Source: a virus. Taken from it: DNA of 64,000 bases. The notes beneath the pieces were generated by a model. That model saw only the letters and a list, made by a program, of their open reading frames with translations. It did not search any database and was not told the origin of the DNA. The translations under genes and the position numbers were made by a program. The stretch spans positions 46,271-110,270 of IMG/VR virus record IMGVR_UViG_3300021087_000857. One strand, written 5' to 3'. The number at the start of each line of letters is the position of its first letter. The stretch's first letter is position 1. This document shows, piece after piece, positions 1-64,000 of the stretch.

Positions 1-159
1 CATGCTAATCAATATTGTAAAACAATACAACGAAGTAGAAATACTGGAGCGTTTATTGTTCACATCAAAAAGAACAAAAGCAAAAAGAAAGAAGATACTA
101 AAGCAGAAAAGCCTAAAGTGGATTTATCTCCGTTGCTAAAAAAGTTCAATAGTCGTTGA
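1..159 (+). CDS. C-terminal end of an unidentified protein (partial)
   Basis: An open frame enters from the left edge and stops at TGA 157-159, giving 52 residues without a start. The tail is strongly basic (a Lys-rich run around residues 24-40) and ends in a hydrophobic-plus-basic stretch (LSPLLKKFNSR). No family can be assigned from this fragment. Its stop codon lies inside the -35 hexamer of the next promoter, as happens again at 7756, which fits a tightly packed genome. Confidence 0.5.
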   Translation, partial: HANQYCKTIQRSRNTGAFIVHIKKNKSKKKEDTKAEKPKVDLSPLLKKFNSR

Positions 160-183
160 CAAAACACATTATTATCATATAAT
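156..183 (+). promoter_or_regulatory. sigma70-type promoter
   Basis: TTGACA at 156-161 and TATAAT at 178-183 with a 16-bp spacer: perfect consensus hexamers. It would drive the small gene at 220 and thyX. The -35 contains the stop codon of the preceding gene. Confidence 0.75.
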
Positions 184-187
184 ATTA

Positions 188-195
188 TATAAATA
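188..195 (+). promoter_or_regulatory. T4-type late promoter motif
   Basis: TATAAATA, the exact T4 late promoter octamer, lies 25 nt before the GTG start at 220 and directly follows the sigma70 -10 box. This suggests early and late transcription from nearly the same point. Motif match only. Confidence 0.4.
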
Positions 196-219
196 TTAAT
201 TATAGACGGAGTAGTATTT

Positions 220-384
220 GTGATAAATGTTGACGCAATTAAAGAAAAGATTTACGGCAAAACTAAGATAGAGTTAGAAAGAGATAAACGATATGAATCT
301 AGGTGGGTTTGGTATCATACATTTCTTGCCGCAGAAATACTTGTTACTAATATTTTGTTAGTAATTATTATATTTAAACTATAA
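220..384 (+). CDS. small single-span membrane protein, unknown function
   Basis: A 54-residue frame starts with GTG 220 and is preceded by GGAG at 208-211, a good ribosome binding distance. Residues 1-30 are charged. Residues 31-52 form one hydrophobic segment (AAEILVTNILLVIIIF) ending in KL, so a C-terminal membrane anchor is likely. It sits just before thyX behind the promoter at 156-183. No family was recognised; tail-anchored proteins of this size are common in T4-like phages. Confidence 0.5.
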   Translation: MINVDAIKEKIYGKTKIELERDKRYESRWVWYHTFLAAEILVTNILLVIIIFKL

Positions 385-402
385 AAAGAGGAACCATATA
401 GA

Positions 403-1056
403 ATGCAAGTGAAACTAATATCACATAGTACAGCGCCTGCTGACACAGGGCTAGATAACTTACAAGAACTAATTGCCTTTTGTGCCAAAGTAAGTAACCC
501 TAACAATCAAATCAACAAAGAAACCAGTGAGAAACTAATTAGATATTTAATTAAGCATCAACACTGGAGCCCACTTGAGATGGTAAGTGCATGTTTAGAA
601 ATTGAAACAACTCGCGACATTGCACATCAAATAGTAAGACATAGAAGTTTTGCTTTTCAAGAGTTTAGTCAACGTTATGCTAACCCAGAAGAAATGGGCG
701 AGCAGTTTGTAACACGCGAATGTCGTTTACAAGATACAAAGAACAGGCAAAACAGTATTGATACTGATAATGATTATCTAAAAGAGCGTTGGGAAGATGA
801 ACAACTAAAAGTTATTATGCAGGCCGAAAAAGCATACAATTGGGCTATTAGTAATGGTATTGCTAAAGAACAAGCCCGTGTAGTATTGCCAGAAGGTAAC
901 ACTAAAACAAGATTATATATGAATGGCACAATTCGTAGTTGGGTACATTACATTGAATTACGTGGTGCAAATGGCACACAAAAAGAACATATGGAAATTG
1001 CACATGCTTGTGCTAAAGTAATTGCTGAAATATTTCCATTAGCAAAAGAACTTTGA
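403..1056 (+). CDS. thyX: flavin-dependent thymidylate synthase ThyX
   Basis: ThyX methylates dUMP to dTMP using methylene-tetrahydrofolate and FAD/NADPH, supplying dTTP for phage DNA synthesis. The signature starts at R79-H80-R81 and ends SQRY at 89-92, in the form RHRSFAFQEFSQRY. The canonical pattern is RHRxxSxNExSxRY, so the first Ser is Ala and the Asn is Gln here; S89 and the RY end are kept. At 217 residues it is of normal length. A GAGGAA Shine-Dalgarno lies 9 nt before ATG. The stop overlaps the next start (TGATG), so translation with the methyltransferase is probably coupled. Confidence 0.93.
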   Translation: MQVKLISHSTAPADTGLDNLQELIAFCAKVSNPNNQINKETSEKLIRYLIKHQHWSPLEMVSACLEIETTRDIAHQIVRHRSFAFQEFSQRYANPEEMGEQFVTRECRLQDTKNRQNSIDTDNDYLKERWEDEQLKVIMQAEKAYNWAISNGIAKEQARVVLPEGNTKTRLYMNGTIRSWVHYIELRGANGTQKEHMEIAHACAKVIAEIFPLAKEL

Positions 1057-1772
1057 TGAGAATAAACAAAAAAATAACAGATGATTTAGCAAACTTGATA
1101 CAAGAGCGTTACGGTATTGATGTTAAAGATTATCAATCTTTTTTACAATTACAATATGATATAGACGAAGCAGTTTTGGCTCGTTACTTTGGAGATACTA
1201 AAGAATCTGCAGATGCAAAAAAATACTGGAAACAACATCTAAAGTTTGAAACTCGTAAAACAGGCAGACAACTACTAGATAAGATTAATGCTTTGCAAGA
1301 ACAAAGTAAAGATCCATTTGAAATACTAGATGTTGGTTGTGGAGATAACGGATGGAAAGAGCATTTTGGTGAACAACTACTAGGAATTGATCCATTTAAT
1401 AAAAATGCTGATGTTCAATTAGGTATAGAACAATTTGCAAAAGAACGCCCATTTGTATCATGGGATATTGTATTAGTACTAGGCAGTATTAATTTTGGTG
1501 ATCAAGCAACAATTGAAGCTCAACTAGTATCTGCTGCCGGTCTAGTAAAACCGGGCGGTAAATTGTTCTTACGTGCTAATCCAGGTATCACACATATAAA
1601 TGAGTATGCAAAATGGGTTGATTTCTTTGATTGGACAGAGGAATATATAAAAGATGTTGCTAAACGACTTGGATTTACAGTAAACGAAATAGATTGGGAC
1701 CACCCACAAAGCGAGTTGGATGTTCCAAATGGCAATAGATATTACAGCGAATGGACTAAACATAGTGTTTAA
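1056..1772 (+). CDS. class I SAM-dependent methyltransferase
   Basis: A Rossmann-type methyltransferase. Motif I is seen as ILDVGCGDNG near residue 95, followed by an acidic strand end (LLGIDPFN). A KPGGKLFLRANPG segment near residue 170 matches the post-motif strand of methyltransferases. A TTG at 1053 is also in frame, but the ATG at 1056 overlaps the thyX stop and is preferred (238 residues). The N-terminal ~80 residues are helical and not assigned. The substrate is unknown; small molecule or protein are both possible. Confidence 0.75.
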   Translation: MRINKKITDDLANLIQERYGIDVKDYQSFLQLQYDIDEAVLARYFGDTKESADAKKYWKQHLKFETRKTGRQLLDKINALQEQSKDPFEILDVGCGDNGWKEHFGEQLLGIDPFNKNADVQLGIEQFAKERPFVSWDIVLVLGSINFGDQATIEAQLVSAAGLVKPGGKLFLRANPGITHINEYAKWVDFFDWTEEYIKDVAKRLGFTVNEIDWDHPQSELDVPNGNRYYSEWTKHSV

Positions 1773-1806
1773 CTAGTGTTTAATAGATTACAAATCGTGG
1801 TAAATA

Positions 1807-1862
1807 CATATAGTTTCCTATAGAGTTAATCTTAGGATTCTACTTTAAAAGGAAACTATATG
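1807..1862 (+). promoter_or_regulatory. RNA hairpin hiding the ribosome binding site and start codon of the protease gene
   Basis: Positions 1807-1819 (CATATAGTTTCCT) and 1850-1862 (AGGAAACTATATG) are a perfect 13-bp inverted repeat around a 30-nt loop. The 3' arm contains both the AGGAAA Shine-Dalgarno and the complete ATG at 1860-1862. The loop holds a smaller AATC/GATT pair. In this fold translation should be blocked. T4 uses such hairpins to silence early transcripts of late genes, and some heat-shock genes use them as thermosensors. Confidence 0.7.
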
Positions 1863-3122
1863 AAAAAGTCTAACCTCATCACGTTCTTCAAGAAACCATT
1901 AGTAAGAACAATATCAATAATCACAGTAGCATTCGTACTCAGCGTAGTAACAAATTCATATTATAGAGAAATACAAGAAAAGATACATGATGGCATTGGC
2001 TATGTGTATGATAAAAATGAAACTGTTGGGCAAGCAATATATGATGTAAATTCATTTCTATTTAATGGAGATGGATTTGATCAAGAGCGTAGAGCAAAAG
2101 AAACAATTTACGGAAACTTTGGTAAAGTAGTTGTACTAAGTGTATTTGCTCCAGATAATCCAGAACTTAATGGAATGTCAGGACGTGGCACTGGTTTTAT
2201 AATTGATGTTGACGATACTTCAGCAACAATTGTTACAAATCATCACGTAGTAGACTCATATATTAAACAACCAAGCATATTTAAAGTAAATGTACAAACT
2301 GCTATGCAAATGTGGTCTTATGAAGCAGAAGTTATTGGTCACGACATAGTAACTGATATAGCAGTTATTAAAATTTACAAGAAAGAAAATGAAGATTGGG
2401 AAGCTATAGAATGGGGCACCAAAGACGACTATAACACAGGAACACCTGTTGTTGTAATTGGACACGGTATGAGCATGTCTTGGACAAGTACACAAGGACA
2501 TGTTGTATACAGAGATAGATTTGGTATGCGTCCATATAACTTAATGTTACAAGTTGATGCAGTTATTAACCAAGGTAACAGTGGCGGTCCTATATTTAAT
2601 GACCGTGGACAAGTTATTGGTGTTGCTCAAAGTATTTACAGTCCGGGTAGATCAATTCCAGGTTGGGACGGTGTAGGAATGGCAGTAAGTGTGGAACAAG
2701 TAAAAAGAAGTGTTGACTTTATTCTAAGTCCACAATACCATGCTAAGGGTTATGTACCATATGCAGAGTTTCCATTTAGTCTTGGATCTTTCTTATTTGA
2801 AGAAATAAAGCATATACCAGACGAAGATAGACATTATGCTTATTTTGATTATACAAAGAAGAAACCAGATGCAGAACCTAATGTAGGTGAATTAGCAGGA
2901 CTCAAACAAGGCGATGTTCTAATAGAATTAAATGGTGAAAAGGTTGTTAACAGTTTTTCAGTATTACGTGAAACACTAAAAGCATTTCCAGGAGATGTTT
3001 GGTATGTTACTGTATTAAGAGGTGAAGAAGAATTAACAATAGAAGTAGCACTAAGTGAAATGGATATACAATCACTTAGAGATATCATTACTCAACGAGA
3101 AAAGAATCGTAGCGGCAAATAA
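1860..3122 (+). CDS. membrane-anchored HtrA/Deg-like trypsin-type serine protease with PDZ domain
   Basis: 420 residues. One transmembrane segment at about 16-33 is followed by a periplasm-facing chymotrypsin-fold domain. The catalytic triad is visible as H129 (TNHHVV), D166 (TDIAVI) and S241 (NQGNSGGP). A C-terminal PDZ domain spans about 330-410 (AGLKQGDVLIELNG). This is the DegS/DegP architecture, used for quality control or for cleaving specific envelope substrates. The start codon and Shine-Dalgarno are sequestered in the hairpin at 1807-1862, so expression is probably conditional. Whether it processes phage or host proteins is unknown. Confidence 0.88.
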   Translation: MKKSNLITFFKKPLVRTISIITVAFVLSVVTNSYYREIQEKIHDGIGYVYDKNETVGQAIYDVNSFLFNGDGFDQERRAKETIYGNFGKVVVLSVFAPDNPELNGMSGRGTGFIIDVDDTSATIVTNHHVVDSYIKQPSIFKVNVQTAMQMWSYEAEVIGHDIVTDIAVIKIYKKENEDWEAIEWGTKDDYNTGTPVVVIGHGMSMSWTSTQGHVVYRDRFGMRPYNLMLQVDAVINQGNSGGPIFNDRGQVIGVAQSIYSPGRSIPGWDGVGMAVSVEQVKRSVDFILSPQYHAKGYVPYAEFPFSLGSFLFEEIKHIPDEDRHYAYFDYTKKKPDAEPNVGELAGLKQGDVLIELNGEKVVNSFSVLRETLKAFPGDVWYVTVLRGEEELTIEVALSEMDIQSLRDIITQREKNRSGK

Positions 3123-3134
3123 CCTTTAAACAAG

Positions 3135-3163
3135 TTGACAACATAGTCAACATATCTTATAAT
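3135..3163 (+). promoter_or_regulatory. sigma70-type promoter
   Basis: TTGACA 3135-3140 and TATAAT 3158-3163 with a 17-bp spacer, just after the protease gene and 24 nt before the next start codon. Confidence 0.75.
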
Positions 3164-3186
3164 AATATAAACAATAAGGAGTAATT

Positions 3187-3540
3187 ATGAATTGTTTAGC
3201 ACTATCATTAGCAGTAACAATGCACCTTGGACTAGCAGGTGATTATAACTCATTACATCCACATGCAAGATGCGATGTTGATAATACAGTAGCCGGAATT
3301 TATTATAATAGTGAAGAAAACATAAGTGGTTACGTTGGATATCAATTTCAAATGCCACATGATATAGAGATTGAACTAGGTTGGGTTACAGGATATAATA
3401 TGGATAACAAGTATAATATATCCCCTATGTTTAGAATAGTCAAAGATAATTGGTTTATTACACCAGCATATGAGTCAGGACCTGATGAAAAATGGGGTGT
3501 AGCCATTGGTTTTGAAATACCTATTTACAAAAATAATTAA
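3187..3540 (+). CDS. small secreted, possibly beta-barrel-like protein
   Basis: 117 residues starting with a short signal-peptide-like segment (LALSLAVTMHLGLAG). The rest alternates polar and aromatic residues in strand-like repeats (ISGYVGYQFQ, IEIELGWVTGY, KWGVAIGFEIPIY), as in small outer-membrane barrels. It has its own promoter (3135-3163) and terminator (3551-3577), so it is a single-gene unit. AAGGAG lies 8 nt before the ATG. The family is not identified. Confidence 0.6.
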   Translation: MNCLALSLAVTMHLGLAGDYNSLHPHARCDVDNTVAGIYYNSEENISGYVGYQFQMPHDIEIELGWVTGYNMDNKYNISPMFRIVKDNWFITPAYESGPDEKWGVAIGFEIPIYKNN

Positions 3541-3550
3541 ATTAAGTTAA

Positions 3551-3577
3551 AAACCCTTGTAAAATAAGGGTTTTTTT
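3551..3577 (+). terminator. rho-independent terminator
   Basis: AAACCCTT (3551-3558) pairs with AAGGGTTT (3566-3573), followed by a run of T to 3577. The same AACCCTT/AAGGGTT stem recurs on the minus strand at 35.7, 58.2 and 60.2 kb. Confidence 0.85.
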
Positions 3578-3600
3578 ATGGCTTTTTTACCTATAAAAGG

Positions 3601-3629
3601 TTGACAGGTAAGACGTCTTACTGTATACT
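3601..3629 (+). promoter_or_regulatory. sigma70-type promoter with a palindrome in its spacer
   Basis: TTGACA 3601-3606 and TATACT 3624-3629, 17-bp spacer. The spacer holds a perfect 12-bp palindrome TAAGACGTCTTA (3609-3620), a likely operator. Confidence 0.7.
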
Positions 3630-3661
3630 GTAAGTATAGTTAATAAAAAAGGAGACGCAAA

Positions 3662-3865
3662 ATGAATACATTTTTAAACATATTAGGCGGAATTTTGTTA
3701 TTTGGTGGGCTTATGGCTATAGCTGGTTCAGGTAACGATTGTGACGGTAAGTGTATGGAAACTGCAAATACCTTGGGTGAAATGCTAGTAGTAGCATTTT
3801 TTGGATTAATAGCAATGGGAGTAGGTGGTTACTTATTTGCCATAGCAAACGGAAAGGGTAATTAA
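3662..3865 (+). CDS. small two-span membrane protein
   Basis: 67 residues with two hydrophobic segments, about 5-24 (ILGGILLFGGLMAIAGSG) and 44-62 (LVVAFFGLIAMGVGGYLFAIA). They are joined by a short polar loop with two Cys (NDCDGKCME). AAGGAGACG precedes the ATG. It is transcribed from the palindrome-containing promoter at 3601. A holin or other envelope protein is possible, but there is no family evidence. Confidence 0.6.
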   Translation: MNTFLNILGGILLFGGLMAIAGSGNDCDGKCMETANTLGEMLVVAFFGLIAMGVGGYLFAIANGKGN

Positions 3866-3868
3866 ATA

Positions 3869-3897
3869 TTGACTATTATACAGAGTTGTATTATAAT
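3869..3897 (+). promoter_or_regulatory. sigma70-type promoter
   Basis: TTGACT 3869-3874 and TATAAT 3892-3897, 17-bp spacer, in front of the MoxR/VWA operon. Confidence 0.7.
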
Positions 3898-3961
3898 AGT
3901 AATATAAGTTATGCCAAAGAAGAAACAAATTTTATCACCATTAGAAGAAGGAAGTGAAAAT

Positions 3962-5086
3962 ATGAAAACTGCGATAAGTGAATCAAGAACTGTAAAAATT
4001 AGTGAGGCAACTACCCTCATTACACGAGCTTTTAAAAAGAAGCGTCCTGTATTTTTATGGGGTCCTCCAGGAATTGGTAAATCAGAACTAGTTAAAGAAA
4101 TTGGCGACTCGGGTGCATTAGGTAAAACTCATGTAATTGATATGCGTCTTGCATTGTTTGAGCCTACTGATTTGCGAGGCTATCCTGTACCAAATGTTGA
4201 AACAGGTGTTATGCAATGGTTACCACCTGCAGATTTGCCAAGTAAAGAATTGGCTAAGAAGTATGATACAGTTATTGTATTCTTAGATGAAATGAACTCA
4301 GCGGCACCTAGTGTGCAGGCGGCGGGTTACCAGTTAATCCTTAACAGACGTATTGGACAATACGAACTGCCAGACAATGTTGTAATGATTGCTGCAGGTA
4401 ATAGGGAAACTGACAAAGGTGTTACTTACAGAATGCCTAAGCCACTTGAAAATCGTTTTGTTCACTTTGAACTTAGAGTTGATTTCCAAGATTGGTTGAA
4501 CTGGGCAGTAATGCACGAAGTTAATCCTGATGTAGTTGGTTACTTGTCATTTGCAAAAGGCGACTTATATAACTTTGATCCTCAATCAAGTTCAAGAGGA
4601 TTTGCTACGCCAAGAGCTTGGACATTTACTTCAGAACTACTTGAAGGTGAAGACGACTTGTCAGATAGTTTACAAACTGATATGGTAGCAGGTTGTGTTG
4701 GCGAAGGTATTGCAGTTAAGTTTATGGCACATAGAAAGATTGCAGGAGACCTTCCTGTTCCAGAAGATGTGCTAGATGCTAAAGTTAAAAAGATTGATAC
4801 TACTGAAGTATCGGCAATGTATGCATTGGCTACATCACTATGTTATGAACTACGTGATAGATTTATTACTGGTGAAAAAGCAGGTGCTGATAGCAAGCAG
4901 ATGGAAAAGTACCACAAGAGCTTTTCAAACTTTATCAGCTTTATGATGGATAACATGGAAACTGAAATGGTTGTTATGGCATCAAGAATTGCAATGCAAC
5001 AATACAAGTTGGTTCCTAAGCAAAAGAAAATTGAACGTTTTGAAGAATACTTTAACCGTTATGGACGTTTGGTACTTGACGCTTAA
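3962..5086 (+). CDS. MoxR-family AAA+ ATPase
   Basis: A MoxR-like ATPase that, with VWA-domain partners, remodels or matures other proteins. Walker A is GPPGIGKSE near residues 34-42 and Walker B is VIVFLDEMNSA near 98-108. Later come the AGNRE sensor segment and an ENRF arginine-finger region. An upstream ATG at 3911 is in frame, but it would lie only about 7 nt after the expected transcription start and has no Shine-Dalgarno. ATG 3962 follows AAGGAAG and is chosen (374 residues). The next gene encodes its VWA partner 20 nt downstream, the usual arrangement. Confidence 0.88.
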   Translation: MKTAISESRTVKISEATTLITRAFKKKRPVFLWGPPGIGKSELVKEIGDSGALGKTHVIDMRLALFEPTDLRGYPVPNVETGVMQWLPPADLPSKELAKKYDTVIVFLDEMNSAAPSVQAAGYQLILNRRIGQYELPDNVVMIAAGNRETDKGVTYRMPKPLENRFVHFELRVDFQDWLNWAVMHEVNPDVVGYLSFAKGDLYNFDPQSSSRGFATPRAWTFTSELLEGEDDLSDSLQTDMVAGCVGEGIAVKFMAHRKIAGDLPVPEDVLDAKVKKIDTTEVSAMYALATSLCYELRDRFITGEKAGADSKQMEKYHKSFSNFISFMMDNMETEMVVMASRIAMQQYKLVPKQKKIERFEEYFNRYGRLVLDA

Positions 5087-5106
5087 TTTAACAGTAGGAA
5101 AATAAA

Positions 5107-6279
5107 ATGAACAAAACAGCAGAAGAAAGAATTACCCAGTCCAGAGTTAGGTTGCTATTAACTAAACCTTTCTTTGGGCAACTAGCGGTAAGATTAAAAA
5201 TTGAAGATGCAAGTTCATATTTGCCTACTGCGGCAACAGATGGTAGAAGGTTTATGTTCAATAGAGAGTTTGTTGATTCTCTAAATGATGAGATGCTTGA
5301 CTTTTTAGTAGGACATGAAGTATTGCATTGTGTGTTTGATCACATGCAGGCACGTGGTGATCGTAAGCCTCAACTATTTAATGCGGCGGCTGACTATAAC
5401 ATTAACATGACGCTTGTAGAACAAAACATAGGTAAGCCAATTACTGAAGATAAACTAGAAGGCGGCAAGATTTGTTTGGACTGGAAATATCAAGGTTGGA
5501 ACAGTTATGAGATATATGATGACTTGCTAAAGACTCAGCAAGATGCTAAAGGCATGGATGTGCATATGGACGAAATACAACCCGGTGACGAAGATGGCGA
5601 AGGTGGTCAAGGTGTTGAAATGTCTGAAGAAGAAAAGAAAGCATTAGCAGACGAAATTAAGCAGGCTACTATCCAAGCGGCACAGGCGGCAGGTGAAGGT
5701 GTACCAGATGTAATTAAACGTATGATCAGTGAATTAGTTGCACCTAAAATGGATTGGAGAGACATACTAAGAACTCAATTAGAAAGTTCACTTAAAAATG
5801 ATTTTACTTTTATGCGTCCTAGTAAAAGAAGTGGTGAAGTTATTTTTCCAGGTATGAACAAAGACGAAGAACTTAATATTGCAATTGGACTTGATACTTC
5901 AGGTAGTATTAGTCAAGATATGTTACGTGATTTCCTTAGTGAAGTACAAGGCATTATGGATCAATATCAAAGTTACAATGTACATATCTTTCAATTTGAT
6001 ACAGATGTGTATGGTGCAGATGACTTTACTAGTGATGATGGTCGTACAATGGATGAATACCAACTTAAAGGTGGAGGTGGTACAGACTTTGATGTAGTGT
6101 TTAATTACTTAGAACAGTATAACATTGAACCCGATCAACTTGTTATGTTCACAGACGGCTATCCTTGGGGTAGTTGGGGTAATGCAGATTACTGTGATAC
6201 ACTTTTTGTTATTCACGGTGATAAGCAAAAAAGAATTCAATCACCATTTGGAGTTACAGTACATTATGAAGCAGCTTAA
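5107..6279 (+). CDS. metallopeptidase-like plus VWA-like (CoxE/DUF2201 type) protein, MoxR partner
   Basis: 390 residues in two parts. The N-terminal putative metallopeptidase domain has a zinc-binding HEVLH at 70-74. A glutamate/glycine-rich linker sits near 160-180. The C-terminal VWA-like domain has a MIDAS DxSGS motif (LDTSGSIS) near 262-268 and a later GGGGTDFD. This is the standard partner of MoxR ATPases, encoded directly upstream. Pairs of this kind are known to activate or chelate cofactors in other proteins; the target here is unknown. The last 14 nt overlap the next start. Confidence 0.82.
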   Translation: MNKTAEERITQSRVRLLLTKPFFGQLAVRLKIEDASSYLPTAATDGRRFMFNREFVDSLNDEMLDFLVGHEVLHCVFDHMQARGDRKPQLFNAAADYNINMTLVEQNIGKPITEDKLEGGKICLDWKYQGWNSYEIYDDLLKTQQDAKGMDVHMDEIQPGDEDGEGGQGVEMSEEEKKALADEIKQATIQAAQAAGEGVPDVIKRMISELVAPKMDWRDILRTQLESSLKNDFTFMRPSKRSGEVIFPGMNKDEELNIAIGLDTSGSISQDMLRDFLSEVQGIMDQYQSYNVHIFQFDTDVYGADDFTSDDGRTMDEYQLKGGGGTDFDVVFNYLEQYNIEPDQLVMFTDGYPWGSWGNADYCDTLFVIHGDKQKRIQSPFGVTVHYEAA

Positions 6280-7417
6280 ACTATTAGCAATACTACTTTG
6301 TATGGCACTTCCTGCTCATGCAAAAGTTAAATCTAACGATATTACTTTTCCAGGTAATTTTTATACAGATGATATAAAATCATGTGAAGCAGTACAACCT
6401 GTATCATTTACTAATAATAGAACTGTTAATATCATGGAAGGGTTAATTGGTTATGATTGGCATGCTGATCACTCAACAAATAGCAACTCACGTGATGTTC
6501 ATCATCGAAATATAACTGTACCAATGAATATGTTAATGGCGGCAACACATAAAGCACTTGGCAATAACATTCAGTCTGAAATAGAAAATGCTAAAAACTT
6601 GTTATTAGATTTAGCTAAAGCAGATACTTTGTACGATAGTATTGGCTATATTGAAGTAAAAAAGAAACCTGATTGCTATGCCGGTGGAGATGTAAATGCA
6701 CCTTGTTGGTATCATGAATATGAATTTGCAAGAAATGTATTTTCAAATTACATGATTACTGCATTGTGGCTAAAAAATGAATTAAACGAACAAGAATTTA
6801 AACTTGTAAACAAGTATATCAAAAAGATGTACAAAAAGTTTATAAAGCCAACAGAATTTAAAAGTCAAGAACAAGGTTTCTATGCTATGGCTAACGGTGG
6901 CACATCAGTATTAGTTTATGCATCTTGGACAGATAATAAGAAACTTGCCGCAAAAGAAATAAATTTTAGATTTAAAGAAATGAACAGGCTATTTTATGAA
7001 GATGGTTATATCAATAATAATTCATTTAGAGGATATAGAGCTCAATGGTATCATTCTTATGGGTTAGACATTGCACTTGGTTATGTTTATATTGCTGAGT
7101 TATGGGGTGCAGAAGTACCAACTAAATTACAAAACAAATTAGTTAAAGCATCTAAATTAGTTAATCTTGCAATAACTGATTGGGACAAGTTTAAAAGTAG
7201 AAAGTATATTGGTGAAAATCACAATGCACTTAATAATCCAGCAGATGCTATAAAACATACTCACCAATTTGCAATTGCAATAGATACACTAATGCTAGAA
7301 GTAACCAACGTAGAACTAGAGTACGATCCTAAATATCTTGGAAAAAGAAAGTATCAAATTACACAATCCTATGGAATAGATGAATTAATAGGATTTCCGT
7401 CAGGATGTATACAATGA
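6266..7417 (+). CDS. secreted alginate-lyase-like (PL5-type) polysaccharide lyase
   Basis: 383 residues beginning with a clear signal peptide (MKQLKLLAILLCMALPAHA, cleaved after AHA). An in-frame start at 6125 would sit deep in the preceding gene and is rejected. The segment DGYINNNSFRGYRAQWYHSY, followed by IALGYVYIAELWG, resembles the alginate lyase core (DGxxxxEExRGxRAxxYHxxxL..AEL), consistent with an all-helical toroid. It may degrade host or biofilm exopolysaccharide. The assignment rests on this partial motif likeness, so it is moderate. Confidence 0.5.
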   Translation: MKQLKLLAILLCMALPAHAKVKSNDITFPGNFYTDDIKSCEAVQPVSFTNNRTVNIMEGLIGYDWHADHSTNSNSRDVHHRNITVPMNMLMAATHKALGNNIQSEIENAKNLLLDLAKADTLYDSIGYIEVKKKPDCYAGGDVNAPCWYHEYEFARNVFSNYMITALWLKNELNEQEFKLVNKYIKKMYKKFIKPTEFKSQEQGFYAMANGGTSVLVYASWTDNKKLAAKEINFRFKEMNRLFYEDGYINNNSFRGYRAQWYHSYGLDIALGYVYIAELWGAEVPTKLQNKLVKASKLVNLAITDWDKFKSRKYIGENHNALNNPADAIKHTHQFAIAIDTLMLEVTNVELEYDPKYLGKRKYQITQSYGIDELIGFPSGCIQ

Positions 7418-7758
7418 CAGCACCGTTATATAAACTAGGACTAACACCTAAACTAGTAGACGAAGATACAATAGATATTAGCGAGTTTGATCCTAGGCAA
7501 AGAACAAATATTAGGTTATATGGATTGGAATGTAAAGATTGGACTCCATTAATGATTAGTGATTATAAAAGAAAATGGGCATCGACTAGTACACCAGTAG
7601 TAGTGTTTGACTATGATGGTGCTCTAAAGTGGTGCAAAAAACATTTATATCATCATACTTTTAATGTTATAAAGTGGTCAAATCCAGACGATAGCCATAC
7701 AGTACATTTTGAAAAAGAAGAAGATGCAATGCTATTTAAATTAGCGTTTAGTGGTTGA
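7414..7758 (+). CDS. unknown protein
   Basis: 114 residues from ATG 7414, which overlaps the previous stop as ATGA; an in-frame ATG at 7405 is less likely. It is rich in Trp and Lys (GLECKDWTPLMISDYKRKWAS), with a FEKEEDAMLFKLAFSG end that resembles the C-terminal helix of small ferredoxin-like phage proteins. The following gene product ends similarly (FESKQDIEQFNKNLY), so the two may be distant relatives. Function unknown. Confidence 0.6.
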   Translation: MTAPLYKLGLTPKLVDEDTIDISEFDPRQRTNIRLYGLECKDWTPLMISDYKRKWASTSTPVVVFDYDGALKWCKKHLYHHTFNVIKWSNPDDSHTVHFEKEEDAMLFKLAFSG

Positions 7759-7783
7759 CATAACCACTTTACTATCATATAAT
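7751..7783 (+). promoter_or_regulatory. sigma70-type promoter with a dyad over the -35
   Basis: TTGACA 7755-7760 and TATAAT 7778-7783, 17-bp spacer. GTGGTT (7751-7756) and AACCAC (7762-7767) form an inverted repeat around the -35, a possible repressor site. The -35 includes the stop codon of the gene upstream. Confidence 0.7.
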
Positions 7784-7792
7784 AATACAATT

Positions 7793-8122
7793 ATGGGAAT
7801 GGTTAAAAAAGTGAAAGAATCAGAGAATAAAATAAAATTAGTTAATAATGGCGGAAGCCTAAGTGAAACAGACTTGCAATTAATTGCAGGTACAGAATTA
7901 GTTATAAACATGATGAGAAATAGATTATGTGTGGTAACTAATAACAATGACATAGCCTGGCAAGATCTAATGATAGATGTACAGGGCTTATATCATATTA
8001 GACCGTTAGATAAGTCTAAAAGAGTATATCAGCTATGGTTTGAATCCAAGCAAGATATAGAGCAATTTAATAAGAATCTTTATGTTAGTAAGTTAAGCAA
8101 TACCGCACACGAACCGGCATAA
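7793..8122 (+). CDS. unknown protein
   Basis: The frame is open from 7751, but the promoter -10 ends at 7783, so translation must begin later. ATG 7793 or 7799 are the candidates, and 7793 gives 109 residues. There is no strong Shine-Dalgarno, so the message may be nearly leaderless. Sequence features are a Lys-rich start, a ENKIKLVNNGG segment, and FESKQDIEQF near the end. No family was recognised. Confidence 0.5.
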   Translation: MGMVKKVKESENKIKLVNNGGSLSETDLQLIAGTELVINMMRNRLCVVTNNNDIAWQDLMIDVQGLYHIRPLDKSKRVYQLWFESKQDIEQFNKNLYVSKLSNTAHEPA

Positions 8123-8125
8123 ATA
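8118..8125 (+). promoter_or_regulatory. T4-type late promoter motif
   Basis: CATAAATA lies 41 nt before the start of the gene at 8166, overlapping the end of the previous gene. It suggests late expression of the 8166-9396 genes. Confidence 0.4.
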
Positions 8126-8165
8126 AACATAGTAGTTAATTATATTCTACAACAAGGAGAAAACA

Positions 8166-8438
8166 ATGGCAGAAGAAGAAACAAAAACAGTTGAAGTCGA
8201 AGCGCCTAAAGATGCAGGCGAAATGGTAGGACTAGCCCTACAAGATATCGTTCTTTCAGCTAACATTATTGACCTAGCAACACAACGTGGTGCTTTTAAG
8301 GCAGCAGAAGCAGGTCAAGTAGGTGCATGTTTTAACAAGTTAGTAGCTTTCATTAAAGCAAATACACCTAAACCAGAAGAAAAAGAAGAAGATAAAGCAC
8401 CAGCAGATGCAGATGCAGACTCTTCTGATAATTCCTAA
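8166..8438 (+). CDS. small acidic protein, possibly virion-associated
   Basis: 90 residues: an acidic N-terminus, a helical core about 17-68 (LALQDIVLSANIIDLATQRGAF...FNKLVAFIKAN), and a low-complexity Glu/Asp/Ala tail. The core resembles a short protein found beside structural genes in T4-like cyanophages, but this is from memory of the pattern and not a search. AAGGAG lies 8 nt before the ATG, and a late-promoter motif lies at 8118-8125. Function unknown. Confidence 0.6.
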   Translation: MAEEETKTVEVEAPKDAGEMVGLALQDIVLSANIIDLATQRGAFKAAEAGQVGACFNKLVAFIKANTPKPEEKEEDKAPADADADSSDNS

Positions 8439-8453
8439 CAAGGAGAAATAATT

Positions 8454-9080
8454 ATGAGTATGAACATAAAACACGTGGGTAAGACTCACACAGGAAAAAA
8501 ATGTGTAGTGGTATTCAGAGAAGTACCAGAAGAGCCACATAACTGCTTAATCGTAGATACAGATGCACTTCCAGATTGGATGCATGATGATATCATGAAT
8601 GCAGTAGAATCACCAGGCGCTCAACAAAGCAATGACTTTTATGAGTATGCAGAACGAACAGTTCTAACAGATGGTACTAATATGCTACAAGCATTGCACA
8701 CCACAGGTAGACTACAAAAATTACCTACAGATCAAATCACACTGACTCCAAACAATGAAGTAGCAGTTGGATTAACTGAGATTAATAATATTGTACGTGA
8801 AAATACTGGTGATAAAACAGTAGTTGCTCCATCAACTGAACAGGTTGGTATGGCAGGAAAAGATACAGCACCTACTCCAGTAATGGAAAGTGCAAGTGCT
8901 CCTAGCAACAACGACGGTATTAGTGATACTGATTTAGCTAAACAATTCTTAGCACAAGCAAAAGGATACGAAACAGAAGCAAAGAGTTTAAAAGCTCAAG
9001 CATATGAATTAGCTCCTGGATTAAAGCCTGGGCCTAAGAAACCAGTTGCTAAAAAAGAATCTGAAGCAGTTTCAGAATAA
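8454..9080 (+). CDS. unknown protein, possibly virion-associated
   Basis: 208 residues. The N-terminal half is globular (HVGKTHTGKKCVVVFREVPE). The middle is Thr/Asn rich. The C-terminal third is helical and basic, with an Ala/Lys-rich end (KGYETEAKSLKAQAYELAPG). AAGGAG precedes ATG by 8 nt. It lies in a three-gene run (8166, 8454, 9100) behind a late-promoter motif, so a structural or assembly role is plausible but unproven. Confidence 0.6.
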   Translation: MSMNIKHVGKTHTGKKCVVVFREVPEEPHNCLIVDTDALPDWMHDDIMNAVESPGAQQSNDFYEYAERTVLTDGTNMLQALHTTGRLQKLPTDQITLTPNNEVAVGLTEINNIVRENTGDKTVVAPSTEQVGMAGKDTAPTPVMESASAPSNNDGISDTDLAKQFLAQAKGYETEAKSLKAQAYELAPGLKPGPKKPVAKKESEAVSE

Positions 9081-9099
9081 TACTAATTAAGGGAATAAC

Positions 9100-9396
9100 A
9101 TGCCAATAGAACGAAAAGACAGGTCTTTCGATCTGATCTTTGACCAAGTATCTATGGATCATGTTCCAGCTGAATATATCAAGGAAGTTAGAGTAGATCT
9201 AGGTACAGGTGAAAGAATAACACTAACAAAAGAAGATTTGCAGATGATTAAAAACAAGTCTGCAGATGAAATTATTAAAGCATTAACAGTAGACTCAATG
9301 TCTAATATCAGTTTAAAGTTAGATTACACTGCTATTAAATCAGATGTTATGCGAGGTGTCTCGGGCTTTTTAGGAAAACACTTTGACGACAAGTAA
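9100..9396 (+). CDS. unknown small protein
   Basis: 98 residues with no signal or membrane segment. It contains FDLIFDQVSMDHVPAEYI and a conserved-looking EVRVDLGTGERITLTKEDL stretch. Its stop overlaps the start of the sulfotransferase-like gene by 14 nt, so the two are co-translated. No family was recognised. Confidence 0.6.
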   Translation: MPIERKDRSFDLIFDQVSMDHVPAEYIKEVRVDLGTGERITLTKEDLQMIKNKSADEIIKALTVDSMSNISLKLDYTAIKSDVMRGVSGFLGKHFDDK

Positions 9397-10087
9397 CATA
9401 TGGTTTTGTGGAATACCAGGAAGTAGGTGGAGCGGTATCGATATACAGATGCGTTCCATTTTACCCTGTGATCGCACAGACGAAACTCCAGAAAGAACAC
9501 AATATCACAGAGCGTTTGATCCAAACGATGCTAATAATGGTCATCGTGGTAGCTATTGGGGTCCTGGCATGGGATGTGGTAAAGACTGGGTAGACTTTAA
9601 TTTTTTAACAAAAAACAAATTGCAAGATGATATTAATAATGTATTCTCTGGTACAGGATATAGAATAATTAAGAGTCATTTTTTTGCAAGAAAATTTAAC
9701 TTAGACTTTATATGGAATAACTTTCCAGGTGATCGTATAGTGCTAATATATAGAGAGCCTCAAAAAAGTTTTGCGTGGTGGAGTGAAGTAATGGATATGG
9801 CACCAGAACATTATCCAGACTATAGACCAGGATATACTGACTATAACACCATGCGTGAATTACTATGGAAAGAGTCTGCAATTATAACAGACTTTGCCAT
9901 ACGTAAAGGATTAACATTCAAACCTTACAGTACACATGAATTTTCCTCTTGGAAAGGTTTTGACCATGCTAGTGCATTTCAAATAGACTTTGAAAAGATA
10001 AATAATACTAAGCACAAAGATGTTTTTATAACATCGTGTCAAATACCAAATCAAAGGAATAATGTTCATGACTTTCCAAAATCTTAA
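9383..10087 (+). CDS. sulfotransferase-like protein
   Basis: 234 residues starting at TTG 9383, with AGGAAA 6 nt upstream; no in-frame ATG fits. The start FCGIPGSRWSGIDIQ resembles the PAPS 5'-phosphosulfate loop of sulfotransferases. The segment DRIVLIYREPQKSFAWW near residue 113-130 resembles their 3'-phosphate-binding RxxxxSxxW motif. Such enzymes move sulfate from PAPS to hydroxyls or amines. It precedes the radical SAM array directly, and a distant relative lies at 50065. Family-level call only. Confidence 0.6.
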   Translation: MTTSNIWFCGIPGSRWSGIDIQMRSILPCDRTDETPERTQYHRAFDPNDANNGHRGSYWGPGMGCGKDWVDFNFLTKNKLQDDINNVFSGTGYRIIKSHFFARKFNLDFIWNNFPGDRIVLIYREPQKSFAWWSEVMDMAPEHYPDYRPGYTDYNTMRELLWKESAIITDFAIRKGLTFKPYSTHEFSSWKGFDHASAFQIDFEKINNTKHKDVFITSCQIPNQRNNVHDFPKS

Positions 10088-10162
10088 GAACATACAGTAT
10101 ATTGATAAAATTAATACTGAACGTTATCTTGCGATTGGACAAAATAAAATATAGAGAATAAT

Positions 10163-11590
10163 ATGTCAGATAGTAAATTACCAAGCGATACTTTTTGTAT
10201 ACTTCCGTGGATACATTTAAGTACTAGACCAGATGGAAGTATGAGAGTATGTTGTACTGCTAACGCATCAAGTGTAGGAGCAACAAATGATAAAGCACAC
10301 GGTGGAAGAGTAGGTATTGTTAAAACAGAAGATGGCAAGCCTGCTAACCTAAACAACAGTGATCTTAACAGTAGTTGGAATAACAGCTATATGCGAAGTG
10401 TTAGACAAATGATGCTTAAAGGCGATAAGCCAGCAAGTTGTTTAAAATGCTACAAAGAAGAAGATGCAGGACACAGATCAAAGCGTCAATGGGAAACAGA
10501 CTATTGGATGCGTGATGGTATTGATGTTGACGAACTAGTAGCTCAAACATACGAAGATGGATCAACAGATAGTAAACTACGTTATATTGATATTCGTATG
10601 GGAACTAAATGTCAATTAGGTTGTGTTATGTGTAGCCCACATGATAGTTCAGGTTGGGTGAAAGACTGGAACAAGTTATATCCAAATATTACAAATGAAT
10701 CTCTAAAAGAAACTATGAATTGGGATTCTAAAGGTAAAACGTTTGGTGCTAGTTATAATTGGCACAAAGACAATCCAGTATTTTGGGATCAGTTTTATGC
10801 ACAAATTCCATACATTAGACAGTTATACTTTGCAGGCGGCGAAAGTACAGTTATTGAAGAACATTATAGTATTTTATCTAAAGTTATTGAAATGGGGTAT
10901 GCACATCAAATTGAAGTACGTTATAATTCAAACGGAATTGAACTACCAGATAGACTATTAGAACTATGGACACATTTCCAAAAAGTACGTTTCCATTATA
11001 GTATTGACAGTATTGGTGTAATGAATGATTATATTCGTTACCCAAGTGAATGGGACCATCAACTTAAAATGTTTGAACGTTTAGATAAAGAAACATCTAA
11101 CAATGTAGAAGTTACAATTGCATGTGCCGTTAACGCTCTTAACATTCATTATATTCCAGACTTCCTTAAATGGAAACTTCAGGATAGCGGACTAAAGAAA
11201 ACAAATATGTGGCCATTTGGTGCAGGCGGTATTAACTATCACTTTGTATACTGGCCAGGACATTTGAATGTTAAAGTACTACCAGATGAATTCTTAGATA
11301 AGACTGAAGCTAAGTATGAAGAATTTATTGAATGGTGGAAAGAAAATTGGGAACTAGGTGTTCCAAGTTGGCATAAAGGTAAAGTAACCAAAGAACAATG
11401 GCTAGATGCGAGTTATGGAATTAAACGTTTACGTGGTATGATTAGTTTTGCTCGCAGTGAAGATTGGAGTAGACGCTTACCAGAATTTAGAGAATATATT
11501 AATAAACTAGATGAGTTACGTGGAACTGATTTCCGCAATACATTTCCAGAAATGGCATACTTACTAGATGAACCGGAGAATGATAAATGA
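10163..11590 (+). CDS. radical SAM protein with N-terminal twitch-like domain (array member 1)
   Basis: 475 residues. An N-terminal auxiliary cluster domain has C12, a C30-C31 pair and C93-x2-C96, starting with FCILPWIHLS. The radical SAM core follows, with C150-x3-C154-x2-C157 binding the cluster that cleaves SAM, and an AGGES motif as the GGE SAM contact. The end DELRGTDFRNTFPE recurs in most paralogues. Usual SPASM/twitch enzymes carry the auxiliary domain after the core, so the order here is reversed. That matches what I recall of a family named for an N-terminal twitch domain in marine viruses. It overlaps the nucleosidase gene by 4 nt. Substrate unknown. Confidence 0.9.
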   Translation: MSDSKLPSDTFCILPWIHLSTRPDGSMRVCCTANASSVGATNDKAHGGRVGIVKTEDGKPANLNNSDLNSSWNNSYMRSVRQMMLKGDKPASCLKCYKEEDAGHRSKRQWETDYWMRDGIDVDELVAQTYEDGSTDSKLRYIDIRMGTKCQLGCVMCSPHDSSGWVKDWNKLYPNITNESLKETMNWDSKGKTFGASYNWHKDNPVFWDQFYAQIPYIRQLYFAGGESTVIEEHYSILSKVIEMGYAHQIEVRYNSNGIELPDRLLELWTHFQKVRFHYSIDSIGVMNDYIRYPSEWDHQLKMFERLDKETSNNVEVTIACAVNALNIHYIPDFLKWKLQDSGLKKTNMWPFGAGGINYHFVYWPGHLNVKVLPDEFLDKTEAKYEEFIEWWKENWELGVPSWHKGKVTKEQWLDASYGIKRLRGMISFARSEDWSRRLPEFREYINKLDELRGTDFRNTFPEMAYLLDEPENDK

Positions 11591-12162
11591 AATATTTATT
11601 AGTCGCACTTGAAAATGAAGTGCCAAATATCGATTTACCCGATGATTATACACTAATGATTACAGGTGTAGGTAAAGTAAATGCTACTGTAATGGCTACT
11701 ATTGCCGCTAGACAACCAGACTGTGAATGTATTATTAACTACGGAACAGCAGGAACTTTTAATCCTAAACTAGTTGGTAAACTACACAGAATTGGAATAG
11801 TAAAACAACGCGATATGGATGCAAGACCACAAGCACCATTAGGAACTACTCCATACGAAGATACAAAATTCAGCAGTGATTTGCAACTTTATAAAGGAAG
11901 TAAATTTACATTAAGCACAGGCGATAACTTTGTAAAAGCCAACCCCGAAATGCAAAGTGACTTTGTAGACATGGAAGGGTATGCTATTGCAAAAGTGGCA
12001 GGTATGTTTAATAAGCCATGTATGATGTTAAAATATGCAAGCGACTTAGCTGACGATAAAGCACCAGAAGAATGGGAAAAGAATCAAGCCAAAGGCAAAG
12101 ATATGTTCCTAAAATGGCTAGATGATTTAGAAAAGAATATCCAAGAAATAAACGATGAGTAA
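11587..12162 (+). CDS. mtnN: 5'-methylthioadenosine/S-adenosylhomocysteine nucleosidase
   Basis: 191 residues, shorter than the ~230 of E. coli MTAN. The catalytic residues are recognisable: E11 in ALENEV (E. coli E12), the VDMEGYAI segment (E. coli M173-E174), and the aspartate in KYASDLADD (E. coli D197). ITGVGKVNAT and NYGTAGTF match the fold. These enzymes hydrolyse MTA, SAH and also 5'-deoxyadenosine, the radical SAM by-product, to adenine plus the thio- or deoxyribose. Its place between two radical SAM genes, overlapping both, points to clearing 5'-deoxyadenosine and SAH. Confidence 0.9.
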   Translation: MKYLLVALENEVPNIDLPDDYTLMITGVGKVNATVMATIAARQPDCECIINYGTAGTFNPKLVGKLHRIGIVKQRDMDARPQAPLGTTPYEDTKFSSDLQLYKGSKFTLSTGDNFVKANPEMQSDFVDMEGYAIAKVAGMFNKPCMMLKYASDLADDKAPEEWEKNQAKGKDMFLKWLDDLEKNIQEINDE

Positions 12163-13414
12163 TTCGGGCTTTTGTGCATTACCATTTGTTCAATATAGTA
12201 CTTACAACGGAGGACGTTTTAGACTTTGTTGTATGGCTAAAGAACCTAAAGAACTAGTCAATCAAGAAGAACTAGGAATTGATGGCACTTGGAATCACAA
12301 TTATATAAAAGACGTAAGACGCAGAATGACTGCTGGTGAGAAATTATCAGAGTGTATTGAATGTCATCATTTAGAACGTAACGGAATAATGAGCTCACGC
12401 CAATGGGAAAATAAAGTGTGGGCAGACGTAATAGATGATGTAGTAGCAGACGCATCAGCTAATGATTGGGAGATTGACCAGCCTCTACAATTTGATTTTA
12501 GACTTGGTAACTTATGTAATTTGCAGTGTCAAATGTGCAACAAAGAAGCATCTCACTTAGTGAGTGTGGAAAGAGCCACAATGGTACAAAGCGGACTCGG
12601 AGCGAACCATCCTGATTGGGACGGCAATATTGCAAACAAAAAACAAGCATTACTTCAACCTGGAATAGAGTGGGAGAGCTTTGAAAGAATGTTACCATAT
12701 GCTCGCAAAATAAAACTAATAGGTGGCGAGCCTACAGTTGCTCAAGACATGTTTAAATTGTTAGACATTGCAACTGCAAGTGGTCATGCAGAACATATAG
12801 AATTAAGTTTTTATACAAACATCACTAACATGCAAGATAAATGGTTAGACCAACTATCTAAGTTTGAGAAAGTGATTGTTAACTGTTCATTGGAAGGAAT
12901 GGAAGATATGAATGATTATCTTAGGCCTCCAAGTAAGTGGGCAAGTGTATGGAAGAACTTTGATAAGTTAGTTAAGTTCTCAGATACAAAAGAAGGTAAA
13001 CGTATAAAGGTACGAGTTACTACAGTAAACCAAATAACCAATGCATTGCATACTGCTACATTTTGGAAGTTTATGCATGATTATCAGATGACTAGTAATA
13101 GAGGCATTGGTATGAGTACTAACCAATTAGTAGAGCCAGCATACTATAGTATGGCACATGCTCCTGAATGGTTGAAAGAAGAACAACGTGAACAGATTTT
13201 GGAATTTCTCAAAAGCATTGGCAACAGTCCACATTTTGAGCAATACGAAGAACCTCTTATGGAACTTGTTAATTTTAGTTTGGATCCTGAGCATAAGTAT
13301 GATGCTGACATCATGCGCCAGTATGTCAAGATCACCGAAAACTACGACAGATTCAGAGGACACGACATTATTCAAGTGTCGCCCGAATTTAGAAGAATTA
13401 AAAGAGACCTCTGA
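12155..13414 (+). CDS. radical SAM protein with N-terminal twitch-like domain (array member 2)
   Basis: 419 residues. Auxiliary-domain cysteines are C7, C25-C26 and C67-x2-C70; the core motif is C121-x3-C125-x2-C128 (LCNLQCQMC) with a GGEPT motif. The common ending FRGHDIIQ is present. It overlaps the nucleosidase by 8 nt. It is the last gene before the antisense oxygenase and so ends the first part of the array; no T-rich terminator is seen in the 54-nt convergent gap. Substrate unknown. Confidence 0.9.
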   Translation: MSNSGFCALPFVQYSTYNGGRFRLCCMAKEPKELVNQEELGIDGTWNHNYIKDVRRRMTAGEKLSECIECHHLERNGIMSSRQWENKVWADVIDDVVADASANDWEIDQPLQFDFRLGNLCNLQCQMCNKEASHLVSVERATMVQSGLGANHPDWDGNIANKKQALLQPGIEWESFERMLPYARKIKLIGGEPTVAQDMFKLLDIATASGHAEHIELSFYTNITNMQDKWLDQLSKFEKVIVNCSLEGMEDMNDYLRPPSKWASVWKNFDKLVKFSDTKEGKRIKVRVTTVNQITNALHTATFWKFMHDYQMTSNRGIGMSTNQLVEPAYYSMAHAPEWLKEEQREQILEFLKSIGNSPHFEQYEEPLMELVNFSLDPEHKYDADIMRQYVKITENYDRFRGHDIIQVSPEFRRIKRDL

Positions 13415-13468
13415 TTTAACTAAAGCAGAAACCTATCATCGATGGGATTGTAAAGTAACTGTAGACTT

Positions 13469-14299
13469 TTAAAACTTTTTAATACGTTCTGCCATACATA
13501 GCTCAGGCTTGAGCAAACTTTCATTTAATATATCAGCTTCAAAGCATTGTAACTTTGTGCCAAATACAATTTGGTGAGTAATCCATTGTGCATTAAAGAA
13601 CCAAATATCACCTGGATCAAAAGTAATATAATGTAATGGGTGGTGAAACTGATCCCATTTTTCTTCATTCCATACACATCTATCACGCATTCCAGTAATA
13701 AATGTATGTATGTTGTTTTTATCTAGTTCACCTAAGTTAAACTTATCTTTGTACATGTTATACATTTGTTGTAAGTCTGGACCACACGATAATACTCTAG
13801 GACGCTTTTTATCTAATTGAACAAACATACGTATCTGTTGTTCTAGTCCAGTGTGTTGTTCATCTAGTTCGTCCAAGTGTAGTTTATTTTCTACTAGTGT
13901 ATTATATCTATGACTAAGCATACGTTCACTTGTTTTGTAATGTGGGAATAACATATCAAATACTTCGTTCCATCCATTGTTAGCTTGTTTGTGTTTTTGA
14001 TGAAATACATTAATTTGCTCGTCATTCCAACCACGTTCTATATGCATACGTGATCTATTTTTAATATGACTGTTATACCAAGGCATAATCCATTTGTTAT
14101 CTTTAATAGTCCAGTCTGGTAAGTCGTCATAGTAATCATAATCTAATTGTGGTATAGTTAGATTTTTAATAACCACCGGCCAGCCACTTTCAAATGCTTC
14201 GTATAGTTTAAAATTGTCTTTTAGGTCGTGTTTATTAGCGTCGAAAACATTGACAATGAAGTCGTTTCCTGCTATAATATCTTTAGCGATACGGGTCAT
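13469..14299 (-). CDS. 2OG-Fe(II) oxygenase-like protein, antisense within the array
   Basis: 276 residues from ATG 14299. A start at 14338 is open but would overlap its own late-promoter motif; GGAG lies 11 nt before 14299. Candidate iron ligands are an HxD (LHLDEL) and a distal His in PGDIWFFNAQWITHQIVFG, a layout typical of cupin-fold 2-oxoglutarate oxygenases. Such enzymes hydroxylate or otherwise oxidise small molecules, amino acids or peptides. It is the only minus-strand gene between 10 and 34.9 kb and splits the array in two. Family assignment is moderate. Confidence 0.6.
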   Translation of the reverse strand: MTRIAKDIIAGNDFIVNVFDANKHDLKDNFKLYEAFESGWPVVIKNLTIPQLDYDYYDDLPDWTIKDNKWIMPWYNSHIKNRSRMHIERGWNDEQINVFHQKHKQANNGWNEVFDMLFPHYKTSERMLSHRYNTLVENKLHLDELDEQHTGLEQQIRMFVQLDKKRPRVLSCGPDLQQMYNMYKDKFNLGELDKNNIHTFITGMRDRCVWNEEKWDQFHHPLHYITFDPGDIWFFNAQWITHQIVFGTKLQCFEADILNESLLKPELCMAERIKKF

Positions 14300-14327
14300 G
14301 TTGTATAAAACTCCATTTGTGTGTATA

Positions 14328-14335
14328 GATAAATA
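14328..14335 (+). promoter_or_regulatory. T4-type late promoter motif
   Basis: GATAAATA on the plus strand, 69 nt before the amidinotransferase start. It is paired with an opposite motif at 14342-14349, forming a near-palindromic bidirectional promoter region. Confidence 0.45.
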
Positions 14336-14341
14336 CATATA

Positions 14342-14349
14342 TATTTATG
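14342..14349 (-). promoter_or_regulatory. T4-type late promoter motif
   Basis: CATAAATA read on the minus strand, pointing to the oxygenase gene. Transcription would begin about 14335, which supports the start codon at 14299. Confidence 0.45.
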
Positions 14350-14364
14350 CAAGTAAAAATCCAA

Positions 14365-14382
14365 GTTCAACGCATATTGAAC
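14365..14382 (+). promoter_or_regulatory. inverted repeat in the leader of the main array operon
   Basis: GTTCAA (14365-14370) and TTGAAC (14377-14382) flank a 6-nt centre, 22 nt before the amidinotransferase start. It could be a protein-binding site or a small RNA stem. Confidence 0.35.
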
Positions 14383-14404
14383 AAACATCATATGAGAATA
14401 AAAA

Positions 14405-15490
14405 ATGACAAAATCAGTTAATGTATGGAGCGAATTTCAGCCCCTAAAAAGAGTAGTGCTAGGAGCACCGTTTCCACCTGAAACATTTGATTGGCACGAG
14501 GACGAAGAAACACGCAATGTAATGCGTCAAATCTTTAAAGAAACAGCCGAGGACATAGCAGTGCTGGAGGGAATATTAAAGGACAGAGGTATTGAAGTAG
14601 TACGTCCTAAAAATATATTTACAATCACAGGTGAAGAACAAATTAAATTACCATGGATGCATTGTGGGTTTCCTAACCACCCATTAATGCCACGTGATAC
14701 ACTTATGCCGTATGGCAATAGTATATTTGAATGTTTTACAGGTAGCGATAATCGTTACTTTGAGAATCTCGCATATTACGATCATTGTAGTAAATGGTTT
14801 AGTGAAGGTGCAGATTGGGTTAGTATGCCAGGAGTATTAGTAGAAAGTGGTAAAAAATATGACCACTTTGTAGATAATCATCGACTGCTTTATCATGCGG
14901 CTAACATGATAAAGTGTGGACGCCACGTTTTGTTTAGCCAACCCTATGAGGGAGACAATAAACGAGGCAGAGGTACGGAGCTGGGCCGTGAATGGATTCG
15001 TAGAGAAATAAAACTACGTTATCCAGATACAAAGTTTTTGGACATTCCAGTAGGAGGACATATCGATGGTAAAATAGCATTGCTAAAACCTGGTGTGCTA
15101 ATGACCTGGAATGCAAATTGGGTTCCTAAAGAAATGGAAGGTTGGCACATTATTGAAGTAGATGATGATTTTGACATGCCAGAAGATTTCCAACAAACTC
15201 GTAAGAAAAGATTCCACAAAGAATATGTAAGCAAGTGGTTAGAGCATTGGGTAGGTTGTCCAGACGAAAGTGTGTTTGATGTTAACGTACTATCACTAGA
15301 TGAAAAGACGGTAATTTGTACAGGTAAAAATGAACAAGCATTTGCTGAAATGGAAGCACATGGCATTGAACCAATATACTGGAACTTTAGACATCAGTAT
15401 TTTTGGGATGGTGGCATACATTGTTTAACAAGTGATATTGTTAGAGAAGGTGGGCAGGAAGATTATATAACTAACAAAAGGTACTATTAA
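14405..15490 (+). CDS. glycine/inosamine-type amidinotransferase
   Basis: 361 residues of the L-arginine:x amidinotransferase family (AGAT, StrB), which moves the amidino group of arginine to an amine through a Cys-amidino intermediate. The catalytic Cys is C340 in DGGIHCLTSD. The catalytic His is in GGHIDGKIALLKPG near 219, and PRDTLMPYGNSIFE matches the substrate-site segment. Family enzymes make guanidinoacetate or guanidino-natural products. It starts the second, longer part of the radical SAM array and overlaps the next gene by 1 nt, so a guanidino group may be part of the product. Confidence 0.88.
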   Translation: MTKSVNVWSEFQPLKRVVLGAPFPPETFDWHEDEETRNVMRQIFKETAEDIAVLEGILKDRGIEVVRPKNIFTITGEEQIKLPWMHCGFPNHPLMPRDTLMPYGNSIFECFTGSDNRYFENLAYYDHCSKWFSEGADWVSMPGVLVESGKKYDHFVDNHRLLYHAANMIKCGRHVLFSQPYEGDNKRGRGTELGREWIRREIKLRYPDTKFLDIPVGGHIDGKIALLKPGVLMTWNANWVPKEMEGWHIIEVDDDFDMPEDFQQTRKKRFHKEYVSKWLEHWVGCPDESVFDVNVLSLDEKTVICTGKNEQAFAEMEAHGIEPIYWNFRHQYFWDGGIHCLTSDIVREGGQEDYITNKRYY

Positions 15491-16539
15491 TGAGTTGGTA
15501 CAAGAACCTACATAAATTACAACTTGACCCAACAAGTCATTGTAATGCAAGATGCGGTGCTTGTGCTAGAAATATATACGGTGGTGAAACTAGACACGAC
15601 TTGGAATTAAAACATTTTGACTTAGAGTTATGGAAAAGAATAGCAATCGAAGACACTAAAGAGTGCTACATAAATCATTTAAGTCTAAATGGAAATTGGG
15701 GCGATGCTTTAATGCACCCAGATATAATAGAAATAATTGAAATTTGGAATACATATCATCCAGAAAGTGAAATGGCAATAGCAACAAATGGAAGCCTACG
15801 TAGTACAGAGTTTTGGAAAAAGTTAGCCAACGTACTAAGAAACACTCCTCGACATAGTCTTGAATTTTCAATGGATGGAATGGAAGATACACATCACATT
15901 TATAGAAGAAAAACATCACATTCAAAGTTAGTAGATAATATTAAAACTTTTGTAGATGCAGGTGGAACTGCAAACATATATATGACTTTATTCGAACACA
16001 ACAAACACCAAATTAAAGAAGTAGCAAACTTATCTAAAGAATTAGGTGCTGATGGATTTTATATAAGGCATAGTCATCGTAGTAAGATGAAAATTATAGA
16101 CGGTGAAGAACGATACGATATAGAAGGTTATTTTCCAAAAATAATAAAAGGCTCTTTTACTTTTCCAAAAAATAAAAAAATAAATAGTGATGCAAGAGAT
16201 AGTAAAATACACATACAAAATAATGAAAAAATTAAACCAAATACAACAAGTAAATGTCCTTGGAAACAACAACACAAAGTACAAATTGATCCATGGGGAA
16301 TAATATGGCCTTGTTGTTATGTAAGTAAGTATGGTGGTGGTGGGTCAATGACAGGTTTTAATATGGACGAAATTTTTTCACCAGGCAATGATAATATTAT
16401 TAATAATGTATTTGAACAAAATGATGTAAACAAGTATACCTTAAAAGAAATATTAGAAAATAAATGGTTTAATACAACAGTAGATAATGCAATAGCAAAG
16501 TCTGAATGGAATATTTGCAATGAAACTTGCGGAATATAA
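15490..16539 (+). CDS. radical SAM enzyme with C-terminal SPASM-like domain (array member 3)
   Basis: 349 residues. The core motif is very close to the N-terminus, C18-x3-C22-x2-C25 (SHCNARCGAC). The C-terminal third has a SPASM-like cluster region: a CPW segment, DPWGIIWPCC, and two Cys in the last residues (CNETCG). This is the usual core-then-SPASM order, unlike most of the array. It is a tandem duplicate of the next gene, with core cysteines at identical positions. SPASM enzymes often act on peptides or sugars; the substrate here is unknown. Confidence 0.88.
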   Translation: MSWYKNLHKLQLDPTSHCNARCGACARNIYGGETRHDLELKHFDLELWKRIAIEDTKECYINHLSLNGNWGDALMHPDIIEIIEIWNTYHPESEMAIATNGSLRSTEFWKKLANVLRNTPRHSLEFSMDGMEDTHHIYRRKTSHSKLVDNIKTFVDAGGTANIYMTLFEHNKHQIKEVANLSKELGADGFYIRHSHRSKMKIIDGEERYDIEGYFPKIIKGSFTFPKNKKINSDARDSKIHIQNNEKIKPNTTSKCPWKQQHKVQIDPWGIIWPCCYVSKYGGGGSMTGFNMDEIFSPGNDNIINNVFEQNDVNKYTLKEILENKWFNTTVDNAIAKSEWNICNETCGI

Positions 16540-16548
16540 GGAATAACA

Positions 16549-17649
16549 ATGAATTGGTATAGACAGATACATAAATTACAAATAGATATAACAAGTCATT
16601 GTAATGCTAGATGTGGTGCTTGTATAAGAAATATAAATGGAGGTGCAACTCATCCAGGTTTAAAACTAACCCATTTTGATGTAGATGTTTGGAAACGTAT
16701 GGCTACCGAAGACACTAGAGGTTGGTGGGTTAGGCAGCTAACACTAAATGGAAATTGGGGCGATCCAATGATGCATCCTCATTTAGTAGAAATGTTAGAA
16801 ATATGGATTACTGCTCACCCGGAAACTTTTATATCTATTGCAACAAATGGAAGTATGCGTAGCACTAAGTTTTGGTCAGACCTTGCTACAATATTACGTA
16901 AAGGATCTCATCACAAAGTTGATTTTGCAGTAGATGGAATGGAAGACACGCATCATATATACAGACGAAAAACTGTGTTTTCTAAACTAAAAGAAAACAT
17001 AAAAGCATTTACAGATGCAAAAGGACAAGCAATTGCAGTAATGACAATGTTTGAACATAACAAACATCAAATAGAAGAAGTAAAAGAATTGGCAAGAGAA
17101 GTAGGTTGCAAACACTTTATTGCAAGAAGAAGTCATAGTGATCATATGCTTATCGAAGACGGTGACGAACAATACGAAATAAAAGGTTGGTATCCAACTG
17201 GAAATGGCGAGCATGTAATTGATAACGATACTCCGGAACTTGAACAAGACTTTCCCGAAAACGAACATCCACTAAGTGTAAATAGAGACAGAATATGGAT
17301 GAGAGCTAATGAACGTTTTGAAGAATTAAATGATAATCATATACCAAGTAAATGTCCTTGGAAAGATGAAGGGGAAGTACAAATAGACCCATGGGGTGTT
17401 GTATGGCCTTGTTGTCATGTAAGTTTATATGGCGGTGCTGGAGCATCAGAAAATATGTCTATAAAATTAAACTTTAATGAAGAAGCTGAACAAACTAATT
17501 TTATCGAAGAAGGAAAAGAATCAAACAGTTTGCATAATAGATCGTTAAAAGATATATTAAATAATCAATGGTATAATGATACACTTAATCATGCTATAAA
17601 AAATGCAGATTATGATGTGTGCAGACGTAGTTGTGGGATATGTAAATAA
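16549..17649 (+). CDS. radical SAM enzyme with C-terminal SPASM-like domain (array member 4)
   Basis: 366 residues, paralogue of the preceding gene. They share the same start pattern, C18/C22/C25, the LNGNWGDPMMHP segment, VDGMEDTHHIYRRKT, and a CPWKDEGEVQIDPWG...CC SPASM-like end. The last residues hold three Cys (CRRSCGIC), one more than its twin. It carries an extra acidic insert around 220-250. It overlaps the next gene by 1 nt (TAATG). The pair arose by tandem duplication and may act on related substrates. Confidence 0.88.
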   Translation: MNWYRQIHKLQIDITSHCNARCGACIRNINGGATHPGLKLTHFDVDVWKRMATEDTRGWWVRQLTLNGNWGDPMMHPHLVEMLEIWITAHPETFISIATNGSMRSTKFWSDLATILRKGSHHKVDFAVDGMEDTHHIYRRKTVFSKLKENIKAFTDAKGQAIAVMTMFEHNKHQIEEVKELAREVGCKHFIARRSHSDHMLIEDGDEQYEIKGWYPTGNGEHVIDNDTPELEQDFPENEHPLSVNRDRIWMRANERFEELNDNHIPSKCPWKDEGEVQIDPWGVVWPCCHVSLYGGAGASENMSIKLNFNEEAEQTNFIEEGKESNSLHNRSLKDILNNQWYNDTLNHAIKNADYDVCRRSCGICK

Positions 17650-18899
17650 TGTACGTTAATCCAATGTTAAATGATACACGCTATCCAACGTGCTTGGCAC
17701 CTTGGAATGCACTCACTATTAAATGGGGCGGTAATGTATTGCCTGACATTATATATAATGGCAAGTTTGGTAATATTACTAAACAAACATTACCAGAGTT
17801 ATTGAACAGTGAAGAAGCAATAGCATTAAGAAAATCACATGCAAGTAGAATAGTACCAGAGGCTTGTTTGGCTTGTACTAAAAAAGAGCAAAGTGGTAAA
17901 AGTCGTAGAATGTATTTTTGGGATAAACTAGACGAAGATGTAAAGCGTGGTAGTATTAAAAACAGTGTAGACAGTAAACCTGATATACGCTACTTAGACT
18001 TTACTATCAGTAACAAATGTAACCTAGCGTGTATACATTGTAATCCATTTGTTAGCACAGGTTGGACTAAAGATGGAAAGAAACTAAACAAAGAGAAGCC
18101 TGATTACTGGAAGCAAGCACAAATCGGCTATCATGGAGTTGAAGACATGTCATTCCTTGATAACTTGTTTGCTGATCCAGAATACTTTCGTAATTTACAA
18201 TGGGTAGCATTAAGAGGTGGAGAACCTTTATATGATGAAAGTTGTAAAGCAATATTACAATGGTTTATTGATCAAGGATTAGCAAAAAACATTATGCTAG
18301 ATATTAGTACAAATGCAACTGTATTTGATAACGACTTCCAAGAAATATTTAAACATTTTAAACATATTGAATTGCTTATTAGTATTGAAGCAGTAGATGA
18401 ATTATACAGTGTAGTACGTGGCGGATCGTATACATTTGAACAGTTAGAAGAAAACATAGAAAAGTTTTACACATACAATAATATTGAAGTTGTGTTTGCA
18501 GTAACAGTTATGCTAACAAATGTATTTGGATTAGATAAAGTATGGAACTGGTTTAAAGAAAAACACATGCATAGAGCAAGTATAAGCATGAGCAACGTAG
18601 TAGTAAATCCTACATACCTCAATATTGCATACATGCCGGAGGTGTTAAAGTATATTATGTATGATAAATTACTACAGATACCAGATCAAAGCATTTGGCC
18701 TAAAGGAAGTTATCATGCAGATGAGATACATTATCAAACAGGTATCCATGCTATTAGAGATGGATTACAAGTCGAAGTAGATGAAGTAGAACAAGAAAAG
18801 CAATGGAAGTGGTTTGTTAAGTATACGAAAGACTTAGACAGATTACGTGGCACAGATACATTTGCACTAATAAAGGAATTAAAATTATACAATGAGTAA
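17649..18899 (+). CDS. radical SAM protein with degenerate N-terminal twitch-like domain (array member 5)
   Basis: 416 residues. The core motif is CNLACIHC near 121-128 and the GGEPL motif is present. In the N-terminal domain only one early Cys (C15) and the CLAC pair near 77-80 remain. The adjacent CC pair of its paralogues is replaced by a VLPDII stretch, so the auxiliary cluster may be lost or altered. The DRLRGTDTF ending is kept. It overlaps the PLP enzyme gene by 8 nt. Confidence 0.87.
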   Translation: MYVNPMLNDTRYPTCLAPWNALTIKWGGNVLPDIIYNGKFGNITKQTLPELLNSEEAIALRKSHASRIVPEACLACTKKEQSGKSRRMYFWDKLDEDVKRGSIKNSVDSKPDIRYLDFTISNKCNLACIHCNPFVSTGWTKDGKKLNKEKPDYWKQAQIGYHGVEDMSFLDNLFADPEYFRNLQWVALRGGEPLYDESCKAILQWFIDQGLAKNIMLDISTNATVFDNDFQEIFKHFKHIELLISIEAVDELYSVVRGGSYTFEQLEENIEKFYTYNNIEVVFAVTVMLTNVFGLDKVWNWFKEKHMHRASISMSNVVVNPTYLNIAYMPEVLKYIMYDKLLQIPDQSIWPKGSYHADEIHYQTGIHAIRDGLQVEVDEVEQEKQWKWFVKYTKDLDRLRGTDTFALIKELKLYNE

Positions 18900-19797
18900 C
18901 CCAGATTTTGGAAAGACAGGAAACAGTGTATGGAACCAACCATACATGGATCACCTCAATGAAACATTCTTTCCTAACATAGATATATCAACACTGGCAG
19001 ACGAATCTAACATAATGTTAGACAGATATCAAGGCTGGATTGAAAGCAGTAAACTAAACAACTTTACTGGACTAGATGCATTTCCTTATAGGTTTGCAAG
19101 TGTAGGTACTACACAAACGCTAGACTGGTGGCACTACTATTGTTCAGTGAACAACCTTAACCTCAAAACATTTAGAGGTGAGTATCCATATAACAGAGAC
19201 GCATTGTTACACACAAATTTAGAATGGGGCGACAGTATTGATGACAAAGGATTAACACAAGGCGATGCAGTATTAGTAAGTGTACCATTCAGTGGTACTG
19301 GTAGAGTTCCAGAGCGTTTTGATGATATGATTAAAATATGTAATCAACTAAACATTCCAGTGTTGGTTGATTGTGCATGGTTTGGTACTTGCTTTGACAT
19401 AGATATAAACTTAGACGAGCCTTGTATTAAAATGGTAGCATTTAGTACTACCAAAGGATTAAGTTGTGGTAATTGGCGTGCGGGTATTACATTCTCACGC
19501 ATCAACGAAGGTAGCCTAGAAGTGCAAACAGATTGGAATCATGGAAACCATCTCAACACTGCAATTGCTAATAGGCTTATGGAAAAGTTTTCACCAGATA
19601 CTATTCCTAAAAAGTATATGGACTCACATGTAGCAATATGCGATCATTATGGATTTGAAATGACAAACACCATACACATTGCACTAGCACCTAGACATAC
19701 AGAATATGATGAGTTTCACAGAGATGGAATATACAACAGAATTAATATTTCAAAAGCATTAAAGCGTTATAAAAACAAAGGAACCTTTTATGAATAG
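18892..19797 (+). CDS. PLP-dependent fold type I enzyme (aminotransferase-like)
   Basis: 301 residues. The likely PLP Schiff-base lysine is K188 in AFSTTKGLSCG. The strand-end aspartate that contacts the pyridine nitrogen is D160 in PVLVDCAWFGTC. A VGTTQTLDW segment near 71-79 fits the phosphate-cup region. It is shorter than typical aminotransferases (~380-420), lacking most of the small C-terminal domain. Transamination, beta-elimination or cysteine desulfurase-like chemistry cannot be told apart. It is embedded with 8-nt overlaps on both sides in the array. Confidence 0.75.
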   Translation: MSNPDFGKTGNSVWNQPYMDHLNETFFPNIDISTLADESNIMLDRYQGWIESSKLNNFTGLDAFPYRFASVGTTQTLDWWHYYCSVNNLNLKTFRGEYPYNRDALLHTNLEWGDSIDDKGLTQGDAVLVSVPFSGTGRVPERFDDMIKICNQLNIPVLVDCAWFGTCFDIDINLDEPCIKMVAFSTTKGLSCGNWRAGITFSRINEGSLEVQTDWNHGNHLNTAIANRLMEKFSPDTIPKKYMDSHVAICDHYGFEMTNTIHIALAPRHTEYDEFHRDGIYNRINISKALKRYKNKGTFYE

Positions 19798-20932
19798 GCT
19801 ACCTGCTAACGCATGTGCTTATCCATTTAAAGCAGAAATGCTTATGCATGGACAACCTGCAACTCCGTGTTGTAGATTCCATACAAGATTTTTGCCAGAC
19901 GATAAAAGTTTTACTGAAATACGTGAAACTATGATGCGTAATGAATGGCACCCAGGTTGTTATAAATGTAAGTCAGATGAAGAAGTAAAAGGTAGCAGTA
20001 TGAGAACTGATGCAGATGAATTCTTTGATGACTTTACAGATACAGTACGTTTAGAGTATTTAGAAATAACTGTAGGTAGACTTTGCAACTTAGCATGTTT
20101 AAGTTGTGGAGCAGAGTTTAGTCATACATGGGACAAGGATGAACTTGCATTGGGTATAAGTGACGAGGCCAAAATTGAGAAGTTAAAAGAAGTACAAGAA
20201 TATGATTTAGATAATTTAGATTTAGACAAACTAAAGCATGTTAAGTTTATTAAAGTAACAGGTGGCGAGCCGTTCTTACATAGACAGTTTTTAAACCTAG
20301 TTGTTAGACTAGCAGACAGTGGAATAGCAGAACAGATTGACTTAGAGATATTTACGAACTGTACATGGTTTCCAAAGAAACTTGAGCTTGATGCATTGTT
20401 AAAATTTAAGCGTATACAACTAAGTCCTAGTATTGATGGTGTAGGCACTACAAACGACCTTCTACGTTACCCTAGTAAGTGGGAAAATATAGAAGCTACA
20501 CTTGACAAGTGGATAGAAGTAAAAGACGCTACAGGACGCTTAAAAATAGCTACAGCCACCACTGTAAGCGTTATTAACGCTCCACAGCTACATGAGTTTA
20601 TACATTGGGCAAGAGTGCATAAAGGCATAGGAGTAATGCTACAAACAGTATATGAACCTCATTATTTAAGTGTAGAGCATTGGGGCAACGCATATAGGAA
20701 ATTATTAAAATTAACAGTAGACCAACAATACATGGGTTTTAATAAAAATGAAAGTAAATTTAGTGCTAGTTATAAATTATTAAATAACTTATGTTCAGTA
20801 GTAACTAACGCACAACAAGATAAGACAAAAGATTATATTGTGGAATTAAAAAGAATATTAGCACACAGAGGCCAAGACATAAGCATGGCTCCTAAGTTTG
20901 CAAATATATTAAGGCACATGAATTATGATTGA
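19790..20932 (+). CDS. radical SAM protein with N-terminal twitch-like domain (array member 6)
   Basis: 380 residues. Auxiliary cysteines are an early Cys in NACAYPF, a PCC pair and CYKC; the core motif is CNLACLSC in TVGRLCNLACLSCG, with TGGEPF. The N-terminal motif differs from the FCxLPF form of its relatives, and the block after CYKC is rewritten (SSMRTDADEF). It overlaps its neighbours by 8 nt on each side. Substrate unknown. Confidence 0.88.
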   Translation: MNRLPANACAYPFKAEMLMHGQPATPCCRFHTRFLPDDKSFTEIRETMMRNEWHPGCYKCKSDEEVKGSSMRTDADEFFDDFTDTVRLEYLEITVGRLCNLACLSCGAEFSHTWDKDELALGISDEAKIEKLKEVQEYDLDNLDLDKLKHVKFIKVTGGEPFLHRQFLNLVVRLADSGIAEQIDLEIFTNCTWFPKKLELDALLKFKRIQLSPSIDGVGTTNDLLRYPSKWENIEATLDKWIEVKDATGRLKIATATTVSVINAPQLHEFIHWARVHKGIGVMLQTVYEPHYLSVEHWGNAYRKLLKLTVDQQYMGFNKNESKFSASYKLLNNLCSVVTNAQQDKTKDYIVELKRILAHRGQDISMAPKFANILRHMNYD

Positions 20933-22163
20933 TAAAGAAAAATTAAAACAAAGTAGCACATTTTGTATGTTACCGTTCATGCACATTTACGGAACAGCAG
21001 GAGGTGACATAGTGCCGTGCTGTGAAGCACAAGAAGTACCATTGAATGATCCAGGTGAGACAGCTCTTGAAAGCTGGAACAATGAAAACTATAAAGAGCT
21101 AAGACGAGCTTTGGCCAAGGACGAAAGACCAGAACGCTGTGCAGTGTGCTGGCATAACGAGGATAGTGGGATAGTAAGCAATCGTCAACAATGGGAACAA
21201 GACAACTGGAATGAATTTGCTGATATTATTGAAGTGAATGATGACTACAGTGTAAACAATCCACCTATATGGATTGAACTTAAAGTAAGTAATTTTTGTA
21301 ACTTAAAGTGTATAATGTGTAGCACACATAGTTCTTATAAACGTGTAAAGGACTTAGACATTATAACAAAGTACCAAGATAGTGGACACGAAACAAGATT
21401 ACTTAGACCAACTACTTTGTTTGACTCTTTAAATGAGTGGCCAGAATTATGGGAACATGTACACACCTTACAGTTTACAGGTGGTGAGCCTATTATTAAT
21501 CAAGAACACTATGATTTGTTAGAGTCAATTCCACAACATTTAAAGCATAAAATAAAATTACGTTATGCTAGTAATTTAAGTCATATAAAATTTAAAAAGT
21601 ATGATCTAGTTAAAATTTGGAATGAATTTAAAACTGTTAATATTAAAATAAGTATGGACGGTGTAGGAGATGTGTATAACTTTATCCGTCAAGATGGTGA
21701 TTGGGATAATGTATATGCTAACATGATGGTACTTGACAGTGAGCCAACAATAGACGTGGCAGCTGGTATTACAATTCAAGCTCATAATATATACCATATG
21801 CCTGAGTTCTATGCTTTTTGGAAAAACAGTGATGTTAAACTTAGGTTCATTACTGCTAATATTTTACAAACACCAAGATACTTAGCACCAAGTGTATGGC
21901 CAGAAGAATACAGAGAAGCCATTATTAATAAACTAAAGGGTGCTTTAGATGAACATCCTGAAATGCAAAAATTCATTACGTATATGGAAAACAATCAACC
22001 TAATATACGTGACTATGCAAAGATGAGAAAGTATAACAGAGATATAGAAGCACGATATCCAAAAGAAGTAACGTTAGCATCAATGCTTGACAAACACTTA
22101 AACATGCAACCAGAGAATATGGAAGCAGTGCATAATAGATTATTGAAAGCAGAAAATAAATGA
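20925..22163 (+). CDS. radical SAM protein with N-terminal twitch-like domain (array member 7)
   Basis: 412 residues: FCMLPFMH start, CC pair, CAVCWHNED with a following SNRQQWE block, core motif CNLKCIMC and TGGEPI. The C-terminus has extra residues after the usual end of the family. Its stop codon overlaps the ATG of a 58-residue gene (ATGA). Substrate unknown. Confidence 0.88.
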   Translation: MIDKEKLKQSSTFCMLPFMHIYGTAGGDIVPCCEAQEVPLNDPGETALESWNNENYKELRRALAKDERPERCAVCWHNEDSGIVSNRQQWEQDNWNEFADIIEVNDDYSVNNPPIWIELKVSNFCNLKCIMCSTHSSYKRVKDLDIITKYQDSGHETRLLRPTTLFDSLNEWPELWEHVHTLQFTGGEPIINQEHYDLLESIPQHLKHKIKLRYASNLSHIKFKKYDLVKIWNEFKTVNIKISMDGVGDVYNFIRQDGDWDNVYANMMVLDSEPTIDVAAGITIQAHNIYHMPEFYAFWKNSDVKLRFITANILQTPRYLAPSVWPEEYREAIINKLKGALDEHPEMQKFITYMENNQPNIRDYAKMRKYNRDIEARYPKEVTLASMLDKHLNMQPENMEAVHNRLLKAENK

Positions 22164-22336
22164 ATCGTAAATTAAAAATTAGTGGCGCTGAAGTGCCTGC
22201 ATACGACATAGCAATTATATTAAAAGTAGCGACTAAATGTCCTGGAAAATGGAAACTAACAGACATGGAAACTGGAGAGGAATATATTGGACAATTACCC
22301 ACTGAAGAAGATACACATCACTGGAAAAAAATATAG
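22160..22336 (+). CDS. small protein in the array, unknown function
   Basis: 58 residues, starting on an ATGA overlap with the previous stop and ending directly before the next ATG, so it is almost certainly translated. The sequence has a beta-rich look, with a single Cys (ATKCPGKWKLTD) and METGEEYIGQL. It ends HHWKKI. It is the smallest free-standing gene in the array. It could be a peptide substrate or a small accessory domain; there is no direct evidence for either. Confidence 0.6.
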   Translation: MNRKLKISGAEVPAYDIAIILKVATKCPGKWKLTDMETGEEYIGQLPTEEDTHHWKKI

Positions 22337-22621
22337 ATGATTAAAGTTTTCTTTATAGCAAAAATGAAATCACCAATGCCAAGTGAGTATTTACAGATGA
22401 GTAAAAAGATGAGAGAACTAGCAGAAGCTCATCCTGGCTTTATAGATATTACTAGTGAAGAACATGGTGACATTGAGATTACTATTAGTAGTTGGCGTAG
22501 TAAAGAAGATGTAATGGATTGGGCCAATAACCCAGAACATATGAAAGCAAAACAAAGATCAAAGGAATGGTACGAATGGGTACGAGGAATACATGTAGAG
22601 GCAGTAGATGAAAAAAGGTGA
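22337..22621 (+). CDS. ABM-like (antibiotic biosynthesis monooxygenase fold) protein
   Basis: 94 residues matching the small dimeric ferredoxin-like fold of ABM and heme-degrading proteins. Visible parts are an N-terminal strand (KVFFIAKMK), a helix with MSKKMRELAEAHPGFI, a strand with ITISSWRSKEDVMDW, and the helix NNPEHMKAKQRSKEWYEWV. Members include cofactor-free monooxygenases and many of unknown role. It starts immediately after the preceding stop and overlaps the next gene by 14 nt. Confidence 0.7.
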   Translation: MIKVFFIAKMKSPMPSEYLQMSKKMRELAEAHPGFIDITSEEHGDIEITISSWRSKEDVMDWANNPEHMKAKQRSKEWYEWVRGIHVEAVDEKR

Positions 22622-23894
22622 AAAAGATTGGGATTATCAATTCGTAAGTGATTGCGAAATTGTAAATGTTTTTATACCAAAGAACACACATCTTAGTGGC
22701 TATGAAGAATTAAAACAAAAACTACAAATGCTACAACAAGTAGAATGTGATAATCACTTGACATCAAGTATAGTTAACTTGTATAATACTAGTAGCATTA
22801 GTTGGATAGAACATGTTAGAAAAATGGGACACAAGTATGTTGCATTTTGGTTTGATGGATGTTGGCCTAAAACAGATGGAATTGAAAAGAAAATATTAAC
22901 TTATATAAATCGCTTAGAAAAAAATGATTGGATTACAGCAGTACATCCAAAGTATGTGGATAGTTTAATGTTATTAAACATAGATGAATTCATAGCCTGG
23001 CCTGCCAAAGCACCAAACTTTGGAAGGTATGACTTTTGGGCTGAAAATTGGCTAGGAGATTCAACAGTAGAATTAAGTAAAACTATAGAAAGAAACATTG
23101 TAGTGGGTGCTCCAAGAACAGATCCAGTTAACTTTTTAAATGGATTAATGAACAAAAAGTATACTGATCATACGATAGCAAGAGGGGCCAGAGTTATTAT
23201 TAAACGTAAGAATATACCCAGTAGTCCTATCTATTTTGTTAATACAGAGCCCAGTAGTCCTACAGTAGCAGACCCTATAAAAAACAGTATATTTGAGCAA
23301 TATGTGGGTGCTACAGCCGGGTTTAAACTGCTATATTACGCTTATACGTACGGTTTAGATATAGACAGTACAAAGTTCGTATGGTACGATTTCGACGCTT
23401 ACAGCGTTAAATTTAAGCGTCTAATGGTGGAAAAATGGGACGGTTTTGACTATCCAGCGTTTGTTAAGCAGTTTTGTGAAGATAATCCAGATGCAAATAC
23501 ATTATTGCTAAAACAAGTAGACAAACAATGGTTAAATATAGTAGAACAGTTCGGTGGAATGGATAATTGGTTAGATTTTTGGGTACAAGTAAAGCTATGC
23601 AAACACGAGTTTTTGGAAGTAGATCTTGTAAATGATCATCAACAAATAACAGATTTATTAGATAATGAATCAAGTACTTTCTTTTGGGCAAGCAATATAT
23701 ACAGTTATGTATTGCTAAAAGTTATGAGTGAGCCTTTTAAACTAGAAACTAGTTTTGCTGACTTAATAATAAGATTGCAACAAATAAACAAGTGCTGGTT
23801 CTCTGGAACTGATCCAAATGATAACGATTTAACGTGTGATGTTAAATGGGTGCTTGGATACAGTACCAACGATAGTATAGGAATGGGAATATAA
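22608..23894 (+). CDS. large unknown protein, tandem paralogue 1
   Basis: 428 residues with no recognised family. It shares blocks with the next protein: KYVAFWFDGCWP near 75-86 versus KVAVIWAEGSWP; PIYFVNTEP versus VYILNTES; and VWYDFDAYSVKFKRLMVEKW versus VWADYSPFAVAWMEILVREW. The WPKTDGIEKKI...NDWITAVHP region looks like a glycosyltransferase-type alpha/beta half, but no DxD could be fixed. It overlaps its twin by 1 nt. Confidence 0.65.
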   Translation: MKKGEKDWDYQFVSDCEIVNVFIPKNTHLSGYEELKQKLQMLQQVECDNHLTSSIVNLYNTSSISWIEHVRKMGHKYVAFWFDGCWPKTDGIEKKILTYINRLEKNDWITAVHPKYVDSLMLLNIDEFIAWPAKAPNFGRYDFWAENWLGDSTVELSKTIERNIVVGAPRTDPVNFLNGLMNKKYTDHTIARGARVIIKRKNIPSSPIYFVNTEPSSPTVADPIKNSIFEQYVGATAGFKLLYYAYTYGLDIDSTKFVWYDFDAYSVKFKRLMVEKWDGFDYPAFVKQFCEDNPDANTLLLKQVDKQWLNIVEQFGGMDNWLDFWVQVKLCKHEFLEVDLVNDHQQITDLLDNESSTFFWASNIYSYVLLKVMSEPFKLETSFADLIIRLQQINKCWFSGTDPNDNDLTCDVKWVLGYSTNDSIGMGI

Positions 23895-25315
23895 TGGGTT
23901 CACAATTAAGACTAACAATGAGAGAAAAAGAAATATGTCACTTATCAATGCAGGAAGTGATGTGTAGAGAAATTGAAGAACAAGCATCAGATAATTATAT
24001 ATCTGTGTTAAAGATGGGAACAGATTGGAATATCAATCTTGCTACAGATGGATCTTTTATACATGGAGTTAGACTAGATGACTTAGAACAAACATTAAAA
24101 GATTTAAAACATTTTGGATTTAAGGTAGCGGTTATTTGGGCAGAGGGCAGTTGGCCACATGACAGTGCTATTGACGAAGAAATATTAAAATCAGTAGAAG
24201 AATGGGATAAAGAAGACTGGGGATGTGCAGGGCATATCTTAGATAGACCAGGAAGACAAAATCCTATATTTCATCATCAATGTGTTATTATTAACTTGCG
24301 AAAACTTACAAGAATTATAGAATGTAGAGTACGTGAGTATGAAGCAAGTCCTGAACACTTCCATGATGATTATACTCCTAAATGGATTCAACCTGCATCA
24401 GAAAACTATATACCAAATAGTAGTTGGAAAAGTCACCAAGAAGCAAAAAAACCATATAACTTATTCAATCGTATATTACGATCATCGTTAGATGTAGGAC
24501 TAAAAGTTTTTAACTTAGATTATAACATAAGAAATTTTAAAGTATGTACGTATCCCGAAGATGATATTAAATGGACAGAAGGTGAGATAGTTAAAACATA
24601 CGAACATGCAGATCGTATATGGAATATAAAAGATCAATATGAGGATAAAGTTCCACTACTTGAATTTAAAATACAAGACTCATGTGTTGTATATATTCTT
24701 AATACAGAATCAGCACCACATGTAATTGTAGACGATATACAAGTAATGGTATGTCCATGTAGTGGATTGCATCAATTTAAATATATAGAAAAAAGTTTAG
24801 ATGTAATGGAACTAATAGTATGGGCAGATTATAGTCCTTTCGCTGTTGCTTGGATGGAAATTCTAGTACGAGAATGGGATGGAAAAGACTTTATGAAATT
24901 CTTTGAAACAAACAAACATAGATTACAGTTTGATGGTACATTTGAACTTGGAGAAAACACACATGGTCCAATTGGAACATGGGAAAAGTTTATGGCCAGC
25001 TTTGATAGTCAAGAGCAGTGGCTAGAAGTGTGGGGCAAGATACAAAATTTAGAACATCAATTTGAAGCAGTCAACCTAATAGAAGATTCTAATAAGATTA
25101 TAAAGTTGATACCACATAATAAAAATGTATTACTTCAATGTAGCAATATATTTTTATACGAATCAAATTACTTTAGTAAAGGGTTAGATACTTTATTTAA
25201 CGGTATTTCATACATAAGAAATGTACAGAACATTTCAAATAAAGTTTATTTTAATGGTGACATGAACGGAAGCTATTATAATATGGCAAATATGAATAGG
25301 CGAAAATTGATATGA
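23894..25315 (+). CDS. large unknown protein, tandem paralogue 2
   Basis: 473 residues, related to the preceding gene over its whole length. The first half has CAGHILDRPGRQNPIFHHQC followed by INLRKL, which resembles the acceptor-side part of some glycosyltransferases. The second half has WADYSPFAVAWMEI and VREWDGKDFMKFF. It is longer than its twin by an N-terminal extension and a middle insert. It overlaps the oxygenase gene by 4 nt. Function unknown. Confidence 0.65.
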   Translation: MGSQLRLTMREKEICHLSMQEVMCREIEEQASDNYISVLKMGTDWNINLATDGSFIHGVRLDDLEQTLKDLKHFGFKVAVIWAEGSWPHDSAIDEEILKSVEEWDKEDWGCAGHILDRPGRQNPIFHHQCVIINLRKLTRIIECRVREYEASPEHFHDDYTPKWIQPASENYIPNSSWKSHQEAKKPYNLFNRILRSSLDVGLKVFNLDYNIRNFKVCTYPEDDIKWTEGEIVKTYEHADRIWNIKDQYEDKVPLLEFKIQDSCVVYILNTESAPHVIVDDIQVMVCPCSGLHQFKYIEKSLDVMELIVWADYSPFAVAWMEILVREWDGKDFMKFFETNKHRLQFDGTFELGENTHGPIGTWEKFMASFDSQEQWLEVWGKIQNLEHQFEAVNLIEDSNKIIKLIPHNKNVLLQCSNIFLYESNYFSKGLDTLFNGISYIRNVQNISNKVYFNGDMNGSYYNMANMNRRKLI

Positions 25316-26061
25316 TACACTACAATAATTTAGCATGGTGGGAAGAGCCTAATGAAGAAACAATAGAATACTTTGAAACATGGGAAAATTTTAAAACAAA
25401 TCCTGCATCAGCGGATAGCAATCAACTAGATACAACAGATCTAAATAACATAATGGACAACACTAATGTTCCATGGGTTACTATGCCAGATATACCTGTG
25501 CCGTGGAAAGACATACATTCTGAAGCAATAGCATTATTAGAAACTGAATGTTTTTCATTACATAGAGCAGTAGGCAGTGGCGGCTGGTTAAGTCTGTGTG
25601 TGCATGGAATGAGTAGTGTGCATACAAATTGTCCAGAAGATTATAACTTACCAGATGAGGCTGAATATGAATTAAGTGATTGGACTGATATTAGTAAATT
25701 TACACCACGTACTAAAGAATGGATGCAAGATGAAATGTTGTATGAAAGATTTAGTCGTGTAAGATTTATGGCAGTATTACCAGGTGGTTGGATTATGCCA
25801 CATAAGGATACTGAAAAATTATCAGGCCTTGGTGCAACTAATGTTTCTATCAATAACCCAAAAGGTTGCGACTTAGTAATGGAAGAATATGGAACATTGC
25901 CATATGAGAATGGGCTTGTAGTAAAGATTAATACAGGACACAATCATGCAGTATGGAATCGTAGCAACGAGCCACGTATACATATGATATTTGACGGTGA
26001 TCCAAGCAAGCAATTTAAAAATAAAGTAAACGAAAACTATGCCAAGATGTTCAATATTTAA
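25312..26061 (+). CDS. aspartyl/asparaginyl beta-hydroxylase-like 2OG oxygenase
   Basis: 249 residues. The jelly-roll core carries PGGWIMPHKDTEKL, giving the HxD iron ligands (H-K-D), then INNPKGCDLVMEEYG, and the distal segment HNHAVWNRSNEPRIHMIF with His and the Arg that holds 2-oxoglutarate. This order fits the Asp/Asn beta-hydroxylase family, which hydroxylates amino acids in peptides or free. It overlaps the radical SAM gene behind it by 23 nt. A peptide or amino-acid substrate is therefore suggested, not shown. Confidence 0.8.
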   Translation: MIHYNNLAWWEEPNEETIEYFETWENFKTNPASADSNQLDTTDLNNIMDNTNVPWVTMPDIPVPWKDIHSEAIALLETECFSLHRAVGSGGWLSLCVHGMSSVHTNCPEDYNLPDEAEYELSDWTDISKFTPRTKEWMQDEMLYERFSRVRFMAVLPGGWIMPHKDTEKLSGLGATNVSINNPKGCDLVMEEYGTLPYENGLVVKINTGHNHAVWNRSNEPRIHMIFDGDPSKQFKNKVNENYAKMFNI

Positions 26062-27010
26062 AAACGGTGTAACAATAGGACCTACTGGAGCAGTAAGGCC
26101 TTGTTGTGCATTTCAGGTAAAAGAAGGAACAAATAATTTATTTTGGGATGATGATTGGGAAACACGTCATGCTGAATGGAGTAAGCGTAGCGAAACACAA
26201 TGGCTAGACGAATGTGCTGAATGTAAACTAAGCGAAGAACTAACAGGAAATAGTTTACGTAAAATATACAATAAGCAATTTGATAACGAAGTAGGCATTA
26301 AACATTGGGATTTAAAAATAAACAATACTTGCAACTTTGCTTGCAGAATGTGTAATCAAACAAGCAGTAGTACATGGGCAAAAATACTTAAAGAAAATCA
26401 ACAAGAGAATTGGCACCCTCAATTTGGAAAATTAAAAGATAGAAGTTGGGTAAAACAATCACTAGATTTTACTCATCAAATGTTAGATGCAAAGATTGTA
26501 AAATTTACTGGCGGTGAACCATTTATGATACCACAAGTAAAGAAGATCATACAACGATTAGTAGATGAAGATGTTGCACCTGCAATCGAATTACATTTAA
26601 TAACAAATGGAAGTTATGATATGACTACATGGAATCATTACTTTGAAAAATTTAAACAAGTTCATGTTAATATAAGCATAGAAGCAGTAGGTAAACGATA
26701 TGAGTATATAAGACCTGGATCTAGTTGGATTACAACTAGTGACAATGCAGTTAAATTTAATAAGTATAAACCAAAGAATACATATTTAAGTGTGTCTATA
26801 CTTCCTATGGTATTTAATAGAAACAATTTAGATGATGTAGCAACTTGGTGTAAAGACAATAAAATTAGATATGATGTTTCTACACCTGTAATAAAGCCTG
26901 CGTTCATGTCGCCAAATGCTATGGAAGATGAAATATTAAAAAAAGAATTAATAGAGCAGAGTGAAATTATGGATAAAATACATGGAACAGATTATCATGA
27001 CTTTATTTAA
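26039..27010 (+). CDS. short radical SAM protein with N-terminal twitch-like domain (array member 8)
   Basis: 323 residues, the shortest of the N-twitch group. MPRCSIF start, PCC pair near 22-24, CAECKLSE, core motif CNFACRMC and TGGEPF. The end DKIHGTDYHDF corresponds to the DRLRGTD ending of the others. It lacks the longer middle insert between core and C-terminus seen in its relatives. Confidence 0.87.
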   Translation: MPRCSIFKNGVTIGPTGAVRPCCAFQVKEGTNNLFWDDDWETRHAEWSKRSETQWLDECAECKLSEELTGNSLRKIYNKQFDNEVGIKHWDLKINNTCNFACRMCNQTSSSTWAKILKENQQENWHPQFGKLKDRSWVKQSLDFTHQMLDAKIVKFTGGEPFMIPQVKKIIQRLVDEDVAPAIELHLITNGSYDMTTWNHYFEKFKQVHVNISIEAVGKRYEYIRPGSSWITTSDNAVKFNKYKPKNTYLSVSILPMVFNRNNLDDVATWCKDNKIRYDVSTPVIKPAFMSPNAMEDEILKKELIEQSEIMDKIHGTDYHDFI

Positions 27011-27033
27011 AATAAATATTAATAAGGAAAATA

Positions 27034-28251
27034 ATGACTAAAAAATTACCAAGCGATACATTTTGTGTATTACCATTTATGCACGCCGCAGTTAACCCTG
27101 GCGGTGGCTTTCGTGTTTGTTGTAACAGTAACCCTGCTAACAACAAAGTATTAAAAGACGATGGCAGTGGCAAAGCATATAGAATATTCAAAGATGATAT
27201 CAATGATGTATGGAACAGTGAATGGTATAAAAACATTCGCAAAGAGTTTATAGACGGAGAGCGTCCAGAAACATGTCAAAGATGTTTCCGTGAAGAAGAT
27301 GCAGGTATACGTAGCCCACGCATAGGTTACAATGAGAAGTGGTATAAAGACAATGTAAAAGTAGCAGAAGAAATACCATTGGATATTCGTTATGTAGACT
27401 TGCGTTTAGGTAACTTGTGCAACTTAAAATGTAGAATGTGTAACCCATGGAGTAGTAGCATGTGGGTTAAAGACTGGAATAAAGTAACTGGACTTGCAGA
27501 GCTTACACCCAATGAGCCACTAAACAGTGACGAACTAGACTTTATGGAAATTATGAAAGTATGGCCGGACCGTAAACAAACTGGATTAAACTTTGTAGAA
27601 ATAGCACATACAATTGAAGAGATTTACTTAACAGGTGGTGAGCCTACACTTGCAACTAGTCAATATGCATTATTTGATTACTGTATTGAAAATGAACTAG
27701 CAGGTAATATTAAACTAAAGTACAACACTAACCTTACAAATATCCCACAAAAGATGATTGATTACTGGAGTCACTTTAAAGGTGTGCAACTTAATTGTAG
27801 TATTGATGCAACTGGTGATAGAGATAGATATGTTAGGTATCCAAGTAGCTGGGGTAAAATAGTAGAAACATTTGATAAACTATTAGCACTACCTAATGTG
27901 TACATTCAGGTGCATTGCACAGTACAAGTATTAAATATGTGTGCTATGAGTGAACTGTTTGATTGGACACGAAGCAAAGGTATTCCTGACAAAGACATAT
28001 ATTTAAATATTCTTAATCACCCAGAAATGTATAACATACGTTCTCTACCTAAAGAACTAAAACAGCTCGCCGAGCAAAACTTACAACCTTATTTAGACAT
28101 ACCAAAAGTAGCAGACTGTATCAAGTATATGTGGTCCGAAGATTGGTACGAAAAGCGTTGGAAAGAGTTTGTAGACTTTAACACAAAAACAGATGATTTA
28201 CAAAAAGGTAACTTGTTAGATGTATGTCCGGAGTTTACTAATTATGTATAA
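27034..28251 (+). CDS. radical SAM protein with N-terminal twitch-like domain (array member 9)
   Basis: 405 residues, very close in pattern to array member 1. FCVLPFMHAAV start, RVCC pair, CQRCFREEDAGIRS, core motif CNLKCRMC followed by SSSMWVKDW, and TGGEPT. AAGGAAA lies 6 nt before ATG. It is one of the few genes in the array with a real intergenic gap (23 nt), which contains an AATAAATA octamer too close to the start to be a confident promoter. Confidence 0.88.
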   Translation: MTKKLPSDTFCVLPFMHAAVNPGGGFRVCCNSNPANNKVLKDDGSGKAYRIFKDDINDVWNSEWYKNIRKEFIDGERPETCQRCFREEDAGIRSPRIGYNEKWYKDNVKVAEEIPLDIRYVDLRLGNLCNLKCRMCNPWSSSMWVKDWNKVTGLAELTPNEPLNSDELDFMEIMKVWPDRKQTGLNFVEIAHTIEEIYLTGGEPTLATSQYALFDYCIENELAGNIKLKYNTNLTNIPQKMIDYWSHFKGVQLNCSIDATGDRDRYVRYPSSWGKIVETFDKLLALPNVYIQVHCTVQVLNMCAMSELFDWTRSKGIPDKDIYLNILNHPEMYNIRSLPKELKQLAEQNLQPYLDIPKVADCIKYMWSEDWYEKRWKEFVDFNTKTDDLQKGNLLDVCPEFTNYV

Positions 28252-28810
28252 GATATTATGTACAGGAAATCCAGAGTTTGGAGTAGCAAGTGCTATAGCA
28301 GAACGCTGGCCTGATACAACATTTGTTAATAGAACAGATTGGGGCTACGATTTAACGCAAAATGGCTATAAAACTAAGTTAGCCGAAAAGGCTCTTAATT
28401 ATGACGTCTTTATTAACTGTAGTGCATTATGGCAGTACCATCAAACTTTGCTACTAGATGTAGTCTATAAGAACGCCTTAAAGAACCTTAAACGACTGCA
28501 TATAGTGTCGTTGGGCAGTACAACAGACAGAGCTACCAAAGGTAGCGATTGGCATTATCAACAAGAAAAGAAGGCTTTGCGTAGTACAAGCAACGCATTA
28601 GGGTTAAAAAGCATTTGGGCTGGTGGACCTAAAGTAAGTTATGTTACATTCGGTACATTAGAAAACAATGCACACAAGCATCCAGGCAGAGCAGTAATGC
28701 AGTTAAATGATGCAGTAGACATGATTGAGTATGTAATTAATATGCCATATCATTTAAATGTAAATGAACTAAGTATAGACCCTATACAGACGGATTGGCC
28801 AAATGAATAA
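28244..28810 (+). CDS. short-chain dehydrogenase-like Rossmann protein
   Basis: 188 residues from ATG 28244 (overlap of 8 nt with the previous gene); an ATG at 28220 is less likely. CTGNPEFGVASAIA at the N-terminus resembles the glycine-rich nucleotide loop of SDR enzymes. IVSLGSTTD fits the Ser strand, and HYQQEKKAL provides the YxxxK catalytic pair. It is short for the family (about 250), so some loops are reduced. It would oxidise or reduce a hydroxyl/keto group with NAD(P). It overlaps the next gene by 8 nt. Confidence 0.65.
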   Translation: MYKILCTGNPEFGVASAIAERWPDTTFVNRTDWGYDLTQNGYKTKLAEKALNYDVFINCSALWQYHQTLLLDVVYKNALKNLKRLHIVSLGSTTDRATKGSDWHYQQEKKALRSTSNALGLKSIWAGGPKVSYVTFGTLENNAHKHPGRAVMQLNDAVDMIEYVINMPYHLNVNELSIDPIQTDWPNE

Positions 28811-29975
28811 ATTTTGCTACATGCCTTGGCATGCAATTACGCTAAGTGCAAATGGTGACATTAAGCCTTGTTGTCAGTTTAGTAACAAAGGGCGTATGCC
28901 TAATACTGAACATGACACTATTATGGAAAACTTTAATAGTGAGCGTATGCAAGACTTACGCAAAGACTTTTTAAAAGGTGTACAACCTAGTGCTTGCAAC
29001 AGTTGTTGGGAGAGAGAAGATTTAGTAGGGCAAAGTAGACGCTTATGGTTTAATAAGAAGTTTATGAAATTTAATGCAGATTTTATAAACGGCAACCACC
29101 CTACAACATATGATGTTCCTAACCCTAAGTTCTATCAAGCAGACATTAACTTATCAAATGTATGTAACTTAAAATGTCGTATGTGTGGAAGTTGGGCAAG
29201 CAATAGTTGGTTTGACGAAGAATTAGCACTTGCTAAAATAGACAAACGCTACGAGAAAAATAGTAATCCTATTCCATTGCAACAATATGGATTAGAAGAT
29301 TTACGCAATATGCTACCGCATCTAAAAGATGTAAAACGCATAGACTTTAAAGGTGGTGAGCCCATGATGGCAAAACATCACAATCAATTCCTACAATGGC
29401 TCATTGAAGAAGGTATGACTGATGTAGAATTATTTTATACAACAAACGGCACAGTTGTTAATCCTAAAATATTAAACTTGCTAAAACAGTTTAAACATGT
29501 TAGTATATGTTTTAGTATAGAAGGCACAGGAGAGCTATATAGATACATCAGAGGTGGCAAATATCAATTAGAAGATTTTGAAAAAACACTAGCAATGTAC
29601 AATGAATTAGAAAATGTAAAAATTATGTTCAATGTAACACTGCAAAATTATAACGTTTTCAACTTGCCAGAATTGCATTTCTTCCTTCACGAAATGGAAG
29701 ATAAATATAGTAAAGTAAGTGCAAACAGTAGTTTCACTACTATCTGTAACAAACCAGCATATTTAAGTCCAATGAACTTACCAGATGATTTACGAGATCA
29801 AGCAATTAAAAACTTATCTCTGTTTGATGATTTTGACAAGCTAGTAGAGAGTATGAAGACTAGAACATTTAATCCTGAGCTATGGGAAACATTTATTAAC
29901 TTTACAAATGACTTAGATAAAATGCGAGGCGACAGTGTAAGGGATGCAGTGCCTCAACTAAAGGAATATTTTTAA
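28803..29975 (+). CDS. radical SAM protein with N-terminal twitch-like domain (array member 10)
   Basis: 390 residues. FCYMPWHAITL start, KPCC pair, CNSCWEREDLVGQSRR, core motif CNLKCRMCGSWAS and KGGEPM. The ending DKMRGDSVRDAVP is the family form. It overlaps the next gene by 1 nt. The fuller conservation of all auxiliary cysteines argues for an intact second cluster. Confidence 0.88.
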   Translation: MNKFCYMPWHAITLSANGDIKPCCQFSNKGRMPNTEHDTIMENFNSERMQDLRKDFLKGVQPSACNSCWEREDLVGQSRRLWFNKKFMKFNADFINGNHPTTYDVPNPKFYQADINLSNVCNLKCRMCGSWASNSWFDEELALAKIDKRYEKNSNPIPLQQYGLEDLRNMLPHLKDVKRIDFKGGEPMMAKHHNQFLQWLIEEGMTDVELFYTTNGTVVNPKILNLLKQFKHVSICFSIEGTGELYRYIRGGKYQLEDFEKTLAMYNELENVKIMFNVTLQNYNVFNLPELHFFLHEMEDKYSKVSANSSFTTICNKPAYLSPMNLPDDLRDQAIKNLSLFDDFDKLVESMKTRTFNPELWETFINFTNDLDKMRGDSVRDAVPQLKEYF

Positions 29976-30691
29976 TGCTAGTAGCTTTAGAAGACAATCA
30001 CGCACCAAAAGACGAACTACTTAGAGTAGAATGGAACTTGGGTAAGCGTTGCAACTACAACTGTAGTTATTGTGGAAATGAATTACACAATAAGACTAGC
30101 GACCATATGAGTTGGGAAGTATACACTGCTACAATAGATAAAATAGTAGAAGCATCAAATGGTAAAAAGATTAAAATTAGTTTTACAGGTGGTGAGCCAT
30201 TTGTACACCCACAGTTTATTGACATGTTAAAATATGCTAAAGAGAACGGCGTATACAGATGTAGTGTAACAACCAACGGAAGTCCTCCACCTAAGATATA
30301 CAAAAAAGCATTGCCGTATTTACATTATGTTATTATAAGTTATCACTTTGAATTTGCATATCATGAGAAAGTAATTAATAACATTACAGGTATGTGGGCA
30401 GACATACAGGAATATAGAGCTAAAGATGACTACAAAGGAATGCATGTACATATTATGGCGTTGCCTGGACACATGGATAAATGGAAAGAAATTATAAACG
30501 AATTAAAAGAGTGTGGCGTTGAATATACAGTTCGTAAAATTAGGCCACGTGTTAATGAAAACCGTACAGGTTGGAATAAACCATATGCTGACGGTATGTT
30601 AGGGCAACATCCTATACATGAAGAAACTGAAAAGTTTGCTGGACAATATTATAGTGTAGAAGAAGAAAAATGGTTAACTGAAAATGTATGA
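29975..30691 (+). CDS. radical SAM core protein without auxiliary domain (array member 11)
   Basis: 238 residues, core only. C26-x3-C30-x2-C33 in GKRCNYNCSYC, then FTGGEPFVHP and a TTNGSPPP strand. No cysteine cluster lies before or after the core. The core closely resembles that of array member 14 (RFCNYNCSYC), which has a C-terminal cysteine domain. A free-standing copy of that domain is encoded at 31861, so this may be one half of a split enzyme. It overlaps the next gene by 8 nt. Confidence 0.86.
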   Translation: MLVALEDNHAPKDELLRVEWNLGKRCNYNCSYCGNELHNKTSDHMSWEVYTATIDKIVEASNGKKIKISFTGGEPFVHPQFIDMLKYAKENGVYRCSVTTNGSPPPKIYKKALPYLHYVIISYHFEFAYHEKVINNITGMWADIQEYRAKDDYKGMHVHIMALPGHMDKWKEIINELKECGVEYTVRKIRPRVNENRTGWNKPYADGMLGQHPIHEETEKFAGQYYSVEEEKWLTENV

Positions 30692-31874
30692 AGATAAAGT
30701 AAGAGAGTGGTTAATGCAACCCGGTAATAACTTTTGTGCGTTGCCATTTACACATATGGCAATAGAAGCCAACGGCGATATAAGACCTTGTTGTATGGGC
30801 GATGAATTTGATTTAAACATTAGAAATAAAACAATACAACAAGTATACAACGACCCAAAAAGACTACAATTTGTAGACAGTTTTAGACGAAACGAACAAA
30901 ATCCTGCATGTCATAAATGTTGGAAAGATCCAGAAATAAGAGCTAATTTTTCAACATCACCTCATGCCAGAGAAATAACAAAACAAGCAATGGACGGAAT
31001 AACACCTAAGCATGAATTAAAATGGTTAGAAATTAAACCAGGAAATAGATGTAATTTAAAATGTAGAATATGTGGAGTACATAATAGTAGTAGTTGGACA
31101 AAAGATACTGCGGCAATAGAAGAGCCCAAAGTAAAGTATAAAAACAGCGAAGCATTTAAATATACGCAATCATGTGATTGGATAGATGATCCAGAATTTT
31201 GGAATGATCTAAATCAACTAGAATCAATAGAGTATTTGCATTTTATGGGCGGCGAACCTTTTATGGTTCCTGAGCACTTTCAATTAATAGAACGTTTAGT
31301 AAACGATCCTAACATTGATACTAGTAATATTACAATCGGATACAATACAAATGGAACATACTTTCCTAGCAAAGAAAACTTTGAGCTATACAATAATTTT
31401 AAGCAAGTAAACTTTGCATTAAGTATAGATGATATTGATGAGAGATTTAACTACCAGCGTAAATTAGCTAATTGGGAAGAAGTAAAAAGTAATATTAAGA
31501 ATTTTCAAAAATTAAATAAAGACCAATATTTTGTACATTTGGATCCTACTATAAGTATATATAATATATTTTATTTAAATGAAATCACTAAAACATTTAA
31601 TGATTTAGGATATCATAATTTTATTAAACAACGACATTTTGTAAATAATGGGTATAACGCAATTCACATATTACCACAACATATAAAAAGTGTTATTGTA
31701 GAAAAGTACAAAGACACTGATAACATATGGATTAAGCGAGCAGTAGATTATATGAATAGTCAACCAACAGATAATAACTTATGGGAAATATTTAAAAAGA
31801 ATACTACTAGATTAGATTCATTAAGAAGCGAAAACTTTCAAAACACATTTAAGGAATTTTATGAGCACTTTTAA
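30684..31874 (+). CDS. radical SAM protein with N-terminal twitch-like domain (array member 12)
   Basis: 396 residues. FCALPFTHMAI start, RPCC pair, CHKCWKDPE, core motif CNLKCRICG with NSSSWTKD, and MGGEPF in place of the usual TGGEP. The block after CHKC differs from relatives (SPHAREITK). It lies between the core-only enzyme (29975) and the lone cysteine domain (31861), overlapping both. Confidence 0.88.
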   Translation: MYEDKVREWLMQPGNNFCALPFTHMAIEANGDIRPCCMGDEFDLNIRNKTIQQVYNDPKRLQFVDSFRRNEQNPACHKCWKDPEIRANFSTSPHAREITKQAMDGITPKHELKWLEIKPGNRCNLKCRICGVHNSSSWTKDTAAIEEPKVKYKNSEAFKYTQSCDWIDDPEFWNDLNQLESIEYLHFMGGEPFMVPEHFQLIERLVNDPNIDTSNITIGYNTNGTYFPSKENFELYNNFKQVNFALSIDDIDERFNYQRKLANWEEVKSNIKNFQKLNKDQYFVHLDPTISIYNIFYLNEITKTFNDLGYHNFIKQRHFVNNGYNAIHILPQHIKSVIVEKYKDTDNIWIKRAVDYMNSQPTDNNLWEIFKKNTTRLDSLRSENFQNTFKEFYEHF

Positions 31875-32187
31875 AAACATTATTGTACACTATGAAGATG
31901 GTACAAGCGAAGAAGATAACGTAAACAGTGTTATGGCACGTGATGAAAATGATTTTCGTGGATGGGAATGTTGGGCTGGTGTACAAAATATTACTATAAG
32001 TAACACAGGTGATGTGTATAGAGCTATATGTAAAGTGGGTGGCAAACTAGGAAACATTTATGATGGGTTTGAAATGCCTAAAGAAACTATTATATGTAAT
32101 AAGCCAAGATGTGTATGTGCTGCTGATGTACAGTTATCAAAAGCACTACCAGAACATGTGCATAAATTAAGGGTAGGAAATGAATAA
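31861..32187 (+). CDS. free-standing twitch/SPASM-like cysteine domain
   Basis: 108 residues with C37, C57, C79, C84 and C86. The stretch GWECWAG, a 19-residue gap, C57, then KLGNIYDGF and CNKPRCVC lines up with the C-terminal domain of array member 14 (GWECSSG, SYSCGDQPLGNI, ICTTNAC). Upstream likeness continues (YEDGTSEE versus FRDSKGDP). It has no radical SAM motif. It probably binds an auxiliary Fe-S cluster and may pair in trans with the core-only protein at 29975. It overlaps genes on both sides. Confidence 0.7.
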   Translation: MSTFKNIIVHYEDGTSEEDNVNSVMARDENDFRGWECWAGVQNITISNTGDVYRAICKVGGKLGNIYDGFEMPKETIICNKPRCVCAADVQLSKALPEHVHKLRVGNE

Positions 32188-33508
32188 AGAATTTTGGAAC
32201 AGTGATAAAACAAATAAGTATGAAGCTTTTTATGAACATGCAGTAGATAAACTAAAAGGTCTAGATGTAAACATACATACTTTTTGCCCATTGCCTTTTA
32301 CTCATGTAAGTACTATGCCACATGGAGAAATAAAGTTATGTTGTAGAGCACAACCACCTCAACATGGACCTAACCCAAATGTTAAAGACAAAGATTTTAA
32401 TCTCAAAGAATACTGGCAAAGTGAATACATGAACGAAGTACGTGATGATCTTATATTAGGTAAAAAGCACTTCCAATGTAAAAATTGTTGGAAAATGGAA
32501 GACAATGAAATTGTTAGTTTACGTATGAATAGGCTTATGGATCTTATGGATAATGAGATCTATAGAAAGAATATAGAATATTATATAAGACATAGAGAAA
32601 TAGAATTTAAAATTCCACTCATTGAACTTAAATTAAGTAACGTATGTAACTTTAAGTGCAGAATGTGTTGGCCAAAAGACAGTTCAAAATGGGTTACTGA
32701 TTGGGATAAAGTAAAAGAGTTTTACAGTGTGGGTGATAAACGTTATATAGAAGAAATAGTAGACAGCAATGATTTACGTAAAACTCGTGTAATGAATTTA
32801 TATGAAAAGGACGAAGAATTTGTAGGGAACCTAATTGAGCTTATGGAACACGTAGAAGAACTTGAATTTGCAGGTGGCGAGCCTCTTATGGACCCAATTC
32901 ATTATCGTGTACTAGACAGTATTCCGCACCCAGAAAATGTTACATTAAAATATAGTACAAATTTAAGTATTATGAAAATGGGTAAACATAGCGTAATTGA
33001 CTTGTGGAAGAAATTTAAAAAAATTAAATTAACAGTTAGTATAGACGGACACCGAGAACTTAATCATATGATTCGTAGAGGATCTGATTGGGATTTATTA
33101 AAAAGCAATATTGAACTAGTTAAAAGAGAACTTGATAACTTAGATGTTATTAAAGGAACTACTTGTATAAGTGGTATGAATGCTGCGGAATTAGGCGAAA
33201 CAGCGGAAGCAATTGTATTTGAACTAGGCATACACTGGCATACAAGCCGTGTACAATGGCCTGATTTCCTACATGCAAATGTATTAAGCCCAGAGCAACT
33301 ACAAACAGGAATAGACGGCTTAAAACGGGTATTTGATAGCTTAAACACGCCAGAAAGATGCGAAACTCCTAGGCGTACTATGTTTGAAACACATTTAAAT
33401 GGTGCTATTAGTTGGTTAGAAACATGTATAAAAGATAATAAACATACAGAAAAATACGAAGCATTTAGTAAATTTAATGAAACAATAACAGATATGGATA
33501 AAGAATAA
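32180..33508 (+). CDS. radical SAM protein with N-terminal twitch-like domain (array member 13)
   Basis: 442 residues with an extra ~32-residue N-terminal extension before the FCPLPFTHVST motif. It has an LCC pair, CKNCWKMEDNEIVS, core motif CNFKCRMCWPKDSS and AGGEPL. The ending TDMDKE is shorter than the usual LRG ending. It overlaps the next gene by 1 nt. Confidence 0.88.
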   Translation: MNKEFWNSDKTNKYEAFYEHAVDKLKGLDVNIHTFCPLPFTHVSTMPHGEIKLCCRAQPPQHGPNPNVKDKDFNLKEYWQSEYMNEVRDDLILGKKHFQCKNCWKMEDNEIVSLRMNRLMDLMDNEIYRKNIEYYIRHREIEFKIPLIELKLSNVCNFKCRMCWPKDSSKWVTDWDKVKEFYSVGDKRYIEEIVDSNDLRKTRVMNLYEKDEEFVGNLIELMEHVEELEFAGGEPLMDPIHYRVLDSIPHPENVTLKYSTNLSIMKMGKHSVIDLWKKFKKIKLTVSIDGHRELNHMIRRGSDWDLLKSNIELVKRELDNLDVIKGTTCISGMNAAELGETAEAIVFELGIHWHTSRVQWPDFLHANVLSPEQLQTGIDGLKRVFDSLNTPERCETPRRTMFETHLNGAISWLETCIKDNKHTEKYEAFSKFNETITDMDKE

Positions 33509-34677
33509 TGAGTGATAAAGATTTAAAATGGAGTGAATACGACTTTACAAAAACACCGTATGAAGATATAGTTCGAGTAGGACAACGTACTATGTTATAC
33601 AGAGATATGTTTACAGTAAGTTGGTTGCTAGGTAGATTTTGTAACTACAATTGTAGTTATTGTTGGCCTTATGCTAGAAGTAATAGAAAAGATCACAGAC
33701 CTACAGAACTTAACTTAAAAACAATCGATGAGATTAAACGTCAGGCACGTGAGCGTGGCTTTAATAGTTTCCACTTTAGTTTAAGTGGAGGTGAACCTAC
33801 GTTCCATCCAGGCTATTTAGATATGTTAAAACATTTAAGTGATGATTGTCATAACACCAATTATACAAGTGTACATATGACAAGTAACTGTAGTCGTAAC
33901 ATGAAATGGTTTAAAACTTATGTGGACTATGCTTCAAAGTTTCATAGAGCTAGTATTACTTGTAGTTTACATGTTGAGCATGTTGACACAACTGAGAAGA
34001 TGCAGGATCTTGCAGACAAACTTATACTATGCCAAGAACACGATGTACAAGTAACTATTAACATGGTTATGGTTCCTGAAGTTTTTGATCAATATTATGA
34101 TAATGCATTGTTTTTCCATAATCAAGGAATTAATGTTACACTTAAACCTCAATCAGACCCAACTGCAAGTAGAGTAGTTGATGGTTATACAGAGGAAATG
34201 AAAAAGAAATTACACAATGGTATGCCACAACGTGGATACACAGAAGCAAAAGCAAAACAAAAGAAGTTAGTAACTAGACCAGACCCAGCATTTAAAGTAG
34301 ACATAGAAGATGAATATAGAAAACAGACCGCAGCAGTTCCGTGGCATATGCAAGTAGAATTCAGAGATAGCAAAGGTGATCCTTATTACATGGATCAAGC
34401 AGAACGCTTTAATGCATTTGACTTTAACAAGTTCAAAGGTTGGGAATGTAGTAGTGGATACCGCAGTATAATTATACGTGAACCAGATGGTTCTATTAAA
34501 CGTAGTTATAGTTGTGGAGATCAACCGTTGGGTAATATTGAAACAGGATTTAAGTTATTTGACGGTCCTGAAATATGTACTACCAATGCTTGTGTAAGTA
34601 GTGCTGATAGTAAAATTCCAAAACGTGCACCAGGAACAAAAATGCCTCTATTTCCTGGTGATGAAACTTTTAAATAA
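33508..34677 (+). CDS. radical SAM enzyme with C-terminal twitch-like domain (array member 14)
   Basis: 389 residues. Core motif C45-x3-C49-x2-C52 (RFCNYNCSYC) and LSGGEPTFHP. A C-terminal cysteine domain follows after about residue 310: GWECSSG, SYSCGDQPLGN, EICTTNAC. It is the fused form of the two-gene set 29975 plus 31861. A Lys-rich helical segment near 230-260 links core and tail. The stop is followed directly by the ATG of the next gene. Substrate unknown. Confidence 0.87.
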   Translation: MSDKDLKWSEYDFTKTPYEDIVRVGQRTMLYRDMFTVSWLLGRFCNYNCSYCWPYARSNRKDHRPTELNLKTIDEIKRQARERGFNSFHFSLSGGEPTFHPGYLDMLKHLSDDCHNTNYTSVHMTSNCSRNMKWFKTYVDYASKFHRASITCSLHVEHVDTTEKMQDLADKLILCQEHDVQVTINMVMVPEVFDQYYDNALFFHNQGINVTLKPQSDPTASRVVDGYTEEMKKKLHNGMPQRGYTEAKAKQKKLVTRPDPAFKVDIEDEYRKQTAAVPWHMQVEFRDSKGDPYYMDQAERFNAFDFNKFKGWECSSGYRSIIIREPDGSIKRSYSCGDQPLGNIETGFKLFDGPEICTTNACVSSADSKIPKRAPGTKMPLFPGDETFK

Positions 34678-34935
34678 ATGTATAGTCAGAGTGGGCGTTT
34701 TGCAAATAGGTTGAAAATGGGAATAATACGAAGACCCAATACTGTTAAAAGAGTATTTACTTGGTTTCCAAAGCGTATGAGTAGTGGAAAATTAACAATA
34801 GGGCATTACTACGAAATGACAATATTTAAATATGGAGCTGATCCTAGACATGCTTTTTGGATTCAAAAAAAATACTCCGAAAAGGAGTATTTCTTATTAA
34901 AGCTACAAGGTGTAGCAGAATTTACACTAAATTAA
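34678..34935 (+). CDS. small basic protein at the end of the array operon
   Basis: 85 residues, starting immediately after the previous stop (TAA then ATG). It is basic and aromatic rich (RRPNTVKRVFTWFPKRM, HYYEMTIFKYG), beta-rich in appearance, with no cysteine. It overlaps the convergent minus-strand gene by 4 nt. A hairpin at 34870-34892 lies inside its frame. No family was recognised. Confidence 0.55.
   Translation: MYSQSGRFANRLKMGIIRRPNTVKRVFTWFPKRMSSGKLTIGHYYEMTIFKYGADPRHAFWIQKKYSEKEYFLLKLQGVAEFTLN
34870..34892 (+). other. intragenic hairpin near the end of the plus-strand array
   Basis: AAATACTCC (34870-34878) and GGAGTATTT (34884-34892) form a 9-bp stem with a GAAAA loop. The T tract after it is short, so it may be an mRNA-stabilising or weak terminating structure at the convergent junction rather than a full terminator. 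Confidence 0.4.
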
Positions 34936-35384
34936 ATTTTTGTCCATTTGTGTTTAGCATATCCTTCTTTTTCTGCCCAACGTATAAACAATCCAACTTC
35001 TCTACCATTAGCTTCAATTTCCCAAGGTAAGTCCCAATAGTCTGTATTAGTAGGAACGAACTGATCTTTCCATTTATAGTACTTGTCTTCCTTATAAGAC
35101 CAATCATTCATTTCACGTCTAGCATATTGCTTAACATGTACCATTTCATGTGCAACAGTTTCTAGCATTTTTCTTAATGTCAGTGAACTATCTACTTCTA
35201 TTTCAAAATCTCTATTTGATTCACGCAAACAATATCCTTCTGCATCACCTGTAATACTAGTAACTTTAATGTCAATATTAAGAGAATTCATTCTAGGCAT
35301 AAGTTTCTTAATACAAAACTCTACCATAGAAGTAATTTTATCTTGTTGGCTTTTTTTACCACCTTTTATTGAAATATAATTCAT
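34932..35384 (-). CDS. SprT-like zinc metalloprotease-fold protein
   Basis: 150 residues with the zinc-binding HEMVH in ETVAHEMVHVKQY near 79-91 and a downstream PWEIEANGRE, whose Glu is a likely third ligand. This matches small SprT-like phage proteins, thought to act on DNA-bound proteins or virion parts, though few are tested. It is the last gene of the minus-strand series and ends 4 nt into the convergent array operon. No signal peptide is seen. Confidence 0.7.
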   Translation of the reverse strand: MNYISIKGGKKSQQDKITSMVEFCIKKLMPRMNSLNIDIKVTSITGDAEGYCLRESNRDFEIEVDSSLTLRKMLETVAHEMVHVKQYARREMNDWSYKEDKYYKWKDQFVPTNTDYWDLPWEIEANGREVGLFIRWAEKEGYAKHKWTKI

Positions 35385-35390
35385 CTATTA

Positions 35391-35627
35391 TTATTGTCCC
35401 AAATAATCTGTTTTCAACACATCCAAACGATTTGCGGCTTGATTCAATTCAAACTGATCAGCCATGTCATTAAACCAGCTCAAGTAGTTTTCACCAATCT
35501 TATCAGCAAAACCATCTAAGTGCATATCTGCATCAACATAGTTCCAATTAACTTCATTGTTCTCATCAATGTTTTCTGGGTTTGTAGCGGCCTTTTCAAA
35601 TGCTTGGATAAATTTTGCGTCTAACAT
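35391..35627 (-). CDS. unknown small acidic protein
   Basis: 78 residues, mostly helical and acidic (NPENIDENNEVNWNYVDADMHLDGFADKIG). AAAGGAGAA lies 5 nt before the ATG, and the promoter at 35659-35687 drives it. It is co-transcribed with the SprT-like gene. No family was recognised; a DNA-mimic or regulatory role cannot be judged. Confidence 0.6.
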   Translation of the reverse strand: MLDAKFIQAFEKAATNPENIDENNEVNWNYVDADMHLDGFADKIGENYLSWFNDMADQFELNQAANRLDVLKTDYLGQ

Positions 35628-35658
35628 ACAGTTCTCCTTTTGCGTTGTTTATGTATAT

Positions 35659-35687
35659 ATTATAACAAGATTTCTTGGTGTTGTCAA
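35659..35687 (-). promoter_or_regulatory. sigma70-type promoter with conserved palindromic spacer (copy 1)
   Basis: On the minus strand TTGACA (35687-35682) and TATAAT (35664-35659), 17-bp spacer. The spacer holds CAAGA-AA-TCTTG, also present at 58157-58185 and 60132-60160. It lies just after a terminator. Confidence 0.8.
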
Positions 35688-35700
35688 CCTTTAAGGTCAT

Positions 35701-35727
35701 AAAAAAACCCTTGAAAAACAAGGGTTT
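35701..35727 (-). terminator. rho-independent terminator
   Basis: A 9-bp stem AAACCCTTG/CAAGGGTTT (35705-35713 with 35719-35727), 5-nt loop, and a run of seven T on the minus strand. It ends the ExbB/ExbD-like operon. Confidence 0.85.
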
Positions 35728-35745
35728 GTAAAATAAATTAATTTA

Positions 35746-36414
35746 TTATTCTACATTATTGCGAGATTCATATGCAGAACTATTGCCTTGAACAACATTA
35801 TCACCTACGCCTGTAAAAACATTGTTACTGCTAGATCCAAAACCTTGAGCCTGATTTTTAAAAGCAGAATCATGGTCTCTAGCAGTGTTTTCTCCAGTAT
35901 CTGGCTGATCGTGTATAGCATTTATAATACGTTGATCTACTCCATCACGCTTTAGTTGACTCTTTTTTGTTGGTAATGGACTTCTTTCTATATTATCAAA
36001 TTGTATTTCAAAACTTTTACTTTGATCTTTACGATCGCCATCTGCTTTTTTAAACTTGCCTTTTTCTGGTTTTCCTTTACCTGCCGCTTCGGCTAATTCT
36101 TGCATTTTTTTAGCATTATCTTCTGTGTACGGAATTCTGTAATATACTGGTTGTAGTTCTCCAACTGGTCTTACATTAAAATAGATATGTGGCTTTTGTA
36201 CTTCAACCCATATTACTTCTACTTGTTCTTCTGGTATACCATCAATTGGAGTACCTTGTAATGCAAGCATTGTATATCCTGAAAAAATACTTGATACTAA
36301 AGCAAGTGGAATTAAAAAGAATGTTAATGTATTATTTCTGCCTAATTGTATTAGTGCATATACTGTAAGTATTGCTAACCCAAGTAATAATCCTATTCCT
36401 GCATATATAATCAT
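35746..36414 (-). CDS. membrane protein with long cytoplasmic-type tail, third gene of the ExbB/ExbD-like operon
   Basis: 222 residues. Two hydrophobic segments at about 2-22 and 29-52 (TFFLIPLALVSSIFSGYTMLAL) are followed by a polar tail. The tail has a beta-like part (VEVIWVEVQKPHIYFNVRP), a Lys/Gly-rich linker near 110-130 and an Asn/Gly/Ser-rich end. No family was recognised. It overlaps the ExbD-like gene by 4 nt, so it is likely part of the same complex. Confidence 0.65.
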   Translation of the reverse strand: MIIYAGIGLLLGLAILTVYALIQLGRNNTLTFFLIPLALVSSIFSGYTMLALQGTPIDGIPEEQVEVIWVEVQKPHIYFNVRPVGELQPVYYRIPYTEDNAKKMQELAEAAGKGKPEKGKFKKADGDRKDQSKSFEIQFDNIERSPLPTKKSQLKRDGVDQRIINAIHDQPDTGENTARDHDSAFKNQAQGFGSSSNNVFTGVGDNVVQGNSSAYESRNNVE

Positions 36415-37052
36415 TGTCCTACTCCTGTTCCTCTAGTTGGAACAACATCTCTTACATGTTTAAATATTGACTTAACATTACCTTTACCGTCAACACTAAA
36501 TCCAGGCAATCGTTGTATTTCTCTGTTTACTATAAATTCACCTTGTATACTATATAGTTGTCTGAATGCATTAACTTTCATTACGGTTACTGTATAAGGC
36601 ACAACTGCCTCGCTTTGTCTTTTTGAATAGGCATGTACTGCCACATAGTAATCACCAGGAACAATGCCTCTAAGTGTTATTGTTTCTCTGTTTGTTCTAA
36701 GAAAAACATCTTGGCCATCTATTGTAATTTTATCATTAGATGTGCCTAAGTCATCTCTATCTAAGTGTAGTGGAGTATTTTCTCTATTACTAAAACCTAC
36801 TGGTCTGTCGTTGTTTAACTGTACCCATATGTCCAAATCTGTTGAAGATTCAGAGTCCCATTCTAACACAACCATAAACTCTGCTTTTACAGGTATGTCT
36901 GCCTTTTTTGCAATAGGATTGATAAGAAGAAATGCTATAACAAATAGCATAACAAAACCAATTAGTACATTAAATAATAAATCATTAAATGCTAAGTTAG
37001 ATCCTGTTCTCCTTTTCTTTCCTGCGAAAAAGTTTTCTTGATTTTTAGGCAT
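36411..37052 (-). CDS. ExbD/MotB-like single-span protein with periplasmic beta domain
   Basis: 213 residues. The N-terminal basic tail has a FNDLLFNVLIGFVMLF span at about 22-45, in the place where ExbD/TolR have their proton-path Asp; an Asp (D24) sits just before the span. The outer domain has WDSESSTDLDIWVQLNNDRPVGF and ETITLRGIVPGDYYVAVHAYS, resembling DUF2135/YfaP-type beta folds and not the usual ExbD domain. It overlaps the ExbB-like gene by 8 nt. Role unknown. Confidence 0.65.
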   Translation of the reverse strand: MPKNQENFFAGKKRRTGSNLAFNDLLFNVLIGFVMLFVIAFLLINPIAKKADIPVKAEFMVVLEWDSESSTDLDIWVQLNNDRPVGFSNRENTPLHLDRDDLGTSNDKITIDGQDVFLRTNRETITLRGIVPGDYYVAVHAYSKRQSEAVVPYTVTVMKVNAFRQLYSIQGEFIVNREIQRLPGFSVDGKGNVKSIFKHVRDVVPTRGTGVGQ

Positions 37053-37485
37053 ACTCTTGCTCTTGTATAATTACTTGCACTTTCACAAATAAACTTGCAA
37101 TCAAACCACATAGTGTAGTTAGTAGTGCGGTACTCATACCAGAAGCCATATCGGTAATAACACGTTTCATACTGTCTACATTACTTGGATCAATTTCTGC
37201 AAAGCTACTTCCTAGCATAAGCATAAATCCAATAACAGTTCCTACCATACCCACTGTCATGCAGGCCTCACCTATAAACCAAGGTGTTTCAAAATCATTT
37301 CTATCTTTTAAACTTCTGTAACCAATGCTGGTTGTCGCAGTAATCCACATTGCTATAATTACGAAGCTCAATTTAGTTGAATCGTTTTCAAACAAAAAAG
37401 GGATAGCACCATAGTATATTGCTGTCCCTAAACCGATGATTTGCATAACAACAATCAACCACCAAACTAAAAATCTCTTATTCAT
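37045..37485 (-). CDS. ExbB/TolQ/MotA-like membrane channel protein
   Basis: 146 residues with three or four transmembrane segments: about 7-30, 38-52, 68-90 and 108-130. The ACMTVGMVGTVIGFMLML and SGMSTALLTTLCGLIASLF stretches match the conserved two-helix core of ExbB/TolQ/MotA, which forms the pentameric proton channel. It is shorter than ExbB (~240), lacking most of the cytoplasmic loop. It begins a three-gene operon preceded by a late-promoter motif (37515-37522), suggesting late expression. Confidence 0.75.
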   Translation of the reverse strand: MNKRFLVWWLIVVMQIIGLGTAIYYGAIPFLFENDSTKLSFVIIAMWITATTSIGYRSLKDRNDFETPWFIGEACMTVGMVGTVIGFMLMLGSSFAEIDPSNVDSMKRVITDMASGMSTALLTTLCGLIASLFVKVQVIIQEQEYA

Positions 37486-37514
37486 TTAACGTTCTCTCTC
37501 TAATTACTTACTAG

Positions 37515-37522
37515 TATTTATC
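37515..37522 (-). promoter_or_regulatory. T4-type late promoter motif
   Basis: GATAAATA on the minus strand, 30 nt before the ExbB-like start, overlapping the stop codon of the gene upstream. Confidence 0.45.
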
Positions 37523-37773
37523 TAAATTTTGTTAGATAAACGAAAAAGCATCGCTTGTTCTTCGTTGAACAAAAAATAAACCTGAACCCATCCTCCGGTA
37601 ACATAACCAAGGCTAGAGTTAAAGTCTTTATATCTACTTGTTTCAGTAAATATTACTTTTTTAGGTTGATATTCTTTTACTAATTGCTGAACTTGTTCTA
37701 TTGTTCCTGAAACTTTATATGATATTTGTTCACCATAATAGTCTAAACTTTTATCAATTTGTATCTGTCTCAT
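37522..37773 (-). CDS. unknown small protein
   Basis: 83 residues (starts MRQIQIDKSLDYYGE) with an alpha/beta look: KVSGTIEQVQQLVKEYQPKKVIF, then GGWVQVYFLFNEEQAMLFRLS. The ending resembles those of the small proteins at 7414 and 7793. It overlaps the preceding gene by 20 nt. No family was recognised. Confidence 0.6.
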   Translation of the reverse strand: MRQIQIDKSLDYYGEQISYKVSGTIEQVQQLVKEYQPKKVIFTETSRYKDFNSSLGYVTGGWVQVYFLFNEEQAMLFRLSNKI

Positions 37774-38698
37774 TACACAATATATTCGTTAAAAAATCGC
37801 TTCCAGTAATTGTTTTCAATCTATCTTCGGTGTCAGCTTTAACAAATATATCGTGGAACTTCTCAAACAAATAAAAGTTCGCATAGATCTTTAAGCTGTC
37901 ACACATGTATTTATAGTATTCTTCACTGGTACTTCTATTGTCAGTTAATTGTGAAATGTCGAATATTGTGACACCTTTTTCTTCAATTTGAGGTAGTTTT
38001 GGGACTGATAAGAAGTCTTTAGTAAACTTACTTACGCCCTCTTCGATAGTATATTCAAGTCCATGTTCTAATGCCATATCTACTATTGCAATAGGTTTGT
38101 CCTTGATAAAATTAGAACCCCGGTCGGGATTCTGGGGGGATATTTTCTTACCCAGTTCAGATATAAACATATCGAACGATGTATCTTTATGCATATCATA
38201 ATGGAATTTTAATTTACGTATATTATCTTTATTGATAACTATAGTGCTTTCTAAGTTGGTTGCAACATTATAATCATATACATATAATTGTCTACATTGC
38301 TTTGCAAAGTATACAGGTTGGTCTGGATTGTTAACTAGTATATTACCTAAATCAACACTACCTGGTAAACAATACATAAAGTCGCTTTCCAATATAGGTT
38401 CATTTTCATTATTAGTGCAAGTGCTTAACAACTTTTCTAATGTTTGTATATAGTTGCTATCTTCTGGGCTAATATTATTACCATTCATTAACTTTGCAAA
38501 ATTAATAACTCTGGTACTGCCGCCAAAATCCATGTTCGGATTATCTTTGTATAAGTAACAACGTTGTTGTGAAATGCTATCTATATGTTGAGGGAATATA
38601 CCTGTGTTTTCAGAATAGGTTATTAAGTGTTGCAAAATACTTGATTGCCCACATATATTATTTACGTTTACGTTAAGTAAAAGATTACGGATTTGCAT
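37754..38698 (-). CDS. unknown protein beside the clamp loader
   Basis: 314 residues with no clear motif. It contains Asn-rich segments, VDLGNILVNNPDQPVYFAKQ and KPIAIVDMALEHGLEY. It starts 14 nt inside the clamp-loader gene. In T4 the clamp-loader small subunit (gp62) lies directly after gp44, so this place fits gp62 by position. The length (187 in T4) and sequence do not allow that call. Confidence 0.6.
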   Translation of the reverse strand: MQIRNLLLNVNVNNICGQSSILQHLITYSENTGIFPQHIDSISQQRCYLYKDNPNMDFGGSTRVINFAKLMNGNNISPEDSNYIQTLEKLLSTCTNNENEPILESDFMYCLPGSVDLGNILVNNPDQPVYFAKQCRQLYVYDYNVATNLESTIVINKDNIRKLKFHYDMHKDTSFDMFISELGKKISPQNPDRGSNFIKDKPIAIVDMALEHGLEYTIEEGVSKFTKDFLSVPKLPQIEEKGVTIFDISQLTDNRSTSEEYYKYMCDSLKIYANFYLFEKFHDIFVKADTEDRLKTITGSDFLTNILCNETDTN

Positions 38699-39617
38699 TT
38701 AGTATTCTTGCAATTTCTACCATAGTAGCACTTAAATTAATCTCTGGATCTGCTACTTGAGTATGCTTAATCATACCTTCACGTATTGCTAATACACAAC
38801 TATCATATGTAAAATCATCTTTAGTATATAAATCTAAGTTTCTATACAACCATGTAAAGATTTCATTATATTCATCTGCTCTTGCGGCACCAACAATTAG
38901 TTTACGTGCATCTTGTATTTTGCCTTGCTTAAACAATTCTACCATTTTAACACGCCACTCAGCAGTACTACCACCTTCTTCTGGCTTAGTAAGTGCATTA
39001 TCAACAACACTCATTTGTACGGTATTAATAGTTTTACGCAAGTCTGGATAGTTAGCACGAACCATTGCATCTAATGTATCAATGTCAAATTGTACATTGT
39101 TGTCTGCACAGATTTCGCCAACTCTTACAGTAAATTCTGTTTGATCTAATTGTTCAATATGAAAACCTTGACATCTACTGTGTAATGCAGGAATAATCAT
39201 GTTAGGATAATTACAAGTTAAAATAAATCTTACGCTTGCATGATACTGTTCCATAACTCCACGTAATGCCGCTTGTCCTTCTGGAGAGATATGATCAGCC
39301 TCATCAAGTAGGATAACTTTAAAATCACCCCATGGCATAGTTTCACTGAATGCACTAATTTTCTTACGAATCATTTCAACGCCATTATCTCTACTAGCAT
39401 TGATATACAGTACATCTGCGGCTTCTACTTTAAGTTCAGCAATAAGTACCTTTGCTAGTGTAGTTTTGCCAGTACCTGGACTACCACTAAAAAGTAAATG
39501 AGGTATTCCACCATCATTAATCCAGTTTTGTACTTGCTTACGTTGTGCTTCATCTCTGAACACATACTCGCCAACATTAGTTGGTCTATACTTTTCTACC
39601 CAAAGGTCTTTTGCCAT
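38685..39617 (-). CDS. 44: sliding-clamp loader ATPase, T4 gp44-like
   Basis: 310 residues of the RFC/DnaX-type AAA+ family. Walker A is FSGSPGTGKTTL near 43-54, Walker B is VILLDEADHIS near 105-115, and the SRC arginine-finger motif is in LHSRCQGF. Like T4 gp44 it loads the processivity clamp on primer-template DNA for the family B polymerase found at the right edge. The N-terminal WVEKYRPTNVGEYV is typical. ATG follows directly on the stop of the upstream gene. Confidence 0.92.
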   Translation of the reverse strand: MAKDLWVEKYRPTNVGEYVFRDEAQRKQVQNWINDGGIPHLLFSGSPGTGKTTLAKVLIAELKVEAADVLYINASRDNGVEMIRKKISAFSETMPWGDFKVILLDEADHISPEGQAALRGVMEQYHASVRFILTCNYPNMIIPALHSRCQGFHIEQLDQTEFTVRVGEICADNNVQFDIDTLDAMVRANYPDLRKTINTVQMSVVDNALTKPEEGGSTAEWRVKMVELFKQGKIQDARKLIVGAARADEYNEIFTWLYRNLDLYTKDDFTYDSCVLAIREGMIKHTQVADPEINLSATMVEIARILNANP

Positions 39618-39848
39618 TTAAATTACTCCGTTTTCCCAATTCTCTTGTAAATCTTCTGCATAGCGTCTACTGTGTCCATATACTGGTCTTTCTTCAGCTA
39701 ATTCCTCACCAACATACATTTTAACTACATAATGAGTTTCTTCAACAATCTCTGCTCTACGATTTTCTTTTTTAAACTGTGTTTTACTTTGTTCATTAAA
39801 CACTGCTTGAAGCTTACTTGATCTTTTACCTTTACGTCCTGTTGCCAT
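39618..39848 (-). CDS. small charged protein before the clamp loader
   Basis: 76 residues with a basic N-terminus (ATGRKGKRSSK) and a helical, charged C-terminus (SRRYAEDLQENWENG). It is joined head to tail with the clamp loader gene (stop followed at once by ATG). In T4-like phages a short gene of unknown role often precedes gp44. No family was recognised. Confidence 0.6.
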   Translation of the reverse strand: MATGRKGKRSSKLQAVFNEQSKTQFKKENRRAEIVEETHYVVKMYVGEELAEERPVYGHSRRYAEDLQENWENGVI

Positions 39849-39849
39849 T

Positions 39850-40071
39850 TTATTTTCCTTTAAATAAATTTGGAAATGCTATATCGATTAATTCCATAAC
39901 TGCAATAATTAAAAGCACTGCCCAACCTACAGGACCAGCTACAAATAAAAATGTAAATATTTGCCATGTCTTAGCATCTTTACCAACAGTTTTCTTAGCG
40001 ACTAGCATTACAATTATAAACCATAATAGCATTATGCTTAAAATACATAATACACTAAATAATAATTCCAT
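39850..40071 (-). CDS. small two-span membrane protein
   Basis: 73 residues with hydrophobic segments at about 2-25 (LLFSVLCILSIMLLWFIIVMLV) and 38-60 (IFTFLFVAGPVGWAVLLIIAVM) and a Lys-rich short loop between. It lies 1 nt from the next gene and 11 nt from prs, so it is in the same operon. Function unknown. Confidence 0.6.
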   Translation of the reverse strand: MELLFSVLCILSIMLLWFIIVMLVAKKTVGKDAKTWQIFTFLFVAGPVGWAVLLIIAVMELIDIAFPNLFKGK

Positions 40072-40082
40072 ATAACTTCCCC

Positions 40083-41048
40083 TTAAATCTTATGTGCAAA
40101 CAAACTGCTTACACTTTCTTCGTTTGATACACGCCTAATAGCTTCACCAAACATAGTTGATACACTTACTGCACGAGTCTTTTTGCAATCATGTGGACAT
40201 TTAAAATCTATACTGTCTGTGATTACAAGTTCTTCTAATACACTGTCTTCAACTTTCTGACATGCCTTGCCAGTTAATACTCCGTGTGTAATATATGCTC
40301 TAACACTTAATGCACCTTGGTCCATAATAGCCTGTGCGGCATTACACAATGTTCCGCCACTGTCAACAATATCGTCAACTAAAATAGCATGACAACCTTT
40401 AACTTCACCAATTATATTCATTACTTCGCTTACACCTGCTTTAGGTCTACGCTTGTCAACAATAGCGATGTCTCCGCCAAACATATCAGCAAAACGTCTA
40501 GCTCTTACAGTACCGCCTGCATCTGGTGATACAAAAACAGTTTCTACATCATGTACATCTTGTCCTTCTTTGTAGAATTGTTTTTTAATATCTTTTGCAA
40601 ATGCAATTCTGCTTGTTAAGTCATCTACAGGAATATCAAAGAAGCCCTGTATTTGTCCTGCATGTAAATCCATTGTAAGGATTCTATCTGCACCAGCTTC
40701 TGTAATTAAGTTTGCTACTAGTTTAGCAGTAATTGGTGTACGACTTGCACTTTTACGATCTTGTCGTGCATAACCAAAATAAGGAATAACTGCGGTAATA
40801 CGCTTGGCACTGCTACGCTTAGCCGCGTCAATCATAATCATTAATTCCATTAGGTTATCGTTTACTGGTGTACTTGTACTTTGTATAATAAAAACATCTT
40901 CACCACGGATATTTTCTAAAAATTCTACACTACTCTCACCATCCGCAAAAGTCTTAATCTCGGCAGGCACTAGAGTAGCAAAACAATGAGCGGCGATTTT
41001 CTCGGCCATTTCAATGTTACTATTTCCAGCTATAATTTTCATATGCAT
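40083..41048 (-). CDS. prs: ribose-phosphate pyrophosphokinase (PRPP synthetase)
   Basis: 321 residues, full length. It makes PRPP from ribose 5-phosphate and ATP. Seen are the [14 protein letters not shown] catalytic region, [12 protein letters not shown] flexible loop, and the PRPP-binding [10 protein letters not shown]. The [10 protein letters not shown] motif is classical. PRPP feeds nucleotide synthesis and the adenine phosphoribosyltransferase encoded at 44746. An ATG 6 nt inside is also possible as the start. Confidence 0.95.
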
Positions 41049-41083
41049 TCAGAGTCCATTCTCGGTTAAAGTTTATTAGTATA

Positions 41084-41112
41084 ATAATACTATAATTTAG
41101 GTGGTTTGTCAA
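41084..41112 (-). promoter_or_regulatory. possible sigma70-type promoter for prs
   Basis: TTGACA on the minus strand (41112-41107), with the best 17-bp-spaced -10 being ATTATT (41089-41084). The -35 is perfect and the -10 weak. Confidence 0.5.
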
Positions 41113-41121
41113 TAGAAATGT

Positions 41122-41514
41122 CTATAATTTTAACTTTATTAGTAATTGCATCATATCTAATACTTCACTTGGTTTGGCATAATATCCTTCTTCTATCCAT
41201 TCTTTTTTTACTGATATATCTGGACAAAGAAAACTATGATCTCCATTACCTACATTAAACGTGCAATAATTTGATAGTTTTGCAACTACTGGTAAGTGCG
41301 ACATGCCTAATCTTGGTGCTAAGTATATTCTATGATTGCCTGTTTCTAATCTAATATTTCTACTGTAAACTCCTATACCAAGTATTATGGGTTCTAGTAT
41401 GCCATTTTGCATTATATCTTCCATAAGTGCCAAATCATCATTTGGACTAGGTGTAGGACACTTCCATTGTTCTAAAAGTTTTACAGGCAGTTGCTCTACA
41501 AACGGCTCTAGCAT
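41122..41514 (-). CDS. ParB/Srx-fold-like protein
   Basis: 130 residues. The segment MQNGILEPIILGIGVY followed by LETGNHRIYLAPRLGMSHLPVV resembles the ParB N-terminal fold (loop with GNHR in place of GERR). The N-terminus is short and there is no HTH, so it is not a partition protein. Small phage ParB-like proteins may act as nucleases or CTP-binding switches. It overlaps clpP by 1 nt. Confidence 0.55.
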   Translation of the reverse strand: MLEPFVEQLPVKLLEQWKCPTPSPNDDLALMEDIMQNGILEPIILGIGVYSRNIRLETGNHRIYLAPRLGMSHLPVVAKLSNYCTFNVGNGDHSFLCPDISVKKEWIEEGYYAKPSEVLDMMQLLIKLKL

Positions 41515-42155
41515 TAATAGGTGTCTACGATAGCGTCTGCAATTCCGTGTTTAACTGCCTCTTCGGCTGTTAGCCACACATCTTCTGGTGGTAATAATAT
41601 TTCTTTAATTTTCTTTTCAGATAAGCCAGTACATTTTTTATAATGATTTAACATACGTTCTGATGATAATTCAAACTCTTTAACACGAGCAAATAGTTCG
41701 TGTTCTTTACCGCCTGAACCCCATGAATATTGATGTGATAAAATACTTGTGTTGTTTGTTAACACACGCTTGCCTTTAGTACCTGCCATAAATGTAAGTA
41801 CACCACATGATGCAATCATTCCTAATCCTACAGTTTTAATAGGCAATGCAGAACCTTTCATTACATCAATAAGACCAAATGCGGCGTGTACGCTACCACC
41901 TGGGCTATTAATAATAAGTGTAAGTTCTTTAGGACGCTCACTGTCTGGCAGTAAGTTCTTTTCAATAATCCAGTTTACTACTGGCTTTGTTGATTCATAT
42001 GTAAAGCCATCAGCAAAATAGTAAATACCTGATTCGTACAATACTTGTCCAGGTTGCTTTGGTGGACCCATAGGTGTTTGTGGATTTGCAGCACCTTTTT
42101 CTTCTAATGCTTGGCCCATTTCGCCAATTGCTTTTTGTAATTTTTCTAAGTTCAT
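41514..42155 (-). CDS. clpP: ClpP-type serine protease subunit
   Basis: 213 residues. The catalytic triad is S116 (GMIASCGVL), H141 (TSILSHQY) and probably D192 (LPPEDVWLT). LIINSPGGSVHAAFGLIDVM forms the oxyanion and handle region. The usual residue after the catalytic Ser is Met or Ala, here Cys. ClpP forms a barrel that degrades proteins fed by an AAA+ unfoldase; no ClpX/A is seen in this window, so it may use a host one. It follows a GroES-like gene with no gap. Confidence 0.9.
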   Translation of the reverse strand: MNLEKLQKAIGEMGQALEEKGAANPQTPMGPPKQPGQVLYESGIYYFADGFTYESTKPVVNWIIEKNLLPDSERPKELTLIINSPGGSVHAAFGLIDVMKGSALPIKTVGLGMIASCGVLTFMAGTKGKRVLTNNTSILSHQYSWGSGGKEHELFARVKEFELSSERMLNHYKKCTGLSEKKIKEILLPPEDVWLTAEEAVKHGIADAIVDTY

Positions 42156-42533
42156 TTATAATCCTCTAGTTATGTCGCCTGACGGGCGTTGTGGAATTGC
42201 TTTGCCTAAAATCTGAATATTATTATCTTCCATTGGATTTTCATCAGACTCCATTAAACAATCTTTATTATCTAGCAAGTATAATTTAAGATCAGTATCT
42301 ACTTGCATTCCATTACTCCAACGTCCATGATCAACAAGGACGTACTTTCCTTTTGCAATCCAATCAATTTCTTCGCCTACACTATAAACTTTAAACCAAC
42401 GTGGTCTAACGGCAGATTCAGTTCCATCTTTTGACATGAGAATAATGCCGCCTGGTGTTGTTACTTCGTTACCAGGATTATCAATCATCTCTGCTAAGAT
42501 TTTATTACGTATTGCTTTTACTACTTTAGTCAT
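42156..42533 (-). CDS. GroES-like co-chaperonin (T4 gp31-type)
   Basis: 125 residues. TPGGIILMSKDGTESAVRP followed by WFKVYSVGEEI resembles the GroES mobile loop and first barrel strands, and KGKYVLVDHGRW the later strand. T4-like phages replace host GroES with gp31 to fold the capsid protein. Direct sequence identity to gp31 is low, so this is a fold-level call. The stop of this gene abuts the clpP start. Confidence 0.65.
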   Translation of the reverse strand: MTKVVKAIRNKILAEMIDNPGNEVTTPGGIILMSKDGTESAVRPRWFKVYSVGEEIDWIAKGKYVLVDHGRWSNGMQVDTDLKLYLLDNKDCLMESDENPMEDNNIQILGKAIPQRPSGDITRGL

Positions 42534-42544
42534 TTTGCCTCCGA

Positions 42545-42949
42545 CTATGTGTTAATATCTTCCATACTGCCATCACTGTACTCTACTTCAAAATATTGAG
42601 TACCGTCATCTCTAGTACGAGCTGTTCTACTTACTTCAGTAACAGCTGGTTGTTGTGTTTCTTTTGGTTGTGCTTTCTTTGGTGCAGGTTTAGGAGGTTC
42701 AACTGTAGTTTTCTTTTCTACAGGTGTTTCTTCTTCCTTAATACTTATATCTTCTTTTGCACCTGGAACATTATCTTTATAGAATTCCTTTTGTATTTTT
42801 TCTCTAGGAATTTCTACTTTACCTCTACTATCAATAATGTCTCCTCGAGCATTCATATTTAAATTACTTACTGCTCTTGTTTCTTCATTTTTTGCCGCTA
42901 AAGCTCCCATATCTAATGTACGGCCTCTAGCTGTTTTAACTGTTTTCAT
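42545..42949 (-). CDS. unknown protein with low-complexity linker
   Basis: 134 residues. The N-terminus is basic (MKTVKTARGRTLDMGALAAK); the middle is a Glu/Lys/Pro-rich linker (VEPPKPAPKKAQPKE). The C-terminus has a YFEVEYSDGSMEDI strand pair. It overlaps the DnaE-like gene by 4 nt. A virion or adaptor protein is possible; unknown. Confidence 0.55.
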   Translation of the reverse strand: MKTVKTARGRTLDMGALAAKNEETRAVSNLNMNARGDIIDSRGKVEIPREKIQKEFYKDNVPGAKEDISIKEEETPVEKKTTVEPPKPAPKKAQPKETQQPAVTEVSRTARTRDDGTQYFEVEYSDGSMEDINT

Positions 42950-43452
42950 TTTAAAAACTCCTTGATATCAAGTTCGTACTTTATACTGTCTATATGATGT
43001 ATACCCAGTAAGTACAGACAGTAACTAGCTACACTACTGCCCCTTCCTACACCTAATACAATGTTATGCTTGTCACATGTATCTACTAAGTGTAGCAAGA
43101 ATTTTAGCACAATAATCATTCCTCGTTTTTCGTATTCAACGAGTTCTGTATATACTCTATCACGTTGTTGTGCATTTGTACAACGTTCCATTAACCATTC
43201 GTGGATATTTAAATCCTTGTAACTGTCTGGCATATTCCATTTATTTAAACAATCCTCAACATATGTATCAGTTGTATTTTGTGGTTTTGCATCAATAAAT
43301 CTATCTAAATCAAATGTTTGACACCATTCGTTATATATATTTATGGGTTTTGTATCTTCAACAATTACATCTGTAACGTTATTTCCACTTAACCAACCTG
43401 TAACAATATCTTGCTCAGATACTACATATTGCTTGTTTTTATTCATCTGCAT
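42946..43452 (-). CDS. fragment-sized protein like the DNA polymerase III alpha palm (DnaE GRGS region)
   Basis: 168 residues. The end LGVGRGSSVASYCLYLLGI, then IDSIKYELDIKEFL, matches the GRGS nucleotide-binding part of bacterial DnaE (VGPGRGSGAGS...YLLGI...DPLxYxLxFERFL). Nothing else of a polymerase (catalytic aspartates, PHP, OB) is present. Some T4-like cyanophages carry a similar DnaE-like gene. It overlaps 42545 by 4 nt. Role unknown. Confidence 0.7.
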   Translation of the reverse strand: MQMNKNKQYVVSEQDIVTGWLSGNNVTDVIVEDTKPINIYNEWCQTFDLDRFIDAKPQNTTDTYVEDCLNKWNMPDSYKDLNIHEWLMERCTNAQQRDRVYTELVEYEKRGMIIVLKFLLHLVDTCDKHNIVLGVGRGSSVASYCLYLLGIHHIDSIKYELDIKEFLK

Positions 43453-43464
43453 CCCATTATTATA

Positions 43465-43764
43465 TTACTTTTCCTTGTAAAAGTCAAGTATTTCTTTAAT
43501 TGATTTATCTGGCGCCGGTCCGGTAATTTCACCAATATCTAATACAGAACCATCTTCTTTTTCATTTTTTGCATAAGTCTCAGACTGGGCTATTTGTCTC
43601 TTATGGTCTCTAATTAATTCAATAAACAAATTAATCTGGTCAACAAGTCCCTCGCCCATTTGAGCTTTATTGGCAGCTAACACTTTTTTAAGCATTTGCT
43701 TTTCAAACTCCATAGCTTCACCCATGGTTAATTCGCTAAGTGGCTTACCTTCGTAGTCAATCAT
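43465..43764 (-). CDS. unknown small helical protein
   Basis: 99 residues, helical and charged (KPLSELTMGEAMEFEKQMLKK, IELIRDHKRQIAQSETYAKN). It ends IKEILDFYKEK. It overlaps the mazG gene by 4 nt. A coiled-coil structural role is possible; no family was recognised. Confidence 0.6.
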   Translation of the reverse strand: MIDYEGKPLSELTMGEAMEFEKQMLKKVLAANKAQMGEGLVDQINLFIELIRDHKRQIAQSETYAKNEKEDGSVLDIGEITGPAPDKSIKEILDFYKEK

Positions 43765-44168
43765 AGATCGCCGTCTTGTCTATTTTCACTGTAGTATGCA
43801 TCAAATGATCCACCTGGATAACGTTTTTCTAGTTTGCTTACATTTTCTGCAATTACTTCGTTAGGGTCCAAGCCAAGTGCCCTACAAGAATTAACCCAAT
43901 ACCAAATAATATCGCCAAGTTCTCGTTTAGCATGAAATACAGTTTCATCGTCCATAGGTTTGCCTTGGAAGATACATTTTTTAACAATTTCTGCAAATTC
44001 GCCTCCTTCTGATGCAATTCCAATTGCACCTGTTAATAGTGTTGCTACATTAACACCGTTTCCTTCTAGCTCATACATTCTTTCTATCATAGGATGAATA
44101 TCATTAGATGCATCGCTAGTTACTTCTTCTACAAATTCTTTGTATTTGTTTAGATCAATATTTTTCAT
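43761..44168 (-). CDS. mazG: MazG-like nucleotide pyrophosphohydrolase
   Basis: 135 residues. ASEGGEFAEIVKK (the E-xx-E metal site) and KRELGDIIWYWVN (E-xx-D) fit the MazG helical fold. MazG enzymes hydrolyse NTPs or ppGpp-like alarmones; phage copies are proposed to adjust host nucleotide pools. It lies immediately before the iron-sulfur block, abutting the A-type carrier gene. Confidence 0.85.
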   Translation of the reverse strand: MKNIDLNKYKEFVEEVTSDASNDIHPMIERMYELEGNGVNVATLLTGAIGIASEGGEFAEIVKKCIFQGKPMDDETVFHAKRELGDIIWYWVNSCRALGLDPNEVIAENVSKLEKRYPGGSFDAYYSENRQDGDL

Positions 44169-44552
44169 TTATTCTACCTTTGGTAATTCTATTGCATTTG
44201 CGTTTGCTTCAACTTTTTCCATATCAAAGTTTACGCTCTCTCCACAACCACAACTGCTTGATGCTGATGGGTTTACTACTTCTAACATTGTTCCCATTAC
44301 GTCTTGTTTTAACTCAAGTGTGGTTCCAAATAAAAACATAATGCTAGAACTGTCAACGGCCATTTTTCTTCCGTTATCCATTATAATAACATGATCTGCT
44401 TTTTTGTCAAGTTCATTTTCTTCTTTTAATTTCCAAACATAACTGAATCCTGCACAACCGCCTCCTTTAAGGCCTAACACAGGAATTTTACCTTCGTTCG
44501 CATCGCTGATACCAGTTAGATGGTTCATTGCTTTTTCTGTGACTTTAATCAT
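44169..44552 (-). CDS. A-type iron-sulfur carrier (IscA/HesB family)
   Basis: 127 residues. The three conserved cysteines are in GGGCAGFSYVW (near 33) and SSSCGCGES (near 99 and 101). A-type carriers receive clusters and pass them to apo-enzymes. Together with the Nfu, SufT-like and ferredoxin genes at 47.4-48.6 kb it suggests a phage Fe-S delivery set, useful for the fifteen radical SAM enzymes. It overlaps the next gene upstream by 1 nt. Confidence 0.92.
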   Translation of the reverse strand: MIKVTEKAMNHLTGISDANEGKIPVLGLKGGGCAGFSYVWKLKEENELDKKADHVIIMDNGRKMAVDSSSIMFLFGTTLELKQDVMGTMLEVVNPSASSSCGCGESVNFDMEKVEANANAIELPKVE

Positions 44553-44749
44553 TACTTGCTTCCTATATAACCTGCTATGATTCCTATCAATCCAGTCAGT
44601 GCCATTTTCATTAAAGTAATAACACTTTCGTCTACTGGTCTATTTTCTTGTAATGCAACATAATAGTCGCCTACAATAATAATTCCTAATAGTGAAAGTA
44701 CACCTACTACTAACGCTACTATAATTAAGTCTTTTAAATTTTTGATCAT
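44552..44749 (-). CDS. small two-span membrane protein
   Basis: 65 residues: segments at about 8-28 (LIIVALVVGVLSLLGIIIV) and 45-62 (LMKMALTGLIGIIAGYIG). The length and topology fit a holin, but genes around it are metabolic and the same layout occurs in several small proteins here. It overlaps APRT by 4 nt. Confidence 0.6.
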   Translation of the reverse strand: MIKNLKDLIIVALVVGVLSLLGIIIVGDYYVALQENRPVDESVITLMKMALTGLIGIIAGYIGSK

Positions 44750-45261
44750 TGTTCTATCTCCAAAGCGGACAAGAGTTCTATCTCTTCTCCATTTAGGTAT
44801 TTTAAGTTAACTACTGTTATACCACCTAATACCATTGCACCAGTTTGTTCACATAACTTTTTACTAGCAGTCATGCTACCACCTGTTGCAACTAAATCGT
44901 CTGCTATTACAACTCTACTTGTATGACCCAATATACCTTCTTGCAATGTAAGTGTATCTGTTCCATATTCGAGTTCATAACTTTCTTCTAACAGCTTACC
45001 TGGGTATTTAGCACCTTTTTTGCGAATCATAACAAAAGGCACATCTAATTCTTGTGATAATGCTGCTCCTAGTACAAAACCTCTGCTTTCAATACCAACT
45101 ATATGTGTTGGCATAAACTCAACATGGTCACGTAACTCTTCTGCCATTTCTTCTACTAAACTTGTCCACAAATTACTTGCAAACAAACTGTTTATATCAT
45201 AAAAATTTACACCTTCTATAGGGTAATCTGGTACTGTTCTAATATAATCTTTTATGTTCAT
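44746..45261 (-). CDS. apt: adenine phosphoribosyltransferase
   Basis: 171 residues, normal length. It condenses adenine with PRPP to AMP. Diagnostic parts are GIESRGFVLGAALS, the RKKGAKYPGK loop and the PRPP site VVIADDLVATGGSM. The ORF opens at a GTG at 45273 within the Shine-Dalgarno region; ATG 45261, overlapping the previous stop (TAATG) behind AAGGAG, is the likely start. With the MTA/SAH nucleosidase and PRPP synthetase it can recycle adenine. Confidence 0.93.
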   Translation of the reverse strand: MNIKDYIRTVPDYPIEGVNFYDINSLFASNLWTSLVEEMAEELRDHVEFMPTHIVGIESRGFVLGAALSQELDVPFVMIRKKGAKYPGKLLEESYELEYGTDTLTLQEGILGHTSRVVIADDLVATGGSMTASKKLCEQTGAMVLGGITVVNLKYLNGEEIELLSALEIEQ

Positions 45262-46175
45262 TATATATTCCACTCCTTGTTTATTTTTCCTTCACTTGGT
45301 CCATTGGCTTGTGTTATATTGGGAAGTTTTGGCGAAACTGTAAAACCTGCATGCAGTATCCATTCCATCCATAATGTATGTGCAGATGACATTACTGCTA
45401 TAGATCTACGATTAGCCATATAGCTCAATAGTAAGCTACTAAGTAATTCAATTGGATTATTTGCAAATATTTTGTTGTTGGGTTCGCTAAAGTCAAAAGC
45501 AAATATATGATCATTAACAAAAGGTACACTTGCAGCTCGTTCAGTAATAACACAATCATCTGCACTTAGACAAGTTGGACTATGAAACATATTTCCAAAA
45601 TCTACTTCATTATTAATCCAATCACGTAATTGATTTTTAAATCTTTCTTTATTTGTATTAACCCAATCTTCACCTTCAAAACGTTTGATCATTAAATCCC
45701 ATCTTAGCTTTATTACTGCAACATACTTATTAGGTGCAAGGTAAGGTTGTGCAAGTAAAAACGATTGATGTGCTGACCATACTTGCCCTACTGTTCCTTT
45801 TATTCTTTCTTTTGCAAAGTCAATATAACTTACATCTGAATTACCTTTAAGAATATCCATATAGTCAGACTTTCTATACCATAGATCTTTTGTTTGGAAA
45901 AATTGTTCCCATACAGGAAAGTATCCGTCATCATCGTATTTAAAATTTATAATATTATCCCAAATTATTTCTTGATCTTCACTCCTATATTCTTTAAACT
46001 TTTGTTTTACTTCGTCATGTGGATCTTCTTGATCTGCCCAAGTATGCCCAAACAAGTCACAATCGTATTCATCAAATAATTCAAGTATTTCATAAAAATC
46101 ATTTGTGTATTTTTCATTTTTATTAAAATGTCTTGTTTGCCCACTGACACAAATTGCTATTTTCTTTTTAGTCAA
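45261..46175 (-). CDS. glycosyltransferase-like protein of unknown specificity
   Basis: 304 residues. KKIAICVSGQTRHF at the N-terminus, DLFGHTWADQED and KYVAVIKLRWDLMI resemble a group of phage and bacterial glycosyltransferase-like proteins (the LRWDL stretch in place of DxD). The start is TTG 46175, with GGAG 7 nt before. It overlaps the radical SAM gene by 8 nt, which suggests that the two act on one product or substrate. Confidence 0.55.
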   Translation of the reverse strand: MTKKKIAICVSGQTRHFNKNEKYTNDFYEILELFDEYDCDLFGHTWADQEDPHDEVKQKFKEYRSEDQEIIWDNIINFKYDDDGYFPVWEQFFQTKDLWYRKSDYMDILKGNSDVSYIDFAKERIKGTVGQVWSAHQSFLLAQPYLAPNKYVAVIKLRWDLMIKRFEGEDWVNTNKERFKNQLRDWINNEVDFGNMFHSPTCLSADDCVITERAASVPFVNDHIFAFDFSEPNNKIFANNPIELLSSLLLSYMANRRSIAVMSSAHTLWMEWILHAGFTVSPKLPNITQANGPSEGKINKEWNI

Positions 46176-47361
46176 AACAAATCTCCGGTAAGTATTCAGT
46201 TATACTTTGCTTACGTATGCGATCTAAACTTCGTGTGTATGCTTTTGCTCTGTCCCATGCTATTGGATTATCAGGACCACTAAACATATTTTTTAATTCT
46301 TGTACTTTCCATTCTGGAAGAATATCACTTATTTGTTTATGAATATCTTCACGCATTGATTTCGGCAATACAGACGGACTTAGTATATCGGGATCATACA
46401 CATAGTTGTGATGTACCCATACTCCATGTTTATTATGGAAAAAGTCATAAAACTTTCCTAGTGTGCTATAATTCATAAAGCTCACAGTTTGTGCTACATC
46501 AAGTTCAAAGTTTTCTTCTTTTAAACGCAAGAAGTTTTTCATAACATCGTCCCATTTGGTTGGGTGTCGTATGTATTCATTGCGTTCAGCTAAATCATCA
46601 ATACTACAACTAATTTTAACTTTATCAAACTTACGCCATAACTCAATTATTTCTTCACTCATAAGAGTCATGTTAATATTGTACCATAATTTAACATCTG
46701 TTTTGCCCATTTCAACTAAACGTTCTAAGAACTTAAAATGTTGTTTAATCATAGTAGGCTCGCCGCCATTAATATAAAATGTTTTTACATCATTACAATG
46801 CTTGAATAGGTCTTCCCAAAATCCATCTCGTTCGGGCCATCTAAAACCTTGCATAGTATTGTAATTGGTTATATTAAATGGCAAGTCTGCTTGTAACTTA
46901 TCGTAATCATTACGCCATTTACTACTGCTTGCAGGGTTACAGGTTCTACATGCTACATTACAGGTATTACCTAAACGTAATTCTACAAAGTCTAATTGCA
47001 CATCTTGTATATAACCATCAGCATCAGTAACAGATTGTGCTACATCTTGTGTATAATTGGGATAGTTTTTTATCTCGCCCAGTCTTTTAGACTGCATTCC
47101 TTTATCTTCTTCATTATAGCAACGCATACATGCTTGTGGCTTTTTATTATCAAGTACTTCTAGCCTAGCCTTGCAAAAACTTTCACTGTTCATAGTATCA
47201 TGTACAGTATCTTGATTGAGATTGTAGTAGCGATGTCCATTTTCATTATTATCACGACTGCTACTAATTGCATCACGGTGATCTGCAATACAGCAATGTG
47301 TTACACCACCATGTGGGTGTGTAGCTAAATGCTGAAATAACAGTGGACAAAATGTGCTCAC
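46168..47361 (-). CDS. radical SAM protein with N-terminal twitch-like domain (fifteenth, outside the main array)
   Basis: 397 residues from GTG 47361 (GAGGA 9 nt before). FCPLLFQHLAT start, HCC pair, CMRCYNEEDKGMQSKR, core motif CNVACRTCNPASSSKW and NGGEPT. The ending DRIRKQSITEYLP is family-like. It is on the minus strand, 12 kb from the array, sitting between a glycosyltransferase-like gene and the Fe-S assembly genes. This ties the array to the iron-sulfur block. Substrate unknown. Confidence 0.88.
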   Translation of the reverse strand: MSTFCPLLFQHLATHPHGGVTHCCIADHRDAISSSRDNNENGHRYYNLNQDTVHDTMNSESFCKARLEVLDNKKPQACMRCYNEEDKGMQSKRLGEIKNYPNYTQDVAQSVTDADGYIQDVQLDFVELRLGNTCNVACRTCNPASSSKWRNDYDKLQADLPFNITNYNTMQGFRWPERDGFWEDLFKHCNDVKTFYINGGEPTMIKQHFKFLERLVEMGKTDVKLWYNINMTLMSEEIIELWRKFDKVKISCSIDDLAERNEYIRHPTKWDDVMKNFLRLKEENFELDVAQTVSFMNYSTLGKFYDFFHNKHGVWVHHNYVYDPDILSPSVLPKSMREDIHKQISDILPEWKVQELKNMFSGPDNPIAWDRAKAYTRSLDRIRKQSITEYLPEICFD

Positions 47362-47366
47362 TGAAT

Positions 47367-47717
47367 TTATTCCTCGTCTGTAATATCTATAGGATCATCA
47401 AATCCTGGTCTATCCATAAGCCCCATGCCAGATGGGTCGCTCATATAATATGGATCGTTAAACATTGGATCGTCTTCGCTTGTTACACCTTTAATCTCTG
47501 GAACAAAATGCATAAGTGTAGATTCTACGCCCATTTGTAGAGTAGCAGTGCTACTAGCACAACCACTACAACTTCCGCTCATTTGTGTGTGTAATATTCC
47601 TGTTTCTTCATTAAAGTTTAGTATGTTTATTTGTCCACCGTGCATTGCTACGTTAGGTGCAACGTATTCTTCCATAACTTCATCTACTTGTTTAAGTATT
47701 TCTTCTTTAGTTCTCAT
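47367..47717 (-). CDS. Nfu-type iron-sulfur scaffold domain protein
   Basis: 116 residues. GSCSGCASS provides the CxxC that binds a bridging [4Fe-4S] cluster, preceded by VAPNVAMHGGQI, the usual Nfu start. The C-terminal 35 residues are Asp/Pro/Gly rich and not part of the fold. It lacks the degenerate A-type half of E. coli NfuA. Its role would be carrying clusters to client enzymes such as radical SAM proteins. Confidence 0.9.
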   Translation of the reverse strand: MRTKEEILKQVDEVMEEYVAPNVAMHGGQINILNFNEETGILHTQMSGSCSGCASSTATLQMGVESTLMHFVPEIKGVTSEDDPMFNDPYYMSDPSGMGLMDRPGFDDPIDITDEE

Positions 47718-47817
47718 AGCCTTGCTCCTTACGTGCTTTACCTACAATAAAGCCTGCTAAAAAACTTGCTGCCATTACTGAGCAGATTGCTAATAAGTGC
47801 CATATGATAAAACTCAT
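47707..47817 (-). CDS. small single-span membrane protein
   Basis: 36 residues: one transmembrane segment (LLAICSVMAASFLAGFIVG) and a short basic, glutamate-rich tail (KARKEQGYEN). Its stop overlaps the start of the Nfu gene by 11 nt and it has a GGAGAA site upstream, so it is placed in the operon. Function unknown. Confidence 0.5.
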   Translation of the reverse strand: MSFIIWHLLAICSVMAASFLAGFIVGKARKEQGYEN

Positions 47818-47818
47818 A

Positions 47819-47986
47819 TTATTCTCCTTGTTCTACCGCTTCTATACGGTGATGAGGATATGCCTTCGGGCGTACCTCTTTTAATTTTTCCATGTATTGT
47901 TGTGCTTCAGTTTCAGTTTCAAAACGTGCAACTGCTACCTCATCATGAATTCGAGGTGTATAAATTATTTCGTACATATTATTCAT
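47819..47986 (-). CDS. unknown small protein
   Basis: 55 residues from ATG 47986, overlapping the ferredoxin gene by 8 nt; ATG 47977 is an alternative. The sequence is alpha/beta ([37 protein letters not shown]). An open extension up to 48064 lies over the ferredoxin frame and is not used. No family was recognised. Confidence 0.5.
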
Positions 47987-48332
47987 CGCCCTTTCCTGGC
48001 TTGTAAGATAAATGTTCTCGTTTATCTTTAACTTTTGCCCATTCTTCTGCATCTGGCGGTACATCTTCTGGCCGTGCTAATGTAATATTAGGCCATTCCT
48101 CAGACATGTCTGCATTAAACTTATACCAAAAATCATAATCTTCTCCCTCTAATGCATTGTCTGGAACAATAGCATCTACAGGACATTCTGGTTCACATAC
48201 ACCACAGTCAATACACTCATCTGGGTTAATTACTAAAAAGTTTTCACCTTCATAAAAACAATCCACAGGACAAACTTCTACGCAGTCCATGTGCTTACAT
48301 TTAATACACTCGTCTTTAACTAAATATGTCAC
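47979..48332 (-). CDS. 7Fe-type ferredoxin (3Fe-4S plus 4Fe-4S)
   Basis: 117 residues. Cysteines C9, C12, C17, C21, C25 and C40, C43, C46, C50 match Azotobacter ferredoxin I with a one-residue shift. Thus C9/C17/C50 would hold a 3Fe and C21/C40/C43/C46 a 4Fe cluster. The ~65-residue C-terminal tail is also typical of that type. Such ferredoxins are low-potential electron donors; radical SAM enzymes need one. It is encoded between the Fe-S delivery genes. Confidence 0.9.
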
Positions 48333-48333
48333 C

Positions 48334-48633
48334 TTATACTCCTAAAATTAATTTTGCTTCTTCACTCATCTTATCTGGACCAAAAGGCGGATCAAATGTG
48401 ATCTGAACATCACAAGTTTTTATGCCATCTACCATACATGCATCGTGAACGTCTTGTTTGATTTGGTCTGCCATTGGGCAAAACGCACTTGTTAACGTCA
48501 TTACAATAACAACGTTTGAACTTACTATATTTATTTCATATATTAAACCTAAGTCATATACGTTAATACTGATTTCTGGGTCATATACCTTACGTAAATT
48601 ATCAATAATTACTTGTCTAATTTCTTTAGTCAT
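48334..48633 (-). CDS. SufT/MIP18-family (DUF59) iron-sulfur maturation protein
   Basis: 99 residues. [18 protein letters not shown], the conserved Cys in [13 protein letters not shown], and [18 protein letters not shown] match the DUF59 domain used by SufT, PaaD and eukaryotic MIP18. These help insert Fe-S clusters into target proteins. It lies next to the 7Fe ferredoxin and Nfu genes. It starts 1 nt after leucyl aminopeptidase ends. Confidence 0.9.
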
Positions 48634-48634
48634 A

Positions 48635-49996
48635 TTAGTAAGACATTTTTTCCTCTACTGCAAACCATACAAAACTGTCTGTATTGTTCACAATATTAAA
48701 CAGTGTTCTTACTCCAAATCCTGCAGCACCTTTTGGTGTTGTTGCTGAACCTTTTTTAGCCCAACACATACCAGCAATATCTAAATGTGCCCATGCAGTT
48801 TTTTTGTCTACAAACTTATATAAGAACTCAGCGGCAGTAGTCGACCCACCATATGGACCTCCAATGTTTTGCATATCTGCAATATCACTGTCGATCATCT
48901 TAGCCCAGTTTTTACCCATTGGCATACGATAAAAACCTTCACCTGCTAATTCACCATTTTTAATAATTGTTTTTTCTAATGTATCACTGTTAGTAAACAA
49001 TCCTGCCATTTCGTTACCTAGTGTTGCAACAATGGCTCCTGTTAGTGTAGCAAGGTCAATAATAGCACCTGGTTTATATTCGTCTTGTACAAATGTTAAA
49101 ATATCTGCAAGTACTAGTCTACCTTCTGCATCAGTGTTTAAATTTTCTACAGTTTGTCCACTTAATGATGTAACAACATCACCTGGCTTAATTGCAGTTC
49201 CATCCGGCATATTTTCTACTAAACCTACAATACCTATTACGTTCTTTTTTAATTTTTTACTAGCAATAGCATGCATGGCTCCAACAACTGCGGCACTACC
49301 GCCCATGTCGTATTTCATATCGCCCATGCCACGTCCAGGCTTTAAACTAATACCACCTGTGTCAAATGTAACACCTTTGCCTACTAGTGCAATTGGCTCC
49401 GCTTCGTTTGGTCCATGTGCCCATTCCATTACAACAACATAACTATCCTTTTCACTACCTTGTCCTACACTTAACAATAAGTTAAGACCCATTTCTTTTA
49501 GTTGTGCTTCGTGATAAATTTTTACGTTAACACCCAATGGTGATAGTTGTTCGTTAATACGGTTAGCATATTCTGATGGATATAAAACGTTTCCTGGCTC
49601 ACTAATCAAATCACGTGCAAAATTTATACTGGTTGATATGCCTGCCGGGTCTGCATCAAATTCTACTTGTGTTGGATCTGTTTTATATTTGTCAAAACTG
49701 TAACTTGCAAGTGCCATTCCTTCATTAATACTGTCCATGTATTTTGTACTAATATCAAATATAATTTCGTTTGCTAGTTTCTTATATTTACTGTACATGT
49801 TACCACCAAGTTCACGTGCTTCTTTTTCACTCTTTGGTGCTGATTTAATTACTGTAATATATTCATAATCTTTGTGTGCAAATCTCAAATCAACAGATTT
49901 GTCTTTCATTTCTTCGACTGCTTTTTTAATATTGCCGCCTAGTTTAGTTGCTTGCTTACTGCCTGCAATTACTATAATTGCTTTAGTTAAAGCCAT
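48635..49996 (-). CDS. pepA: leucyl aminopeptidase, M17 family
   Basis: 453 residues. Metal-binding and catalytic motifs are GVTFDTGGISLKPG and NTDAEGRLVLAD, the family signature. PepA removes N-terminal residues from peptides and, in some bacteria, also binds DNA. AAGGAG lies 6 nt before ATG, and a promoter lies at 50032-50060. In a phage with many radical SAM enzymes it could trim peptide products, but amino-acid recycling is just as likely. Confidence 0.95.
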   Translation of the reverse strand: MALTKAIIVIAGSKQATKLGGNIKKAVEEMKDKSVDLRFAHKDYEYITVIKSAPKSEKEARELGGNMYSKYKKLANEIIFDISTKYMDSINEGMALASYSFDKYKTDPTQVEFDADPAGISTSINFARDLISEPGNVLYPSEYANRINEQLSPLGVNVKIYHEAQLKEMGLNLLLSVGQGSEKDSYVVVMEWAHGPNEAEPIALVGKGVTFDTGGISLKPGRGMGDMKYDMGGSAAVVGAMHAIASKKLKKNVIGIVGLVENMPDGTAIKPGDVVTSLSGQTVENLNTDAEGRLVLADILTFVQDEYKPGAIIDLATLTGAIVATLGNEMAGLFTNSDTLEKTIIKNGELAGEGFYRMPMGKNWAKMIDSDIADMQNIGGPYGGSTTAAEFLYKFVDKKTAWAHLDIAGMCWAKKGSATTPKGAAGFGVRTLFNIVNNTDSFVWFAVEEKMSY

Positions 49997-50031
49997 AGTT
50001 TCTCCTTATTGAATAGTTGTTAGTAATATAT

Positions 50032-50060
50032 ATTTTACTTTATATTGACTGATTTGTCAA
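50032..50060 (-). promoter_or_regulatory. sigma70-type promoter for pepA
   Basis: Minus-strand TTGACA (50060-50055) and TAAAAT (50037-50032), 17-bp spacer, 36 nt before the pepA start. Confidence 0.65.
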
Positions 50061-50064
50061 CGTT

Positions 50065-50808
50065 TTATTGTGGCAGAATTGAGGCCATCCAGTGCTTTAT
50101 TTCTTTATAATTAACACTGTTTTGAGGTACGTTAAGTACCCTATTATGATCTACTGATTTACGGAATATACTACTAGAAAACATTTTAGCATATATTTCT
50201 TTTTTAAATCTTTCTTCCATTTTAGGTTCGTAAAACTTCTTCTTTCTCTCAAATGCCCATACATCTGCTATACTTAAATCTTCTTTTCTAGTTTTTAATA
50301 TGTTTAAAAATGCTGAATATTCGTTATCTTTGGGAATAACATCATTATAATTATTCATGTCTATATCTGTGTTAGCAATTTCAATATAATTTTCTGTAGC
50401 AGAATTAGGTTCATGTATAATATTAATAATCAAACTATTAGGGAAATGTTCTAATAACTTATTAGGCATACTGTGTGTGCAATATATTACTCGTTGCCCA
50501 TTATTAATAATATCATCACCACCTGCTTGAGTGAATAGTTCATCAAATAATTTGTAATATTGTTTCTCATTAGGCATGTACTTTTCTACAAAATCATGTG
50601 TTGGTGGAAGTGTACCTTTTGATGTTGATCTATCAAAATAGTGTTTATTTTTATTATTTACTTTTGATATATTCCATGGATTAATTCCATTTACTTCAGA
50701 ACTGTACCAATACATACACGGCATAGTTGCAATTACTCTTGCTATTTTGTGACAGTTTGTTCCTGGCTCTGAGCTAATGAATATATGTTTGTCGTTTATT
50801 TTTCTCAT
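50065..50808 (-). CDS. sulfotransferase-like protein
   Basis: 247 residues. The N-terminus IFISSEPGTNCHKIARVI resembles the PAPS-binding loop of sulfotransferases, and NSLIINIIHEPNSATENYI the 3'-phosphate region (usually with R, here HEP). It is distantly like the protein at 9383. It ends in YKEIKHWMASILPQ. It starts the second enzyme island next to a methyltransferase. The likeness is weak, so the call is tentative. Confidence 0.45.
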   Translation of the reverse strand: MRKINDKHIFISSEPGTNCHKIARVIATMPCMYWYSSEVNGINPWNISKVNNKNKHYFDRSTSKGTLPPTHDFVEKYMPNEKQYYKLFDELFTQAGGDDIINNGQRVIYCTHSMPNKLLEHFPNSLIINIIHEPNSATENYIEIANTDIDMNNYNDVIPKDNEYSAFLNILKTRKEDLSIADVWAFERKKKFYEPKMEERFKKEIYAKMFSSSIFRKSVDHNRVLNVPQNSVNYKEIKHWMASILPQ

Positions 50809-50811
50809 AAT

Positions 50812-52182
50812 TTATTCAAATTCAATTTGTTCTTCTGGTGGCAGTTTTGAAACATAAAATATATATTGTTCATTATCTGCATATATAATATTTATCTTCT
50901 TTTTATGTACTTGCCAACCAGAAAATACATCAGGTCTTCCTTCTTTTAGTCTTTGGAAGAATTTTGAGGACTTATCTCTAGACCAAAATATAATTTTACC
51001 TCTTATGTATGTCATTACCCATCGTAGTTCTTCAAAATCGTCATTCTTATCTAGTTGTGTAGTACCATCTGTTTTATATTGATCAAAAGCAAAATATCTA
51101 GAAAATACTCGTACACTTGATTTGTTTACTGTTTGTACTCCACTGCAAAATACTGGTTTTTCTCCATCAAATACAAAATTGTACATAAACATTTTATCTA
51201 AATGTAATCCTTTTCTGCTATAGTTGTCTGCTAATCTATGTGAGTGTCTTTCTTTTTCCATTTGAAGTAACGCAACTTGACATAAAGTTTGATCACGTTG
51301 ACTTAATTCCATATTTAATTTACCTTTAAAAATATATGGTATAACTTTAAGTCCACATGGTAGTATTTCTGTTCTAGGAGGACCTGCTAATACACCAAAT
51401 TCACTATCCCAATTAGACCATTCTGGATTATCATCTTCCCATAACTTAATACAACTTACTATTCTGCGTCCACTGAATATATCAAGGTCTAATTTCCAAG
51501 AATCATATTCATAATATTTTTCTTTGTATAAATGAAGTTTATCTTCAATAGTGTTTAGTTCTAAATCTTCTCTCCAACATTCTTCTCTTTGATCTTTTAA
51601 AGGTTCTTGTATAATTGCATTATTGGCTGCATATGCTTTTTGCATATTATCAAAATACCATAAATGTTCTTCTGGTTCGTATAATAATACACCAGACCAT
51701 ATCATAACATCTACATCAAAGTTTACACCAAACTTCTCATCTTTATCTTTGTCTTTAAAATCATTCCAAGATAAAACTCTATACTCAATGTTATTAAATT
51801 CTTGCCATGTTTCGTTTGCATATTGAATTGGTTGCGTAGAAGTATCAAATCCCATATAACGATAATCTGTATAGCCTTTAGCATGCAGTATATCATTGAC
51901 AGGTCCGTGTCTACATCCAACGTCAATTATTCCTTTCCAACCATTTTTAATTATAAGATCTGCTTGCTTTTCAAATAGTGCATATGCTTCTGGCGTATCT
52001 AAATAATCCATAGACCGCATTGGGTAATCTTGTTGTAATGGAATTGATTGTGTATCTATTGTAACTGGAAGTCTTGGAAATGGTATACCATTAACATAAT
52101 TAGTTTCTATAAATTCATATGCAACTTCATCAGGTGAATGCTTTTTTGGTGTTTTTTCTACTTTTTCCACTTTTCTTCCCAT
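50812..52182 (-). CDS. two-part protein with N-terminal class I methyltransferase domain
   Basis: 456 residues. Residues about 60-215 form a SAM-binding domain: IIDVGCRHGPVNDIL, then YMGFDTSTQPIQYA, and VMIWSGVLLYEPEE. The ~240-residue second half is unassigned, with VVSCIKLWEDDNPEW and a RDKSSKFFQRLKEG helix. It overlaps the FMN reductase gene by 25 nt and lies 3 nt from the sulfotransferase-like gene. The substrate is unknown. Confidence 0.7.
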   Translation of the reverse strand: MGRKVEKVEKTPKKHSPDEVAYEFIETNYVNGIPFPRLPVTIDTQSIPLQQDYPMRSMDYLDTPEAYALFEKQADLIIKNGWKGIIDVGCRHGPVNDILHAKGYTDYRYMGFDTSTQPIQYANETWQEFNNIEYRVLSWNDFKDKDKDEKFGVNFDVDVMIWSGVLLYEPEEHLWYFDNMQKAYAANNAIIQEPLKDQREECWREDLELNTIEDKLHLYKEKYYEYDSWKLDLDIFSGRRIVSCIKLWEDDNPEWSNWDSEFGVLAGPPRTEILPCGLKVIPYIFKGKLNMELSQRDQTLCQVALLQMEKERHSHRLADNYSRKGLHLDKMFMYNFVFDGEKPVFCSGVQTVNKSSVRVFSRYFAFDQYKTDGTTQLDKNDDFEELRWVMTYIRGKIIFWSRDKSSKFFQRLKEGRPDVFSGWQVHKKKINIIYADNEQYIFYVSKLPPEEQIEFE

Positions 52183-52766
52183 GTGTTATATGACTCTATC
52201 CATTTTTTAGGCATGTGCTTCCACCCATCATCTGTTTTAACTTCGTTAGGCATTACAGTATTAAATATTTCTTCTCGTTCTTTTTGCAACCATTCAGTGT
52301 TTCCAGGTACACATTGATTCCACCCATCATTCTTTACAAATGAGTTATAAACTATGCCACCCATTTTATCTTGTAGCAAATGTTTAGTCATTTCAAAATG
52401 TCTATCACCTGCATTTTTATAAGAGGGAGTAAATGTTATAACATATATTGGCTTGTTAAAAAATGCACCATCTTGTCCTAAATCAGCATTATAATTACTT
52501 GCACAAATTAACCAATCCATTGCATTTTTAAATCCTGAACTGTAATGTGCAGTCATTTCTGGAATAGCAAATACTAATATGTCTGAACCTTGTAATGCAT
52601 TAATAAAATTATGTACACTTGTTGGTACATTGCCATCTGCAATATTTACATCACACATGGGCATACTAAAATCGCTCATATCCCAAACATTATCAAGGTC
52701 TAATAATTTTAAACCTCGAGTGTTCATTGAGTTTTTTGCGTAACTAAAAGATATTCCTGTAATCAC
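52158..52766 (-). CDS. NADPH-dependent FMN reductase-like flavoprotein
   Basis: About 202 residues. ITGISFSYAKNSMNTR is the FMN phosphate loop, and SDILVFAIPEMTAHYSSGFKN with NAMDWL is the second cofactor segment. The frame is open to 52799, but GGAGAG lies 6 nt before a GTG at 52766, which starts right at the first strand (VITGIS) and is chosen. It could supply reduced flavin or reduce quinones, possibly serving ThyX or the oxygenases. It overlaps the 2OG gene by 23 nt. Confidence 0.75.
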   Translation of the reverse strand: MITGISFSYAKNSMNTRGLKLLDLDNVWDMSDFSMPMCDVNIADGNVPTSVHNFINALQGSDILVFAIPEMTAHYSSGFKNAMDWLICASNYNADLGQDGAFFNKPIYVITFTPSYKNAGDRHFEMTKHLLQDKMGGIVYNSFVKNDGWNQCVPGNTEWLQKEREEIFNTVMPNEVKTDDGWKHMPKKWIESYNTWEEKWKK

Positions 52767-53538
52767 TGGCAACTCTCCATAATAACCTATTATTGTCATA
52801 CACTGGTGTTCTTCTATGTAATGATGAAAATTGATCCATTAATAATAGATCACCTTCTTTGAATATGTGATGTGTTTGGTGTTTTGATTTAAATATAATT
52901 TTCTTTAAATCTTCTATAATTGGCTCGTAATCATCAACTTTTTTCTTACCTTCCCATATATCGCAAATAAAATGATATGGAAAATAAAAATATTCTTCAC
53001 CAGTGTGTGGATGTATACCTACTAACTTACGTATTGATCCTTTACTTGCACTCATAAATTCTAGTTCAGGATCGTCCTCTTCTAAATGATATATAGTATC
53101 ATTTTTAAATTTTAATTTAATAGTAAGACTTCTGTAATACTCTTTTTTCTCTTCTGATAATTCAGCAAATGGTCTAGTTGTATTACAAATAGATAAACAA
53201 GTATTGTCATCTTCTTTAACACAATATAACGCAATTAATATTTTGTCAACGTTGTGTCTTGAGTTACCGTTTGAATGCCAGCCAAGTTCAGTATCACCAA
53301 ACATGCCTAACTTCTTACCTTCTTCATCTTTCTTGCCTGTTACTAGAAAAATTTCAGGTGTTTCTTTTGGGTTCATGAATAAGTCTGGTGTTTCACATTC
53401 ACCTATACTTTTCATTACTGTAGCAAGTTCTTCTGCAGATAAATCTTGCTCGTGCCATATACTGTGTCCCACTATTTGGGTTTCAGTTAAGGCTTTCTTA
53501 AGTTCTTCTTTATTATAGTTCGATATTTTCAATGTCAT
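52744..53538 (-). CDS. TauD-like 2OG oxygenase with HxN in place of HxD
   Basis: 264 residues. The metal triad region reads LGWHSNGNSRHN, so the usual H-x-D of TauD/clavaminate-synthase enzymes is H-S-N here. The distal part MDQFSSLHRRTPV followed by RLLWRVASDYR supplies His and the 2OG-binding Arg. LVGIHPHTGEEYFYFPYH is typical of the gamma-butyrobetaine-like subgroup. The altered ligand may weaken iron binding or change the chemistry. It is not the Ala/Gly change of halogenases. It overlaps genes on both sides. Confidence 0.75.
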   Translation of the reverse strand: MTLKISNYNKEELKKALTETQIVGHSIWHEQDLSAEELATVMKSIGECETPDLFMNPKETPEIFLVTGKKDEEGKKLGMFGDTELGWHSNGNSRHNVDKILIALYCVKEDDNTCLSICNTTRPFAELSEEKKEYYRSLTIKLKFKNDTIYHLEEDDPELEFMSASKGSIRKLVGIHPHTGEEYFYFPYHFICDIWEGKKKVDDYEPIIEDLKKIIFKSKHQTHHIFKEGDLLLMDQFSSLHRRTPVYDNNRLLWRVASDYRNIF

Positions 53539-54145
53539 CCTGTCCGTCCAAACTAAACATAAACGCTATACGTGTTTCGTCGCTTTCGTTAAATACTCCG
53601 TGAGCAAAGCCTGTATTAAAGAAATACGCTTTACCTGGCTCTAAATATGTTTCTACTTCTTCACCTCTAACTTTAAATTTATTCTTAACACCAGGATTTG
53701 AATATACTGGTATAATTACCCTAGTAGCATATGTTGGATCATAATCAATATGCATAGGTACATCAGTTTTAGGATCAAGTTTAGTAATTCTAACTCTCAT
53801 TTTATCACATTTAAATTGATCAACGATTTCTTCGAAGTAACTACCTAAGAGTTTATCGTTTGGTTTATTATATAGTTTCTCTTCACCTCTGCGAAGACGT
53901 TCTTTAATGCTATCAGTGTATGGCAACTCTTCACCGTTAAGCTCAGTTAAGTTTATTTGTTTAAAATTATCATAAACAGATTTACTTAATGCCATATGGT
54001 TATCACATAACATCTTATTAGCAGTTTTTACATCCACATATTCGTTAGCAAGTTTGTCTGTTGCGGCTTGAAGTTTCTCCAAGTCTATTTTAATATGTGT
54101 AAGTTCACCGTGTGTTGGTAATTTATACTTTGTTCTGGGTTGCAT
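53513..54145 (-). CDS. 2OG-Fe(II) oxygenase, Asp/Asn hydroxylase-like
   Basis: 210 residues from ATG 54145, which has AAGGAG 7 nt before; a TTG at 54172 is open but unlikely. Iron ligands are PMHIDYD (HxD) and FNTGFAHGVFNESDETRIAF (distal His and Arg). YATRVIIPVYSNPG and LEPGKAYFFNTGF fit the fold of hydroxylases acting on amino acids or peptides. It overlaps the desaturase gene by 23 nt. Confidence 0.75.
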   Translation of the reverse strand: MQPRTKYKLPTHGELTHIKIDLEKLQAATDKLANEYVDVKTANKMLCDNHMALSKSVYDNFKQINLTELNGEELPYTDSIKERLRRGEEKLYNKPNDKLLGSYFEEIVDQFKCDKMRVRITKLDPKTDVPMHIDYDPTYATRVIIPVYSNPGVKNKFKVRGEEVETYLEPGKAYFFNTGFAHGVFNESDETRIAFMFSLDGQDDIENIEL

Positions 54146-54836
54146 TTCTTTTCTCCTTTTTCTGGCCAACAATTGTACCAGGTATTGCCCAATACTTTTC
54201 AGCTAGGTATCCACCTAGATCATATTTTCCAAGTCTTAGTTTCCAAGGATATAAGTGATGTTGTCTGTGATATCCATCACCGCCTAGGATCCAATTCATC
54301 CATGGACCATCTAGTCCTTTGTTATCATCTCTATTCCAATGCCCAAGTATGTTTAACATTCCAAATCCTACTTTAGCAAACATAAATGGTAAGAATGCAG
54401 CACCCCACCATACATATGGACTAATTAAAAAGGTTACAATCCACCAACCTGCTAAGAAATGTTTCCAATACTTATGGCCCCACACTAAACGTGGGTTGCT
54501 GTATAAATCTCTTGCATATTTTATTGGTATTTTAGGAATATCCCAAATAGTTAACGCTACTCTCCAATAACCTAACTCTTTAAAATTATGTGGGTCTAGG
54601 GGTCCCTCTGTGTCTGCATGATGCATTCTATGGCTTGCTATCCATCCAATTGGAGTACGTACACAAGCGATTAAAATAAGGATTAAAAATCCCCATTCAT
54701 GTGCCGCAGTTGTTTTAAACTGCCTATGGCTAAAGTATCTATGTAATCCTACGCTTACTGCATAGTGAGTAATAATTTGGCACCAGATAAAACCTAAGGC
54801 AGTTGCCCACCAAAAATATTCCCAATTTATTGTCAT
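54123..54836 (-). CDS. acyl-CoA desaturase-like membrane di-iron enzyme
   Basis: 237 residues. The three histidine boxes are GLHRYFSH (HxxxxH), SHRMHHAD (HxxHH) and GYHRQHHLYP (HxxHH), with hydrophobic helices at about 8-28, 48-66 and 128-165. This is the delta-9 desaturase type, which makes unsaturated acyl chains. It is shorter than bacterial enzymes (~300). It may change host lipids, which would matter for membranes or lipid-linked products. A late motif lies upstream at 54897-54904. Confidence 0.9.
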   Translation of the reverse strand: MTINWEYFWWATALGFIWCQIITHYAVSVGLHRYFSHRQFKTTAAHEWGFLILILIACVRTPIGWIASHRMHHADTEGPLDPHNFKELGYWRVALTIWDIPKIPIKYARDLYSNPRLVWGHKYWKHFLAGWWIVTFLISPYVWWGAAFLPFMFAKVGFGMLNILGHWNRDDNKGLDGPWMNWILGGDGYHRQHHLYPWKLRLGKYDLGGYLAEKYWAIPGTIVGQKKEKRNATQNKV

Positions 54837-54896
54837 TGTTTTTTCCTTTTAAATTAGAGCGTGGTTGTCTCTTAACTGCTCTTTTTTGTATGTATG

Positions 54897-54904
54897 TATT
54901 TATC
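54897..54904 (-). promoter_or_regulatory. T4-type late promoter motif
   Basis: GATAAATA on the minus strand, 60 nt before the desaturase gene, inside a 130-bp gene-free gap (54837-54966). The same gap holds an AGAGC/GCTCT pair in the leader, but no other clear feature. Confidence 0.45.
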
Positions 54905-54966
54905 TATAAATTTACATATAGTATTTAAACGCTCGATGGCTGGTCATTATCAAAGTACTTTACGAT

Positions 54967-55791
54967 TTAAAGTATTGTGGATATTGTGTCTGAGCCAGTA
55001 TTACGATGAACTTGTATTACCTTTCCTGTATGGTCAAAATCAAAACTAGTAGTTCCTATTTGTATATGATCATGTTGTAAATCTTGCCAAGCATCAATGG
55101 CATATGATCTCCACATATTTTTGTGTTCTAAAAATGTACTACCTTCACTAAATCTCATAAACTGCCAGAACTTATCAGTATGAATATGACTCCAATCCCA
55201 TTCGTGATCTTGTGCATGTGTTCTTATACGTTCTGCTTCTGTTTTAGGGAAAGCTGAATATGTTTCTACTTCTAGTTTCTTTGCTAATACTTGGTTTACA
55301 TGGAATTCTTTTTGAGCAGTTGCCCTGTCTTTGATAACAAAACAATCTCCTGGTGGTTGAAATCCTGGCTCATCAAAGTGTATATAAATTGTTTTTATTT
55401 TCTCATATCCACATAACCATAGTGCCATAAGTCTACCACTACCTGGGTGTACTCTGTATCGCTTATGCCAAGGTTCATGTATTATTTGAGGATGAAATAT
55501 AAGTTCATTGTAATTTATCATTTCGCACAAGTAAAATATTTTACTTACATCTTCTACAATATCTCTGTATTCCATTGAATTATCAGTAATACCTGCATCA
55601 CTAAAGTCCATTACTGCACCAAATGGAACACGTCTAAATTCTTCTAACTTGTGTACAACATCATGCAAAGGCGAATGTAATATGTTCCAATCCACATAAC
55701 TAGACGCAAGAAACCCACCCAATTTTTGGTGATTCTTTAGCCAGTGGTCAAACATGTATTCTCCTACGTATTGTTTCATATATGCAGACAT
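54967..55791 (-). CDS. unknown protein
   Basis: 274 residues. It holds HPGSGRLMALWLCGYEKIKTIYIH, which faintly recalls the ParB-like fold, and repeated His-rich segments (FHPQIIHEPWHKRYRVHP, HEWDWSHIHTDKFW). No catalytic motif could be fixed. It starts 1 nt from the SGNH-like gene. Function unknown. Confidence 0.55.
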   Translation of the reverse strand: MSAYMKQYVGEYMFDHWLKNHQKLGGFLASSYVDWNILHSPLHDVVHKLEEFRRVPFGAVMDFSDAGITDNSMEYRDIVEDVSKIFYLCEMINYNELIFHPQIIHEPWHKRYRVHPGSGRLMALWLCGYEKIKTIYIHFDEPGFQPPGDCFVIKDRATAQKEFHVNQVLAKKLEVETYSAFPKTEAERIRTHAQDHEWDWSHIHTDKFWQFMRFSEGSTFLEHKNMWRSYAIDAWQDLQHDHIQIGTTSFDFDHTGKVIQVHRNTGSDTISTIL

Positions 55792-55792
55792 C

Positions 55793-56497
55793 TTATGCCT
55801 CGCATATGATACCTGCTATATTAGTATGCCAGTCCTCGCCAGGATGATCGTTATCCCTTGCTGGCGGAAATTCTGACTTTGGTAAATCAAATATAGTTAA
55901 TTGATTTAGTTTAATGTTGTTAACCACACAATATGAAGTTAATAACATTTTATTCTTTTTAAAATTATATTCGTCTGCACTACTATTTGATAGCATTGCA
56001 TAATTGCTATTCCAAGTTGGGTTTTTAAGTTCTTCCTTGATAGCAGTTTCAGATAGACTTCTAAATTTATCTAGTCCACCATTTTCTTCAATATGTTCTC
56101 TGCGTTCTTTGAAGGTCCATAGTACATATATTTGTTCAGGCTTGAATGTTTTACAATATGTGATTGCCAGTCTTGCTATTTGATCGTTACTTGCACCATT
56201 TTGTCCAAGATTTACAATACCTAGCATACTTGGCCAAGTAAAGTTAACACCATAACCAAATGTGTAACTACACCCAAAGGCCGCGGTTGCTTCCATTTCA
56301 GGAACTCGTTTGCCTCTGTATCTCCAATCGTTAATAAAGTATTCTACACTGTCTTTGTTATATCCGCCGGCACACCCTAGTTTTTCTTCACCATCATCAA
56401 TCCAATTCCTTGTACCAGGATCATCATGTCCTAATGTGAAGGTACTGAACCAGTCAGATTCAGTATACCTTGCTTCTCTAAAATCTTTGTGATTCAT
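55793..56497 (-). CDS. SGNH/GDSL-like hydrolase
   Basis: 234 residues. FGCSYTFGYGV is the block I motif with nucleophile Ser, NLGQNGASNDQIAR fits block III, and HPGEDWHTNIAG the terminal D/H block. SGNH enzymes are esterases or O-acetyl transferases acting on sugars, lipids or peptides. It lies in the second enzyme island and overlaps the next gene by 1 nt. Confidence 0.75.
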   Translation of the reverse strand: MNHKDFREARYTESDWFSTFTLGHDDPGTRNWIDDGEEKLGCAGGYNKDSVEYFINDWRYRGKRVPEMEATAAFGCSYTFGYGVNFTWPSMLGIVNLGQNGASNDQIARLAITYCKTFKPEQIYVLWTFKERREHIEENGGLDKFRSLSETAIKEELKNPTWNSNYAMLSNSSADEYNFKKNKMLLTSYCVVNNIKLNQLTIFDLPKSEFPPARDNDHPGEDWHTNIAGIICEA

Positions 56498-57246
56498 TAA
56501 CTATCTTCCTTGTTTAAATTAATATCGCCGTTTTTACCAGCAGTTATAATCTTCTTATAATACTCAAATGCTTCATCAAACGTATCAAAATTAGCTCGAC
56601 AATAAGATTTTCGTTCCACAAACTTACTACCAAGTATTTCTTTGAGCACTGAGGTTACTTCAGGATAGTTAGAGAAGTCATTATCTAATGGTTTTCCTTT
56701 TAGTTCAACTTTAAGATCAAATACTTCTTTTGTTGACGTTCTTGTAGAAGTATTTCCACCTAGAATGATATTAAAATTTGAAAACATTAATCCTGAATAT
56801 GCCCAATTTCGACAAGCAATTTTAAACCATTCAGGATGTTCTTCTGTTTTCTTTTCAAAAAATTCTCTCCATTCAACCCAATCTTTTTCTTCTTTACGAA
56901 CCTTGTTTACATCTTCGTCACTATCAAGTCCTAAATCAACTTCTGGATATCCACTAACTGCCATAAACTTAGTTCCACGGGCTATTAAAGTTTGATCTTC
57001 ATTATCCTGATCAAACCATTCACCATCGAGTCTATTTGGAAGTATTGCGTGTAATTGTTTTTCAACTTTATTTGTGTCATCACCTGTTTCAAATGCTTTA
57101 ACAATAGTATAACCTATTGTCATTTTAGTATTATTAAGTTGAGATTCTCTTTGAGCAAGGTCAACAGTTCTACCTACTTTAATTTCATTAATATTGCTAA
57201 TATCTTTACCGTGTCTGTGAAAATACTTTCCAAAATAAATGTACAT
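56497..57246 (-). CDS. GIY-YIG (T5orf172-type) nuclease-like protein
   Basis: 249 residues. The first half has YFGKYFHRHG, KVGRTVDLAQRESQL and a later EKQLHAILPNR..GEWFD, as in T5orf172/MUG113-type GIY-YIG domains: GRT with Arg, then Glu near the end. The rest (about 150 residues) is helical and charged. These domains are found in phage proteins that may cut DNA or regulate transcription. It overlaps the SGNH gene by 1 nt. Confidence 0.7.
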   Translation of the reverse strand: MYIYFGKYFHRHGKDISNINEIKVGRTVDLAQRESQLNNTKMTIGYTIVKAFETGDDTNKVEKQLHAILPNRLDGEWFDQDNEDQTLIARGTKFMAVSGYPEVDLGLDSDEDVNKVRKEEKDWVEWREFFEKKTEEHPEWFKIACRNWAYSGLMFSNFNIILGGNTSTRTSTKEVFDLKVELKGKPLDNDFSNYPEVTSVLKEILGSKFVERKSYCRANFDTFDEAFEYYKKIITAGKNGDINLNKEDS

Positions 57247-57257
57247 TTAACCTCCTG

Positions 57258-57914
57258 TTAGTTCCATTTATAAAATATATGTGTTCCTACTGTTGTTACT
57301 TTCATCATTCCACGACTGTTTGCCCAATATGGTGAAACGTTAGTAGTATGATAATGTGTTGCACCTTCAGTAATATCAATTGCACCATTTTTTGCAAAAT
57401 CACTTAAAATAATGTGTGCAATTTCTGTTGCAACATTAACTGAGTGTTGGTCATACATATTATCTGCTTTCCCATCACAAAACCAACTAAATTGACATTG
57501 GTTTTTTACAGGATAAAATACACGATGTTCTTGAGCAACATTTGGATTGTCTCGTGTCTTCCAGCTTTCTCGAACTGGTCCTTGTTTAACAACTTCACAA
57601 ACTGAATTTGGATAACGATCGTCTAAAACACGATTCATTACTACCATGCTTGTTGCATACATACCTGCGTAGCCATCGCTACGTGCTTCAAAGTACATAT
57701 TTTCTGTTAAACAGTTTATATCATCTTGTGAATAAAGTTGTTCACTTATGTTTATATCTTCAATTGATTCTGCAACATCAAGAATTTGAATAGTTGGCTC
57801 AACACCAGTAGTATCTGCCGCAGTTGGCGGAGACGGATAAAACACAAACAAGCCTACAATTAGAAGGCCTATTAGTGTTAAACTATTAACTGTAAATGAT
57901 AAGATTCGTAGCAT
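57258..57914 (-). CDS. SleB-type cell wall hydrolase
   Basis: 218 residues. An N-terminal hydrophobic anchor or signal (about 2-26) is followed by a linker, and then the hydrolase_2 domain: NCLTENMYFEARSDGYAGM, VVMNRVLDDRYP, CQFSWFCDGKAD. The conserved Glu in YFEAR is the likely catalytic residue. SleB-like enzymes are muramidase-type lytic transglycosylases. With the Bax-type enzyme at 61257 it is a candidate for lysis, or for cell wall penetration by virions. Confidence 0.9.
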   Translation of the reverse strand: MLRILSFTVNSLTLIGLLIVGLFVFYPSPPTAADTTGVEPTIQILDVAESIEDINISEQLYSQDDINCLTENMYFEARSDGYAGMYATSMVVMNRVLDDRYPNSVCEVVKQGPVRESWKTRDNPNVAQEHRVFYPVKNQCQFSWFCDGKADNMYDQHSVNVATEIAHIILSDFAKNGAIDITEGATHYHTTNVSPYWANSRGMMKVTTVGTHIFYKWN

Positions 57915-57915
57915 A

Positions 57916-58122
57916 TTAAACTCCAGTTATTTCTACTTCTTCTGTCATGTAATCGATAACGTCATTAACATCATCAAAACCCATTAATGCCCAATTTTCA
58001 TCAGCATCTTGTATTTCTTTAATTGCTTGACTTTGTGTAATAAAGCCTTTTTGCAATCTTTCAGTAACTTCGTTTAGCTTATCTTCGGCTTTGTCCCAAG
58101 CCCATTGCATTGTTTTTGACAT
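57916..58122 (-). CDS. unknown small helical protein
   Basis: 68 residues, amphipathic helices (AWDKAEDKLNEVTERLQKGF, QAIKEIQDADENW), no membrane segment. It lies right after the promoter at 58157-58185 and 1 nt before the SleB gene. No family was recognised. Confidence 0.6.
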   Translation of the reverse strand: MSKTMQWAWDKAEDKLNEVTERLQKGFITQSQAIKEIQDADENWALMGFDDVNDVIDYMTEEVEITGV

Positions 58123-58156
58123 AAAGTACCTTTCTTTTTAGTGTTAATATAGTTAT

Positions 58157-58185
58157 ATTATAGCAAGATTTCTTGGTATTGTCAA
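58157..58185 (-). promoter_or_regulatory. sigma70-type promoter with conserved palindromic spacer (copy 2)
   Basis: Minus-strand TTGACA (58185-58180) and TATAAT (58162-58157), 17-bp spacer containing CAAGA-AA-TCTTG. It follows a terminator 17 nt upstream, as do the other copies. Confidence 0.8.
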
Positions 58186-58201
58186 CCTTTTATTTAAGAA
58201 A

Positions 58202-58235
58202 AAACCCTTGTAAAACTGTTGTAATACAAGGGTTT
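58202..58235 (-). terminator. rho-independent terminator
   Basis: AAACCCTTGTA (58202-58212) pairs with TACAAGGGTTT (58225-58235), an 11-bp stem with a 12-nt loop, followed by T-rich sequence on the minus strand. It ends the gene at 58263. Confidence 0.85.
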
Positions 58236-58262
58236 AGTTAGTAAATTGAAAAAACTTTACAT

Positions 58263-58484
58263 TTAGTCACGATCAAATAACTTCCACAGAATAGCTGCAG
58301 CGATTAGACCAGTAAGACCAGCTGCACCTAATTGTCCAACGATTCCAATTACAGTACCGATTACATCGCCACCTAAGAAAGGAACAGAACCACCGAATAC
58401 GATTTGTAGAACGATAGCAAGACCAATTAGCATTACGCCAATATCCATAGCACCATGAACGGCACCTTTGATTTTATCTAACAT
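58263..58484 (-). CDS. small glycine-rich two-span membrane protein
   Basis: 73 residues: two hydrophobic, glycine-rich segments (AMDIGVMLIGLAIVLQIVFGG, VIGTVIGIVGQLGAAGLTGLIAAAILW) with GxxxG spacings and a short charged end (KLFDRD). AGGAGAA lies 6 nt before the ATG. It is a single-gene unit, bounded by a terminator and a 151-bp structured gap (58485-58635). A holin or major membrane protein is possible. Confidence 0.6.
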   Translation of the reverse strand: MLDKIKGAVHGAMDIGVMLIGLAIVLQIVFGGSVPFLGGDVIGTVIGIVGQLGAAGLTGLIAAAILWKLFDRD

Positions 58485-58531
58485 AGTTTTCTCCTATATT
58501 TTATTTTTACGTGACCGACCAATTCTTCGTC

Positions 58532-58626
58532 ATTGCTTCTGCGATCACATCAGAGCAATTAATTTCTTTAATCACTAGTATATTTAAGTGATTTTATCCC
58601 CTTTTAACAGTAAAGTTTACTGTTAA
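58532..58626 (-). ncRNA. structured gene-free region with three stem-loops, possible small RNA or leader
   Basis: Within the 151-bp gap are three successive inverted repeats. They are ATTGC(T)TCTG/CAGAGCAAT (58532-58559, 9 bp with one bulge), AATCACT/AGTGATT (58570-58593, 7 bp), and a 23-bp palindrome TTAACAGTAAA-N-TTTACTGTTAA (58604-58626). No frame starts here with a good site. It could be the leader of the 58263 gene, a small RNA, or a protein-binding site. It does not fold like a tRNA. Confidence 0.4.
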
Positions 58627-58635
58627 TAAAATTCT

Positions 58636-58794
58636 CTATGCGTATTGTTTTAATGTTGATTCTGCCGCCGCTTCGGCTAAAAGTTTAACTTCTGAATCTG
58701 TTAAACTAGGTGACATCTTTTTAATTTTAAATGTCCACTTTTCAAGTAAAGTTTCATAATCCATTTCTGGTTTAACTTCATTTGGTACTACCAT
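58636..58794 (-). CDS. unknown small helical protein
   Basis: 52 residues from ATG 58794 with GGAG 6 nt before. The longer frame from 58824 would start inside the -10 box and is rejected. The sequence ends in a helix (PSLTDSEVKLLAEAAAESTLKQ). It has its own promoter (58816-58843). No family was recognised. Confidence 0.55.
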   Translation of the reverse strand: MVVPNEVKPEMDYETLLEKWTFKIKKMSPSLTDSEVKLLAEAAAESTLKQYA

Positions 58795-58815
58795 TTTACT
58801 CTCCGTATATTTAAT

Positions 58816-58843
58816 ATTATACATATGTCAACACTATTGTCAA
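58816..58843 (-). promoter_or_regulatory. sigma70-type promoter
   Basis: Minus-strand TTGACA (58843-58838) and TATAAT (58821-58816), 16-bp spacer; a second TTGACA sits in the spacer at 58832-58827. Confidence 0.7.
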
Positions 58844-58861
58844 CCTTTTGCCTTATCTTTT

Positions 58862-58972
58862 TTAACTAACAACTCCAAATAGCATTAACAAAAATGATAA
58901 AACTATTAGAAATCCAAATATTATAATCAGCCACTTAACGTAACTAACAACAAATTCAATTAGCAAATTCAT
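58862..58972 (-). CDS. very small membrane protein
   Basis: 36 residues, nearly all hydrophobic (LLIEFVVSYVKWLIIIFG, FLIVLSFLLMLFGVVS), one or two spans. Its ATG overlaps the stop of the gene before it (ATGA), which supports translation. Function unknown. Confidence 0.5.
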   Translation of the reverse strand: MNLLIEFVVSYVKWLIIIFGFLIVLSFLLMLFGVVS

Positions 58973-59151
58973 TTACTTACTACTTTCACTTGATTATAAA
59001 ATGTATGTATTGCATCATTGGCAAATGTCATTGCCATTTTATGTGCTTCTATTTGATCTTCTAATTTGCTTACCTTACCTGCTTCAACACTACTAATGAA
59101 TGCAAATATAATTGCGAATGTTATTGCTACTGCTATGATTATATTTTTCAT
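58969..59151 (-). CDS. small exported or membrane-anchored protein
   Basis: 60 residues: a signal-peptide-like N-terminus (IIIAVAITFAIIFAFISSVEA, with a possible cut after VEA) and a short helical tail (LEDQIEAHKMAMTF). It overlaps neighbours on both sides by 4 nt. Small phage proteins of this type sometimes serve in lysis; no evidence here. Confidence 0.55.
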   Translation of the reverse strand: MKNIIIAVAITFAIIFAFISSVEAGKVSKLEDQIEAHKMAMTFANDAIHTFYNQVKVVSK

Positions 59152-59570
59152 ATAGTCTCCTGAACTGCTTTTTTAACTTCAAGTGGATTGGGTACCATTT
59201 TAAATACTACAGTTTGTGATCCAGTTCCACTAAACACTAAGTCTCCGTAACCAAATATCCTGCCTTGTATACCTTGTACAACATCTACACCTTCAATTTT
59301 CTTTGTGTAAAGTTCGTCTGTTTTTCTTCGTATCCAACCAGTTTTAAACATTACTTTTTTATTAGTAACTCCATACTCTGTAGTCCATCTATAAAAGTGT
59401 GCCATAATTGGAAAAATAACAGTTAGTAAAGAAAGTCCAGCAGTTATTGGTGCCATAAAAATTCCTACTACTACAAATAGTATATATGGACCAACTAACG
59501 ACCATTTACTTACTTTTGGATTTGAAACTACTGTTTCGTTGCTAGATAATGTTTTATTTAAATATTTCAT
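59148..59570 (-). CDS. bacterial PH-domain (bPH2/YdbT-type) membrane protein
   Basis: 140 residues: two membrane segments at about 25-65 (LVGPYILFVVVGIFMAPITAGLSLL). A PH-like domain follows, with TTEYGVTNKKVMFKTGWIRRK, ELYTKKIEGVDVVQGI and LVFSGTGSQTVVFK. bPH2 proteins are common in bacteria but of little-known function. It overlaps the next gene by 4 nt. Confidence 0.75.
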   Translation of the reverse strand: MKYLNKTLSSNETVVSNPKVSKWSLVGPYILFVVVGIFMAPITAGLSLLTVIFPIMAHFYRWTTEYGVTNKKVMFKTGWIRRKTDELYTKKIEGVDVVQGIQGRIFGYGDLVFSGTGSQTVVFKMVPNPLEVKKAVQETI

Positions 59571-59571
59571 A

Positions 59572-59805
59572 TTAAGATTCCTTTTTAGGTTGATAATTTT
59601 TTGGTAAACGACCGCCTGCTTCTAAGCATTCGTCTAATGTTTCATATGCAGTAAAGTTCTTTGTTCTATTATAATAAGAACTATCTGTAGCATGACAAAT
59701 TTCACTTTTGCTCATTTTAACTGGTGGCTTAACATCATCAGCAAATGCCGACCCTGCCATAATTGTTAAACAAAACAAACTCATTAAAATTGTAAACTTT
59801 TTCAT
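59572..59805 (-). CDS. small secreted two-cysteine protein
   Basis: 77 residues: a signal peptide (KFTILMSLFCLTIMAGSAFA) followed by a small domain with EICHATDSSYYNRTKNFTAY and LDECLEAGGRLPKN. This CH...SYYxRTKNFxxYxxxxxCLxxGGRLPK pattern is seen at the ends of many bacterial secreted proteins. The two cysteines probably form a disulfide. Periplasmic; role unknown. Confidence 0.65.
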   Translation of the reverse strand: MKKFTILMSLFCLTIMAGSAFADDVKPPVKMSKSEICHATDSSYYNRTKNFTAYETLDECLEAGGRLPKNYQPKKES

Positions 59806-59814
59806 AATATTTTC

Positions 59815-60102
59815 CTAGTTAAATGTGATACCAAAAAACTCATCAGCAATACCAATATCTTTTACTGATACTCTATCACAGCATTTTTCTTCAATACCAA
59901 ACAAATCATGTCCTGCTGGTATAATATCTTGTACTGCATACTCTAAATGATCAACTGCCGCATCTACTCTGTTCATAGCGTCTTGTAAGCCAAATGCTTT
60001 TACATAAACATTATCAACATGTGAACAATCTGCATCAATAGGGCGTATTGTAACCATATATTTTGTCTTAAAACTGTTTAAAAATGCTTTAGAGTTTTTC
60101 AT
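59815..60102 (-). CDS. unknown protein
   Basis: 95 residues with alternating strand/helix content (KYMVTIRPIDADCSHVDNVYVKA, LQDAMNRVDAAVDHLEYAV). It has a promoter just upstream (60132-60160). No family was recognised. Confidence 0.6.
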   Translation of the reverse strand: MKNSKAFLNSFKTKYMVTIRPIDADCSHVDNVYVKAFGLQDAMNRVDAAVDHLEYAVQDIIPAGHDLFGIEEKCCDRVSVKDIGIADEFFGITFN

Positions 60103-60131
60103 ATCTTTCCTTTATTGTTTAATATGTATAT

Positions 60132-60160
60132 ATTATAACAAGAGTTCTTGGTATTGTCAA
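60132..60160 (-). promoter_or_regulatory. sigma70-type promoter with conserved palindromic spacer (copy 3)
   Basis: Minus-strand TTGACA (60160-60155) and TATAAT (60137-60132), 17-bp spacer with CAAGA-AC-TCTTG: the arms are kept and the centre is changed. Confidence 0.8.
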
Positions 60161-60178
60161 CCTTTTAGCCATGCTGAA

Positions 60179-60199
60179 AACCCTTATGTAGTAAGGGTT
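60179..60199 (-). terminator. terminator-like hairpin
   Basis: AACCCTTA (60179-60186) and TAAGGGTT (60192-60199), 8-bp stem and 5-nt loop; the T-run on the minus strand is short (TTTTC), so it may be weak. It ends the oxygenase gene. Confidence 0.65.
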
Positions 60200-60217
60200 G
60201 TAAATTTATTTTGATTT

Positions 60218-60940
60218 TTATACTTTTATTTGGGTATTTTTAGAGCTTTTTGCTAGTATTTCGTGTGTTTTTTCTGTTGTCCAGCCTGTTACTTGTAGCA
60301 TAGGGCGGTTTTCCCAACCCATATTGCATGTAGCATGTGGAATATCACGCCATTCCCAAGTAATACATTCACCACGTTTCCATTGGTGCCAATTGCTGTT
60401 ACCTAATGAAAATACCTGTCCGTGTTTCCAATCATCTAACATGATTACAAAACGTCTCATCAGTTCTGGGTTTTTATCTGCGGCTATTTCTGTAAATGTA
60501 TTGCCACGTTCCTTGCGACCTGCAAAGTTATCAATGTGCCAGTTTAGCATTTGTCCTGTGCGTTGATTGTGGAATTTAATTGTATATTCTTCCATGCCAA
60601 AGTATGAGGCAATGTTTTGAAATACTTCAAAATCTTCTGCTTTTGTGCGTTGAAATACTTCCATTTTTGGATCAGCACCAGCACGAATTAAATCTTGTTC
60701 TTCTGCATCAGCAGTATATGTTCTATGATCATCATCTTTAGATAGTTGGTTACGACTAGACCATGAACTGTCAAGAACTCTACCTAAGCATTGTGTTACT
60801 GCATCATCCCAATCGCCTTCAAATGTGCATACGTTCTGGTAATCTTTATTACCTTCTTTTAAAGGATCAAAGTGCCATTGTGATTGAGCTTTGGTAAACT
60901 CCCAACGACTATCTCCCCAATTTTCATTTTTATTTTCCAT
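60218..60940 (-). CDS. 2OG-Fe(II) oxygenase
   Basis: 240 residues. MLNWHIDNFAG gives the HxD pair. WRDIPHATCNMGWENRPMLQ gives the distal His and the Arg for 2-oxoglutarate. FVIMLDDWKHGQVFSLGN fits the core strands. It is a separate unit with its own late-motif (60974-60981) and terminator (60179-60199). The substrate is unknown. It is the fifth 2OG-type gene in the window. Confidence 0.8.
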   Translation of the reverse strand: MENKNENWGDSRWEFTKAQSQWHFDPLKEGNKDYQNVCTFEGDWDDAVTQCLGRVLDSSWSSRNQLSKDDDHRTYTADAEEQDLIRAGADPKMEVFQRTKAEDFEVFQNIASYFGMEEYTIKFHNQRTGQMLNWHIDNFAGRKERGNTFTEIAADKNPELMRRFVIMLDDWKHGQVFSLGNSNWHQWKRGECITWEWRDIPHATCNMGWENRPMLQVTGWTTEKTHEILAKSSKNTQIKV

Positions 60941-60973
60941 GTAAGAACCTTTCTAAGTCTTTCGGTAATACAG

Positions 60974-60981
60974 TATTTATT
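60974..60981 (-). promoter_or_regulatory. T4-type late promoter motif
   Basis: AATAAATA on the minus strand, 33 nt before the oxygenase start at 60940. Confidence 0.4.
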
Positions 60982-60992
60982 TAAAAATGGGT

Positions 60993-61247
60993 TTAGCCCC
61001 AATCTTTGAAATCACCAGCTTCTTCGTTGTCTTTATAGCCGGCTTCATATGCCCTAATTTCTGCATCAGACATATCTTCTTGCTCTACTCTAGTACTATC
61101 ATGTGTAGCACCTATGTAATAATGTGGTTTACAACCTCGTCTATAGTAACTATCTGCACCACCTCTATCATATGGACCACCGTGTCTGTCGTCCCATTTA
61201 TTAAGTTTATCTACAGTTTTTTGTACATCAATTCCTAAGTCAGTCAT
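60993..61247 (-). CDS. unknown hydrophilic protein
   Basis: 84 residues, rich in Asp, Gly, Tyr and Arg (DDRHGGPYDRGGADSYYRRG, EIRAYEAGYKDNEEAG). No membrane segment or cofactor motif. It follows the Bax-type gene by 9 nt. No family was recognised. Confidence 0.55.
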   Translation of the reverse strand: MTDLGIDVQKTVDKLNKWDDRHGGPYDRGGADSYYRRGCKPHYYIGATHDSTRVEQEDMSDAEIRAYEAGYKDNEEAGDFKDWG

Positions 61248-61256
61248 ACTATTTCC

Positions 61257-61823
61257 TTATGTTATCTTTTTATAGAAGTCTTTTTGATATAAACTTAACA
61301 TTATTGATTGTAGCAATCTTACATATTCTGGACCTTGTTCACTCCAACTTGCTAGATATAATGCTAAATTTATAGGCGTAACACTTTTTATTACTTCTCT
61401 TTGAAACTGCAATTCTTCTCTAAATTGCGAGTAAACAGGAAGTGTATCTAGTATGTGTAAGTAATGTTCTACACTTGCACACCAACTAGTATAAGTTCTT
61501 ACACCCCAAGGAGCATCAGGGGCCCCTTTTGCTTTTAGTTGTGGATCTTCTGGATTCCACGTTCTAATTCCAAACAAGTTATTTCCTTGTACTGCAAATC
61601 TACTATTACCCCATGCACTTTCATGTGCCGCTTGAGCAATAATAAGTTCTAGTGGAACTTGTTTGGTTAATGGATATTTTGTTTCATCTGCATACAGTGA
61701 GTTTACGCAACCTTTTACTTTATATGCAAATTGCTCGTTCGTTACTAATGTTTCTTCTGCTTTTGCATTTGTATAGAAAAATACACCCCATAAAATGCTT
61801 GCAACTATAATTAAGTATTTCAT
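61257..61823 (-). CDS. secreted Bax-type glucosaminidase (peptidoglycan hydrolase)
   Basis: 188 residues: a signal peptide (YLIIVASILWGVFF..NAKA), then the glucosaminidase domain. ELIIAQAAHESAWGNSRFA has the catalytic Glu in HESAWG; NNLFGIRTW and the CASVEHYLHIL segment follow. It would cut glycan chains of peptidoglycan. It is preceded by the lipoprotein gene and a promoter, forming a possible lysis cassette. Confidence 0.9.
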   Translation of the reverse strand: MKYLIIVASILWGVFFYTNAKAEETLVTNEQFAYKVKGCVNSLYADETKYPLTKQVPLELIIAQAAHESAWGNSRFAVQGNNLFGIRTWNPEDPQLKAKGAPDAPWGVRTYTSWCASVEHYLHILDTLPVYSQFREELQFQREVIKSVTPINLALYLASWSEQGPEYVRLLQSIMLSLYQKDFYKKIT

Positions 61824-61831
61824 ATGTATAT

Positions 61832-61858
61832 ATTATAGCAAATACTACCCAATGTCAA
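61832..61858 (-). promoter_or_regulatory. sigma70-type promoter
   Basis: Minus-strand TTGACA (61858-61853) and TATAAT (61837-61832), 15-bp spacer, 9 nt before the Bax-type start codon. Confidence 0.65.
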
Positions 61859-61861
61859 TAC

Positions 61862-62035
61862 CTAATTATCCGCAGTTTTGCTTGGTTTTTCAGTTATTTC
61901 TTCTATTATTTTCTTCTTAATTGGTACTGTAGCAATATCACCAGCAGTAACATTTACAATACCACCTACTGTAAACAATGTTGGACCACATGCAGTAAGC
62001 AATAAAGTAGATAATACTAAAAGAACACGAATCAT
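61862..62035 (-). CDS. small lipoprotein, possibly an outer spanin-like protein
   Basis: 57 residues. The signal ends in a lipobox (LLLTAC-G), so Cys16 would be acylated. The mature part is 42 residues: TLFTVGGIVNVTAGDIATVP and a Lys/Glu-rich tail. ATG overlaps the polymerase stop (TAATG). A lipoprotein next to a peptidoglycan hydrolase fits an o-spanin, though the low Pro content and beta-like middle are unusual. Confidence 0.6.
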   Translation of the reverse strand: MIRVLLVLSTLLLTACGPTLFTVGGIVNVTAGDIATVPIKKKIIEEITEKPSKTADN

Positions 62036-64000
62036 TAAAACTCAAATAAGTTGTTAAATGTATTTTTGGCTGCCGCTTTATCTAAATCCCAATCTAGTAC
62101 ACCTAGTAGGTTTTCTAATTTTTTACTAACAACTACTGTTTCCATATGATCATCATCAAAAGGAAGATCTAAAAACCATTGTGGAAGACGTGTTTCATCT
62201 GTAGGATATCCTACACTTGTCATTCCAAGTGGATTATCTTTGAGTCTACAAACAACAGTTTTCATGCCATCTACTATTTCATTAGCATAATTATCACTGT
62301 TAATCTCACGCAACTTATTCCAGTTAAGTGCCGCAGTAACATGACCAGGCATTGCTGGCTTTTTAATATCAGCAGTTGTTTTATTATTGTTGTGTGCTAC
62401 TTTACGATCTCTTTCAAACTTTGACATTAGTCCACGATACTTTGTTAAGTTATTCACACGCTTAGGCGAACCTTTTTCCCAACTAGGCTTTTCTCTGTAG
62501 CTCTTACGAAACTCAATAATTTTATCAAGTATCTCTTGTTCTTCTGCACCAGTTAGTACTTCAAGTAATACATCTTTTAAAAAGTCTTGCATCCAAGGTG
62601 GTGTATCACTACGCTTTAAATCTAAGCCCATTGCTTTAATATAACCTGCACTACCGTCTACATCTTCACGTTTGCCTTCGTTATCAAACACTAGCATTGC
62701 ATAACGTTTCTTTGTAATAAACAAACCTGCACTTCCAACCATTTCTCTACCTGCGGCAATAATTGCACCTAAGTCTAATGTTGTATGGAAAGTCCTACTC
62801 ATAAAGCCAGGAAATGTTTTGTTTACTTCTTCGCAAATTGCATCATAGTAGTCAATGATAGTATCTTTGTCCCATTTGATTTCGTTGTTTTTAATTTGAT
62901 CTTTTAGCATAGGATACGAACTAAAATAAGTAGAGTCAGTATCACCATACACAATTGCTTTGCCTTGATGATCATATTCGCCTGCAATAATCTTATTAAG
63001 CTCTGCAGCCATATGTTTTGCAATACAACGACCTGTTAATGTAGTTGATTGTCCTAGCCTACTGTCAAAGAATCTACTGCCAGGATTAAGTAACGCACCA
63101 TACAAACTGTTCAAGTTAATCTTTTTAACTAGCTGTCGTTTGTCCCAAAACGCAAACTTATCTCCACCTTCTGCTCTAGCATCACGAGCCTTTGCTTGTA
63201 GTTCTTTACGCTCTGCATACCAACGCTCTAGTAGTCCAGGAATAATACCTTTTTTCTCGTATGTAAAGATAGTTCCGTTAGCACTAATAATCCAAGGTTG
63301 TCCACTGTTAAAGATAATTTCATATATCTCTGCACCAGTGGCATCAAAACTAGTTCCATCTTCAAAGTCTAAATGTAGCAATTCGTCAATGTTTTTATCA
63401 ATCACAAGTTCATATTCTCTACATGCAAACTTTCCTTCCCATGCTTCAGCAACTGTACGAGCATTTTGTATCATTTCTTTTGTATGTGTATGCCTTACTT
63501 GACCAATAATAGTTTCAGTACTCATATTACAACTACGAATAATACTAGGATATAGACTGTTCAAGTCAATACTTCCAACCCATTTGTGCATACCTTTTTT
63601 AGGTGTTGCAACATAGGCACCTGCGGCCTGTGTTGAATCTCTGTCGTAACGCTTGTCAGGAACAATTAAGCCTTTAGTATGTGCTTCGTTAATAATTGCT
63701 TGGTCTGTTTGTGCAACCGCACCCATTGTTGTTTGTAGCAACACTGTGTTAGAATGTGCTAACACATTTGCTAAGTCAATAAACTGTAGCTTCTTGTCTA
63801 AATTTACAAGCAAGTCAACATCTTGTCTCGAATAAGCAATAAACTTTTCAAAGTCATTGTTGTATAGTTGATCCAGTGTACCTTCATAATCTACTTTGCG
63901 ATCACCTAATTCATATTCACCAATTGCATCTAGAGAATAACTGTGCATTTCGTGATATGTATACTTTCTATACAATTGCATATAGTCCATGTGTACACGA
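62035..64000 (-). CDS. 43: DNA polymerase family B, T4 gp43-like (partial, 5' end outside)
   Basis: 655 residues before the window edge, still open at 64000. Exonuclease III motif YSRQDVDLL; polymerase motif A DLNSLYPSIIRS, motif B KKINLNSLYGAL and motif C YGDTDST. The N-terminal domain and exo I/II motifs lie beyond the edge. It replicates the phage genome with the clamp loader at 38685. Polymerase and loader are on the same strand, 23 kb apart. Confidence 0.95.
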   Translation of the reverse strand, partial: RVHMDYMQLYRKYTYHEMHSYSLDAIGEYELGDRKVDYEGTLDQLYNNDFEKFIAYSRQDVDLLVNLDKKLQFIDLANVLAHSNTVLLQTTMGAVAQTDQAIINEAHTKGLIVPDKRYDRDSTQAAGAYVATPKKGMHKWVGSIDLNSLYPSIIRSCNMSTETIIGQVRHTHTKEMIQNARTVAEAWEGKFACREYELVIDKNIDELLHLDFEDGTSFDATGAEIYEIIFNSGQPWIISANGTIFTYEKKGIIPGLLERWYAERKELQAKARDARAEGGDKFAFWDKRQLVKKINLNSLYGALLNPGSRFFDSRLGQSTTLTGRCIAKHMAAELNKIIAGEYDHQGKAIVYGDTDSTYFSSYPMLKDQIKNNEIKWDKDTIIDYYDAICEEVNKTFPGFMSRTFHTTLDLGAIIAAGREMVGSAGLFITKKRYAMLVFDNEGKREDVDGSAGYIKAMGLDLKRSDTPPWMQDFLKDVLLEVLTGAEEQEILDKIIEFRKSYREKPSWEKGSPKRVNNLTKYRGLMSKFERDRKVAHNNNKTTADIKKPAMPGHVTAALNWNKLREINSDNYANEIVDGMKTVVCRLKDNPLGMTSVGYPTDETRLPQWFLDLPFDDDHMETVVVSKKLENLLGVLDWDLDKAAAKNTFNNLFEF

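Follow-up and report, generated by a model that had tools for sequence, protein, structure and literature searches.

In SPASM/Twitch enzymes of the radical SAM (rSAM) superfamily, such as anSME, PqqE, MoaA, BtrN, SuiB, EpeE and BlsE, a cluster in the core is used to cleave SAM, and an auxiliary cluster binds the substrate or passes an electron. A canonical SPASM domain has seven cysteines. The role of the auxiliary cluster in these enzymes is an open question, and it is hard to test because removal of the domain tends to break the protein. The STM4011 family (NF038073) is likewise described as a single chain with a core and a C-terminal domain. In the lipoyl synthase LipS1/LipS2, two rSAM-family proteins take the place of one enzyme (PMC9585515). 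However, LipS1 and LipS2 contain two clusters apiece, and we rejected them as a precedent for the locus described here, in which the core and the auxiliary domain are on different chains. Electron transfer in vitro has been observed between PapB and QueE, which are separate and unrelated rSAM proteins (PMC10470005), and this makes an auxiliary cluster on a separate chain chemically plausible. A T4-like marine genome contains 12 rSAM genes and Fe-S genes similar to those described below (Nishimura 2017, PMC5332604), and in 2020 rSAM cassettes were reported within the variable region of pelagimyophages (PMC7029224). A phage array of many rSAM and Fe-S assembly genes in one genome is therefore already known in itself, and the available parts of these two reports describe no split enzymes, unlike the array analysed here. 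A stand-alone SPASM/Twitch-like subunit or a core/auxiliary split was not found in the literature that we searched, mostly without subscription papers. The enzyme class is known, but separately encoded core and auxiliary-cluster subunits, in several families and in both phages and bacteria, appear to be new.

The window, that is, the whole stretch of DNA that was analysed, is the right-hand 64 kb of the 110,270-base IMG/VR virus record IMGVR_UViG_3300021087_000857. The DNA polymerase of this record has its nearest relatives in large phages, for instance Agrobacterium phage Atu_ph07 (45-49% identity). The record has at least 18 rSAM genes, 13 of which score above the cut-off of NF033640 (N-terminal-twitch rSAM). 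On the opposite strand are genes for Fe-S assembly, a ferredoxin and ClpP, which likely support the numerous rSAM enzymes. The features discussed below are as follows (window coordinates).

28803..29975, + strand: g28803, N-terminal-twitch rSAM gene, upstream flank of the conserved block, with orthologues upstream of the core gene
29975..30691, + strand: core subunit, rSAM partial-barrel domain, 238 aa, recognised by Pfam PF04055 and conserved motifs
30684..31874, + strand: member 12, a complete rSAM protein of the N-terminal-twitch type (NF033640, E=2.2e-83), between the halves and outside the pair
31861..32187, + strand: predicted auxiliary-cluster subunit, stand-alone cysteine domain, 108 aa, recognised by alignments and homology to the C-terminus of the 33508 protein
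32180..33508, + strand: g32180, N-terminal-twitch rSAM gene, downstream flank of the conserved block, with orthologues downstream of the cysteine gene
33508..34677, + strand: single-chain paralogue with a core and a cysteine domain; its separate clade and low rank indicate that it is no fused form of the pair
41514-42155, - strand: ClpP
44169-44552, - strand: A-type carrier family
47367-47717, - strand: NifU-like
47979-48332, - strand: ferredoxin
48334-48633, - strand: FeS_assembly_P

We consider it likely that 29975 and 31861 encode the two subunits of one rSAM enzyme, which arose by fission of a single-chain ancestor, with the core making the radical and the 108-aa subunit carrying an auxiliary cluster and docking on the core. 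The original prediction proposed a two-subunit enzyme as one of its readings, and the analysis supports it, since the halves are kept as a co-occurring pair under selection. The 29975 protein contains only the core, as had been predicted. Its residues 21-174 match Pfam Radical_SAM (PF04055, E=3.1e-17, above the cut-off), and a Pfam search revealed no auxiliary domain after it. The protein has CNYNCSYC (CxxxCxxC) at residues 26-33 and GGEP at 72-75, and C26, C30, C33 and G72-G73-E74-P75 are invariant in an alignment of eight core orthologues. The CxxxCxxC motif and the GGE-type SAM motif within PF04055 place it in the radical SAM superfamily. It is not a member of NF033640, to which member 12 and its neighbours belong: it has no N-terminal domain and scores 42.6 bits against the 170-bit cut-off. 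It is 37% identical to the N-terminus of the 33508 protein (E=3e-16). The protein closes with a helix-like tail, YYSVEEEKWLTENV, and in fused relatives such a tail precedes the auxiliary domain. Only 29975, a QueE-like protein and core2 are rSAM cores without an auxiliary domain in the 110-kb record, and 31861 is the sole auxiliary domain in the record that does not adjoin its own core, which by elimination favours the pairing of 29975 with 31861.

The 31861 protein also has the predicted content, a cysteine domain and nothing else. No rSAM match was found in it by Pfam search, and its residues 19-108 are 34% identical to residues 296-386 of the 33508 protein (E=5e-13). Alignments revealed five invariant cysteines, C37-x12-G-x6-C57 ... 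C79-x4-C84-x-C86, and C37, C57, C79, C84 and C86 could ligate one cluster. This pattern is not the seven-cysteine motif of SPASM, and the protein did not match the SPASM models PF13186 and TIGR04085 at the thresholds used; five conserved cysteines instead of seven and the lack of a Pfam SPASM match count against the two-subunit reading. By position and fold the domain is of the SPASM/Twitch type; this was judged on a fused relative and not directly on 31861. Among curated models, 31861 matches only NCBIfam NF038073 (STM4011), in the C-terminal region of the model (positions 196-254 of 278, E=6e-5), and the bacterial cysteine protein described below matches it as well (E=2e-5). However, the cysteine proteins score 22-24 bits (31861, 22.4 bits over 59 positions) against a whole-protein cut-off of 200 bits, and 31861 is thus not a member of STM4011. 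PHROGs has no family for 31861, neither 31861 nor 33508 has a relative among 50,697 records of isolate phages, and searches of PDB sequences with 33508 and with a profile of the cysteine domain gave no match.

The split is conserved. Both halves are present as separate genes in 14 IMG/VR contigs (11 distinct; the window and 13 further ones) and in three Bdellovibrionia genomes, and no orphan half was seen: each complete locus with one half in these contigs and genomes also has the other. Sequencing or assembly error is excluded because the split recurs in phage contigs and in Bdellovibrionia assemblies. One of the bacterial pairs lies on a 917-kb chromosomal contig with ordinary metabolic genes alongside. 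In the class Bdellovibrionia, the domain was found in 20 of 144 genomes, clearly as a separate gene in only three of them and mostly within long frames in the rest. Ten other seemingly stand-alone cysteine ORFs were rejected, as all of them lie within about 180 bp of a locus edge and are thus most likely cut-off fused genes. An alignment-based scan of viral contigs for distant stand-alone cysteine proteins found zero new loci, and one that used the core alignment did add some. In two Bdellovibrionia genomes (G002 and G003, loci L299-L302), a large chromosomal rSAM cluster mirrors parts of the phage array, with genes for an N-twitch rSAM protein, the split pair, an Asp/Asn-hydroxylase family protein, an aminotransferase-like protein and an amidinotransferase-like protein. 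This likeness suggests that a biosynthetic cluster was exchanged between phages and these Bdellovibrionia. The neighbours common to phage and bacterium, namely the Asp/Asn-hydroxylase family and the aminotransferase-like and amidinotransferase-like proteins (the latter two recognised only from weak resemblance), suggest a biosynthetic cluster and nothing beyond that.

Gene order around the halves is also conserved. The core gene is immediately preceded by an orthologue of g28803 in Bdellovibrionia (44% identity) and in most phage loci, and in L009-L017, L193, L194 and L273/L274 an orthologue of g32180 immediately follows the cysteine gene. The order g28803-core-cys-g32180 is common to phages and bacterial chromosomes and is the conserved unit. 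In the window, member 12 lies between the halves, as had been noted, and overlaps them by 8 and 14 nt. Elsewhere in the window clade, member 12 alone is also between the halves in L010 and L013, member 12 together with another split rSAM pair in L009 and L012, and only the other split pair in L015; L193 likewise has such a pair. Member 12 is absent from between the halves in the bacterial loci and in L015, L016, L017, L193, L194 and L197. In bacteria and in all but one of the five distant phage copies, the two genes lie side by side, with 1 nt between them (L016) or an overlap of 4 nt (L017, L194 and bacteria) or 8 nt (L197). Therefore, member 12 is a late, replaceable insert. It also evolves much faster than the halves: dN/dS was 0.26-0.38 for member 12, 0.045-0.10 for the core, 0.03-0.075 for the cysteine gene and 0.06-0.095 for the intact paralogue 33508, with dS near saturation in several pairs. 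Both halves are under strong purifying selection, similar to that on 33508. The exact position of member 12 between the halves would fit a relic, in which its insertion broke a fused gene and left two functionless halves. This is highly improbable, since both halves are strongly selected and keep their catalytic motifs, and the split exists without the insert in L016, L017, L194, L197 and bacteria. The overlaps of 4 or 8 nt in L017, L194, L197 and bacteria could in turn allow a single polypeptide to be produced still, by programmed frameshifting or read-through. However, one to three whole genes stand between the halves in the window clade and L193, similar overlaps join unrelated neighbours all along the array, and the auxiliary gene comes first in some pairs of a second family (see below); we give this explanation almost no credence.

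The relatives of the two halves indicate where the pair came from. Searched separately, each half ranks the same family of single-chain phage rSAM proteins of about 300 aa first (L196, L208, L028, L074 and others), with 36-43% identity in the core and 40-50% in the cysteine domain. Unlike these nearest relatives, the split pair has a stop and a restart in the loop that joins the two domains. When the fetched loci were surveyed with HMMs, 242 distinct single-chain proteins with both domains were counted, and complete stand-alone genes for the cysteine domain were found only in the set of 14 contigs and three genomes; these counts are not a census because the loci were fetched with the window halves as queries. 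Two further arrangements were observed in these loci. In L016, a single-chain core-plus-cysteine protein (6342-7268) is encoded directly 5' of the split pair in the same operon. In L028 and many similar loci, two convergent single-chain core-plus-cysteine rSAM genes (L028:1073-1975, +, and 1955-2992, -) overlap at their 3' ends.

Phylogenetic trees, which were rooted at the midpoint only, placed the split clade among single-chain rows for each of the two domains separately. In the joint tree, 12 of 13 split rows formed one clade (100/99) nested among single-chain rows, and within it the bacterial rows branched from among the phage rows (96/90). L197 fell outside this main clade, which would mean a second fission, although a single origin was not rejected (AU p=0.087). 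Judged by these sequence comparisons, fission of a single-chain ancestor is well supported, and the family may have undergone one such event or more. It had been proposed that the locus shows gene fission and fusion in action, with 33508 as the fused counterpart. The fission part is supported, since the pair is nested in a single-chain family, whereas fusion is not supported for 33508. This protein is not the closest single chain, being 183rd for the core and 121st for the cysteine domain in a ranking of about 310 single-chain relatives, and with its kin it forms a different clade (100/100). The ranks and the joint tree thus reject 33508 as the fused ancestor of the pair, but the AU test does not, since it still allows the split rows to group with the 33508 clade (p=0.148). 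Separate genes might instead be ancestral and the single-chain proteins later fusions, as midpoint rooting would permit and as a permuted chain with the cysteine domain first (L303, see below) might suggest by showing that the domains move as modules. We regard this order of events as improbable because the split rows are a nested clade in the joint tree, and because those of a third family form a tight clade within single-chain rows.

The site of the proposed fission was located on L196:5992-6963, the closest single-chain relative, for which AlphaFold2 gave a confident model (pLDDT 89, pTM 0.87). The split core gene stops just past the stretch aligned to helix 213-227 of L196, to which the tail of the 29975 protein aligns, and the cysteine gene starts at the stretch aligned to strand 232-236. 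On this model, the cut is in the inter-domain loop between the helix and the strand, and no structural element is broken. A Foldseek search of the PDB with the L196 model retrieved SPASM/Twitch enzymes over about 310 columns, nearly the full chain, at 13-16% identity (BlsE, E=1.8e-10; SuiB, EpeE, MoaA, PqqE, anSME and BtrN). Thus, as predicted through L196, the pair would resemble these enzymes in having a partial-barrel core and a C-terminal auxiliary-cluster domain, and it differs from them in being encoded by two genes, in its five conserved cysteines against the canonical seven, and in this low identity. Folded alone, 31861 gave a model of low confidence (pLDDT 67, pTM 0.47), which was too uncertain for a fold search. 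The cysteine domain within the L196 model mostly reached 91-97, although the alignments differ between the two models. The poor model of 31861 alone may mean that a partner is needed, or may merely reflect a thin alignment.

Besides this pair, split pairs were found in two other rSAM families. One such pair, the second in this genome, lies upstream of the window at a distance of about 10 kb, and examples of the two families are as follows.

G000:C1:35546-36178 (L189:15546-16178): 210-aa core of the second split pair
~36168-36527 (L189 ~16168-16527): 119-aa SPASM-like protein of the same pair, overlapping the core gene by ~11 nt
L175:3421-4306; L260:622-1624, - strand; L300:17475-18584, - strand: second-family (type-2) pairs in reversed order
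L124:4500-5210 and 5207-5668: third-family pair

The second family has about 15 split pairs in the loci at hand, and its tree implies two or more transitions between split and single-chain forms. The auxiliary gene precedes the core gene in L175, L260 and the bacterium G002, and this rules out frameshift or read-through fusion there. The third family (L124, L130, L133, L138 and L139) has a core of 236-246 aa and a cysteine protein of 153-163 aa, encoded by overlapping genes, and its split rows form one tight clade (100/100) inside single-chain proteins. In L135:5271-6331, both third-family parts are in one frame with a linker of about 30 aa, but a shift near 5690 interrupts the core frame. A class-mate of the Bdellovibrionia genomes encodes a single chain in permuted order, in which the cysteine domain precedes the rSAM core (L303:2394-3095, cut by the contig end). 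The splits, the reversed orders and this permuted chain show that both domains are modules which have been joined, separated and reordered. On the evidence of gene content and trees, the core/auxiliary split arose several times, across three rSAM families. Detachable auxiliary subunits might be a general design in these rSAM clusters, with fission repeated in three families because a free subunit can be exchanged between cores to give a combinatorial set of enzymes; we think this unlikely.

In the proposed two-subunit enzyme, the 29975 subunit would hold the SAM-cleaving [4Fe-4S] cluster and generate the 5'-deoxyadenosyl radical. The 108-aa subunit would hold an auxiliary iron-sulfur cluster and, by analogy with the C-terminal SPASM/Twitch-like domain of the single-chain relatives, would dock on the core, where the cluster would bind the substrate or carry an electron. 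Physical contact and joint catalysis of the two proteins, as well as the cluster content, are what we infer. The 31861 protein might instead act for several members of the array and not for 29975 specifically, either as a free iron-sulfur or electron-transfer protein or as an adaptor that binds substrate. It is translated amid about a dozen rSAM proteins, member 12 separates it from the core in the window phage, and the transfer between PapB and QueE (PMC10470005) is an example of such exchange between unrelated rSAM proteins. However, the other array members have their own N-terminal twitch/SPASM or C-terminal domain, the cysteine domain is joined to a 29975-type core in the single-chain relatives, and the cysteine gene directly adjoins such a core where there is no insert, so that a shared role is rather unlikely.

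A helper domain that is built into single-chain enzymes thus probably works as a detachable subunit in this marine phage. Naturally separate subunits would allow the auxiliary subunit to be added, omitted, swapped or isotopically labelled in trans. The pair also carries a warning for annotation: a short "core-only" rSAM gene and a small cysteine-rich gene nearby can be the two halves of one enzyme.
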